Origin: Flavobacteriaceae bacterium
Lineage (GTDB): Bacteria; Bacteroidota; Bacteroidia; Flavobacteriales; Flavobacteriaceae
DNA length: 40,852 nucleotides
Reading direction: 5' to 3'
Assembly: GCA_030835825.1 (NCBI GenBank)
Contig: JAURRA010000023.1
Location: 1 to 40,852 of the forward strand
Positions 1 through 40,852 of the stretch are shown here, piece after piece. Position numbers and translations under genes: made by a program. The first letter of the stretch is position 1. The number at the start of each line of letters is the position of its first letter. The notes beneath the pieces are model-generated. The model was given only the letters and a program-made list of their open reading frames with translations, ran no database searches and was not told where the DNA came from.

Positions 1-694
1 GCCCTAAAAATCTAAATTTGACAGTTTCCAAAAGTTGGTCTGTGTTGTATACTTCCATTTTTAGGGTGTTGTTGTCCTTCGACACTTCATTTAGAGGCAG
101 GTCAATAAACATAGTGCCTTCCACTTGACCTTGTTTGCCTAATTGTATGATTCTACCTTCGGGCACCGAGTGAATTATCCCTTGGGAATCAATTAATTGA
201 AACTTTAGTGACTCAAAGTCCTGATTAGTTTTATTGATAATATTATAGGTGTACACATTTCTAATATGATGTTTTTCCACTCTAGTGTACAATTGACCTG
301 GTAAGCGCAGCACAACGGTTTCAATATCTTTTCTAAGAACAACCATACTGACTAGCACGCCCAATAAAATGACCAAGACGACAGCGTAACCTATCATTCT
401 CAATGTTAATCGAAAAGGCTGCTTGTTTTTAATATTGTCTTCGCTGGCAAATTTGATTAGGCGAGGAGGGAGGTTTATGCTTTTCATCATATAGTCACAA
501 GCGTCGATGCAGGCTGTACAATTAACACATTCCAGTTGTGTGCCATGCCTTATGTCAATTCCAGTAGGACAAACTTGCACGCACTGATTGCAATCTATGC
601 AATGACCATAGGTGCTTTCGTTTCTATTTTCTTTTTTTTGAAGTTTTTTTCGCCCAGACAGGCCTTGCCTTATCAGTATGCACAATAAGCGCAT
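1..694 (-). CDS. ccoG: CcoG/FixG-type 4Fe-4S protein, C-terminal half only
   Basis: CcoG (FixG/RdxA) is a membrane ferredoxin needed for copper handling during cbb3 oxidase assembly. The frame shows a dicluster ferredoxin segment (CIDCNQCVQVCP, then CVNCTACIDACD), one membrane helix (around MIGYAVVLVILLGVLV) and an Ig-like FixG_C domain reaching KFRFLG at the window edge, where CcoG proteins are close to their end. The frame is open from base 742, just after an in-frame TGA at 743-745; the first ATG is at 694. CcoG normally has about 230 more N-terminal residues, with several helices and a CGxxCPQ-type segment. None of that is present, because the next gene upstream ends at 739. It is therefore either a 5'-truncated gene or remnant, or a recombination or assembly junction. 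Family assignment is confident; function is doubtful. Confidence 0.75.
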   Translation of the reverse strand, partial: MRLLCILIRQGLSGRKKLQKKENRNESTYGHCIDCNQCVQVCPTGIDIRHGTQLECVNCTACIDACDYMMKSINLPPRLIKFASEDNIKNKQPFRLTLRMIGYAVVLVILLGVLVSMVVLRKDIETVVLRLPGQLYTRVEKHHIRNVYTYNIINKTNQDFESLKFQLIDSQGIIHSVPEGRIIQLGKQGQVEGTMFIDLPLNEVSKDNNTLKMEVYNTDQLLETVKFRFLG

Positions 695-738
695 AATAAT
701 AAACAACACCGGCGCTCTCAGAGCAAGATCCTCCTCAG

Positions 739-3700
739 TTAATCAATAGTTTGGAATGTACTTACTTCCTTAAACGGTGATAAGTCTAACTCGCGTATTA
801 ACGATTGATAGTTTGCCCAGTCTTTGTCAAAATAATTGTTCGTCTGATTCAGAGCGTCATTAAGGGCGTTCTTAGCTTGATCAACGAGCTGTAACTCCGT
901 AGTGGTAAGTCCGGCGGGTCTAGACGCGACATAGGACTGAGCGCTGTACATTCGCGACACTATAGATACCTCAGGATTGCGTGTAATTCCTTGTCTGTCA
1001 TCTACCTTACCAATATATAAAGCTATAAGATTTTCAATTTTTTCACTTTCCTTTTTTGCCTGATCTAGGACATCTTTGTACTTGTCTTTGTCTAGTGCTT
1101 TCATGGACGCATCGAATTTTTCAATGATTCCAAGACTTTCCGACAATTGTTTGACAGCATCGGCAGCAGTTTGTTGCATGCGTTCCAATTCTTTGGCCAT
1201 GTCGAATTGCTCTTTCATGCCTTCCAAATCGTATTCCAATCTAGGGTCTAATTCAACCACCATTTGGGTGTCAACGCTTAAACTATCTCTCGACAGCACC
1301 ATTTTATAGGTTCCCGGAAGCACCGTTACGCCGCCTGATTCATTTCTTGAAGAGCGGCTTCGTCGTGAAGGCCGGTCGACCCCTTTCTCATCTAATCTCC
1401 ACAGCCAAGTATAGACACCAGATTGTTTCGGGGCTGCTCGTTTCAAATGTCTAATTTCTTGGTCGCCTTTGTAAATTTTGAGATGTAAAGAATCTTTGGC
1501 CATTGCAGTCGTATCAACCTGCACAAAATAAGATAATCGACCACCACCCACTCTGTTTTCGCCATTATACAAATCGTCAGCACCAAATCTGCTTCCAGTC
1601 GGTTGCTGATAAGCCGCTAAATAGGCTGTCGGAGGTTCGAACACTGCGATGGACTCATTAATCAATTGTGTGTTCTTGGCCATGGCACGTAAGGGACGTA
1701 TGTCGTCTAAGACCCAATGCGATCGACCAAAGGTTGCGATAATCAAATCGTCCTCTCTCGGATGAATTACCATATCCTTTACAGAAACCGTCGGAAAGCC
1801 ATTGGTCCATTTCACCCAGTTATCACCAGCATCTATGCTTACATAAAGTCCATCGTCTGTTCCTAGAAATAATAAATTAGGTTCCTGACTATCTTGTACA
1901 ACCGATAAAGCATAGCTTTGGGTGTCTTCCGATGACACAATACGCTCCCATTTCTTTCCATAGTTGGCTGTTCTATAGACATAAGGTTCAAAATTGAATC
2001 GTCTGTAATCATTTGCTACGAGTAAGGCCTCTCCGGGGTTGTTTGCAGATGCCTTAATTTGGGCAATCCAACTACCTTCTGGCAGACCTTTCAATCCTTT
2101 ACTGACATCTTCCCAAGTCACTCCACCATCTCGGGTGATATGAGCGCGGCCATCGTCAGTACCTACCCATAGCATATTTGGTTCGGTGGGCGATGGTTCA
2201 ATGACTAATATGGTGCAATGATTTTCTGCACCCGTTGCATCCATTGTAAGGCCTCCACTTTCAGCTTGCTTCAATTTTTCTGGATCATTGGTAGTGAGAT
2301 CACCGGATACGAGAGACCAGGTTAATCCTTTGTCTGTTGACTTATGTACAAATTGGCTGCCAAAATATAAAGTGTTGTCGTTGAAGGGATCTATATTAAT
2401 AGCAGCATTCCAGTTAAAACGCAATACCATTTTTGGATCTGGATGGGTTGGACGGACAGAGTAGTTGTTTCCTGTTTGCCAATCGTATCGTGCTACAAAT
2501 CCTTGCTGACTCATGGTCCATCCATATCGGGAATCTGAGGGATCTGGCACAACATCGAAGCCGTCTCCAAATGAGATTTCTTGCCAATAGGAATTGCGAA
2601 TACCTTGATCTCGCCAGACATAGGCTGGGCCTCGCCATGACCCATTGTCTTGCATACCGCCGTAAATATTATAGGGAATGTCATTATCTACATTGACATG
2701 GTAAAATTGTCCAACGGGTAAGTTACCTATGAAGCGCCATGTTTTACCGCCATCTCTGGTGATGTTCAACCCTCCATCGTTGCCGTCAATCATAAACTGA
2801 CCATTATTAGGATGGATCCACCAGGCGTGATGATCGGGATGTACCCCATTGCTAACCCCATACGCAGGCATAAGTGATTCAAATTTTTTACCGCCATCTT
2901 CACTTTTGTTGACATAAGTAAATACGGAATACACCCGATTTTCATTTTCAGGATCTACAAAAATATCTGAATAATAAAATGGTCTATTGCCAATATCGTT
3001 ATTGTCATTGACTTTTGTCCAATTAAACCCACCATCGTTACTGCGATACAAGGCATTTTTCTTGGCTTCTACTAAGGCATAAACGACATTGGGCTTGTTT
3101 GAGGCTATAGCCAGCCCAATTCTACCAAGCTCTCCTTTCGGTAGACCATCTTCATCAGTCAGTTGTTTCCAGTTTTCACCTCCGTCGTGCGTCATAAATA
3201 GACCCGACCCAGTGCCCCCAGATTTAAAAAACCATGGATCGCGTTTATGTTCCCACATGGCTGCAATGAGTTTGTTTGGATTGGTGGGGTCCATCACCAA
3301 GTCGGCTGCCCCACTCGATGCGTTGGTAGAAAGGATCAGATCCCAGCTTTGTCCACCATTTGTTGTTTTATATATCCCACGTTCTGGATGAACTCCCCAA
3401 GGCGAGCCAATGGCACCTACATAAATAATATCAGAATTTGTAGGGTCTACAATGACTCTATGAATATGACGAGTTTTTTCAAGCCCCATTAAAATCCAAT
3501 TCTTACCACCGTCTAAAGATTTATAGATACCGTAACCACCATTTAAACTATTTCTTGGATTACCTTCACCAGTACCTACCCAAATTACGCTAGGATTGGA
3601 TTGATCAATGGCAACAGCACCAACAGAAGCTGTTGCTTCGTTCTCAAAAATAGGTTCCCATTTCACACCTCCCGAAGTCGATTTCCACAATCCCCCAGAA

Positions 3701-3912
3701 GCTGTTCCAGCGTAGATAATATCAGGATTTGAGGTAACTACGTCGATAGCAGTGACCCTTCCCGACATCCCTCCCGGGCCAACATTTCGGGGTGTCATCT
3801 CCTTGACCAACTCCAGATCAAGAGGTTGTGCGGATAATAATCCAGTAAACAGTAAAAACGATAGAATTAAAGACAATAGGTAAGGGGTGCTGGCGGTGGT
3901 TGTGTTTCTCAT
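739..3912 (-). CDS. Secreted BNR/Asp-box (VPS10/sortilin-like) beta-propeller protein
   Basis: This 1057-residue protein has a signal peptide (hydrophobic stretch ending near LLSAQ, about residue 29), so it is exported. The first 750 or so residues carry about eleven Asp-box turns of the S/T-x-D-x-G-x-x-W type, for example SLDGGKNW, TTNGGQSW, THDGGENW, SNDGGFNW, TRDGGKTW and SIDAGDNW. These mark the beta-propeller of the BNR/sortilin_Vps10 superfamily. After it come a beta-rich segment and a coiled-coil-like helical region (about 905-985). I see no T9SS sorting domain. Large proteins of this kind are common in Bacteroidota and often labelled glycosyl hydrolase, but the Asp boxes are structural and no sialidase active site is evident. 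The gene lies 17 bases after a TolB-like gene and is probably co-transcribed with it. The substrate is unknown. Confidence 0.85.
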   Translation of the reverse strand: MRNTTTASTPYLLSLILSFLLFTGLLSAQPLDLELVKEMTPRNVGPGGMSGRVTAIDVVTSNPDIIYAGTASGGLWKSTSGGVKWEPIFENEATASVGAVAIDQSNPSVIWVGTGEGNPRNSLNGGYGIYKSLDGGKNWILMGLEKTRHIHRVIVDPTNSDIIYVGAIGSPWGVHPERGIYKTTNGGQSWDLILSTNASSGAADLVMDPTNPNKLIAAMWEHKRDPWFFKSGGTGSGLFMTHDGGENWKQLTDEDGLPKGELGRIGLAIASNKPNVVYALVEAKKNALYRSNDGGFNWTKVNDNNDIGNRPFYYSDIFVDPENENRVYSVFTYVNKSEDGGKKFESLMPAYGVSNGVHPDHHAWWIHPNNGQFMIDGNDGGLNITRDGGKTWRFIGNLPVGQFYHVNVDNDIPYNIYGGMQDNGSWRGPAYVWRDQGIRNSYWQEISFGDGFDVVPDPSDSRYGWTMSQQGFVARYDWQTGNNYSVRPTHPDPKMVLRFNWNAAINIDPFNDNTLYFGSQFVHKSTDKGLTWSLVSGDLTTNDPEKLKQAESGGLTMDATGAENHCTILVIEPSPTEPNMLWVGTDDGRAHITRDGGVTWEDVSKGLKGLPEGSWIAQIKASANNPGEALLVANDYRRFNFEPYVYRTANYGKKWERIVSSEDTQSYALSVVQDSQEPNLLFLGTDDGLYVSIDAGDNWVKWTNGFPTVSVKDMVIHPREDDLIIATFGRSHWVLDDIRPLRAMAKNTQLINESIAVFEPPTAYLAAYQQPTGSRFGADDLYNGENRVGGGRLSYFVQVDTTAMAKDSLHLKIYKGDQEIRHLKRAAPKQSGVYTWLWRLDEKGVDRPSRRSRSSRNESGGVTVLPGTYKMVLSRDSLSVDTQMVVELDPRLEYDLEGMKEQFDMAKELERMQQTAADAVKQLSESLGIIEKFDASMKALDKDKYKDVLDQAKKESEKIENLIALYIGKVDDRQGITRNPEVSIVSRMYSAQSYVASRPAGLTTTELQLVDQAKNALNDALNQTNNYFDKDWANYQSLIRELDLSPFKEVSTFQTID

Positions 3913-3929
3913 AAAGTGGCATTTTAATC

Positions 3930-4835
3930 TTAATTCATTTTATTATTAGTGCTTCGTTCTGCAACAAAGGCAAAATATTTTCCAGAAGGACTTACAGTTA
4001 CTCTAGTGATATTGGTCAGTCCAAAGGGACTCATATCTTGGACTAAGGTCCATCGATCAGGGACTGAAGGATCAAAGATGTATAGTTTGCTTCCCTGTCC
4101 CATTATAATTTGTCCCCAAGGAGTCCAACAAAAATCCTCACTATTTTCTATTGTTTCAACAATGAAATGGGACTTTTTGTTGGTTACATCGAGGCCAACG
4201 ATTTGATTGGGGAGTACTTTTTTTGAAACATAGGTAATGTAGTTTGGCATAAAATCGTCATCCTTCCCTGCAGGTCGCAGATGCAAGCTCCTTCCAATTT
4301 GATTGTCTAATACCTCTGCCTTTTTCGAATCTATATGATGCTTGGCTAGCGATAGACCGTCGTCTATTAATATGGCGGCATACATTTCATTTGTATTGAC
4401 CCAAACTTGATAACCTATAATAGGATCAGATACCAAAGTTTTGATATATGTCCCCGTTGTTGTGTAGCTGGCTAGAAACTGCTCAGCGTTGGTTTCTAAT
4501 CGTATGGCTGCAATGTGATTTTGGTTGGGAATCGATTGAGGCGAATATTCACTGCCTGTAGTATTGGTGAGCCACTCTTTGACCTTCTCAGATATGCTAT
4601 ATCGCACAATGTCGGTTTGACCATTTCGGGTGCCAGCGAAGAGCACTGTGTTGTCCGATTCGAAAAAGGGCTGGTTGTTGTATCCAGATGCTTCAGAAAT
4701 TAATTCTGGTGCAGTAAGTTGTATTGATTGATCGGTGTCGAAAACTTGACACAAATAGACCTGTGAAAAGCTGGTCTGGCATCTCAAAGCATTGAAGTAA
4801 GCCAAGAAAGCGATGAGGAAAAGAGAAATCTTCAT
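3930..4835 (-). CDS. Secreted TolB/WD40-like beta-propeller protein
   Basis: This 301-residue protein has a signal peptide (MKISLFLIAFLAYFNALRC, cleavage near residue 19) and a body made of short beta repeats of the PD40/TolB type. Examples are NQPFFESDNTVLFAG near residue 53 and the closing VSPSGKYFAFVAE, a typical blade ending. No catalytic motif is visible, so a binding or scaffold role outside the cytoplasm is the most that can be inferred. It is first in a likely two-gene unit with the BNR protein 17 bases downstream. The 146 bases upstream separate it from the beta-oxidation operon and contain that operon's terminator. The propeller fold is likely; the specific function is not known. 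Confidence 0.75.
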   Translation of the reverse strand: MKISLFLIAFLAYFNALRCQTSFSQVYLCQVFDTDQSIQLTAPELISEASGYNNQPFFESDNTVLFAGTRNGQTDIVRYSISEKVKEWLTNTTGSEYSPQSIPNQNHIAAIRLETNAEQFLASYTTTGTYIKTLVSDPIIGYQVWVNTNEMYAAILIDDGLSLAKHHIDSKKAEVLDNQIGRSLHLRPAGKDDDFMPNYITYVSKKVLPNQIVGLDVTNKKSHFIVETIENSEDFCWTPWGQIIMGQGSKLYIFDPSVPDRWTLVQDMSPFGLTNITRVTVSPSGKYFAFVAERSTNNKMN

Positions 4836-4936
4836 GGCATAAATTTCAGTGAATATATGAAAATATTAGTTTTCAATTTGAATTGTTTCTATTTATTGAA
4901 AGATAGAACTACGATTATGGGCGAAGTCCATTAAAC

Positions 4937-4964
4937 AAAAAGCCCGCACTTAGGCGGGTTTTTA
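4937..4964 (-). terminator. Rho-independent terminator after the beta-oxidation operon
   Basis: GCCCGC (4942-4947) pairs with GCGGGT (4954-4959) around a six-base loop, and flanking A and T runs extend the stem. Read on the minus strand it ends in a T tract, 18 bases after the acyl-CoA dehydrogenase stop. The symmetric A and T runs could let it act in both directions. The rest of 4836-4981 shows no gene; a near match to the -7 element (TATCTTTC on the minus strand, 4898-4905) may belong to the TolB-like gene's promoter, but this is weak. Confidence 0.85.
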
Positions 4965-4981
4965 TAATGATCTAATTTGAA

Positions 4982-6787
4982 TTAGGCCAAAGTGTAGCCA
5001 TTGTCGTCGATTAATCGTTTGGCGATTTTGCTTCGGAGTTCAGCGACATTTGGTAAATTATGGTATTTGGTAAATCTCTTGAGTCCCATGAGCATCATGC
5101 GCTGTTCGTCGCCTTCAGACATTGAGGCGATCCCTTCTTTGGCCCTTTGAGAGATAATATCTACAGCTTGGTAGAGGTAGAGCTGAGCCATGGCCATCGG
5201 AACAGACTGATTTTCAGCGCCAAATCTTTTGATGTTTTTTTCAACTCTGAGCAATCCAGATTCAGCCATATAAATTTCTATGAGAATGTCTGCAGCTGCT
5301 AATAGGAGTTGTTGGTGTTGCTCTAAATCTGTGCCATATTTTTGAACTCCAGACCCAGCGACCATCAAAAAAACTTTCTTTAACCTTTGTAACAAGTCCT
5401 TTTCTTCAGCTAGGGGTTCAGAAAAATCGGGTAAGTCGAATGAAGGGATGCCAGTTAGCTCGTCCGCTACTTTCATTGCAGGACCTAACAAATCAACATG
5501 ACCTTTCATAGCCTTTTTGATGAGCATCCCCACGCTTAGCATGCGGTTAATTTCATTCGTTCCCTCATAAATTCTTGCGATTCTCGCATCGCGCCATGGT
5601 GCTTCCATTGGTGCGTCTTCTGAGAATCCCATGCCACCATAAATTTGCAAACCTTCATCGGCACAGTTTTGCATATCTTCAGAAACCGCTACTTTTAGTA
5701 TAGAACATTCGATGACATATTCTTCAACGCCTTTTAATTCAGATTCTTGATGGCTGTTGCCGTCTTTGATTCTGGCTGCTACACGGTCTTCTATATCCTT
5801 TGCTGCTCTATATGATGCTGCCTCGCCAACATAGGCGCTTGTGGCCATTTCAGATAATTTTTTTTGGATAGCACCAAAACTGGATATCGGTGTGTCAAAT
5901 TGAATGCGTTCATTGGCATATTTGGTAGCCGTATCTGTCACACGACGTTGCGCATCCAATTCAGCAGCAGCCAGTTTGATACGTCCTACATTGAGAGCGT
6001 TCATTGCTATTTTAAATCCATTACCCCTTTCAGAAAGCATATTTTCGGCAGGTACTAGAGTGTCATTGAAAAATACTTGACGCGTAGAGGAAGATCGGAT
6101 ACCTAGTTTGTGCTCTTCTTCACCCATACTGATTCCATTGGTGGGGTCATTTTCTACTATAAACCCAGTAATATTTCTATCATCTTCGATTCTTGCGAAG
6201 ACAATGAACAGGTTGCAAAATCCAGCATTAGAAATCCACATTTTCTGACCAGTAATTTTGTAATGGCTGCCATCTTCTGTGAGTATTGCTTTGGTTTTGC
6301 CAGAATTGGCATCACTTCCTGCTCCTGGTTCCGTCAAACAATAGGCTCCAAACCATTCGCCGGTGGCCAATTTAGTAACGTATTTTTGTTTTTGTTCTTC
6401 GGTGCCGTATAAGGTGATTGGCATAGTTCCAATTCCTGTATGAGCTCCAAAAGCGGTACTGAAAGAACCTGTGCCGCTCGAAATGTAATCACACACTAGC
6501 ATGGTTGAGACAAATCCCATGCCCATACCACCATAGGCCTGTGGTACAGAAATCCCTAAAAAACCCAGTTGTCCTGCCTTCTGCATGACTTCTTTGGTCA
6601 GGTCATAGTCTTTACTTTCGAAGCGAGCCCTATGTGGGATAATTTCTCTGTCATTAAATTCCTTTACAGCATCTCGCATCATTTTGTGTTCCTCACTGAA
6701 GTCCTCAGGGGTGAAAACGGCATCACAAGGGGTTTCTTTAATAATAAATTCACCTCCTCTGGTAATGAAATCGGTAGTTTTTAACAT
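4982..6787 (-). CDS. Acyl-CoA dehydrogenase
   Basis: A 601-residue FAD-dependent acyl-CoA dehydrogenase that catalyses the first oxidation step of fatty-acid beta-oxidation (acyl-CoA to trans-2-enoyl-CoA). N-terminal helical domain about 30-145; middle beta domain with the signatures AYCLTEPGAGSDA (149-160) and QKMWISNAGF (181-190); C-terminal helical domain with the arginine-containing stretch around LNVGRIKLAAAE. The catalytic base is predicted as Glu408 in YEGTNEI. About 150 extra C-terminal residues follow, matching the long form usual in Bacteroidota and resembling the VLCAD extension. It is last in the operon, 24 bases after the thiolase gene, and is followed by a strong terminator. The chain length of the substrate cannot be told from sequence. 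Confidence 0.95.
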   Translation of the reverse strand: MLKTTDFITRGGEFIIKETPCDAVFTPEDFSEEHKMMRDAVKEFNDREIIPHRARFESKDYDLTKEVMQKAGQLGFLGISVPQAYGGMGMGFVSTMLVCDYISSGTGSFSTAFGAHTGIGTMPITLYGTEEQKQKYVTKLATGEWFGAYCLTEPGAGSDANSGKTKAILTEDGSHYKITGQKMWISNAGFCNLFIVFARIEDDRNITGFIVENDPTNGISMGEEEHKLGIRSSSTRQVFFNDTLVPAENMLSERGNGFKIAMNALNVGRIKLAAAELDAQRRVTDTATKYANERIQFDTPISSFGAIQKKLSEMATSAYVGEAASYRAAKDIEDRVAARIKDGNSHQESELKGVEEYVIECSILKVAVSEDMQNCADEGLQIYGGMGFSEDAPMEAPWRDARIARIYEGTNEINRMLSVGMLIKKAMKGHVDLLGPAMKVADELTGIPSFDLPDFSEPLAEEKDLLQRLKKVFLMVAGSGVQKYGTDLEQHQQLLLAAADILIEIYMAESGLLRVEKNIKRFGAENQSVPMAMAQLYLYQAVDIISQRAKEGIASMSEGDEQRMMLMGLKRFTKYHNLPNVAELRSKIAKRLIDDNGYTLA

Positions 6788-6811
6788 GATTTTAGGTTTA
6801 AAGTATTTGGA

Positions 6812-8005
6812 TTAATTTAAAAACTCGAATATACCTGCGGCTCCTTGGCCAGTGCCAACACACATGGTTACCATGCCGTATTTTCCAGTCATTTGTTGCT
6901 TTTTCATTTCATCAAATAATTGAACTGATAATTTGGTACCCGAGCAGCCTAATGGGTGACCCAATGCTATCGCACCACCATTGACATTGACAATGTCTTG
7001 ATTGAGATCTAGAGTTCTTATTACTGCTAATGATTGTGAGGCAAAAGCTTCGTTAAGTTCAATTAGAGACAAGTCGTTTTGAGATAGTCCAGCTTGTTTT
7101 AAGGCTTTTGGAATGGCTTTGACAGGTCCAATTCCCATAATTCTTGGCTCAACACCAACGGCAGTATAGCTGACCATTCGTGCGATAGGTTCTAGGTTCA
7201 ATTCTTTGACCATTTGTTCGCTCATGACCATAACAAAAGCAGCCCCATCACTCATCTGAGAAGAATTTCCTGCGGTTACGCTACCATTATTGGCAAAAAC
7301 TGGACTCAGTTTACCTAAAGCCTCCAAGGTTGTATCGGCTCTAGGACCTTCATCCTGTGCTACGATGTAAGATTTTGTTACTTTTTTACCTTGATCATCA
7401 ATGTAAACCTGTTCTACATCGATGGGTACAATTTGGTCAGCAAATCTATTTTCTTGTAAAGCCTTTAAGGCTTTTTGGTGTGATGCCAATGCGAAAGCAT
7501 CTTGGTCATCACGAGATACTTTGAACTGATTAGCAACTGCCTCAGCTGTTAGACCCATTCCCCAGTAATAATCTTCATGACCGTCCTTGGCCAATTGGTA
7601 ATCTGGAACAGGTTTGTAGCCGCCCATTGGGATATAGCTCATACTTTCTACACCACCTGCAATAATGCATTGAGCCATCCCAGATTGAATTTTAGCTACG
7701 GCCATACTGATGGTTTCCAAACCTGAGGCGCAATATCGATTTACGGTTACCCCAGCCACTTCCTCCGATTTCAATCCCATAAGAGAAATTAGTCGAGCGA
7801 TGTTAAGACCTTGTTCGGCCTCGGGCATGGCATTACCTACTATAACATCATCAATTCTTGAAATATCAAAATCTGGTAATTGAGACATCAGATAGGCGAT
7901 GGTTTCCGCGGCTAATTCATCAGGTCTTTTAAATCTAAAAAGTCCTTTTGGGGCCTTTCCTACAGCCGTTCTATAGCCTTTAACAATATATGCAGTTGTC
8001 GTCAT
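6812..8005 (-). CDS. fadA: Acetyl-CoA C-acyltransferase (3-ketoacyl-CoA thiolase)
   Basis: A 397-residue thiolase that cleaves 3-ketoacyl-CoA with CoA, the last step of the beta-oxidation cycle. The acyl-accepting cysteine is Cys92 in NRYCASGLET. Other family signatures are GGVESMSYIPMGG, NEAFASQS, GGAIALGHPLGCSGT with the catalytic histidine, and MCVGTGQGA with the second active-site cysteine. The length is normal for the family. It lies 13 bases after the hydroxyacyl-CoA dehydrogenase/hydratase gene, so the two probably form the trifunctional pair equivalent to FadA/FadB or FadA/FadN. A biosynthetic acetoacetyl-CoA thiolase is the alternative, but the neighbours argue for degradation. Confidence 0.95.
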   Translation of the reverse strand: MTTTAYIVKGYRTAVGKAPKGLFRFKRPDELAAETIAYLMSQLPDFDISRIDDVIVGNAMPEAEQGLNIARLISLMGLKSEEVAGVTVNRYCASGLETISMAVAKIQSGMAQCIIAGGVESMSYIPMGGYKPVPDYQLAKDGHEDYYWGMGLTAEAVANQFKVSRDDQDAFALASHQKALKALQENRFADQIVPIDVEQVYIDDQGKKVTKSYIVAQDEGPRADTTLEALGKLSPVFANNGSVTAGNSSQMSDGAAFVMVMSEQMVKELNLEPIARMVSYTAVGVEPRIMGIGPVKAIPKALKQAGLSQNDLSLIELNEAFASQSLAVIRTLDLNQDIVNVNGGAIALGHPLGCSGTKLSVQLFDEMKKQQMTGKYGMVTMCVGTGQGAAGIFEFLN

Positions 8006-8018
8006 AATAATTTGGTCT

Positions 8019-10427
8019 TTAATTTCTCAAGGGTTTACCAGTTTTGAGCATATGCTCTATACGCTCTAAGGTTTTTCTTTCACCACAAAGGCTTAAAAAT
8101 GCTTCTCTTTCAATGTCCAGTAAATACTGTTCTGAAACTAAAGTGGCTTCAGACAAGTTTCCACCTGCCATCACATAGGCCAGTTTATTTGCTATTTTGT
8201 GATCGTGTTCAGAGATAAAATCGGCTGATTTCATGGCATCAGTTCCAACCAAGAACATGCCCAGTGCCTGTTTGCCCAAAACTTTAACGTCTTTTCGTGG
8301 CACGGGCTGAGTATATCCTTGTTCAGCCATCAATTTGGCATAGGTCTTTGCTGTAGCGATTTGTCTATCTCTATTGACTACCACGGTGTCTTTGCCTGTT
8401 TGTAAAATGCCTAAATCAAAAGCCTCATAAGCCGAAGTGGATACCTTGGCCATTCCAATAGTTAAAAAGTATTCTTGTAGGACATTGAGTTCCACATCAT
8501 TTTTTCTGAATGAATCTGAAGCCCTTAATGTCAGTTCTTTAGATCCACCACCACCTGGAATTACACCCACGCCAAATTCAACCAAGCCGATATAGGTTTC
8601 GCTTGCGGCAACAACCTTATCTGCGTGCAAGGAAAGTTCGCAGCCACCACCAAGAGTCATGCCATGGGGTGCGGCAATTGTGGGAATTGACGAGTAGCGC
8701 ATCCTCATCATAGTGTTCTGAAAATATTTGATGGCTTGATTGAGTTCCTCATATTCTTGCTCTACGGCTAACATGAATATCATGGCGATATTAGCCCCAA
8801 CACTGAAATTGGCGCCCTGATTTCCAATAACCAATCCATCAAAATCTTGCTCTGCTATATCGATAGATTTATTCAACCCTGCTAAAACATCGCCTCCTAT
8901 GGTATTCATTTTTGACCGGAATTCGGCATTCAAAATGCCGTCTCCTAAGTCGTGTAGAACAAAATCTTTGTTTTGATAAACGGCTGGTTTTTCCCTTAAA
9001 TTATTCAGAATAATAAAGGCATCTTGACCTGGAATTTTCACAAAGTCTTTAGCATCTCTGTCATAACAATATGTTGCCCCTTCTTTTACTCTATAAAAAC
9101 TGTCTACTCCTGCTTCGACCATCTCATGAACCCAAGGCGCGACATGCAAACCAAGCTCTGTTATCAGTTCAATACCCTTAGTTAACCCTATGGCGTCCCA
9201 TATTTGAAATGGACCATGTTCCCAGCCATATCCCGCCTTCATGGCATCATCAATTTTATACAAATCCTCTGTAATCTCTGGAATGCGATTCGACACGTAT
9301 GCAAAGGTTGAACCAAACATTTTTCTGTAAAATTCTGAAGCTTGATCGGTGCCACTGATTAAGACAGGAAAACGATCAATGACGTTTTCAATCGCTTTTG
9401 TTTTACTCAATACAGGAAAGTTGGTCTTTTTTTGAGGTGAGTAAGTCAATGTGTTTAAATTTAAGGAAAGTATCTCCCGTAGCCCCTTGTCATTTGTGGT
9501 TTTTTTATAAAACCCTTGTCCTGTTTTATCGCCAAGCCATTGATTTTCCAACATGTTTTGAACAAATTCAGGGATTTTAAAATCCGCTCTCATTTCGTCA
9601 TGGGGACAGTTGTCATAAACCCCATTTGCCACGTGAACTAAAGTGTCTAATCCAACCAAATCAGTAGTTCTGAATGTTGCTGACTTGGGTCTTCCAATAA
9701 CTGGGCCCGTAAGTCTGTCCACATCTTCAACATTTAGCCCCATGGCTATAACCTGTTGAAATAGACTTTGAATGCCGTAGGTTCCAATTCTATTGCCAAT
9801 AAAGGCTGGAGTGTCTTTAGCAACAACCGCGGTTTTTCCTAGAAACTTCTCGCCGTAAGAGCGCATGAATTCTAATACTTTTTGATTTGTTTTCGGCCCG
9901 GGTATAATTTCGAATAATTTTAAATACCTCGCAGGATTGAAGAAATGGGTTCCGCAAAAATGAGCTTGAAAATCATCGCTGCGACCTTCGCTCATCAGAG
10001 CAATTGGAATCCCTGAAGTATTGGAAGAAATCAGTGTGCCTGGTTTTCTGTGTTTATCTAACTTTTCAAACACGGATTTTTTGATCTCTAGGCGCTCAAC
10101 GACTACCTCAATAATCCAATCGACTTCTGCAACTTTAGAAATATCGTCATCTAAGTTGCCAGTTATTATTCTTGAGACCAAATTAGTGTGATAGAGCGGA
10201 GCAGGTTTTGTTTTTATGGCCTTAGAAAGTGCGTCATTCACAATTCTATTTCTCACAGCCTTGTCTTCTAGTGTGAGTCCTTTAACTTGCTCGTTTGGGT
10301 TCAAAGAATTTGGCACTATGTCCAATAAGAGGACTTCTACTCCAATGTTGGCGAAGTGACAAGCGATGCCACTACCCATAATTCCAGAGCCTATTACCGC
10401 TACTTTATTGATGTTTCTGTTTTTCAT
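8019..10427 (-). CDS. fadN: 3-hydroxyacyl-CoA dehydrogenase / enoyl-CoA hydratase fusion (FadN type)
   Basis: An 802-residue bifunctional beta-oxidation enzyme that hydrates enoyl-CoA and oxidises the 3-hydroxyacyl-CoA with NAD. The dehydrogenase is N-terminal: Rossmann motif G13-S-G-I-M-G18, the catalytic His161 in the HFFNP segment and Glu173. Its C-terminal helical domains follow to about 470. The crotonase-fold hydratase is C-terminal: NFSVGAN near 540 and HGMTLGGGCELSLHAD (588-603), with the likely acid/base glutamates Glu598 and Glu617. This domain order is that of FadN of Bacillus and the reverse of E. coli FadB. Its start codon overlaps the MarR gene stop (ATGA), so the two are almost certainly translated together. 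Confidence 0.94.
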   Translation of the reverse strand: MKNRNINKVAVIGSGIMGSGIACHFANIGVEVLLLDIVPNSLNPNEQVKGLTLEDKAVRNRIVNDALSKAIKTKPAPLYHTNLVSRIITGNLDDDISKVAEVDWIIEVVVERLEIKKSVFEKLDKHRKPGTLISSNTSGIPIALMSEGRSDDFQAHFCGTHFFNPARYLKLFEIIPGPKTNQKVLEFMRSYGEKFLGKTAVVAKDTPAFIGNRIGTYGIQSLFQQVIAMGLNVEDVDRLTGPVIGRPKSATFRTTDLVGLDTLVHVANGVYDNCPHDEMRADFKIPEFVQNMLENQWLGDKTGQGFYKKTTNDKGLREILSLNLNTLTYSPQKKTNFPVLSKTKAIENVIDRFPVLISGTDQASEFYRKMFGSTFAYVSNRIPEITEDLYKIDDAMKAGYGWEHGPFQIWDAIGLTKGIELITELGLHVAPWVHEMVEAGVDSFYRVKEGATYCYDRDAKDFVKIPGQDAFIILNNLREKPAVYQNKDFVLHDLGDGILNAEFRSKMNTIGGDVLAGLNKSIDIAEQDFDGLVIGNQGANFSVGANIAMIFMLAVEQEYEELNQAIKYFQNTMMRMRYSSIPTIAAPHGMTLGGGCELSLHADKVVAASETYIGLVEFGVGVIPGGGGSKELTLRASDSFRKNDVELNVLQEYFLTIGMAKVSTSAYEAFDLGILQTGKDTVVVNRDRQIATAKTYAKLMAEQGYTQPVPRKDVKVLGKQALGMFLVGTDAMKSADFISEHDHKIANKLAYVMAGGNLSEATLVSEQYLLDIEREAFLSLCGERKTLERIEHMLKTGKPLRN

Positions 10428-10885
10428 AACTGGGATATTGTTACCTCATTATAATTCAATGCTTTTTTTGAGCTAACGACCTGATTGATTTGATCGATCA
10501 CTTCGAAGAAATTATTTAATTTTTCAGTTGATATTTTTTCTGCAACCGCCTGATTAAAGTCTAGAACTTGTTGTCTTGTGTAATCTCTTCGCTCCTTGCC
10601 AAATGACGTTAAGTGGATAAGAACGCCTCGGCCGTCGTTTGGGTTTGGCGTTCTGTATACCAAATCTAATTCCTCCATAGATTTTAGTATACGTGAAAGG
10701 CTAGTGGACTCAATTCCCATTTTAGGTCCAAGCGCAGTAGATGGGGTACCTAACTCTGGGTCGAGACTGAGTAAAGCAAAACCAATAGACATCGTTGTCC
10801 CAAATTTCTGAGCCTCTTCATTATACATTTTTTGTATCGATAGCCAAGTGGCGCGCAACGCGTATTCGACAGTAAGTTTCTTCAT
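10424..10885 (-). CDS. MarR-family regulator of the beta-oxidation operon
   Basis: A 153-residue winged-helix regulator. The recognition region is about 45-105 (PSTALGPKMGIESTSLSRILKS), followed by the wing with the conserved D-x-R pattern in NPNDGRGV. MarR proteins bind as dimers to palindromes and are usually released by small ligands. This one is the first gene of the stretch encoding fadN, fadA and the dehydrogenase, overlapping fadN by 4 bases. Control of this operon, perhaps in response to acyl-CoA or fatty acid, is the natural inference. Two perfect palindromes lie just upstream (10891-10920), one overlapping a -7 promoter element, which would fit autorepression. The ligand is not known. 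Confidence 0.88.
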   Translation of the reverse strand: MKKLTVEYALRATWLSIQKMYNEEAQKFGTTMSIGFALLSLDPELGTPSTALGPKMGIESTSLSRILKSMEELDLVYRTPNPNDGRGVLIHLTSFGKERRDYTRQQVLDFNQAVAEKISTEKLNNFFEVIDQINQVVSSKKALNYNEVTISQL

Positions 10886-10889
10886 TACA

Positions 10890-10897
10890 CAAATTTA
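10890..10897 (-). promoter_or_regulatory. -7 promoter element for the marR-fad operon
   Basis: TAAATTTG on the minus strand matches the Bacteroidota -7 consensus TAnnTTTG. It ends four bases before the MarR ATG, so a transcript from it would be leaderless or nearly so. No TTG -33 element is seen at the usual spacing, so strength is uncertain. Confidence 0.45.
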
Positions 10898-10920
10898 TAT
10901 AAATTTATTATGCATGCATA
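10891..10920. promoter_or_regulatory. Two adjacent palindromes, candidate MarR operators
   Basis: AAATTTATATAAATTT (10891-10906) is a perfect 16-base palindrome and TATGCATGCATA (10909-10920) a perfect 12-base palindrome two bases further on. The first overlaps the -7 element of the marR-fad promoter. MarR dimers bind palindromes of this size near their own promoters, so either could be the operator. The first is pure A/T and thus less telling than the second. Confidence 0.5.
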
Positions 10921-10963
10921 GTAAAAATATAAAATCTTTTAAACAGAGGGGTCAATATATGGA

Positions 10964-12739
10964 TTAGGCTCTGTAGATGCCTTCTATGAGGGGAAGATAT
11001 TTTTCTTTAATCACTCTTCGTTTCATTTTCATTGTAGGGGTGAGGTGGCCATCATCTATGGTCCACATCTCTGGGGTCAAACGGAAGGCTTTGATTTGTT
11101 CCCAGCGACCAAAGTTAGAATTGACAGCATCAATTTCTTTTTGAATCCGATCGATAACCACTTGTGATCCAGCAATAATTTCGGGGGTATATGGACCTTG
11201 AAATTGTTTTCTTTTCATCCATTGGGTAATGAAAACAAAATTGGGTTGGATCAAAGCCGCAGGCATTTTTTCGCCTTCACCGACTACCATTACTTGCTCG
11301 ATAAAACGAGATTGTTTCAATTGATTTTCAATAACTGCTGGTGCAATGTACTTTCCACCACTGGTTTTAAACATTTCCTTTTTTCGGTCAGTAATTTTCA
11401 AAAATCCATCACTATCAAGTTCACCAATATCTCCTGTATGAAAATAGGCTCCAGTCATGACTTCTGATGTTTTTTCTGGATCCTTGTAGTAACCTTGCAT
11501 CACGTTGGGTCCTTTGACTAATATTTCGCCGTCTTCTGCAATCTTGACTTCAACGTTGTCTATGACTTTTCCGACTGTTCCAATTCTGAATCCGCCATTT
11601 CTTTCATCATTTACAGAGACTATAGGGGAGGTCTCTGTTAAGCCGTAACCTTCCATAATAGGCATTCCTGCTGCGGCAAAAACTCGAGCAAGACGCGTTT
11701 GTAGGGGAGCGCTGCCAGAAACAAACAAATCCATATTACCGCCAAAAGCCTCTTTCCACTTGCTAAATATTAGTTTCCGTGCAATTTTTAATTTCAACTC
11801 GTAGAAAAACCCATTTTGACCATAAGGTTCGAATTGTAATCCCAAATTGACAGCCCAAAAGAACAATGCTTTTTTGATACCGGTCAGGCCTTCTCCTTTA
11901 GCAATAATGCCGTCATAAACCTTTTCATACAAGCGAGGCACGGCTGTCATGATATTTGGCTTGACTTCTTTTATATTATCAGTAAGCAACTCGATCGACT
12001 CTGCAAAGTAGGTCGAAACGCCACAATATTGGTAGAGGTACAAAATGATTCTCTCAAAAACGTGACATACAGGCAAGAAACTAAGTGATACTGATCCGCC
12101 ATAGGTAAGAGGCACTCTTTTCTCACCATCCAAAACGTTAGTCACTAAATTGTGATGAGAGAGCATCACTCCTTTTGGTTTTCCTGTAGTTCCTGAAGTG
12201 TAAATTAAAGTAGCTAAATCCGATGGTTGAACTGCCGCCTTTCGTTGCTCAAGCTCTTGATTGTTACTCGTATCTTTTCCCAGTTCTAGGATTTTAGACC
12301 AGTTATTAGCACCTTCAATATCGTCAAAAGTATAAATCCCTTTTAAATTTACTTCATGCTCAATGCTTTTGAGTTTGTCGTAAATTTCTTGATCGGAAAC
12401 AAAACAATAGGTGGCTTCAGAATGATTGATAATGTAGGCATAATCAGAAGCCGATATGGTTGGGTAAATGGGTGCATTTTGAGCTCCTATTTGCAAAACG
12501 GCCATATCTAAAACGCTCCACTCGTTGCGGTTGTTAGAAGTGATGACAGCAATTTTATCATTCGCTTGTACTCCCAGTCGTAGCAGTCCTCTACTGACCT
12601 CATTAGCCTGATCTACAAAAGCTTGTGAGGAGAGCACGTTCCAATGCCCTTTGATTTTAGTTGCGAAGGCACAATCTAAATTGAATTTTTCAAGCTGGTA
12701 ATAGGGAAAGTCAAATACGCGGGTGATAGCAATACTCAT
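10964..12739 (-). CDS. fadD: Long-chain fatty acid-CoA ligase (AMP-forming)
   Basis: A 591-residue adenylate-forming enzyme that activates fatty acids to acyl-CoA with ATP, feeding the adjacent beta-oxidation enzymes. The ATP-binding P-loop is LIYTSGTTGKPKG (178-190). The GYGLTETSP motif lies near 370, and the C-terminal domain begins around YFHTGDIGEL with the hinge and DRKKEMFKTSGGKY carrying the catalytic lysine region. It resembles the long-chain ligases often called FAA1/FadD15-like in Bacteroidota rather than E. coli FadD. It is transcribed in the same direction 78 bases before the MarR gene; the promoter and palindromes in that gap suggest it can be expressed separately. The start codon lies within the short palindrome ACTCATGAGT (12734-12743). 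Confidence 0.93.
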   Translation of the reverse strand: MSIAITRVFDFPYYQLEKFNLDCAFATKIKGHWNVLSSQAFVDQANEVSRGLLRLGVQANDKIAVITSNNRNEWSVLDMAVLQIGAQNAPIYPTISASDYAYIINHSEATYCFVSDQEIYDKLKSIEHEVNLKGIYTFDDIEGANNWSKILELGKDTSNNQELEQRKAAVQPSDLATLIYTSGTTGKPKGVMLSHHNLVTNVLDGEKRVPLTYGGSVSLSFLPVCHVFERIILYLYQYCGVSTYFAESIELLTDNIKEVKPNIMTAVPRLYEKVYDGIIAKGEGLTGIKKALFFWAVNLGLQFEPYGQNGFFYELKLKIARKLIFSKWKEAFGGNMDLFVSGSAPLQTRLARVFAAAGMPIMEGYGLTETSPIVSVNDERNGGFRIGTVGKVIDNVEVKIAEDGEILVKGPNVMQGYYKDPEKTSEVMTGAYFHTGDIGELDSDGFLKITDRKKEMFKTSGGKYIAPAVIENQLKQSRFIEQVMVVGEGEKMPAALIQPNFVFITQWMKRKQFQGPYTPEIIAGSQVVIDRIQKEIDAVNSNFGRWEQIKAFRLTPEMWTIDDGHLTPTMKMKRRVIKEKYLPLIEGIYRA

Positions 12740-12805
12740 GAGTCATACTTTTAGATTAGGCAAATTAGGAAAAAAAAGTCAGTTGACCCTAACATTAGGT
12801 TGTCT
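12740..12805 (-). other. Short intergenic region with a weak hairpin
   Basis: Between the M14 peptidase stop and the ligase start, CCTAA/TTAGG arms (12788-12799) and GTCA/TGAC arms (12778-12787) sit next to a run of eight A on the plus strand (12770-12777), which reads as a T tract on the minus strand. This could be a weak terminator for the peptidase gene, but the stems are only 4-5 bases. Confidence 0.3.
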
Positions 12806-15220
12806 CTATTTTTTAATGATCTTAAATCGCAATTCTCTCTCGCCATGCTGAATTGAGATGATATACAGACCATTAGCCAATGATTCTAGAGATGCTTCAA
12901 AATTGCCAGAGAGAGCAGTAGATCGATAAACGGCCTTGCCCAGCAGATTAGTAATTTGAATATGATATTGATCCAGCTTAGTTTGCACATATAACTTGTT
13001 TGTCGTTGGATTTGGATAAAGCCTAATATCACCGACATCAAAAGTGTGATTACCAAGACTTGGATCAATGACCGATACGTTGAGATCATCAAAATAAAAG
13101 CCGTCTGCTTGCACTTCAGCATCAGAATGGAGCGTAAATCTGAACCAAATTTCATCGCCTATATAATCATTTAAAGAAATAGACTCTTTTACCCAGTTGG
13201 GTTGTGCGCCATCGTAGATTGGCTCGCCCAGGGCGCCAGACTGATCAGCTACTCCTGTTTTTGTATATCTCCCGCATTGTGGTATCCAAGTATTGCCACC
13301 ATCATTCGACACCTCAAATTGCACGTAATCGTATCCTGATTCGATATCCCATTTAGCCATGAAAGAAACTTCTGCAAATAGAGTTCCAGTGGTCAAGTTT
13401 ATGGGATTGGATAATTGAATGGAGCTACTCGTGTTTGCGGTATAATCACCATTCGCAGAATCGGTTATTGAACTAGAAGCAGAAACGAAGTCGGCAGTTG
13501 TGGTGCCCCAAGCAGTAGATTCCCAATTCGTAGAAGTATTATTAGCTGGTTCGCTGAAGATTGTAGATGAAGTGCCGTATACCTTGGATATTTTTCTTCG
13601 ACTTTCAAATAGTCCATTGTCGACCACCAAATCAAATTCTATGAGATCCCCTGGGCTTATATCTGAACTCAGATTCAATTCAATTTCTCCAGCAACGGTC
13701 TCTCCTTGCGCCATATTGCTAAAAGTATCGCTGTTTCCAACTGATAAAATATTAGTGCTTAGGGGGAAAATGTAAACCGTGAAATCGCCGTCGTCGGACA
13801 AGCCTAGCCTTTTTAAATTATAGGATATCGAGGTGTTTTGATTGGGCAAATTGATATCCGACTGATCCGCCACTTCGGCGTAATTGTGAATCAGTCTAAT
13901 TGCGTTGATATTGGTATCGGCCATGTCTTGACAAATGCCAATAATATCGCTTGAATTTGGCCAAAAGGAAGAGCCGATTTCAGGGGTCAAGGCAAAAACC
14001 TTTTCACGTGTACCTCCATTTTCGGTTTGAAGCATACCGTACATAAAATCATCGCTGTCACCGGCAGCTGGATATAGTTCAGACGCAATTTTGTTGTCAT
14101 AATCATTTTGCGCTACCATTATGCTGCTAATTTCTTCAAACAAGGCGTTGTCTGGGGTTGGCACATCAAAGTCGTAACCGTAGGGAAATAAGAGCAAATT
14201 ACCATAGGTATGGGCGTTTAGAGCCATCTTAATATTATGCGTCTCTATAAAATACCTTAGGGCGCGATTTTCAGGTTCTGAAAATGGACCAGTTCCCGCA
14301 TAGGTGTCGTTCAAAGTATTGTCCGAGGTACCGGTGGTATTCCAGACTTCATTGCCAGCAGGAGTAACATAGGAGTAATTTCGGTTATTATCTACGCCGT
14401 AACCACCTTTTCTGTTTTTACGCCACATGCCTCCTCCAGCTGGGTCTGTTGTTTCGTTATAGATATAGCCATCGGGATTAACACAGGGAATAAAAAATAT
14501 TTCTGTGTTGTCGATCAAGTTTTTGATTTCGTTGTCAGAGCTATAATTTTCCAGAAGATACCACATAAAGAAAATGAGTTGCTGTAATGACGCAGGTTCT
14601 CTGGCGTGATGAATAGCGTCAAATAAAATTTGTGGTTCACCTTCTTCGGTATTCGGGTTGTCGGATATTTTCACCCATTGCAAATAACGGCCCTCCTCTG
14701 TTTGATAGGCATTTGGTGTGCTCGGGTTGTACAAATCCACGCGCGAACTAATCAAATTGGGATAAAGGGAATGCATGTCATCCAACTCCTGAAGCATTTC
14801 AGAATAAGTATAAAAACCTCCGAAATCTGAGCTGTTCTTGACATCGTAATTCTCGGGTACAGCAAAGCTAATAGAGCCAGAGTCGGCGCTGCACAGTGCG
14901 TTCCGATTCGCTGATTTTTCAATATCCTGAATCTTACCTTTGTTGCGTTGCGCGTAGTAATGACTAACGTTGGGGATAATAATTTCGACATCTAAGCCCA
15001 AGGCACGTGCTGCGTTGATTTCAAAATCTGAAAAATCGGATTCTAAATAAACGTTTTTTTTGGACTTGACATGATCTAGAGCAATACCCGCTTTGGCCAT
15101 CCTATCGAGATCGTTATAATTTTGATAGAAAATTTTAGCCCGTTGATAGTTTTGAGTCTGACCAAAAGAACTAATCACGTGGAGACTCAGGATGCAAATA
15201 AAGAAAATGACTGATTTCAT
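12806..15220 (-). CDS. Secreted M14 zinc carboxypeptidase with T9SS sorting domain
   Basis: An 804-residue secreted metallopeptidase. Signal peptide to about residue 20 (ending SSFG), then a propeptide-like segment to about 120. The M14 carboxypeptidase domain spans about 130-445: zinc ligands His205 and Glu208 in HHARE, third ligand His337 in NAHTYG, and catalytic Glu414 in LTPEIGS. Substrate-binding segments NPDGY and NNRNY are also present. A beta-sandwich region (about 550-720, ending FYFDDLNVSV) resembles the adhesion/MAM-like modules of such proteases. The last 75 or so residues are a type A T9SS C-terminal domain (LYPNPTTNKLYV to the end), which targets the protein across the outer membrane and is then removed. 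It probably digests extracellular peptides. The gene stands alone between the ligase and purL. Confidence 0.93.
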   Translation of the reverse strand: MKSVIFFICILSLHVISSFGQTQNYQRAKIFYQNYNDLDRMAKAGIALDHVKSKKNVYLESDFSDFEINAARALGLDVEIIIPNVSHYYAQRNKGKIQDIEKSANRNALCSADSGSISFAVPENYDVKNSSDFGGFYTYSEMLQELDDMHSLYPNLISSRVDLYNPSTPNAYQTEEGRYLQWVKISDNPNTEEGEPQILFDAIHHAREPASLQQLIFFMWYLLENYSSDNEIKNLIDNTEIFFIPCVNPDGYIYNETTDPAGGGMWRKNRKGGYGVDNNRNYSYVTPAGNEVWNTTGTSDNTLNDTYAGTGPFSEPENRALRYFIETHNIKMALNAHTYGNLLLFPYGYDFDVPTPDNALFEEISSIMVAQNDYDNKIASELYPAAGDSDDFMYGMLQTENGGTREKVFALTPEIGSSFWPNSSDIIGICQDMADTNINAIRLIHNYAEVADQSDINLPNQNTSISYNLKRLGLSDDGDFTVYIFPLSTNILSVGNSDTFSNMAQGETVAGEIELNLSSDISPGDLIEFDLVVDNGLFESRRKISKVYGTSSTIFSEPANNTSTNWESTAWGTTTADFVSASSSITDSANGDYTANTSSSIQLSNPINLTTGTLFAEVSFMAKWDIESGYDYVQFEVSNDGGNTWIPQCGRYTKTGVADQSGALGEPIYDGAQPNWVKESISLNDYIGDEIWFRFTLHSDAEVQADGFYFDDLNVSVIDPSLGNHTFDVGDIRLYPNPTTNKLYVQTKLDQYHIQITNLLGKAVYRSTALSGNFEASLESLANGLYIISIQHGERELRFKIIKK

Positions 15221-15263
15221 TAATTTGGAATATGGATTTGAAGCGCTTTATAAATATCAATTA

Positions 15264-18200
15264 TCATGCCATCGATAGCGTATGGTTTACAATCCAATTG
15301 CGTGCATTTACAAAGGCTTGAAGCCAAGGACTAACCGTGTCTGAACGACCGGGATAATGCGCCCAGTTCCAGGGAAATATAGAGCGCTCCAAGTGAGGCA
15401 TAGTTACCAAATGTCGTCCTGTAATATCGCAGAGCATTGCAGCGTTATAGTCCGACCCGTTGGGGTTTGCTGGATATGAGTCGTAGCCGTATTTAGCTAC
15501 GATTCTGTATTGATTTTCGGCTAATGGTAAATCAAATTTGCCTTCTCCATGGCTTACCCAAATGCCGAGTGTACTGCCTTCTAATGATCCTAACATCACG
15601 GATGAATTGCGAGCTATTTTTACTGAAGTGAAGTTGCTCTCGTGTTTTTCCGACAAGTTATGACCCATATGCCCTGGTTGTTCTAGGTCAGAATTGATTA
15701 AGTTCAATTCCATAAATAACTGACAGCCATTACATATACCTATGGATAGGGTGTCTGTTCGATTAAAAAAGTTGATCAGCGATTCTCGGGCCTTTTCATT
15801 GTACTTAAACGCACCAGCCCATCCCTTAGCTGAGCCCAAAACGTCGGAATTAGAAAAGCCTCCAACAGCACCGAGAAATGATAAATCTTCTAGGTTTTCT
15901 CTTCCAGAAATAAGATCCGTCATGTGAATATCTTTGACTTCAAAACCAGCCAAGTATAAAGCGTGAGCCATTTCTCTATCACTATTGCTTCCTTTCTCTC
16001 TCAATATTCCCGCTAGTGGTCGCTTGCCTTTGTTGGGTTTTTTGGGAATACTTCCATCAAAGAGATTGGGAAAATGGTAGGCTAGGGGCTGGTTTTTATA
16101 ATTGCGCAATCTAACCTCGGCAAGGCCGTTCGCCGTTTGAGTTTTATTCATTTCATAGGATGACAAGTACCATGCGTCTCTTAATTTTGAAATGGACAAA
16201 GGAAATAGATTTTCATGGTTTTTAATTGTTAAAACATCAGCCTCAAGAACTTTTCCAATTTTTACAGCCTCGGGGATTAATCGCATAATATCTTGTTCCG
16301 ACTCTTTGCTTTTTGACTGAAAAATGATAGCTATATTTTCAGCGAATAAGACTTTAATGGAATCAGACTCATTTAGTGGGGTGAGGTCTATGTCAGCCCC
16401 AAGTTGTACATCAGCGAAACACATTTCGAGTAGGGAAGTAATTAAACCACCTGACCCAATATCATGGCCTGCTGCAATATGTCCATTCTTGATCAACATT
16501 TGCATAGCGTCAAACTTTGACTTGAAGAAAGCAGCATCCGCAATACTTGGTGCCTGGTCTCCAATTTTGTTCATTGCTTGGCCAAAAGAACTACCGCCTA
16601 GGTTATACTCAGATTGGGATAAATTGAGGTAATAAATGGCGCCACCGTTCTTATGAAGTACAGGAGTGATTGTCTTTCTGATATCAGAGCAATGTCCGGT
16701 GGCCGAAATAATCACTGTTCCTGGGGCAATCACATCTTGATCATCATATTTTTGTTTCATCGAAAGGGAATCCTTACCTGTGGGAACGTTAATACCTAAC
16801 GATATTGAAAAATCAGAAACGGCTTTCACTGCTTGGTAGAGTCGCGCGTCTTCGCCAGGATTATTGCATGGCCACATCCAGTTCGCAGATAAGGAAACAC
16901 TAGACAAACCATGTTCTAAGGGCGCCCATATGATATTCGATAATGCCTCTCCAATACTATTCAGGCTACCTGCAATGGGGTCGATTAGTCCTGCCACTGG
17001 GGCGTGACCAATTGAGGTAGCCACACCTTGGTTACTTTTGAAATCTAATGCCATGACGCCGCAATTGTTCAAAGGAAGTTGCAGGGGTCCGACACATTGT
17101 TGAGTTGCTACCCGACCTCCAACACATCGATCGACTTTATTTGTCAGCCAATCTTTACAGGCTACAGCTTCTAATCGTAAGACAGATTCCAAGTAAGCGT
17201 TAAAATCTTTGACATCATAGGTGATGGGATCAAATGTGGCTTCAAGAGTTTCATCGGTCATAACAGTTTTTGGTGAACTTCCAAACATATCTTCCAAAGC
17301 TAAGGACATTGGCTTTTCTCCCGTGGATTCTGAAATAAACTCAAACCTTTGATCTCCCGTGACTTCCCCAACGACATAGAAGGGGGCCCTTTCACGGTCT
17401 GCAATTTCTTTTAACCTTGGAACAAACGATTTTGGAATGATGAGCCCCATACGTTCTTGAGATTCATTTCCAATGATTTCTTTATAAGACAGGGTGGGAT
17501 CCCCGATTGGAAGTTGGTCGATATTAATTTTTCCTCCTGTCGATTCCACCAACTCAGACAAACAATTGAGGTGTCCTCCTGCGCCATGATCATGAATAGA
17601 GATTACGGGATTATCAGTGCTCTCCACCAGAGCTCGAATAGTGTCGGCCACCCGTTTTTGCATTTCAGGATTTGATCTTTGGACAGCATTGAGTTCAATT
17701 CCTGATGCATAGGCTCCAGTATCAGAGCTTGAAACTGCCGCTCCGCCCATACCGATTCGATAGTTATCTCCTCCTAAAACAACGATAACATCTCCAGCCT
17801 TAGGTTCTTTTTTATGGGCGTAGTCGGCTTTGCCGTAACCTACACCACCCGCTAGCATAATCACCTTGTCAAATCCAATAGTAGATTTATTTTCTTCATG
17901 CTCGAATGTTAACAGTGATCCAGTAATCAATGGTTGTCCAAACTTATTTCCGAAATCTGATGCGCCATTACTCGCCTTGATTAAAATGTCCAAGGGTGTT
18001 TGATAGCGCCATTGACGCGGCGCAATTTTTTGTTCCCAAGGTCGTCTGGTAGTGCGGGAGTAGGGTGTCATGTATACAGCTGTTCCAGCAAGCGGGAGCG
18101 AACCAATACCGCCAGCAAGCCTATCTCTAATTTCACCTCCCGATCCAGTAGCAGCACCATTAAAGGGTTCTACTGTGGTGGGGAAATTATGGGTTTCGGC

Positions 18201-18932
18201 TTTGAGAGAAATGACCGAGTCGAATGGCGACTCATCATACCAATCTGCTTGATGCGAAGATTTTGGCGAAAATTGTGTCAGTGTTGGGCCTTCGATAAAA
18301 GCCACATTATCTCTGTAGGCCGAAACGATATGATTGGGGTGTTCTTTTGATGTTTTTTTTATCAATTGGAACAGAGATTCTGACATTTCTTGACCATCAA
18401 TTACAAAAGTTCCGTTGAAGATCTTGTGCCTACAATGTTCGCTATTCACTTGAGAAAAACCAAAAACTTCGGCATCAGTGAGTGGTCTGTCCAATTTGTT
18501 CGATAGTTGCTCCAAGTAAGTCACTTCCTCAGAGTTCAACGCTAAACCTTCTTTTTCATTATAGGCTTTGATGTCTGTAATCTCATAAATAGGTTCCGAT
18601 TTTTTACTAACCTTGAAAATGGATTGATTGAGAACAGTGTACTTTTGAAAGAGCATGGGATCATAGGATGAGAGTTCGGTGGCAGGTTCAAAAAACTCAA
18701 TACGAATCAATCCTTCGATTCCCATATTTTGGGTTATTTCCACTGCATTGGTACTCCATGGTGTTACCATAGCGGCCCGAGGACCTTTAAAAGCAGCATT
18801 AATTTCTTGCGCGGAAATACTTGGGACGTTGCCAAAAAGCCACTCAAGCTTCGAAATATCACTATCTTGAAGAGCAGTATTGGCTTGAACTGCGTAAATT
18901 TTTGATGTTTGGTTACCAAAAAAATGAATCAT
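15264..18932 (-). CDS. purL: Phosphoribosylformylglycinamidine synthase, single-chain form
   Basis: The large single-chain FGAM synthase of purine biosynthesis, which converts FGAR, ATP and glutamine to FGAM. It has an N-terminal PurS-like part, then two AIR-synthase-type halves with NSEHCRHKIFNG, FNGAATGSGGEIRDRLAGG and GKDSLSMKQKY. The C-terminal glutaminase has the nucleophile cysteine in SIGICNGCQL and the histidine in WVSHGEGKF. Length is about 1220 residues, close to the E. coli enzyme. I chose ATG at 18932 (MIHFFGNQ...), because the longer frame begins at a TTG at 18965 and adds 11 residues not expected in the family. No other pur gene is nearby. Confidence 0.95.
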   Translation of the reverse strand: MIHFFGNQTSKIYAVQANTALQDSDISKLEWLFGNVPSISAQEINAAFKGPRAAMVTPWSTNAVEITQNMGIEGLIRIEFFEPATELSSYDPMLFQKYTVLNQSIFKVSKKSEPIYEITDIKAYNEKEGLALNSEEVTYLEQLSNKLDRPLTDAEVFGFSQVNSEHCRHKIFNGTFVIDGQEMSESLFQLIKKTSKEHPNHIVSAYRDNVAFIEGPTLTQFSPKSSHQADWYDESPFDSVISLKAETHNFPTTVEPFNGAATGSGGEIRDRLAGGIGSLPLAGTAVYMTPYSRTTRRPWEQKIAPRQWRYQTPLDILIKASNGASDFGNKFGQPLITGSLLTFEHEENKSTIGFDKVIMLAGGVGYGKADYAHKKEPKAGDVIVVLGGDNYRIGMGGAAVSSSDTGAYASGIELNAVQRSNPEMQKRVADTIRALVESTDNPVISIHDHGAGGHLNCLSELVESTGGKINIDQLPIGDPTLSYKEIIGNESQERMGLIIPKSFVPRLKEIADRERAPFYVVGEVTGDQRFEFISESTGEKPMSLALEDMFGSSPKTVMTDETLEATFDPITYDVKDFNAYLESVLRLEAVACKDWLTNKVDRCVGGRVATQQCVGPLQLPLNNCGVMALDFKSNQGVATSIGHAPVAGLIDPIAGSLNSIGEALSNIIWAPLEHGLSSVSLSANWMWPCNNPGEDARLYQAVKAVSDFSISLGINVPTGKDSLSMKQKYDDQDVIAPGTVIISATGHCSDIRKTITPVLHKNGGAIYYLNLSQSEYNLGGSSFGQAMNKIGDQAPSIADAAFFKSKFDAMQMLIKNGHIAAGHDIGSGGLITSLLEMCFADVQLGADIDLTPLNESDSIKVLFAENIAIIFQSKSKESEQDIMRLIPEAVKIGKVLEADVLTIKNHENLFPLSISKLRDAWYLSSYEMNKTQTANGLAEVRLRNYKNQPLAYHFPNLFDGSIPKKPNKGKRPLAGILREKGSNSDREMAHALYLAGFEVKDIHMTDLISGRENLEDLSFLGAVGGFSNSDVLGSAKGWAGAFKYNEKARESLINFFNRTDTLSIGICNGCQLFMELNLINSDLEQPGHMGHNLSEKHESNFTSVKIARNSSVMLGSLEGSTLGIWVSHGEGKFDLPLAENQYRIVAKYGYDSYPANPNGSDYNAAMLCDITGRHLVTMPHLERSIFPWNWAHYPGRSDTVSPWLQAFVNARNWIVNHTLSMA

Positions 18933-19027
18933 AGGAACTGATTTGAAGTCATAAAAATAAATCAAATCGATGGCCTGAGGGTGAGATTTTAGTCAATCTT
19001 ATTCACTGCTTTTGAACAGTTTTCGGA

Positions 19028-20242
19028 TTATTCCATTTTTCTCATTTGGGCCATATAGAAGCCGTCATAGCCGCATTTATGGGCAAATATGGATTGTTCT
19101 TTTTGGAGTTCAAAATACTGACCCGCCTCGCTGGCAAGAAATTGTTGAATTTGATTTTGATTTTCAGAGGGTAAAACGGAACAGGTAGCATAGACCATCA
19201 GCCCCCCTGGCTTGAGCATTCTGGTATAACTCGATAGAATCTCTTGTTGAATGCTTTTTATATTATCAATAAACTCTGGGGTCAGTTTCCATTTGGCATC
19301 TGGATTGCGTTTCAACACACCGATACCTGAGCAAGGTGCATCCAAAAGTAATCTATCGGCACTGTCTTTTAATTTTTTGATCACTTTTGTCGAGTCGATG
19401 ATACGGGTCTCGATGTTATGGGCACCATTTCTTTTGGCTCGTGTTTTAAGTTGATTGAGCTTGCTTTTGTAGAGATCCAGTGCTAAAAGCTGACCCTTGT
19501 TTTCCATATTACAGGCCAGGTGTAAGGTTTTCCCCCCCGCCCCAGCACAAGCATCGATAACTCTCATGCCTGGCTCCGCTTCCAAATAATCGGCGACCAG
19601 TTGAGAAGAGGCGTCTTGAACTTCAAACCATCCATCTTTGAAGGCTTCGGTTTGAAACACATTAGCCCTTTCGATCAATTCTAATGCATTGGGATGTGTT
19701 TTTAATTCGTTTGATTCGATGCCTTCACTCTGCAACTTGAGTTTTAAGTCCTTACGGTTGGTTTTTAGCGTGTTGGTCCTGAGAATTACCTTGGCTTTTT
19801 CATTTTGTGCTTCCAGTTCTTTCCCCCATATTTTTGCACCTAATTCTGCCTCTCCCATTTCATCTAACCAATCTGGAATGGACTGTATAATGGCTCTATG
19901 TTTAGAGTACTCGTCGAATTTACCTTTGATTCGTCGGGTGGGTGTGTCGGTAAATTGCGGCCAATCAGGATGTTTGATTCCTTTGAGAACGAGCCACACC
20001 GATAAAAGACGCCAAATGTTTTCTCTGGTAAAAGGCATGTTCACGTCAGCTATTGAAGCGTATAGTCTTTGCCAACGCACAATATCATAGGTTGTTTCGG
20101 CGATAAACTTGCGATCCGCGCTGCCCCAACGCTTGTCGCGCTTGAGCATTTGATAGACCACCTTGTCGGCGTATTGATTCTCTATAAAAATATGGTAAAT
20201 GCCTTCAACAACGGCAAGGCAAAGGTTTCTATGTAGTCGCAT
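19028..20242 (-). CDS. RsmB/NOP family rRNA (cytosine-5) methyltransferase
   Basis: A SAM-dependent RNA m5C methyltransferase, probably acting on 16S rRNA as RsmB does. The N-terminal 130 or so residues are helical and NusB-like. The catalytic domain has the SAM loop DACAGAGGKT, motif IV DAPCSGIGVLKRNPDAKW with one catalytic cysteine, and motif VI YATCSVLPSEN with the second. Length is about 404 residues, near the usual 430. I prefer ATG at 20242 (MRLHRNLCL); the longer frame starts at GTG 20266. Which cytosine is modified cannot be read from the sequence, and close relatives RsmF or other NOP proteins are possible. The gene is preceded by the terminator of the sigma/sensor operon. Confidence 0.9.
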   Translation of the reverse strand: MRLHRNLCLAVVEGIYHIFIENQYADKVVYQMLKRDKRWGSADRKFIAETTYDIVRWQRLYASIADVNMPFTRENIWRLLSVWLVLKGIKHPDWPQFTDTPTRRIKGKFDEYSKHRAIIQSIPDWLDEMGEAELGAKIWGKELEAQNEKAKVILRTNTLKTNRKDLKLKLQSEGIESNELKTHPNALELIERANVFQTEAFKDGWFEVQDASSQLVADYLEAEPGMRVIDACAGAGGKTLHLACNMENKGQLLALDLYKSKLNQLKTRAKRNGAHNIETRIIDSTKVIKKLKDSADRLLLDAPCSGIGVLKRNPDAKWKLTPEFIDNIKSIQQEILSSYTRMLKPGGLMVYATCSVLPSENQNQIQQFLASEAGQYFELQKEQSIFAHKCGYDGFYMAQMRKME

Positions 20243-20276
20243 TGCCGCAAAATTACTGTAATTCACTGAGTTAAAA

Positions 20277-20305
20277 TAAAAAAGGGCACTTATTTTATGC
20301 CCTTT
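20277..20305 (-). terminator. Rho-independent terminator after the ECF sigma operon
   Basis: AAAGGGCA (20281-20288) and TGCCCTTT (20298-20305) form a perfect eight-base stem with a nine-base loop, followed on the minus strand by a T-rich tract. It begins nine bases after the sensor gene stop and separates that operon from the methyltransferase gene. Confidence 0.88.
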
Positions 20306-20313
20306 ATTTAAAC

Positions 20314-20766
20314 TTAATTGCGACCGCGACGATCTCCGCCTCTGAGCCGATACATCATCCGTCTTTTAAAGCCTTCTTCGGCCATTCTTAATTTAATGAT
20401 TTTTGCGGCAGGGAGTATGTTTTTCAGATCGTTGATTAGTTTTAACTCAGCAGCCTGCATTTCTTTGACGTGATAAATGTATTCGCTTAAAAGCTGCCCT
20501 GATTCTTCATCGCTCATGGTTTTACCATCCTTCAATGGGCCAAAAACACGCTTCATCCCATCTTGTCTCATGCGCTTGGTTGATTTCGAAAATTCATTGT
20601 AAACAGGCCAAAATTTCTCAGCCTCAGCAGGGGAGAGGCTCAATTGCTCCGTGAGGTAGGCAACTTTCATGGATTCTATTTTCTTGCGGTCTTCGCCTCT
20701 ATTAGGCTGCGCTACTGCCAATAGTCCTAGGATCATTAAGATCCAACTTAGGTGTATTTTTTTCAT
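20314..20766 (-). CDS. Periplasmic sensor of ECF-type sigma factor (Spy/LTxxQ-like)
   Basis: A 150-residue exported protein with a short signal peptide (cleavage near LLAVA, residue 19) and a helical body typical of small Spy/CpxP/LTxxQ-like proteins. The segment TEQLSLSPAEAEKFWPVYNEF is the hallmark of the family found in Bacteroidota beside ECF sigma genes and called sensor of ECF-type sigma factor. The C-terminus is strongly basic (KRRMMYRLRGGDRRGRN). It is third in a sigma/membrane protein/sensor operon, 11 bases after the preceding gene, and is followed by a strong terminator. A role in sensing envelope or metal stress and passing it to the membrane partner is inferred from context; the actual signal is unknown. 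Confidence 0.8.
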   Translation of the reverse strand: MKKIHLSWILMILGLLAVAQPNRGEDRKKIESMKVAYLTEQLSLSPAEAEKFWPVYNEFSKSTKRMRQDGMKRVFGPLKDGKTMSDEESGQLLSEYIYHVKEMQAAELKLINDLKNILPAAKIIKLRMAEEGFKRRMMYRLRGGDRRGRN

Positions 20767-20777
20767 TGTTGTTGTAT

Positions 20778-21161
20778 TTATTGTGATGTTAAAAATTCCG
20801 TAGTGTATATTGTTTCTTCAGTCAAATAGGTTTCAATGGATTGGATCGGAACGTCGTAGAAGTCATGCAATGGGTCTAATCCATAAATTTCAACCAATTC
20901 AAAAACATCAACATCAGTTTCTTCTAGAAGATAATAGGCAATTTCTTCTTGGTCGAGCTCATTGGCTTGATATTGCCAAGTTAAGAAACCGAGCCATACG
21001 ACTATACTTGCCACAACTGCCCAGATAGCCAATTGGCCTGATGTTTTTATGGAAACTGGCGCCATCTCTCGATTAAAATCAACCTCGAAGTTTTCCAAAT
21101 ATCCAGGAGGAGATTTAAAGCCAGTGTGTTTTGGAATGTGATTGACTGTTTTCATTCGCAT
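20778..21161 (-). CDS. Single-pass membrane protein, probable anti-sigma partner
   Basis: A 127-residue protein with one membrane helix at about 42-63 (LAIWAVVASIVVWLGFLTW) between a short cytoplasmic N-terminus and an exported C-terminal part. After the helix there are about 17 acidic residues and no lysine or arginine. Its place between the ECF sigma gene (26 bases upstream) and the sensor gene (11 bases downstream) suggests an anti-sigma or signal-relay role. No recognisable zinc anti-sigma motif is present and I do not recognise a named family. Translation may begin at residue 1 or at the second methionine two codons later. Confidence 0.7.
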   Translation of the reverse strand: MRMKTVNHIPKHTGFKSPPGYLENFEVDFNREMAPVSIKTSGQLAIWAVVASIVVWLGFLTWQYQANELDQEEIAYYLLEETDVDVFELVEIYGLDPLHDFYDVPIQSIETYLTEETIYTTEFLTSQ

Positions 21162-21187
21162 TTTTGACTCAATTAGTTCTTGTTAGT

Positions 21188-21727
21188 TTAATTTGATGTC
21201 ATGTATTTTTTAATTTTTTTCATGGCGATATTATATGAGGCTTTCAAAGCGCCTTCACTTGTACCTAAAATTTCGGACATATCTTTAAATTTAATTTCGT
21301 CAAAATACCTCATGTTAAATATCAGTTTTTGTTTTTGAGGTAGCCTGGCTATGGCTTGCTGTAACTTTATCTGAATGTCGTTTCCTTCAAAGTAAACATC
21401 CGCCTTCAAATTATTTACCAATATGCTTTGTAGATTGTCGATGGTTCTAAAATGACGTCTGGATTGGGATTTTAGGAAACTAAGAGACTCATTTGTCGCG
21501 ATTTTGTACATCCAAGTGAAGAGTTGGCTATCACCCTTAAACTGCTCTATGTTTTGGTATATTTTTATAAAAACGTTTTGAAGTACATCATCGGCGTCAC
21601 TGTGGGCTATCACAATTTTTCTGATATGCCAATAGAGCCTTTGTTTATATAATGACACCAACAAGCCAAAGGCGCTATGCCGTGTTATGGGATCACTTAA
21701 TTGTTTAAGGAGCTCTTGATCAGTCAA
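21188..21727 (-). CDS. ECF RNA polymerase sigma factor
   Basis: A 179-residue sigma-70 family protein of the extracytoplasmic-function group. Region 2 lies at about 20-90 (DADDVLQNVFIKIYQN, then FTWMYKIATNESL) and region 4 at about 125-175 (LPQKQKLIFNMRYFDEIKFKD, then GTSEGALKASYNIAMKKI, the helix-turn-helix). No ATG is available: an in-frame TAA lies 24 bases upstream, and the best start is TTG at 21727, giving the usual MTDQELLKQLSD N-terminus. The weak start may keep its level low. It heads an operon with a membrane protein and a periplasmic sensor, so it is probably released from the membrane when the envelope is stressed. Target promoters are unknown. Confidence 0.92.
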   Translation of the reverse strand: MTDQELLKQLSDPITRHSAFGLLVSLYKQRLYWHIRKIVIAHSDADDVLQNVFIKIYQNIEQFKGDSQLFTWMYKIATNESLSFLKSQSRRHFRTIDNLQSILVNNLKADVYFEGNDIQIKLQQAIARLPQKQKLIFNMRYFDEIKFKDMSEILGTSEGALKASYNIAMKKIKKYMTSN

Positions 21728-21785
21728 GATGTATCTTTTTAATTTGACTTAAACAATCGGAAATAGTTTAAAAGAAACTGATTTA

Positions 21786-23612
21786 TTATTGAAAAGACTG
21801 CAGATCAATAAGTTTCTTGTAATTGCCGTTTTGTGCCATCAAACTATCATGGTTGCCGGTTTCTTCAATGTTTCCATTTCTCATAACAATGATTAAATCC
21901 GCGTTCTTAATTGTAGATAAACGGTGCGCGATGACAACAGAAGTCCGGTTTTTCATCATATTTTCGAGAGCGATTTGAACCAGTTGCTCGCTTTCAGTAT
22001 CGAGTGCCGATGTCGCTTCATCGAGAATCATTATCGGCGGATTTTTTAGAACAGCACGTGCTATACTCAAACGCTGTTTTTGACCTCCCGACAGCTTGTT
22101 CCCACTGTCTCCAATGTTGGTGTCCATTCCTTGCGGTAATTGTTTCACAAACTCCCAAGCGTTAGCAATTTTTAGTGCCGCAATCATCTCATCGTCTGAA
22201 GCTTGCTCTTTCCCTATTAACAGATTATTTTTTATGGTGTCATTGAATAAAATGGATTCTTGGGTGACTAAGCCCATCGCTCCCCGGAGTGAGGCCTTGT
22301 CAATATCACGAATATCTATCCCATCGATTAGAACGGCCCCCTCTGTGACATCGTAAAACCGACTTAAAAGATTAGCAATAGTTGATTTTCCACTTCCTGA
22401 TTGTCCGACCAAAGCCAGTGTTTGTCCCTTTTTGACTTCAAAGGACACTTCACTCAATACATTCTCTTTTTCGTACTTAAAGGAGACTTTGTCAAACTTA
22501 ATCACAGAAGAAAAATTCAAGTCTGTGATTGCGTTTGGGGTATTGGTGATTGTGTTTTTAGTTTCCAAAACCGACATAACTCTTTCCGCAGCTGCATTGC
22601 CTCGTTTTACACTGTAAGAAGCTTTACTCATGGCCTTAGCTGGTGTTAGAATCTGATAAGCCAATGACATGAACCCTATAAAAGCACCGCCGGAGATCGT
22701 TTGTTTTACCATAACCAAGTTACCTCCGTACCATAATAAGGCTGTTATTGTCACAATGCCTAAAAATTCGCTTACTGGGCCTGCCAAATTTTGACGATGC
22801 ATCAAACGATTAGAAAAATTAAAATAGCGTTTTGTGGTAGCAGAAAACCTTTTGGTAAAAGACTTTTCAGCAACAAATCCTTTGATTACCCTTATTCCTC
22901 CAAACGTTTCTTCAATAGCAGATAGCAGCACCCCTGATTCTTCTTGCACTTTGGTTGAGTGTTTTTTCAATTTTTTTCCTATCAAGGAAATCAAAAATCC
23001 AGAAACTGGAATAAACAACAAAACGAAGAGCGTGAGTTCGGGACTGATAACAAACATTGAAGCCAGTCCAAAGAGAATTGTCAAAGGTTCCCTAACTATT
23101 AACTCCAAAAATGACAGGGTTGAAACCTGAACTTCATTCACGTCAGCCAAAATACGAGACATCAAATCACCTTTTCTTTGATCAGAATAATAGGCCATTG
23201 GCAATTCAAGACTATGGCTGTAAAGATCATTCCTCAAGTCTTTCACAACACCGTTTCTTAGGAAGGTAATGAAATATAGGGCCAGATACCCGAACAAATT
23301 TTTAAGCAAAAAAAGACTAATAACAATGACTATTAAAAAAACAAGTGTTCCCTGAGGGCCATCTTGTTCAAGTTTTTGAGTCAAGAAAAAGTTGAAGCTT
23401 TCAATGCTGAATCTCATCAAGGAATCAGCAGTTGCCAAATCCGGTTTGACATTAACTCTAGCGCCTTCTCCAAACAGCACATTGATCATAGGAATCAATG
23501 ATACCATTGCCAAAGTACCAAACAGGGCATAGAACGCATTGCTCAATATATTGAGTCCTGCGTATTTTTTGTAGGGCAAGGCGTATTTTAAAATTTTCTT
23601 GAAATAATTCAT
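21786..23612 (-). CDS. ABC exporter, permease fused to ATPase (MsbA-like)
   Basis: A 608-residue half-transporter that works as a homodimer in the inner membrane. The membrane domain with about six helices spans residues 15-330. The nucleotide-binding domain follows from about 370, with Walker A GQSGSGKST (403-411), the signature LSGGQKQR, Walker B IMILDEATSALD and the switch histidine in IAHRLST. It most resembles MsbA-type lipid or lipid A flippases of Bacteroidota, but drug or peptide export cannot be excluded. Its ATG overlaps the stop of the upstream phosphohexomutase (ATGA), so translation is coupled. Together with the mutase and the glycosyltransferase further upstream it suggests an envelope glycan/lipid group, which is inference only. 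Confidence 0.9.
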   Translation of the reverse strand: MNYFKKILKYALPYKKYAGLNILSNAFYALFGTLAMVSLIPMINVLFGEGARVNVKPDLATADSLMRFSIESFNFFLTQKLEQDGPQGTLVFLIVIVISLFLLKNLFGYLALYFITFLRNGVVKDLRNDLYSHSLELPMAYYSDQRKGDLMSRILADVNEVQVSTLSFLELIVREPLTILFGLASMFVISPELTLFVLLFIPVSGFLISLIGKKLKKHSTKVQEESGVLLSAIEETFGGIRVIKGFVAEKSFTKRFSATTKRYFNFSNRLMHRQNLAGPVSEFLGIVTITALLWYGGNLVMVKQTISGGAFIGFMSLAYQILTPAKAMSKASYSVKRGNAAAERVMSVLETKNTITNTPNAITDLNFSSVIKFDKVSFKYEKENVLSEVSFEVKKGQTLALVGQSGSGKSTIANLLSRFYDVTEGAVLIDGIDIRDIDKASLRGAMGLVTQESILFNDTIKNNLLIGKEQASDDEMIAALKIANAWEFVKQLPQGMDTNIGDSGNKLSGGQKQRLSIARAVLKNPPIMILDEATSALDTESEQLVQIALENMMKNRTSVVIAHRLSTIKNADLIIVMRNGNIEETGNHDSLMAQNGNYKKLIDLQSFQ

Positions 23613-25336
23613 CTTAATGATTCCAAATCTACTGTAATTTGGTCAATTTTATCCAATAGAATTGATTTAACAGACGCATATTGGTCTACTTCATTCAATT
23701 CAGTGTTCACACTAATATAGTATTTAATTTTAGGTTCTGTGCCGCTAGGTCGCATAGCAATCATGCTACCATCCTCCGTATAAAAAATTAAAACATTTGA
23801 TTTGGGCAAATCGATAGGTGTCGATTGATGGTTTAAAAGGTCCGAAGATACTGAAGACTCGAAGTCCTCTAGCCGAACTACTTTTTGACCTCCTAGCATC
23901 ATTGGAGGTACTCGCCGTATGTTCCTCATGATGGTTGAGATTTCTTCCAAACCGGCAGCGCCTTTTTTTGTTATTGAAATTAACTTTTCTTGATAACATT
24001 TGGTTTGAGTAAACAACTCAAGCAAATGTTGGTAAAAGGAACTGTGCCGAGAATTGGTCAATGCCACAATTTCACAAGCTAACAGGGCGGCTGTGACGGC
24101 ATCCTTGTCGCGGACAAAGTCACCGATCATGTAGCCGTAACTTTCTTCACCACCTCCAATGAAATGTCGGTCAGGGAAATCTTTAATCATTTTGGCAATC
24201 CATTTGAATCCCGTAAGTCCCAAAAGACAATCTACACCGTAAAACTTCCCTAATTCAATCATCATGGGCGTAGATACCACCGTCGAAGCTATGAATGAAT
24301 TATCCGAAATACGATGCTCGCTTTTAGCTTTTTGAAGCAAAAAATCTGTCATCACCACCATGGTTTGGTTGCCATTGAGCAATTCGAGTTCACCATCGTT
24401 ATTTCGCACAGCAATTCCAATCCGATCACTATCTGGGTCGGTTCCAATTACGATATCTGCACCGTATAACTTACCTTGATCGAGCGCCATTTTTAAGGCC
24501 TCAGGTTCCTCAGGATTGGGAGAATCAACGGTAGGAAAATTTCCGTCGGGGGTGGCTTGTTCTTTAACGATATGGACATTATTAAATCCAGCTCTCTTTA
24601 AAATTTCAGGCACCATAGTAATTGAAGTTCCATGGAGCGAGGTAAAAACAATTTTGACATTTTCTTTGTCCATGGGAGTGCTCCCCAAGTTGCCGTTCTT
24701 TATAGCGTCCGTGTAAAACTTTTCGTCCAACGCTGTTCCGATAGCATGAACTAGTTCTTGCCTGGCGTTAAAATTGATATCTTCAAAACTCAGGCTGTTA
24801 ATAGCTGATAGAAGACCTTTATCTTGTGGAGGCACCAATTGACCGCCATCCTGCCAGTAAACTTTAAATCCATTGTACTCCGGTGGATTGTGCGAAGCAG
24901 TTAGGACAATACCGCATTGACAGTGCAATGTCTTAACTGTGTAGGATAGGAGTGGTGTGGGCCTCAAAGCATCAAAAAGGTAGACCTCTATGCCGTTGGC
25001 TGATAGCACATGGGCCACGGTTTGTGAAAATAAATCGCTATTGTGACGACAATCATAAGCTATAGCAACACTGATTTTTTGATCAGGAAATTCTGTTTTT
25101 AAGTAATTGCTCAAACCTTGGGCGTTTTTCCCCAAGGTGTATTTATTTAGCCTATTGGTTCCAACACCCATTAAACCCCGCATGCCTCCTGTGCCAAACT
25201 CTAAATCTTTGTAGAAACTGTCGAACAATGTTTCTGGATCTGAATCCAAAAGATCTTGAACCTGCTGATGCGTGTTGCTGTCAAAATGGGGTTCTAGCCA
25301 TTTCAGTGCCCTATCTCGGGCGTCCGAATGTGTCAT
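23609..25336 (-). CDS. Phosphoglucomutase/phosphomannomutase
   Basis: A 575-residue alpha-D-phosphohexomutase that interconverts hexose 1- and 6-phosphates. All four signature loops are visible: the phosphoserine loop TASHNPP with Ser148, the metal-binding TDPDSDRIG near 300, the sugar-binding GGEESYG and the phosphate-binding RPSGTEPKIK near the C-terminus. The length and the N-terminal arrangement (FGTGGMRG) match the long PgcA/PGM2-like form common in Bacteroidota. Glucose rather than mannose is the likelier substrate, but this is not certain. It is followed directly by the ABC exporter with a 4-base overlap, and a good -7 promoter element lies 18 bases before its start. Confidence 0.93.
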   Translation of the reverse strand: MTHSDARDRALKWLEPHFDSNTHQQVQDLLDSDPETLFDSFYKDLEFGTGGMRGLMGVGTNRLNKYTLGKNAQGLSNYLKTEFPDQKISVAIAYDCRHNSDLFSQTVAHVLSANGIEVYLFDALRPTPLLSYTVKTLHCQCGIVLTASHNPPEYNGFKVYWQDGGQLVPPQDKGLLSAINSLSFEDINFNARQELVHAIGTALDEKFYTDAIKNGNLGSTPMDKENVKIVFTSLHGTSITMVPEILKRAGFNNVHIVKEQATPDGNFPTVDSPNPEEPEALKMALDQGKLYGADIVIGTDPDSDRIGIAVRNNDGELELLNGNQTMVVMTDFLLQKAKSEHRISDNSFIASTVVSTPMMIELGKFYGVDCLLGLTGFKWIAKMIKDFPDRHFIGGGEESYGYMIGDFVRDKDAVTAALLACEIVALTNSRHSSFYQHLLELFTQTKCYQEKLISITKKGAAGLEEISTIMRNIRRVPPMMLGGQKVVRLEDFESSVSSDLLNHQSTPIDLPKSNVLIFYTEDGSMIAMRPSGTEPKIKYYISVNTELNEVDQYASVKSILLDKIDQITVDLESLR

Positions 25337-25353
25337 GGTTAAAAGAATTTCGG

Positions 25354-25361
25354 CAAAAATA
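25354..25361 (-). promoter_or_regulatory. -7 promoter element of the phosphohexomutase gene
   Basis: TATTTTTG on the minus strand matches TAnnTTTG. It ends 17 bases before the ATG at 25336, a typical leader length. A TTG lies about 25 bases further upstream, slightly beyond the usual -33 spacing. Confidence 0.5.
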
Positions 25362-25395
25362 GTGAATTAAAGTGAGTGGCTGATTTCAAAAAAAA

Positions 25396-26340
25396 TTAAA
25401 CGATTTCTTCCAAGACCTCGTAGCGTTTTGCAGCAGTTTTTGTTTTGAGAATCAGTTCGCCAATAAAACCTGCGACAAAAAGCTGAGTTCCCATAATGAC
25501 AGTTGTTAGAGCGATGTAGAACTCTGTTCGATCTGCAATTAAACGTCCTTTTGGGTTGAAGTACAACTTGTCTATACCCAAATACATGGCAAAACCAAAA
25601 CCAATAAACATCATTAATAAACCAAGAGTGCCAAAGAAGTGCATGGGCCTTTTGCCAAATTTTGACAAAAACCATATCGTTAGTAAATCAAAAAATCCGT
25701 TTCTAAATCTTTCCATTCCAAATTTTGTTATGCCGTATTTACGGGCTTGATGTTGAACAATTTTTTCCTCAATTTTGACAAATCCTTCGTTTTTGGCTAG
25801 GACTGGTATGTAGCGGTGCATGTCGCCGTAAACGTCTATCGACTTGATAACCTCTTTTTTATAGGCTTTTAAACCACAATTAAAATCGTGTAATTTTAAG
25901 CCTGAGCTAAATCGTGCAGCCCAGTTGAACAATTTTGAAGGTAGATTTTTGGCCCAAATGTTATCGAAGCGTTTTTTCTTCCATCCTGAAACCAAATCGA
26001 AGCCTTGATGTTGAACCATAGCAAACAACTCTGGGATTTCATCGGGACTGTCCTGCAAGTCGGCATCCATGGTAATGATAACATCGCCTTGTGCTATTTT
26101 AAATCCTGCATTTAAAGCCTGGGATTTGCCAAAGTTTTTTAAAAAACGAATGCCTTTTATCTCGTTGTGCGATGCCCTGAGTCGTTTAATAACTTCCCAT
26201 GAGTCATCGGTACTCCCATCGTCTATATATATGATTTCATAAGAAAAATGATTGGAACGCATTATTTTTACGATCCAATCATTTAACTCTGTCAATGAGG
26301 CCGCCTCATCGAGAAGCGGTATGACAATTGAAATTTGCAT
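25396..26340 (-). CDS. Family 2 glycosyltransferase with C-terminal membrane helices
   Basis: A 314-residue inverting glycosyltransferase of the DPM1/ArnC/GtrB type, which moves a sugar from a nucleotide donor to a lipid carrier. The GT-A domain starts at ISIVIPLLDE, has the donor-binding IDDGSTDDSW, and the metal-binding acidic motif in TMDADLQDSPDE (about 90-101). Two membrane helices follow at about 232-258 and 270-292, as in polyprenyl-phosphate glycosyltransferases. It lies 15 bases after the DUF4199 gene, a pairing seen often in Bacteroidota. The sugar and acceptor cannot be deduced. Confidence 0.92.
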   Translation of the reverse strand: MQISIVIPLLDEAASLTELNDWIVKIMRSNHFSYEIIYIDDGSTDDSWEVIKRLRASHNEIKGIRFLKNFGKSQALNAGFKIAQGDVIITMDADLQDSPDEIPELFAMVQHQGFDLVSGWKKKRFDNIWAKNLPSKLFNWAARFSSGLKLHDFNCGLKAYKKEVIKSIDVYGDMHRYIPVLAKNEGFVKIEEKIVQHQARKYGITKFGMERFRNGFFDLLTIWFLSKFGKRPMHFFGTLGLLMMFIGFGFAMYLGIDKLYFNPKGRLIADRTEFYIALTTVIMGTQLFVAGFIGELILKTKTAAKRYEVLEEIV

Positions 26341-26355
26341 ATAGTTTTCTAAGAC

Positions 26356-26877
26356 CTATTGTTCTTGACTTTTTTTCATAAAAAGACCTAATACTAAGGA
26401 GATGATTAAACCGAATATCAAACTCCCAACTATAGAAAAGAGGCTCATTGCTAAAGGTGAAGTAAACATTTCGGTCATTTTCATTCCTTGGTCAAGTTCT
26501 GCCGCGCTAGCTTCTGGTGCAGATGCTTGCATTTTCATAAAAGCGTTTTCACGAATAATTTCTATGTACTCGGGGTAAATAAAAGAATAGTGAACATAAT
26601 TATAAACTGCAGAAATTACGCCTCCCACTGCGGCCATGGCTAACCCTAGCTTGATGGCTTCTCCGAGACTCATTAAACCGTTTTGGGCTTTCTTAAGGGT
26701 CGAAAAACCTAAAAAATAAACGACTATAGTTAGCGCTGTCGTGACAATACTAATCATAGAATTTTCTGGCTCAATACTGAAGGCATAAATCAACACAGCT
26801 GTTAAAATGGTGATTAAGCCAAGATATAGGCCATAATTGTAAGCTAGAGATTTAGTAATGGGTGTTGAATTATTCAT
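26356..26877 (-). CDS. DUF4199 membrane protein
   Basis: A 173-residue inner membrane protein with four predicted helices (about 13-31, 41-60, 72-93 and 145-168) and an intervening hydrophilic segment rich in M, E and A (about 108-135). This layout fits DUF4199, a Bacteroidota family of unknown function. It precedes the glycosyltransferase gene with a 15-base gap and is probably co-transcribed with it. A -7 promoter element lies 25 bases upstream. No enzymatic motif is visible. Confidence 0.82.
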   Translation of the reverse strand: MNNSTPITKSLAYNYGLYLGLITILTAVLIYAFSIEPENSMISIVTTALTIVVYFLGFSTLKKAQNGLMSLGEAIKLGLAMAAVGGVISAVYNYVHYSFIYPEYIEIIRENAFMKMQASAPEASAAELDQGMKMTEMFTSPLAMSLFSIVGSLIFGLIISLVLGLFMKKSQEQ

Positions 26878-26902
26878 TATGATTTGTGTTTTATTAGATA
26901 AT

Positions 26903-26910
26903 CAAAGATA
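26903..26910 (-). promoter_or_regulatory. -7 promoter element of the DUF4199-glycosyltransferase unit
   Basis: TATCTTTG on the minus strand fits TAnnTTTG, 25 bases before the DUF4199 ATG. It shares the 128-base divergent region with the rpmE2 promoter. Confidence 0.5.
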
Positions 26911-26950
26911 CAAAAAACTCAAGATGTCGTTTAAAATCATCTCACTACTG

Positions 26951-26980
26951 TTGCGAATTGTCAAAAAACAATTACATTTG
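26951..26980 (+). promoter_or_regulatory. Promoter of rpmE2
   Basis: TTG at 26951-26953, 19 bases of spacer, then TACATTTG at 26973-26980: a full match to the Bacteroidota consensus TTG-N17-23-TAnnTTTG. The leader to the rpmE2 ATG at 27006 would be about 20 bases. This is the best promoter match in the window. Confidence 0.7.
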
Positions 26981-27005
26981 CAGTCGAATTTTATAGGCAA
27001 TAAAA

Positions 27006-27257
27006 ATGAAAAAAGATATTCACCCAGATAATTACCGTCTTGTAGCTTTTAAAGACATGTCCAATGAGGATGTTTTTATCTCAAAATCTACAGCAGATAC
27101 TAGCGAAACTATTGAGGTTGACGGTGTAGAATATCCCCTTATTAAATTGGAGATTTCTCGTACTTCTCACCCCTATTATACTGGAAAAGCCAAGTTAGTA
27201 GATACGGCTGGTCGTATTGACAAATTCAAATCAAAATACGCGAAGTTTCAAAAATAG
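27006..27257 (+). CDS. rpmE2: 50S ribosomal protein L31 type B
   Basis: An 83-residue ribosomal protein of the large subunit. It starts MKKDIHPDNYRLV and contains the family's central FKDMSNEDVF and the SRTSHPYYTGKAKLVDTAGRIDKF pattern in its second half. It lacks the CxxC zinc-binding cysteines of type A L31, so it is the zinc-independent type B form; in many bacteria that form replaces type A under zinc shortage, but in this phylum it is often the only copy. A consensus promoter lies upstream and a strong terminator downstream, so it is a monocistronic unit. The GlmU-like gene that follows is a common neighbour in Bacteroidota. Confidence 0.95.
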   Translation: MKKDIHPDNYRLVAFKDMSNEDVFISKSTADTSETIEVDGVEYPLIKLEISRTSHPYYTGKAKLVDTAGRIDKFKSKYAKFQK

Positions 27258-27280
27258 GAGACTTCAATATAAATAATTTT

Positions 27281-27313
27281 AAAAAGTCCTCCATTTCGTG
27301 GAGGGCTTTTTTT
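27281..27313 (+). terminator. Rho-independent terminator after rpmE2
   Basis: AGTCCTCCA (27285-27293) pairs with TGGAGGGCT (27299-27307) around TTTCG, followed by T7. One pair is G-T. Its T tract runs directly into a -7-like element for the next gene. Confidence 0.9.
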
Positions 27314-27320
27314 ATTTTTA
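27313..27320 (+). promoter_or_regulatory. Possible -7 element of the GlmU-like gene inside the terminator tail
   Basis: TATTTTTA differs from TAnnTTTG only at the last base and ends four bases before the ATG at 27325. If used, the transcript would start at or near the start codon. Confidence 0.3.
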
Positions 27321-27324
27321 CGCC

Positions 27325-28497
27325 ATGTCAAACATGAATGTCATTTTATTTGATGGACCAGATAGAGTCAATTTTTTGCCTTTGTCTTTTACAAGACCCC
27401 TTGCAGAATTGCGGGTCGGTATTCTGACAATCAGAGAGAAATGGGAGTTTCATTTAAAGTCTTCTTGTTCTGCCCTTACAGAGGACTATCTGCAAAAGAA
27501 ATATCCTCTAATAACGACCGAGGATAATCTTTGGATAGATGCGCAGTGTTTGCCTGCTAGAAGTTTAGTTTCTGCAGTGTTTAAACTTAAGCTAGGACAA
27601 GGGTTGCAGTGGAAAGACAGAATAATTGCTTATCGCACTGTCAATCGAGAGTCTCTTGAAGAGTTGATCCCTTTCGATGAAGAATTTGTTTATTTACAGC
27701 ATACATACGATTTGTTTCGAATGAACGAATTGGCTCTAAATGATGATTTCAATCTGGTTACATTTGGACGTCAATCTGCCCAACTGCCAGATTGTGTCAA
27801 AACGACAAACCCGGATCAAATTTTTGTTGAACCGGGAGCTCGATTTGGACATGCCATATTAAATGCGAGTACGGGTCCAATATATATCGGTAAAAATGCC
27901 GAGGTAATGGATGGTTGTATGGTGAGGGGAGGATTATCACTAGGAGAAGGGTCAGTATTAAAAATGGGTGCTAAGATTTATGGTTCCACGACCATTGGTC
28001 CTCATTGTAAGGTTGGCGGAGAAGTTAATAATTCAGTATTACTCGGCTATTCAAACAAGGGACACGATGGGTTTTTAGGTAATTCTGTAATTGGTACATG
28101 GTGTAATCTAGGTGCTGATACCAATACCTCAAATCTCAAAAATAATTATGAGGAGGTGAAGTTATGGAATTACGGTAGTTTAAATTTTGCAAAAACAGGT
28201 CTCCAGTTTTGTGGGCTTATGTTAGGCGATCACAGCAAGTGTGGCATTAACACCATGTTTAATACTGGAACCGTTGTTGGCGTTAGTGCAAATATTTTTG
28301 GTAGTGGATTTCCAAGAAATTTTGTACCGAGTTACAGCTGGGGTGGTCATTCAGGTTTTCAAGAGTTTAATTTTTCAAAAGCTCTGTCGGTAGCCAAGGC
28401 TGTCATGGTTAGAAGAGGAGAGACGCTAACTGAGCTCGATACAGATATCTTAAAACATGTTTTTGACCAAACCATTAATTTTCGGTCGTCTTATTGA
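27325..28497 (+). CDS. GlmU-like sugar-1-phosphate nucleotidylyltransferase/acetyltransferase
   Basis: About 390 residues, belonging to the Bacteroidota GlmU-like family (putative sugar nucleotidylyltransferase). The N-terminal half starts MNVILFDGPDRVNFLPLSFTRP, a divergent nucleotidylyltransferase domain without the classic GxGTRM signature loop. From about residue 185 the protein is a left-handed beta helix of hexapeptide repeats (GPIYIGKNAEV, GGLSLGEGSVL, GSTTIGPHCKVG), as in acyltransferases. It probably makes UDP-GlcNAc or a related nucleotide sugar for the envelope. I chose ATG at 27325; 27334 is equally possible. A longer frame from GTG 27298 lies inside the upstream terminator. It converges on and overlaps the next gene by 23 bases. 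Confidence 0.85.
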   Translation: MSNMNVILFDGPDRVNFLPLSFTRPLAELRVGILTIREKWEFHLKSSCSALTEDYLQKKYPLITTEDNLWIDAQCLPARSLVSAVFKLKLGQGLQWKDRIIAYRTVNRESLEELIPFDEEFVYLQHTYDLFRMNELALNDDFNLVTFGRQSAQLPDCVKTTNPDQIFVEPGARFGHAILNASTGPIYIGKNAEVMDGCMVRGGLSLGEGSVLKMGAKIYGSTTIGPHCKVGGEVNNSVLLGYSNKGHDGFLGNSVIGTWCNLGADTNTSNLKNNYEEVKLWNYGSLNFAKTGLQFCGLMLGDHSKCGINTMFNTGTVVGVSANIFGSGFPRNFVPSYSWGGHSGFQEFNFSKALSVAKAVMVRRGETLTELDTDILKHVFDQTINFRSSY

Positions 28498-30103
28498 TCT
28501 TCCTTACTGTTCTCAGATCTAAGATATTTGTTGGGTTCATTCCTAATCCCTCGACACCCCTCTGAATAAATCGGACTACTTCATCATAAAATAGTGGGAT
28601 TACAGCGGAAGACTCCATTACCAAGCTGTCCATGCGTTGATACAGTTGTGTTCGAGAGTTAACATCGTTGATTTGTTGCGAACTCTCATACCATTGATCG
28701 AATAAATCAGATTTAAAATGGGTATAATTTGGACCTCTTGGGGCAAAATTCTTGCTGTAAAACAGCGATAAATAATTTTCGGCATCTGGATAATCTGCTA
28801 CCCAACTGGCTCTAAAAATATCGAGTTTACCATTGGCCTTAGCAGTTTTCAAGGTAGATGCTGGTGTTACCGAAATAGCAATGCGCAAGCCAACGTCCGA
28901 TAATTCTCTTTGAATATATTCGCAAAAACTCAAGTAATTACTGGTTGTTGTAATTGTTATCTGAGGTACTTGACCAGTTTCATTCGTATACTGCTGTATC
29001 TGGGCTCTTGCTAATTCTGGGTTATAGCTTACCTCTTCAGATGGCCTGTAGCCCTGTAAGCCAAGCGGAATCATGCCCCCCTGAGCAGGGCGGCCAATGC
29101 CATTTCTAAGAAAAGTCATCATCTTAACTCTGTCTATGCCATGGTTGACTGCCGACCGTATGAGTTTGGACTGGACTTCAGGAACTTCAGAATCCATATA
29201 AAAAGCCACATATTCTGTGTTGAGATAGGGTCCTTTGAGCATTTGAACCTCATCCCTATATCGCTGTCTTAAGTTACCGTCGGATGTCAGTAATTCGTCT
29301 TTATATGAGGCATCAAGTCCTGAAATAAAGTCAATATTATTCTGCGTAAAGGCTAAAAACTCACTGAGTTTATCAGGAACGAAGGTAATAGCTACAGCAT
29401 CTAAATAAGGTAGGCTGATGCCGTTCGGGTCTTTTTGAAAATAATTGGGATTTTTAACGAAAACTAATTTCAGATTTTCTTCCCACCGTTTAAACATAAA
29501 AGGTCCTGTGCCAATGGGATGTTTCCGGAATTCCGAACCATAATATGTTATAGCTTCATGAGGTACCACACTACAGTATTTCATGGCTAAAATACTTAGG
29601 AAGGGGGGAAAGGGTTTTTTTAGTTTTATTTCTAGGGTGACATCATCAACTGCTCTTAGGCTACTGACCTGATCGAGAACCCAGCCACCAGGTGCGGAGA
29701 GGTCTGGATCGCGCAGTCGGTTGAAGGTGTATTCAAAATCTGAAGCAATAACTTTCCTTGATCTAAACACTTCATTGTCATGAAAATAAACATCAGACCT
29801 TAAAGTAAAATCGTAGGTTAATCCGTCATCAGAAAGCTGCCATTTTTCAGCAATACAAGGTTGGATTTGAAGCGAATCGTTGAGCTCAACCAGACCATTA
29901 AAAAGCTGATTGACAGCCTGAATGTCGGCAAGATCTTTGGCAAAAGCGGGATCAAGACTATTAATATTTTTGTGTTCATTATATCGAAAAGCTACTTTTT
30001 CTTGTTCTTGACTAAGCTTAGAGCGGCAACCCATAAGGACGAAAGATATCAAAATCAAGGTCAAATGGACCGAGAATAAATGGATAAGCCTGTATTTTAT
30101 CAT
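28475..30103 (-). CDS. Peptide-type ABC transporter substrate-binding lipoprotein
   Basis: A 542-residue extracytoplasmic binding protein of the SBP_bac_5 (OppA/DppA) family. It is a lipoprotein: the signal peptide ends in the lipobox LMGC with Cys26. Family patterns include LNSLDPAFAKD-like N-terminal binding residues, YDFTLRSDVYFHDNE near 115, HPIGTGPFMFKRWEE near 192 and SWVADYPDAENYLSLFYS near 440. Such proteins bind oligopeptides or similar ligands for an importer. No permease or ATPase gene is next to it, so it is an orphan and partners must be elsewhere or absent. Its 3' end overlaps the GlmU-like gene by 23 bases in the opposite direction. Confidence 0.9.
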   Translation of the reverse strand: MIKYRLIHLFSVHLTLILISFVLMGCRSKLSQEQEKVAFRYNEHKNINSLDPAFAKDLADIQAVNQLFNGLVELNDSLQIQPCIAEKWQLSDDGLTYDFTLRSDVYFHDNEVFRSRKVIASDFEYTFNRLRDPDLSAPGGWVLDQVSSLRAVDDVTLEIKLKKPFPPFLSILAMKYCSVVPHEAITYYGSEFRKHPIGTGPFMFKRWEENLKLVFVKNPNYFQKDPNGISLPYLDAVAITFVPDKLSEFLAFTQNNIDFISGLDASYKDELLTSDGNLRQRYRDEVQMLKGPYLNTEYVAFYMDSEVPEVQSKLIRSAVNHGIDRVKMMTFLRNGIGRPAQGGMIPLGLQGYRPSEEVSYNPELARAQIQQYTNETGQVPQITITTTSNYLSFCEYIQRELSDVGLRIAISVTPASTLKTAKANGKLDIFRASWVADYPDAENYLSLFYSKNFAPRGPNYTHFKSDLFDQWYESSQQINDVNSRTQLYQRMDSLVMESSAVIPLFYDEVVRFIQRGVEGLGMNPTNILDLRTVRKINKTTEN

Positions 30104-30144
30104 GTTAGATAGTTGTCGTAATTTTACCTGATAAATGTACGTTA

Positions 30145-31491
30145 ATGCAATCTCAAAAAAAAGTTGGCTTTTACACTTTAGGTTGTAAGCTTAATTTTTC
30201 TGAAACTTCTACCATAGCCCGCTCTTTTGAGCACGAGGGTTTTGTTAGAGTTCCGTTTGGAGATTTTGCCGACATCTATGTGATTAACACTTGTTCGGTA
30301 ACTGAAAACGCCGATAAGCGATTCAGTCAAATCGTGAAACAGGCCTTAAAAAGTAATCCGGAAGCCTTTCTAATTGCAGTAGGCTGCTATGCTCAACTCA
30401 AACCAGAGATTTTAGCCAAGGTGGATGGTGTCGATTTGGTATTAGGGGCATCCGAAAAATTTAAAATTACCGATTATCTTAACGACCTATCTAAGAACGA
30501 CCAAGGCGAAGTGCACTCCTGTGAAATTAAAGAAGCTAATTTTTTTGTTGACAGTTATGCCATCGGCGACCGTACACGTGCCTTTTTGAAGGTCCAAGAT
30601 GGGTGCGATTACAAATGCACCTACTGCACGATTCCACTCGCACGAGGTATCTCTAGAAGCGATTCGCTGTCCAACGTTTTAAAAAACGCTGGGGCTATTG
30701 CACAACAGAATATTAAAGAAATTGTATTAACAGGTGTTAATATCGGTGACTACGGTAAGGGAGAATTTGGAAATAAACAACATGAGCATACCTTCCTTGA
30801 ACTCGTCAAGGCTTTAGACGAGGTTGAAGGCATCAGTAGGTTAAGAATATCTTCGATTGAACCCAATTTGTTGAAAGATGAAACAATACAATTTGTAGCC
30901 AATAGTAAAAATTTCGTGCCCCATTTTCACATTCCGTTGCAAAGTGGTAGCGATATCCTTTTGGCAAAAATGAAAAGGCGATATCGTACAGATTTGTACC
31001 GCAATAGGGTTCATTCTATTTTAACATTAATGCCTGACGCCTGTATTGGTGTGGATGTTATTGTAGGTTTTCCAGGCGAAACAGAAGAGCTTTTCTTGGA
31101 GAGTTATAATTTTCTCAATGAGCTGCCCATTGCATATTTGCACGTGTTTACCTATTCCGAACGGGATAATACGGAGGCCGCTGATTTTGATGGCGTGGTG
31201 CCTTTAGTTGTTCGGAAGAAAAGAAGTAAAATGTTGAGAGGTTTATCGGTCAAAAAAAGAAGAGCATTTTACGAATCACAAATTGGAAAATCAAAAACAG
31301 TACTTTTCGAAAATGAAGTAACAGAGGATGGTTTTTTATTAGGGTTTACTGAAAATTATGTCCGAGTGAAATACCCTTATGACCCAGAGCTCCAAAATAC
31401 ACTTACCAAAATAGCTCTTGAAGAAATTGATAAGGATGGCATTTGTATGGGCAAGATTCAGGTGTCAAACCCTTTTATTACTAACTTATAA
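30145..31491 (+). CDS. mtaB: tRNA (t6A37) methylthiotransferase MtaB
   Basis: A 448-residue radical SAM enzyme that adds a methylthio group to t6A37 of tRNAs reading ANN codons. The N-terminal UPF0004 domain holds one iron-sulfur cluster through Cys14 (TLGCKLN), Cys50 (NTCSV) and Cys81 (VGCYA). The radical SAM cluster is bound by Cys154, Cys158 and Cys161 in GCDYKCTYCTIP. A TRAM RNA-binding domain covers about the last 65 residues. The TLGCKLN opening is typical of MtaB rather than MiaB or RimO. It is transcribed divergently from the peptide-binding lipoprotein across 41 bases, and its end overlaps the convergent gene by 6 bases. Confidence 0.94.
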   Translation: MQSQKKVGFYTLGCKLNFSETSTIARSFEHEGFVRVPFGDFADIYVINTCSVTENADKRFSQIVKQALKSNPEAFLIAVGCYAQLKPEILAKVDGVDLVLGASEKFKITDYLNDLSKNDQGEVHSCEIKEANFFVDSYAIGDRTRAFLKVQDGCDYKCTYCTIPLARGISRSDSLSNVLKNAGAIAQQNIKEIVLTGVNIGDYGKGEFGNKQHEHTFLELVKALDEVEGISRLRISSIEPNLLKDETIQFVANSKNFVPHFHIPLQSGSDILLAKMKRRYRTDLYRNRVHSILTLMPDACIGVDVIVGFPGETEELFLESYNFLNELPIAYLHVFTYSERDNTEAADFDGVVPLVVRKKRSKMLRGLSVKKRRAFYESQIGKSKTVLFENEVTEDGFLLGFTENYVRVKYPYDPELQNTLTKIALEEIDKDGICMGKIQVSNPFITNL

Positions 31492-31782
31492 ACGCAGTCC
31501 AACGGGCAACATGCTTTTATAGCGTCTGTTTTTTCGAATGAACTTAGCAATTGGCGGACTTGTTGGTACAACACTAATGTTGCGCTCAGCAATCTCAGCC
31601 ATTACAAGCTGAATAAACTGTTCTACAAAATTGTCACTCATAATCTCTTCTGGAACGATTAGCTTGGTTAGAAAGATTTTTCTTTCTTGCAAAGAATACT
31701 CAATTTTGGCCATCTGATTGCTCTGAGAAAGCTCAAATTGACGCAAAAATTTGTTGTCTACCAACTCCAATGGATTGTTCAT
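31486..31782 (-). CDS. Small GNAT-like (YjdJ-type) protein with degenerate acetyl-CoA loop
   Basis: A 98-residue protein whose pattern follows the short GCN5-related acetyltransferases of the Acetyltransf_CG/YjdJ type: FELSQSNQMAKIEYSL, FLTKLIVPEE and, at the end, SVVPTSPPIAKFIRKNRRYKSML, equivalent to the usual VPLCPFVAAYIxRHPEYxDLL. The family's acetyl-CoA-binding G-[RK]-G-x-[GA] loop after VPEE is replaced by SDNFV (49-53). Acetyltransferase activity is therefore doubtful. The gene overlaps the end of mtaB by 6 bases on the opposite strand and has its own -7 promoter element. The fold assignment is from pattern recognition and is moderate. Confidence 0.65.
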   Translation of the reverse strand: MNNPLELVDNKFLRQFELSQSNQMAKIEYSLQERKIFLTKLIVPEEIMSDNFVEQFIQLVMAEIAERNISVVPTSPPIAKFIRKNRRYKSMLPVGLRL

Positions 31783-31833
31783 AACTCTATTATTTAGTTT
31801 GAATGGAAATGGCTTTTTTGCATTTCAGCTAAG

Positions 31834-31841
31834 CAAAGTTA
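31834..31841 (-). promoter_or_regulatory. -7 promoter element of the GNAT-like gene
   Basis: TAACTTTG on the minus strand fits TAnnTTTG, 51 bases before the ATG at 31782. No clear -33 element is seen. Confidence 0.4.
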
Positions 31842-31898
31842 TGAAAAAAATCGCCTATTGTGGATGGTTTATTAACAAATTAGCAGAGTTAGAGTAAA

Positions 31899-32597
31899 AT
31901 GAGACAACCCAAAACCCAAATTTATTTGATCCCCTACATGGGACTTTCTGTCGACATCTTTGAAGGTTTGGTTCTGACTAACAAAGAATTTAAGCAGTGG
32001 TATTTGCCGTGGTTTAGCCCTCTAAACGGGGAGACTATCAGTGCCTATGCCGCTAGGATGTTATCTAAAATAAAGCACCCTACCGAACGCTGTGTCATAG
32101 TTGGTGCTGGATTTGGAGGTGTCATGGCGCAGGAAATGTCTAAACAAGCCCAATTTAAAAAAATTGTTATTATTGCCAGCTTCAAATCGGTTCATGAATT
32201 ATCAGCGAGAATGAAACGCATGTTAGTGGCGAGACAATTTGACTTTATTGCAAATAAACTGTTAGATGACGACAATTTACGCACTGAATTTTTAATTGGG
32301 AGAGCTGGTCTTAAAGCAAAGCAACGCTTTGCGCGTTATACCTTTAACTTTGACAAAGCGTTTTTTAAATGGGCAGTTATGCAATTGTTTACTTGGCATC
32401 AGAAAGAGCCATTGAAGGACATTATTCATATCCACGGTGCCAAAGTTGGTGTAATACCAATTATAAATATCAAAAACTGTATTGTTGTGCCAGGTGGAAC
32501 ACATGCTATTATTCCCTTGAAATCAGACTGGTTTAACGAACATTTACTAAATTTGATTAAAGGGAACCCTTTACAATACGAATATGAAAAAATTTAA
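31899..32597 (+). CDS. Alpha/beta-hydrolase-like protein with altered catalytic triad
   Basis: A 232-residue protein with the layout of the small Bacteroidota alpha/beta hydrolases: IYLIPYMGLSVDIFE at the start, the nucleophile-elbow region CVIVGAGFGGVMAQEM, IIHIHGAKVGVIPI near 175-188 and PGGTHAII near 198-205. Homologues have G-x-S-x-G at the elbow; here the central position is Gly71 (codon GGA) in G69-A-G-F-G73. The usual aspartate in the HGTxD segment is Val183, while the histidine is kept (His202). Two of three triad residues thus seem lost, suggesting a binding rather than catalytic role. The frame is intact, so this is not simple decay. It overlaps the lytic transglycosylase gene by 14 bases, implying co-expression. 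Confidence 0.75.
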   Translation: MRQPKTQIYLIPYMGLSVDIFEGLVLTNKEFKQWYLPWFSPLNGETISAYAARMLSKIKHPTERCVIVGAGFGGVMAQEMSKQAQFKKIVIIASFKSVHELSARMKRMLVARQFDFIANKLLDDDNLRTEFLIGRAGLKAKQRFARYTFNFDKAFFKWAVMQLFTWHQKEPLKDIIHIHGAKVGVIPIINIKNCIVVPGGTHAIIPLKSDWFNEHLLNLIKGNPLQYEYEKI

Positions 32598-33519
32598 ATT
32601 AAATAATTTATTGTTCAGAGGAAACTCAATGGCCTTGTTTGCAGTTTTGTTTACATGCGTTTTTTTCCTTTTCAGAAATGCCGCTTCGAATGAAATGGTC
32701 CCACCTGGGACTCAAGATGCTTCCTACAGAGTTGAGGCAATTCCTTTGCCCGATGACCTCTTTTTTGCCGGAGAAAAAGTTTTGCTCCATGATCCTGATG
32801 TTCAGGAACGATTGGACAGAGAGTTACTAGTAAACACTTATTGGCAGTCGAATGCGCTACTCATGCTTAAACGCGCGAATAAATATTTTCCAATTATTGA
32901 GCCGATCTTGGCAAAAAATGGTGTGCCTGATGATTTTAAATACTTAGCAGTAATTGAAAGCGGTTTGCAAAACGTCACCTCTCCAGCTGGGGCAAAAGGT
33001 TTTTGGCAAATTATGCCCAAAACAGGAAAAGAATATGGCCTAGAAGTCAATACTAATGTCGATGAAAGGTTGCACTTAAAAAAAGCTACAGAAACAGCCT
33101 GTGCATATTTGTTGAAGGCCAAAAGAGAATTGGGCAGTTGGACCTTGGCGGCAGCAGCATATAATGCGGGTGTTTATGGCATTAAAAGAAGGCTTACAGA
33201 GCAACAAGTAGATAATTATTTCGACCTATTGCTTGGAGAGGAAACAGGTCGGTACTTATTTAGAGCTTTGGCCTTAAAAAGAATATTTTCTCACCCTGAG
33301 CACCACGGATTCTTTTTAGACTCAACGTTTTTATATCAACCAGTCGCTTCTAAAGTTGTAGTTGTGGATACTGCCATTACAGATATGGTAAAATTTGCAA
33401 AGGATAATGGTGTCACCTATAAAACATTGAAAATACACAACCCTTGGTTGAAAGATCCATTTTTAAAAAATGCTTCTAGAAAAGTATATGAAATAGAAAT
33501 ACCTTTAGCTGCAGAATAG
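32584..33519 (+). CDS. Lytic transglycosylase (SLT family)
   Basis: A 311-residue peptidoglycan-cleaving enzyme. The N-terminal helix (about 17-33) is a signal anchor or signal peptide. The transglycosylase domain runs from about 100 to 225, with the catalytic Glu125 in LAVIESGLQN, then SPAGAKGFWQIMPKTGKEYGL and the AAAYNAGVYGIKRRL motif. It is similar to MltD-type proteins. The C-terminal 50 residues (VTYKTLKIHNPWLKD) may be a LysM-like element but are not clear. Translation is probably coupled to the alpha/beta-hydrolase-like gene through their 14-base overlap, hinting at a shared envelope role. Confidence 0.92.
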   Translation: MKKFKLNNLLFRGNSMALFAVLFTCVFFLFRNAASNEMVPPGTQDASYRVEAIPLPDDLFFAGEKVLLHDPDVQERLDRELLVNTYWQSNALLMLKRANKYFPIIEPILAKNGVPDDFKYLAVIESGLQNVTSPAGAKGFWQIMPKTGKEYGLEVNTNVDERLHLKKATETACAYLLKAKRELGSWTLAAAAYNAGVYGIKRRLTEQQVDNYFDLLLGEETGRYLFRALALKRIFSHPEHHGFFLDSTFLYQPVASKVVVVDTAITDMVKFAKDNGVTYKTLKIHNPWLKDPFLKNASRKVYEIEIPLAAE

Positions 33520-33538
33520 GGAGTACGCCAGGGAAGAA

Positions 33539-34111
33539 TTACCTCTGATTTTTTCTTCTCATCTGACGATTTCCACCAAAATGTTGATTTGGCATTTGAG
33601 TCTTTTTCATTTGCGACTTTACCATTTGAATTTGTTCTTTTAAAAGTCCTCTTTTGTCGTGGGCTTCGGCCTCTTTTAACAATACTTCAGCCTCCTGCTT
33701 ACGCATTTTTGAAAAAGCGATCCCGGCTAAATTGAGTTTGGCCATGGCCATATCATGCCCCATGGAAAGCCCCAAAGAAACGGCTGTCTTGAAATAACGT
33801 TCAGCTTCATTCATGTTGGTTTGTGAAGACATGATACCCTTCAAATAGTTGTAGTAACCTTGTTGCTTTTTAACTAATGCCCCTTCTGGGTTTTTAATAC
33901 GATCGAGCCAACGGTTAGCGCCCTCGAAATCCTGTTTTCTCAATTTCAAAAATGCCAGTAAAATAAATTCATTTTTAAAATACAAGACCAACACTAGGAC
34001 TCCTAAAAACAATAACGAAATGCCATTGCCAATATTACTTTCAATGAATTGATATGTTGCTCCTGCAAAAATGAGAAGCGTTAATACTAATTTGATATTC
34101 TTGTTGAACAT
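33539..34111 (-). CDS. Membrane protein with TPR-like repeats
   Basis: About 190 residues with two adjacent N-terminal membrane helices (about 8-50, counted from the chosen ATG), then a helical cytoplasmic part with TPR-like pairs: FLKLRKQDFEGANRWLDRI, GYYNYLKGIMSSQTNMNEAERYF and KLNLAGIAFSKMRKQEAEVLL. The C-terminus is basic and Gln-rich. TPRs mediate protein contacts, but no partner is evident. I chose ATG at 34111, because the longer frame starts at a TTG (34135) that lies inside a consensus -7 promoter element. It converges with the lytic transglycosylase gene, 19 bases apart. Confidence 0.75.
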   Translation of the reverse strand: MFNKNIKLVLTLLIFAGATYQFIESNIGNGISLLFLGVLVLVLYFKNEFILLAFLKLRKQDFEGANRWLDRIKNPEGALVKKQQGYYNYLKGIMSSQTNMNEAERYFKTAVSLGLSMGHDMAMAKLNLAGIAFSKMRKQEAEVLLKEAEAHDKRGLLKEQIQMVKSQMKKTQMPNQHFGGNRQMRRKNQR

Positions 34112-34132
34112 GAGTTTTAAATTTGTGGATGG

Positions 34133-34140
34133 CAAATGTA
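34133..34140 (-). promoter_or_regulatory. -7 promoter element of the TPR membrane protein gene
   Basis: TACATTTG on the minus strand fits TAnnTTTG. It ends 21 bases before the ATG at 34111 and overlaps the alternative TTG start, which supports the shorter protein. Confidence 0.5.
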
Positions 34141-34193
34141 AGAAAACTATGAAAAATAAATGGGGTTAAAGTTTTTCAAATAAAAAAGCTTTG

Positions 34194-34201
34194 TATATTT
34201 G
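34194..34201 (+). promoter_or_regulatory. -7 promoter element of rpmH
   Basis: TATATTTG fits TAnnTTTG. A T-rich stretch (34172-34176) sits at the place expected for the -33 element. Transcription would begin near 34207, at the foot of the leader hairpin. Confidence 0.55.
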
Positions 34202-34208
34202 CGCGACA

Positions 34209-34232
34209 TTTAACGGAAGGGATTTCGTTAAA
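34209..34232 (+). promoter_or_regulatory. Hairpin at the 5' end of the rpmH leader
   Basis: TTTAACG (34209-34215) and CGTTAAA (34226-34232) are perfectly complementary arms around a ten-base purine-rich loop, GAAGGGATTT. The hairpin lies at the predicted transcript start and 17 bases before the rpmH ATG. It may stabilise the mRNA or serve as a binding site; this is inference. Confidence 0.5.
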
Positions 34233-34249
34233 CAAAAAGACTAAACGAT

Positions 34250-34408
34250 ATGAAACGGACTTTTCAACCTTCTAAAAGAAAACGCAGAAATAAACATGGA
34301 TTTAGAGAGCGCATGGCTTCTGTATCTGGACGTAAGGTACTGGCAAGTCGTCGTGCTAAAGGGAGAAAGAAGATTTCGGTTTCATCGGAACCCCGTCACA
34401 AAAAGTAA
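34250..34408 (+). CDS. rpmH: 50S ribosomal protein L34
   Basis: A 52-residue, very basic ribosomal protein of the large subunit. It starts [22 protein letters not shown] and continues [20 protein letters not shown], the universal L34 pattern, with a short C-terminal tail ([10 protein letters not shown]). The small size and the conserved motif leave no doubt. It has its own promoter with a leader hairpin, and a strong terminator 25 bases after the stop, so it is transcribed alone. The usual neighbours rnpA and dnaA are absent; carB follows, as in some Bacteroidota. Confidence 0.96.
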
Positions 34409-34431
34409 TGATTAACAATTGTTTATATATT

Positions 34432-34464
34432 AAAGGTGTTACTAACAGTAACACCTTTTTTTTT
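34432..34464 (+). terminator. Rho-independent terminator after rpmH
   Basis: AGGTGTTAC (34434-34442) and GTAACACCT (34448-34456) form a perfect nine-base stem with loop TAACA, followed by a long T tract. The carB promoter element starts 15 bases further on. Confidence 0.93.
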
Positions 34465-34478
34465 ATCCTATTGTAAAG

Positions 34479-34486
34479 TAATTTTG
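34479..34486 (+). promoter_or_regulatory. -7 promoter element of carB
   Basis: TAATTTTG fits TAnnTTTG, 18 bases before the carB ATG. The T tract of the rpmH terminator occupies the expected -33 position. Confidence 0.5.
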
Positions 34487-34504
34487 TAATCTAAAATATT
34501 TTCT

Positions 34505-37357
34505 ATGCCAAAACGTAATGACCTTAAGAGTATGCTCATTATCGGTTCAGGCCCTATTGTGATTGGGCAAGCCTGTGAATTTGATTATTCTGGAACTCAA
34601 GCCCTAAGATCCTTACGAGAAGATGGTATAGAAACTGTATTAATCAATTCCAATCCGGCCACTATCATGACTGATCCCACCATGGCCGATCGTGTTTATC
34701 TTCTTCCTCTCACAACAAAGTCCATTTTGAAAATCCTAAAGGAGAACCCTCAAATCGATGCTGTTTTACCTACAATGGGAGGGCAAACGGCCTTAAATCT
34801 CTGCATAGAGGCCGACGAAAAAGGCATTTGGAGCGATTTTGGAGTAGAGATAGTTGGAGTTGATATTGACGCGATCAATATCACCGAAGATAGAGAAAAG
34901 TTTAGAACATTAATGTTGGATATCGGCATCCCGATGGCGCCACAGGCGACCGCAACATCGTTTCTTAAAGGTAAAGAAATTGCTCAGGAATTTGGTTTTC
35001 CTTTAGTTATTAGAGCTTCTTTTACCTTAGGTGGAGCCGGGGCTTCTTTCGTTTTTAAAGAAGAAGAGTTTGATGAAATGTTAACACGTGGTTTGGAAGT
35101 GTCACCGATTCATGAGGTGATGATCGATAAAGCCATGATTGGCTGGAAGGAATTTGAGTTGGAATTGTTAAGAGATCAAAACGATAACGTGGTGATCATA
35201 TGCTCCATAGAAAATATGGACCCCATGGGGATACATACCGGTGACTCTATTACTGTGGCGCCTGCCATGACTTTGAGTGACAGAACATATCAACGAATGC
35301 GGGACATGGCCATTCATATGATGCGCAGTATCGGCGATTTTGCAGGAGGTTGTAATGTGCAATTCGCTGTCAGTCCTGATGAACGCGAGGAAATCATTGC
35401 CATAGAAATTAACCCAAGAGTGTCGAGATCTTCGGCATTGGCGAGTAAAGCCACGGGGTACCCCATCGCTAAAATTGCCGCCAAATTAGCTGTAGGTTAC
35501 ACTTTAGATGAATTGGAAAACCAAATTACCAAATCCACTTCAGCATTATTCGAACCTACCTTAGATTATGTCATAGTTAAAATTCCGCGTTGGAATTTTG
35601 ATAAATTCGAAGGCAGTGATCGTACTCTAGGACTCCAAATGAAGTCCGTTGGCGAAGTCATGGGTATTGGGCGCTCTTTTCAAGAGGCTTTGCACAAAGC
35701 CACTCAGTCCTTAGAAATTAAGCGCAATGGATTGGGTGCCGACGGCAAGGGTTATAAAGATTACGATACGATTATTGATAAATTAACTTACGCTTCATGG
35801 GATCGGGTATTTGTGATTTACGATGCTATTCAATTAGGAATACCGCTGAGTAAGATTCACAAAATTACCAAGATAGACATGTGGTTTTTACAACAATATG
35901 AAGAGTTGTTCAAGTTGGAAAAGGAAATCAGTACTTATACGCTTGAAAATATTGAGAAATCCTTGTTGTTAGTCGCTAAGCAAAAAGGATATGGTGATCG
36001 GCAAATCGCCCATATGTTGGGATGTTTGGAAAGCCAAGTTTATAAAAAGCGTCAAGAATATAAAATCAATCGGGCTTATAAATTGGTTGACACATGTGCG
36101 GCTGAGTTTAAAGCACAGACGCCTTACTATTATTCTACTTTTGAAAGTGATATGGAAACTGCCGATGGGAGAAGGTTTGCGCAGAATGAAAGTGTCGTTT
36201 CGGACAGAAAAAAGATTATTGTTTTGGGCTCAGGTCCAAATAGGATTGGACAGGGTATTGAGTTTGACTATTGTTGCGTTCACGGGGTATTGGCCGCATC
36301 AGAATGTGGCTATGAAACGATAATGATTAATTGTAATCCTGAGACCGTTTCTACAGATTTCGATATAGCCGATAAGTTGTATTTCGAGCCAGTATTTTGG
36401 GAGCATTTGTATGATATCATTCAACATGAGAAACCAGAAGGGGTTATTGTTCAGTTAGGAGGGCAAACGGCTTTGAAGTTGGCCGAAAAGTTGCATCGCT
36501 TTGGAATTAACATCATAGGTACGAGCTATGACGCACTCGATTTGGCTGAAGATCGCGGTCGTTTTTCGAATTTGTTAAAGCGTTTAAATATTCCTTACCC
36601 TGAGTTTGATACAGCTCAGTCGGCCGAAGAGGCTATGGGTGTGGCAGATAAATTGAATTTCCCCATATTGGTAAGGCCTTCCTATGTTCTTGGAGGTCAG
36701 GGGATGAAAATTGTCATCAATAAAGAGGAGCTCGAAAAACACGTGGTTGACTTGCTGAGAAGTATTCCTAATAATATGTTGCTGTTGGATCATTATTTAG
36801 ATGGTGCAATAGAGGCTGAGGCTGATGCGATTTGTGATGGTGAGGATGTTCAAATTATTGGTATTATGGAACATATAGAGCCTTGCGGAATTCATTCAGG
36901 TGATAGCAACGCGACCTTGCCGCCATTTAATCTTGGGGATTTGGTGATGGAGCAAATTAAAGATCATACGGTTAAGATAGCTAAGGCACTAAAGACAGTT
37001 GGGCTAATCAATATTCAATTCGCTGTTAAGGACGATATAGTATACATTATCGAAGCTAACCCAAGAGCCTCGCGAACAGTGCCATTTATAGCTAAGGCCT
37101 ATAAAGAGCCTTATGTCAATTTTGCCACCAAAGTGATGCTCGGTGATAAAAAAGTTAAGGATTTTGATTTCAATCCTCAACTGGAGGGCTATGCCATTAA
37201 GCAGCCCGTATTTTCTTTCAATAAGTTTCCTAATGTGAACAAACAACTAGGGCCGGAAATGAAAAGTACAGGAGAGAGTATTTTGTTTATAGATAGTCTA
37301 AAGGACGACGAATTCTATGAATTGTACTCAAGAAGGAAAATGTACTTAAGCAAGTAG
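34505..37357 (+). CDS. carB: Carbamoyl-phosphate synthase large subunit, without MGS domain
   Basis: The synthetase subunit making carbamoyl phosphate from bicarbonate, ammonia and two ATP, for pyrimidine and arginine synthesis. Two homologous ATP-grasp halves are evident: the first opens with LIIGSGPIVIGQACEFDYSG and has IEINPRVSRSSALASKATG; the second opens with IVLGSGPNRIGQGIEFDY and ends its active site with IEANPRASRTVPF. The middle oligomerisation segment lies between them. The protein is 950 residues, against about 1070 in E. coli. It stops soon after GPEMKSTGE, so the C-terminal MGS-like allosteric domain is missing. This shorter form is known among flavobacteria. carA is not in the window. 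Confidence 0.95.
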   Translation: MPKRNDLKSMLIIGSGPIVIGQACEFDYSGTQALRSLREDGIETVLINSNPATIMTDPTMADRVYLLPLTTKSILKILKENPQIDAVLPTMGGQTALNLCIEADEKGIWSDFGVEIVGVDIDAINITEDREKFRTLMLDIGIPMAPQATATSFLKGKEIAQEFGFPLVIRASFTLGGAGASFVFKEEEFDEMLTRGLEVSPIHEVMIDKAMIGWKEFELELLRDQNDNVVIICSIENMDPMGIHTGDSITVAPAMTLSDRTYQRMRDMAIHMMRSIGDFAGGCNVQFAVSPDEREEIIAIEINPRVSRSSALASKATGYPIAKIAAKLAVGYTLDELENQITKSTSALFEPTLDYVIVKIPRWNFDKFEGSDRTLGLQMKSVGEVMGIGRSFQEALHKATQSLEIKRNGLGADGKGYKDYDTIIDKLTYASWDRVFVIYDAIQLGIPLSKIHKITKIDMWFLQQYEELFKLEKEISTYTLENIEKSLLLVAKQKGYGDRQIAHMLGCLESQVYKKRQEYKINRAYKLVDTCAAEFKAQTPYYYSTFESDMETADGRRFAQNESVVSDRKKIIVLGSGPNRIGQGIEFDYCCVHGVLAASECGYETIMINCNPETVSTDFDIADKLYFEPVFWEHLYDIIQHEKPEGVIVQLGGQTALKLAEKLHRFGINIIGTSYDALDLAEDRGRFSNLLKRLNIPYPEFDTAQSAEEAMGVADKLNFPILVRPSYVLGGQGMKIVINKEELEKHVVDLLRSIPNNMLLLDHYLDGAIEAEADAICDGEDVQIIGIMEHIEPCGIHSGDSNATLPPFNLGDLVMEQIKDHTVKIAKALKTVGLINIQFAVKDDIVYIIEANPRASRTVPFIAKAYKEPYVNFATKVMLGDKKVKDFDFNPQLEGYAIKQPVFSFNKFPNVNKQLGPEMKSTGESILFIDSLKDDEFYELYSRRKMYLSK

Positions 37358-37388
37358 TCTGGTATAATTTTTGTTAAATTTTTAGTGT

Positions 37389-37422
37389 TTAACTAATTAG
37401 TGTGTAATTTAGTTAACTAATT
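37389..37422 (+). promoter_or_regulatory. Direct repeat and palindrome before the T9SS mini-protein gene
   Basis: TTAACTAATT occurs at 37389-37398 and again at 37413-37422, 24 bases apart. The palindrome ACTAATTAGT (37392-37401) overlaps the first copy. The second copy ends ten bases before the ATG at 37432. It could be a regulator site, but AT-rich repeats of this size also arise by chance. Confidence 0.3.
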
Positions 37423-37431
37423 GAAAAATGT

Positions 37432-37773
37432 ATGAGAAAAATTACTCTTCACTTTCTTTTCGCATTATTTTTTTTATCGAGCTCTCTGACCTTCGCCCAG
37501 ACAGCAGATACTGCTGTGTTGCCGCCAGCCCTTGATCTTGACAGTTTTCTTATCAAGCCTAATCCAGTAAACAACTATTTTACGGTAAATCTTTCCGCTA
37601 CGAATGCCCCAGTCCGCATGGAGGTGTATAATGTTTTAGGCCAGCTCGTTGATAAAAAGACACTCAATCAAAGTGTGACCAAGTTCGATTCTTCTCAATG
37701 GAAATCTGGTGTTTATCTGGTTAAATTTGTCACCAACAATACTTCTATTACTAAACGTTTGGTAAAGAATTAA
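37432..37773 (+). CDS. Tiny secreted protein consisting mainly of a T9SS sorting domain
   Basis: A 113-residue protein. The signal peptide ends near residue 22 (SSLTFAQ), a 16-residue linker follows, and the rest, from FLIKPNPVNNYFTV through MEVYNVLGQLVDK and WKSGVYLVKFVTN to TKRLVKN, is a complete type A T9SS C-terminal sorting domain. There is almost no cargo in front of it, so after removal of the sorting domain hardly any protein would remain. It may be a remnant of a larger secreted protein, a decoy for the secretion system, or a small surface-anchored peptide. It follows carB by 74 bases, and its end overlaps the next, convergent gene by 4 bases. Confidence 0.8.
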   Translation: MRKITLHFLFALFFLSSSLTFAQTADTAVLPPALDLDSFLIKPNPVNNYFTVNLSATNAPVRMEVYNVLGQLVDKKTLNQSVTKFDSSQWKSGVYLVKFVTNNTSITKRLVKN

Positions 37774-38258
37774 GCCTCTTTCAGTAAATGGCGATAGGCG
37801 AATTGGTATCCGTAGAGTAGGAGACCACTATAGACAAAATCCCCAATTAAAGAATTCCTAAAAAAGGGTAAAGCCAAGGTGTAGCATTCTGCCAACCCCG
37901 TCCAAGTTTTGGGGTAGCCCAAGAGCCAAACACCAAAGTTAGTGATGATAAAAAAGCTAAGACTACCCATTAAAATGGTCTTGAAGCTTATTTTTTTGTA
38001 AAACAAGCCAATCGAACTCACCGATATCAAGGAGGCGTAAACAAAAAAGGTGATCCAAGAAAACCCAAGAAAAATATCTGACAAAATCATAAGAATAAGC
38101 GGGAGTACCATAGCAGCATACCGATTACTAAAATAAGCACCGCCAAAGAGTGCCATTGCAGTGACCGGAGTAACGTTTGGTAGGTGTGGAATCAATCGCA
38201 ACACGACAGCCATTACAATAAAACTTAAAACGAGAAGGTCTTTTTTCTTAAAATTCAA
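37770..38258 (-). CDS. DUF6580 membrane protein
   Basis: A 162-residue integral membrane protein with about five helices. The segment HLPNVTPVTAMALFGGAYFSNR near 25-46 is the signature of DUF6580, a family resembling the substrate-binding components of ECF vitamin transporters. Translation seems to begin at TTG (38258): no in-frame ATG exists upstream, and the first one inside would remove most of the first helix. Substrate unknown; no ECF ATPase genes are nearby. The gene overlaps the T9SS mini-protein gene by 4 bases tail to tail. It has two possible -7 elements upstream. Confidence 0.8.
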   Translation of the reverse strand: MNFKKKDLLVLSFIVMAVVLRLIPHLPNVTPVTAMALFGGAYFSNRYAAMVLPLILMILSDIFLGFSWITFFVYASLISVSSIGLFYKKISFKTILMGSLSFFIITNFGVWLLGYPKTWTGLAECYTLALPFFRNSLIGDFVYSGLLLYGYQFAYRHLLKEA

Positions 38259-38280
38259 AATGCGCTTTTTTACATTACTA

Positions 38281-38323
38281 CAAAAATAGTATGTGATTTA
38301 ATAAACTTGTTGTAACAAAAATA
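38281..38323 (-). promoter_or_regulatory. Two -7 promoter elements before the DUF6580 gene
   Basis: TATTTTTG on the minus strand occurs at 38281-38288 and again at 38316-38323, both matching TAnnTTTG, 22 and 57 bases before the TTG start. The rest of 38259-38364 holds a small TTGTT/AACAA inverted repeat (38307-38318) and no gene. Confidence 0.4.
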
Positions 38324-38364
38324 ATAATAAATTCCTTTAATATAATGTTCTTATCCTCTCCTTT

Positions 38365-39831
38365 TTACTGAGCGTCTCGGTCGACATACATGCCCACTGA
38401 AAATGGCAATAAAGTTTGGTCAGATCCAATGGCTTCTTGTGAACTGTTATGGCGGTTTAACAAACTTCCCCTGGAGGTCAAAATGTCTTGAATAACCGCG
38501 GCGAGTAAGGGCTCATTTATATCAGCTAATTGTCCTAAATTCCCTATGTTCTCCTGAATGAGAACATCTGGCTCAATACCTGTTGAAGGAACATGTACAT
38601 CTAGGCTGTTTTTGGTAATGTAAACCAGAGGTTGTAAGGCGTATGAATGACTTGGATTTGCACCCGATCGACTGAAATTGGGCGAGTCATACAAGGTAAC
38701 CGAGGCTTGTGATTTGCCCTCCGTATTTTTCCCAAATATTTTCACGTTTTGTTCGTTCAAATAAGGTGTCAAAGAATTGATGACCAATTCACTCGCTGAT
38801 GCCGAACTGCTAGAGGTAATAAAATAGACTTGTAACATATTCAGGCTATTTAAATTTGTGCCATCTCTCAAGGTGTTTGTGAACCTATAATTCAAGGTCT
38901 CTAAATCACTAACAGAGGCTTGAAGATCATTGTTATATTGCAAACGGACGAATAAATCATCTGTAAATTGGCCAGTAATTAAGCTGCCTAAAACTGTAGC
39001 GGTTTCAACTGAACCTCCGGGATTATATCTCAAATCAACAATTAAGTGGTTGATATTCGCAGCGTTAAAATTACCAAACGCAGTATTTAATTCGTTCTCA
39101 AAATCTGAAACAAAACCGTTATACATCAAATAACCAATGGATTCATTTTCTACATTTAAAACTTCTGCTTTCAGGATTGGATTGGCTGTATAAATAGTTT
39201 TTGTCAGCGATGCCGATAAATCGTTAGGAGATATGGAGTCATCAGTTGCCGTTTCTGTACCGTTGTCATTATACGTTCCAAAATTGAGGATATAACTTTC
39301 GGCCGAGAGTAAATCTCTGTAATTCGATCTGGTGAGTTGGGAGCCATTGACACCCCAAAACAGCATTCCTCTTGCTAAGGAGGCTGACGCAGCGCTTGTA
39401 TTCGGAAGGACATAACGCACATAGCCGTAGACATTATCGTCTGTTGATGAGAACACAAAAAGGCCGTAGGACATACCGTTTGACTTTGTTGTTCCACTGA
39501 ATTGTTGCTCGAGTGCAATATAGTCGTCAACAATCAAGCTGTATTTGTCTACAGTTTGACGCTCATAAATCAAGCTTTCAAAACAATCTTCTGGCGTTAG
39601 AAAAGTGTTCAAATAACTGGCGTAGTCGTTTGAATCGGCAAACCTGTTATCGGCTAAGTCGGGTATATTAGCTTTGTACAAGTAGGCGGCATTCATCCCT
39701 TTCCAAACAAAGTCGGAAATCGAACTTGCCGAAACTGCATTATCATCATTATCTTCAAAACAAGCTGCAACAGACAAACTCATTACAAGCATGATGAACA
39801 TGCTCAAGTATTGGGTGAAAATCTTTTTCAT
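38365..39831 (-). CDS. S41-family (C-terminal processing type) lipoprotein peptidase
   Basis: A 488-residue lipoprotein with lipobox AAC (Cys24). An N-terminal helical segment (about 35-105) is followed by a PDZ-like region (about 125-210, VRYVLPNTSAASASLARGMLFWGVNG) and the S41 tail-specific protease domain from about 225. Active-site features are HLIVDLRYNPGG near 266-277, the serine in SSASASELV, and the lysine region FGKNTEGKSQAS. The form without a clear TonB or T9SS signal is common in Bacteroidota. It probably degrades or processes envelope proteins. It is divergent from the ECF sigma gene at 39945 across 113 bases. Confidence 0.9.
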   Translation of the reverse strand: MKKIFTQYLSMFIMLVMSLSVAACFEDNDDNAVSASSISDFVWKGMNAAYLYKANIPDLADNRFADSNDYASYLNTFLTPEDCFESLIYERQTVDKYSLIVDDYIALEQQFSGTTKSNGMSYGLFVFSSTDDNVYGYVRYVLPNTSAASASLARGMLFWGVNGSQLTRSNYRDLLSAESYILNFGTYNDNGTETATDDSISPNDLSASLTKTIYTANPILKAEVLNVENESIGYLMYNGFVSDFENELNTAFGNFNAANINHLIVDLRYNPGGSVETATVLGSLITGQFTDDLFVRLQYNNDLQASVSDLETLNYRFTNTLRDGTNLNSLNMLQVYFITSSSSASASELVINSLTPYLNEQNVKIFGKNTEGKSQASVTLYDSPNFSRSGANPSHSYALQPLVYITKNSLDVHVPSTGIEPDVLIQENIGNLGQLADINEPLLAAVIQDILTSRGSLLNRHNSSQEAIGSDQTLLPFSVGMYVDRDAQ

Positions 39832-39944
39832 GGATAATGTTCATTAGGTTACTGTAAAGGTATAAATTTATATTTCTTTATAAAAAATGTAACAAGAAGA
39901 GCAACATATCGTCTTCAGTTTAACAGTCAATATTTGAGCATCTG
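39832..39944. promoter_or_regulatory. Divergent control region of the S41 protease and ECF sigma genes
   Basis: It contains the perfect palindrome TATAAATTTATA (39862-39873). There are near matches to the -7 element for both directions: AATATTTG at 39929-39936 on the plus strand and TACCTTTA on the minus strand around 39858-39865. Each has one mismatch, so promoter positions are tentative. Confidence 0.35.
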
Positions 39945-40460
39945 ATGAAAGAAACAGAATTCATGCATATCGTATCACCTTTTCGGGACAAAATGTTCAG
40001 AGTGGTTAAGCGGTTGCTGGTCTCTGTTGATGCAACAGAAGATGCTTGTCAGGAAATTTTGATAAAGTTGTGGAAAATGAGAGCCAATTTGAGTGCTTAT
40101 CGCAGTGTAGAAGCCTTGGCCATGACCATGGCAAAGAACCATTGTCTTGACATATTAAAATCTAAGCAGTCGCAAGAACTTAGGCTGGTGCACAGCAATT
40201 TCGCCAACAGAGAGGCGTCTTTTAGTAAAAATTTTGAAATGAAAGAGTCTTTGGCTTTTGTTGGAGAGATCATCGATGAGCTTCCCGAAAAACAAAGGCT
40301 AGTAATACAAATGAAAGATATAGAGCAATATGATTTTGATGAGATTGAAGAAATGCTTCAAATGTCATATACCGCGATAAGAACCAACTTGTCTCGCGCC
40401 AGACAGACGGTCAAGGAAAGATTATTACAAATGCATAATTATGGACTACAAAAGAGTTGA
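39945..40460 (+). CDS. ECF RNA polymerase sigma factor
   Basis: A 171-residue sigma-70 family protein of the ECF group. Region 2 is at about 8-75 (DATEDACQEILIKLWKM, then ALAMTMAKNHCLDILKS). Region 4 is at about 110-165 (LPEKQRLVIQMKDIEQYDFDEI, then MSYTAIRTNLSRARQTVKERL as helix-turn-helix). It overlaps the following membrane protein gene by 20 bases, the usual sign of a sigma/anti-sigma pair. An alternative start at the second methionine (residue 7) would trim the protein slightly. Its targets are unknown; the divergent S41 protease gene is a possible one. Confidence 0.93.
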   Translation: MKETEFMHIVSPFRDKMFRVVKRLLVSVDATEDACQEILIKLWKMRANLSAYRSVEALAMTMAKNHCLDILKSKQSQELRLVHSNFANREASFSKNFEMKESLAFVGEIIDELPEKQRLVIQMKDIEQYDFDEIEEMLQMSYTAIRTNLSRARQTVKERLLQMHNYGLQKS

Positions 40461-40852
40461 ACACCTTTTAAATCGATACGACAGCGGCCAGTCAACAAAT
40501 CAAGAGCAAGAGGAGTTGAGACTATTCTTCATGCAAGAAGAAATTCCAGAACATTGGATGCCTTATAAAATGATGTTCACGTTTTTTCATTCTGAACAAC
40601 AATCTCAAAGTTCTAAAATATTTAGCCCACCTTCCACTAAAAGAAATTATTCTTGGATCAAGGCGGCAGCAGCTGTGCTTTTCTTGGGACTATTTACTCA
40701 GCAATATCTCGCCTACCAACAAAAACGGAAGGCCCAAGTGGCGTTTGACCAAACCCTTGAAATACTGAACCTCGTGAGTGAACAAATGACCAAGGGCACT
40801 GCCAAATTGAGCTACATCAAAACCTTTTCAGAAACAACCAATCAATTTTTAA
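40441..40852 (+). CDS. Membrane protein, probable anti-sigma factor (partial)
   Basis: The frame is open from ATG 40441 to the window end (137 residues seen). It starts MDYKRVEHLLNRYDSGQST, a pattern usual for Bacteroidota proteins encoded after ECF sigma genes, where a short helical cytoplasmic segment (NQEQEELRLFF) binds the sigma factor. One membrane helix lies at about 76-94 (AAAAVLFLGLFTQQYLAY). The following periplasmic part begins with a helix and is cut off. The 20-base overlap with the sigma gene supports a functional pair. The type of anti-sigma factor cannot be decided without the missing C-terminus. Confidence 0.75.
   Translation, partial: MDYKRVEHLLNRYDSGQSTNQEQEELRLFFMQEEIPEHWMPYKMMFTFFHSEQQSQSSKIFSPPSTKRNYSWIKAAAAVLFLGLFTQQYLAYQQKRKAQVAFDQTLEILNLVSEQMTKGTAKLSYIKTFSETTNQFL

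Follow-up and report, generated by a model that had tools for sequence, protein, structure and literature searches.

A gene of the alpha/beta-hydrolase fold, abh, was found in the window, that is, the whole stretch of 40,852 nucleotides that was analysed. Its product lacks the catalytic nucleophile, the acid and a glycine of the oxyanion loop. It is probable, at roughly 0.75, that the protein is a pseudoenzyme which is kept by purifying selection and which most likely works by binding. The initial annotation had suggested a pseudoenzyme, and this is supported by the loss of the nucleophile, the oxyanion loop and (in the window) the acid, by a fold predicted to be intact, by purifying selection, and by a single match in the genome. 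The features of abh are as follows.

31899..32597, + strand, abh, probable pseudo-hydrolase gene (intact ORF, 232 amino acids plus stop)
31935..31937, + strand, abh codon 13, Tyr replacing the oxyanion-loop Gly (PGMAA to PYMGL; from the alignment)
32103..32117, + strand, abh nucleophile elbow G69-A70-G71-F72-G73 (codon 71 is Gly for Ser)
32445..32447, + strand, abh codon 183, GTT, Val replacing the catalytic Asp (from the alignment)
32502..32504, + strand, abh codon 202, CAT, His, the one triad residue that is left (present in all 152 rows)
32584..32597, + strand, 14-nt overlap of abh with the SLT gene (from the ORF coordinates)

Catalytic residues in the window and in the relatives

The reading frame is open from 31899 to 32597, and the ORF of the lytic transglycosylase (SLT) gene starts at 32584, so the intact frame and the 14-base overlap described initially were both found. 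The elbow of the window protein reads V68-G69-A70-G71-F72-G73-G74, with GGA at codon 71 (32109-32111). The acid position sits in the stretch HGAKVGVIP, and a scan of residues 177-201 of the window protein revealed no Asp or Glu. The nucleophile-acid-His triad is absent from the window protein (Gly71, Val183, His202); this is the Gly at the elbow, the Val at the acid position and the retained His that had been noticed at the outset. A third change goes beyond those two losses: Gly13 of the stretch which I take, from knowledge of the fold, to be the oxyanion loop is replaced by Tyr or Phe. From these residues I infer that the activity of abh was lost. The abh proteins of the genus also have two additions that most relatives lack: a short insertion ahead of the elbow strand (around residues 61-65) and, around residues 225-232, the C-terminal extension NPLQY[ED]YEK. 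The end of the extension falls inside the SLT overlap.

Is this common among the relatives of abh? I examined 157 of 187 loci (the remaining 30 had been collected on account of other genes or were a duplicate), which yielded 152 full-length rows. Five loci were dropped, being over-long (L055), ambiguous in some bases (L056), partial (L065 and L187) or interrupted (L153). The 150 rows outside the genus represent 149 genomes, 113 genera and nine families. Ser71, Asp183 and His202 are each present in 150 of the 150 rows, and Gly13 in 149; the remaining row, L045, has a gap there and a Gly in another alignment. The inspection of homologues located beside SLT genes, which had been proposed as a check, covered the 108 loci of this kind that lie outside the genus; Ser71 and Asp183 are present at every one. 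Recurrent loss of the nucleophile was sought in 60 further members (58 genomes of at most 2.3 Mb and two larger ones) and was not seen: Ser71 is present in all 58 that gave full-length rows, the other two being L153 and L187.

In the family as a whole, 377 of 397 genomes have abh, mostly in a single copy; the residue-level reading covered all but about 240 of these 377 matches, and further losses may exist among the latter. Among the matches listed outside the genus, identity reaches 41% and the best E is 5e-50. In 20 genomes, many of them incomplete, abh was not found, and 15 of the 20 are at most 2.3 Mb. The abh copies of genus g5, which has small genomes, appear interrupted (L056 in G007 and L153 in G280), and both keep GVSFGG. 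Because the copy of G007 has ambiguous bases and that of G280 has a frame-shifted stretch flanked by intact motifs, an assembly error is as likely as decay in these two.

The window genome is a 1.62-Mb assembly of 30 contigs, and the window lies on contig 16. The abh of a sister species (G003) is 76% identical to that of the window and has Phe13, Gly71, Asp183 (GAC, in HGAQD) and His202. In a third species (G002), a contig end cuts the copy at residue 62, before the elbow, and Tyr13 is present. Thus, Gly13 is replaced in three of the three genus copies that are readable there (Y, F, Y). Since Gly71 is common to the window species and G003, the nucleophile was lost at least as early as their split. 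Since G003 has Gly71 but keeps the Asp, the nucleophile and the oxyanion loop were probably lost first and the acid later. Loss of the acid was seen in the window species only; Val183 comes from one genome and Gly71 from two assembled genomes.

The window genome and G003 each have one abh match (E <= 0.001), which means that there is no active paralogue within reach of the search. The gene is not a spare duplicate; it is the syntenic orthologue in the order mtaB-abh-slt and the sole match in its genome. Another genome of the genus (G001, 86% complete) is without an abh match, an SLT gene and a close mtaB. This block may be missing or may lie in an assembly gap, so that abh may be dispensable or simply unassembled there.

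Predicted fold and the possibility of another chemistry

An AlphaFold2 model of the window protein has a pLDDT of 92.7 and a pTM of 0.91, and that of a canonical relative has 92.6 and 0.89; the elements follow each other in the same way in both. The structure prediction that had been suggested as a check thus returned a retained alpha/beta-hydrolase fold. A Foldseek search of the PDB gave 653 matches at E <= 0.001, of which the best 50 are, by name, mostly hydrolases or hydrolase-like receptors; the top ones are esterases, haloperoxidases, BioH and KAI2-type receptors. With VIA-align, 1000 of 1000 chains were aligned to the window model at Z >= 8. The first is BioH (1m33; Z 21.7, rmsd 2.6, 209 aligned residues), followed by esterases from Z 20.8 down; matches within Z 1 of BioH are tied with it. 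For the canonical model, esterases reached Z 20.0 and BioH 19.4. At the level of sequence, the window protein stays under the Pfam gathering scores of Abhydrolase_5 (16.5 against 27 bits), Abhydrolase_6 (12.4 against 26.3) and UPF0227 (18.2 against 21). A single-sequence search of solved structures returned nothing below E 0.046, while a profile search gave weak generic matches (best E 1.7e-05), hydroxynitrile lyases among the weak ones.

Cofactor-free dioxygenases of the alpha/beta-hydrolase fold carry out a nucleophile-free, His-dependent reaction. A reaction of this kind, depending on His202, might have replaced ester hydrolysis in abh. The strict retention of His202 (152 of 152 rows) counts against the binding reading in this respect, as it could mean residual or different chemistry, and the Asp183 of G003, the hydroxynitrile lyase matches and the purifying selection described below would also fit a working enzyme. 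However, the His would need an acid to tune it, and the window has a Val there, with no Asp or Glu in residues 177-201; in addition, the oxyanion loop carries a Tyr or Phe. I consider a changed chemistry unlikely, and prefer a protein that binds.

Gene neighbourhood and the lytic transglycosylase

The neighbours of abh in the window are as follows.

30145..31491, + strand, mtaB, conserved neighbour upstream of abh (TIGR01579, 405.2 bits, cut-off 357)
31486..31782, - strand, small GCN5-like acetyltransferase gene, conserved neighbour (PF14542, 39 bits, cut-off 30)
32584..33519, + strand, SLT-domain lytic transglycosylase, MltD-like, 311 amino acids (PF01464, 63.1 bits, cut-off 21.3)
33539..34135, - strand, conserved gene downstream, no family (from synteny)

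The MltD model NF008050 gives the SLT protein 76.2 bits, far under its cut-off of 508. Glu125 (32956-32958), in the motif ESGL, is presumably the catalytic Glu. Searches of Pfam and NCBIfam with the product of 33539-34135 gave nothing at E <= 0.01. Among the 152 loci, mtaB is found upstream of abh on the same strand in 123, the small acetyltransferase gene upstream on the opposite strand in 116, and a homologue of 33539-34135 downstream on the opposite strand in 67 (most flanks reach only 1.5-2 kb). An SLT gene lies within 700 nt on the same strand in 110 loci, namely in 107 of 134 in family f1, to which the window genome belongs, and in 3 of 18 elsewhere. These counts are lower bounds because many loci have a flank of only 1.5 kb, and the sample is enriched for small genomes. 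Both its sequence and its synteny with mtaB and SLT identify abh as an orthologue of the genes at these loci. At two loci of family f2 (L043 and L070), an rfbC-like gene, which I take to encode a dTDP-sugar epimerase, separates abh from SLT; at another locus of this family, L045, SLT likewise starts about 630 nt away. The overlap of abh and SLT is probably real, because G003 shares the overlapping ATG, and the following ATG of the window's SLT gene, that of Met16, is a Lys codon in G003.

A link to cell-wall turnover had been suggested for abh at the start. The neighbourhood part of this suggestion stands, since the arrangement is old and common (110 of 152 loci), while the functional tie proved weak, as the two genes also occur separately and Ser71 and Asp183 are intact at all 108 loci with SLT beyond the genus. 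Specifically, abh might be a partner or regulator of the adjoining transglycosylase, which would be a special case of a binding role and compatible with it. The same-strand SLT gene at those loci and an overlap that is kept in both the window and G003 are consistent with such a partnership. On the other hand, the two sequences point to different compartments. The SLT protein has an N-terminal hydrophobic segment (read by eye), and in abh strand beta-1 starts at residue 6 of the model, so that, by inspection, there is no room for a signal peptide before it; in 150 of 152 rows, a G-x-S-x-[GA] pattern is reached 52-71 residues after the abh start. For the same reason, an exported peptidoglycan esterase, such as an O-acetyl esterase, was rejected by this inspection.

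The occurrence of the two genes also argues against a partnership. Among the 20 family genomes in which abh was not found, eight (G049, G136, G257, G292, G309, G358, G415 and G416) have an SLT orthologue (at least 55% identity), seven a weaker match (at most 41%) and five none. Conversely, at 27 family loci abh has no adjoining SLT gene; an orthologue (at least 48%) is elsewhere in 12 of these genomes and absent from 15. One of the 12 (G229) has its SLT gene about 2.4 kb downstream, just past the flank covered. Some of the genomes are incomplete, but cases that are 98-99% complete occur both ways (G049, G309 and G416 without abh; G383 without an SLT orthologue). An obligate partnership is rejected, since each gene occurs without the other. 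In addition, no matching change was found in SLT of the genus (0 of 71 near-invariant columns, see below). The pair seems to be a conserved neighbourhood with a weak tie to cell-wall turnover, and I give the partner role only a slim chance.

Purifying selection after a burst of change

Between the window and G003, the 232 codons of abh differ at 40 first, 24 second and 152 third positions; for this one species pair, pN is 0.143 and pS is 0.956. No finite dN/dS can be given because the synonymous sites are saturated. For the same pair, pN is 0.123 in SLT, 0.105 in mtaB, 0.092 in the downstream gene, 0.162 in a neighbouring substrate-binding-protein gene and 0.041 in carB. The value of abh thus exceeds those of SLT, mtaB and carB and is below that of the substrate-binding-protein gene. 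Of 2000 copies in a neutral simulation, the number without a stop was 309 at 0.05 substitutions per site, 53 at 0.1, 2 at 0.2 and 0 at 0.5. In summary, abh is under purifying selection and is not decaying.

Paired trees were built from the same 57 loci, picked from the 110 with SLT by removing near-identical rows. The stem of the genus has 2.05 changes per column in abh (median tip 0.42) and 0.80 in SLT (median tip 0.36); in a second abh tree, of 79 of the 152 rows, it has 1.78. In the SLT tree, too, no inner branch is longer than the genus stem, which indicates that the genus is fast in general; the abh stem is about two and a half times that of SLT. The tips of the window and G003 are short and alike in the two genes (0.21 and 0.13 in abh; 0.23 and 0.10 in SLT). 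Near-invariant columns served as a control. When all 150 other rows are used for abh, the genus deviates at 3 of 16 columns (positions 13, 71 and 183), against 0 of 71 in SLT, a comparison drawn on unequal row sets; a recount of abh on equal loci, the 108 of the SLT set, gives 9 of 29 (positions 13, 16, 67, 70, 71, 93, 118, 155 and 183) and makes the control stronger. These patterns suggest that abh went through a burst of change and then came under constraint.

It might be argued that abh is on its way out: as the genome shrank, catalysis would have gone first, and the frame that is still open would be a remnant. The 20 genomes in which the gene was not found, 15 of them at most 2.3 Mb, would agree with such a course, as would the stepwise loss, with the acid gone in the window only, and a pN somewhat above that of SLT. 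However, 152 third-position changes against 24 at second positions, the lack of any stop or frameshift across a saturated synonymous divergence, and tips that are not longer than the SLT tips make this highly improbable. As for an assembly or sequencing error at codon 71, which had been named initially as a finding that would overturn the reading, both genomes look like metagenome assemblies and the GenBank contig L031 (JAQCIQ010000010.1) is probably the same assembly as G003 and no third witness, but the idea is hardly credible, as the two species have different Gly codons (GGA in the window, GGT in G003) and share concerted changes at positions 13, 16, 67, 70, 93 and 118.

Proposed course of events and its meaning

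I propose that abh was inherited vertically and is the orthologue of a serine alpha/beta hydrolase that almost every genome of its family, probably the Flavobacteriaceae, carries; its product probably resides in the cytoplasm. In an ancestor of the genus, whose genomes are small, the Ser would have become Gly and the oxyanion-loop Gly a bulky aromatic residue, which would have ended Ser-based hydrolysis. Further near-invariant positions changed too, and in the window species the acid is missing as well. Since then, purifying selection has held abh. Because this selection holds the protein after the catalytic loss, it most likely works by binding, and it is reasonable to suppose that abh is kept for that purpose. 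In or near what was the active site, it may keep hold of the ancestral ligand, or of a partner protein, and leave it uncleaved.

A common explanation of pseudoenzymes is that spare duplicates were put to new use. Such an origin is reported for one case (PMC6549527). For abh, there is a somewhat less than even chance that a serine hydrolase of 377 of 397 family genomes was converted in place in one genus, no duplicate being retained, and serves there as a binding protein or sensor that is no longer catalytic. If this is true, a second role, not enzymatic, was already present in the abh family and outlasted the chemistry. A sole orthologue that was inactivated and then kept would be a natural separation-of-function mutant, and the case raises the possibility that this uncharacterised esterase-like family has a role apart from catalysis.

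Comparison with known systems

BioH-like carboxylesterases (1m33 and 4etw) share the fold of abh and stand at the top of the VIA-align list, but they have only 13-17% identity with it, and their Ser and acid are absent from the window protein. A bioH profile matched 11 of 40 canonical relatives weakly, the best at E 9e-08. A role in biotin synthesis was rejected on occurrence. A bioB gene scores above the cut-off in 48 of 99 relatives, and its distribution does not track abh: some genomes have abh, with Ser71, and no bioB over the cut-off (for example G017, G035 and G043), and others have bioB where abh was not found (for example G066, G069 and G073). Thus, the resemblance to BioH is taken to be one of fold only. 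The missing bioB of the window genus does not explain the loss of the triad either, since many genomes with an intact triad are also without bioB. The UPF0227 family (PF05728) matches abh below threshold (18.2 against 21 bits) and at residues 52-108 only, the elbow region; a canonical relative passes (21.4 bits). NCBIfam names a relative esterase YqiA, whereas the window abh is without the nucleophile.

In the open-licence full-text literature, neither a pseudo-hydrolase of the abh family nor an abh-SLT pair was found. Cfl2, a bacterial alpha/beta-hydrolase, is discussed as a possible pseudoenzyme (PMC8244358); it keeps its catalytic motifs, and the suggestion comes from low activity. Cfl2 is like abh in being bacterial and proposed to be non-catalytic, but no lost residues lie behind that proposal. 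The human NDRG proteins are non-enzymatic members of the fold in which the triad is described as completely substituted and the pocket as obstructed (PMC7022630). They resemble abh in having replaced triad positions on an intact fold; in contrast, abh keeps its His, and the change is seen in one bacterial genus of an otherwise intact family. In the gibberellin receptor GID1, a hydrolase turned non-catalytic ligand receptor, the His is lost and the Ser and Asp contact the ligand (PMC3531792), so the residue pattern is the reverse of that in abh. Pseudoenzymes of the alpha/beta-hydrolase fold are thus already known from NDRG and GID1, and what would be unusual in abh is a conversion at the level of a genus without a retained duplicate.
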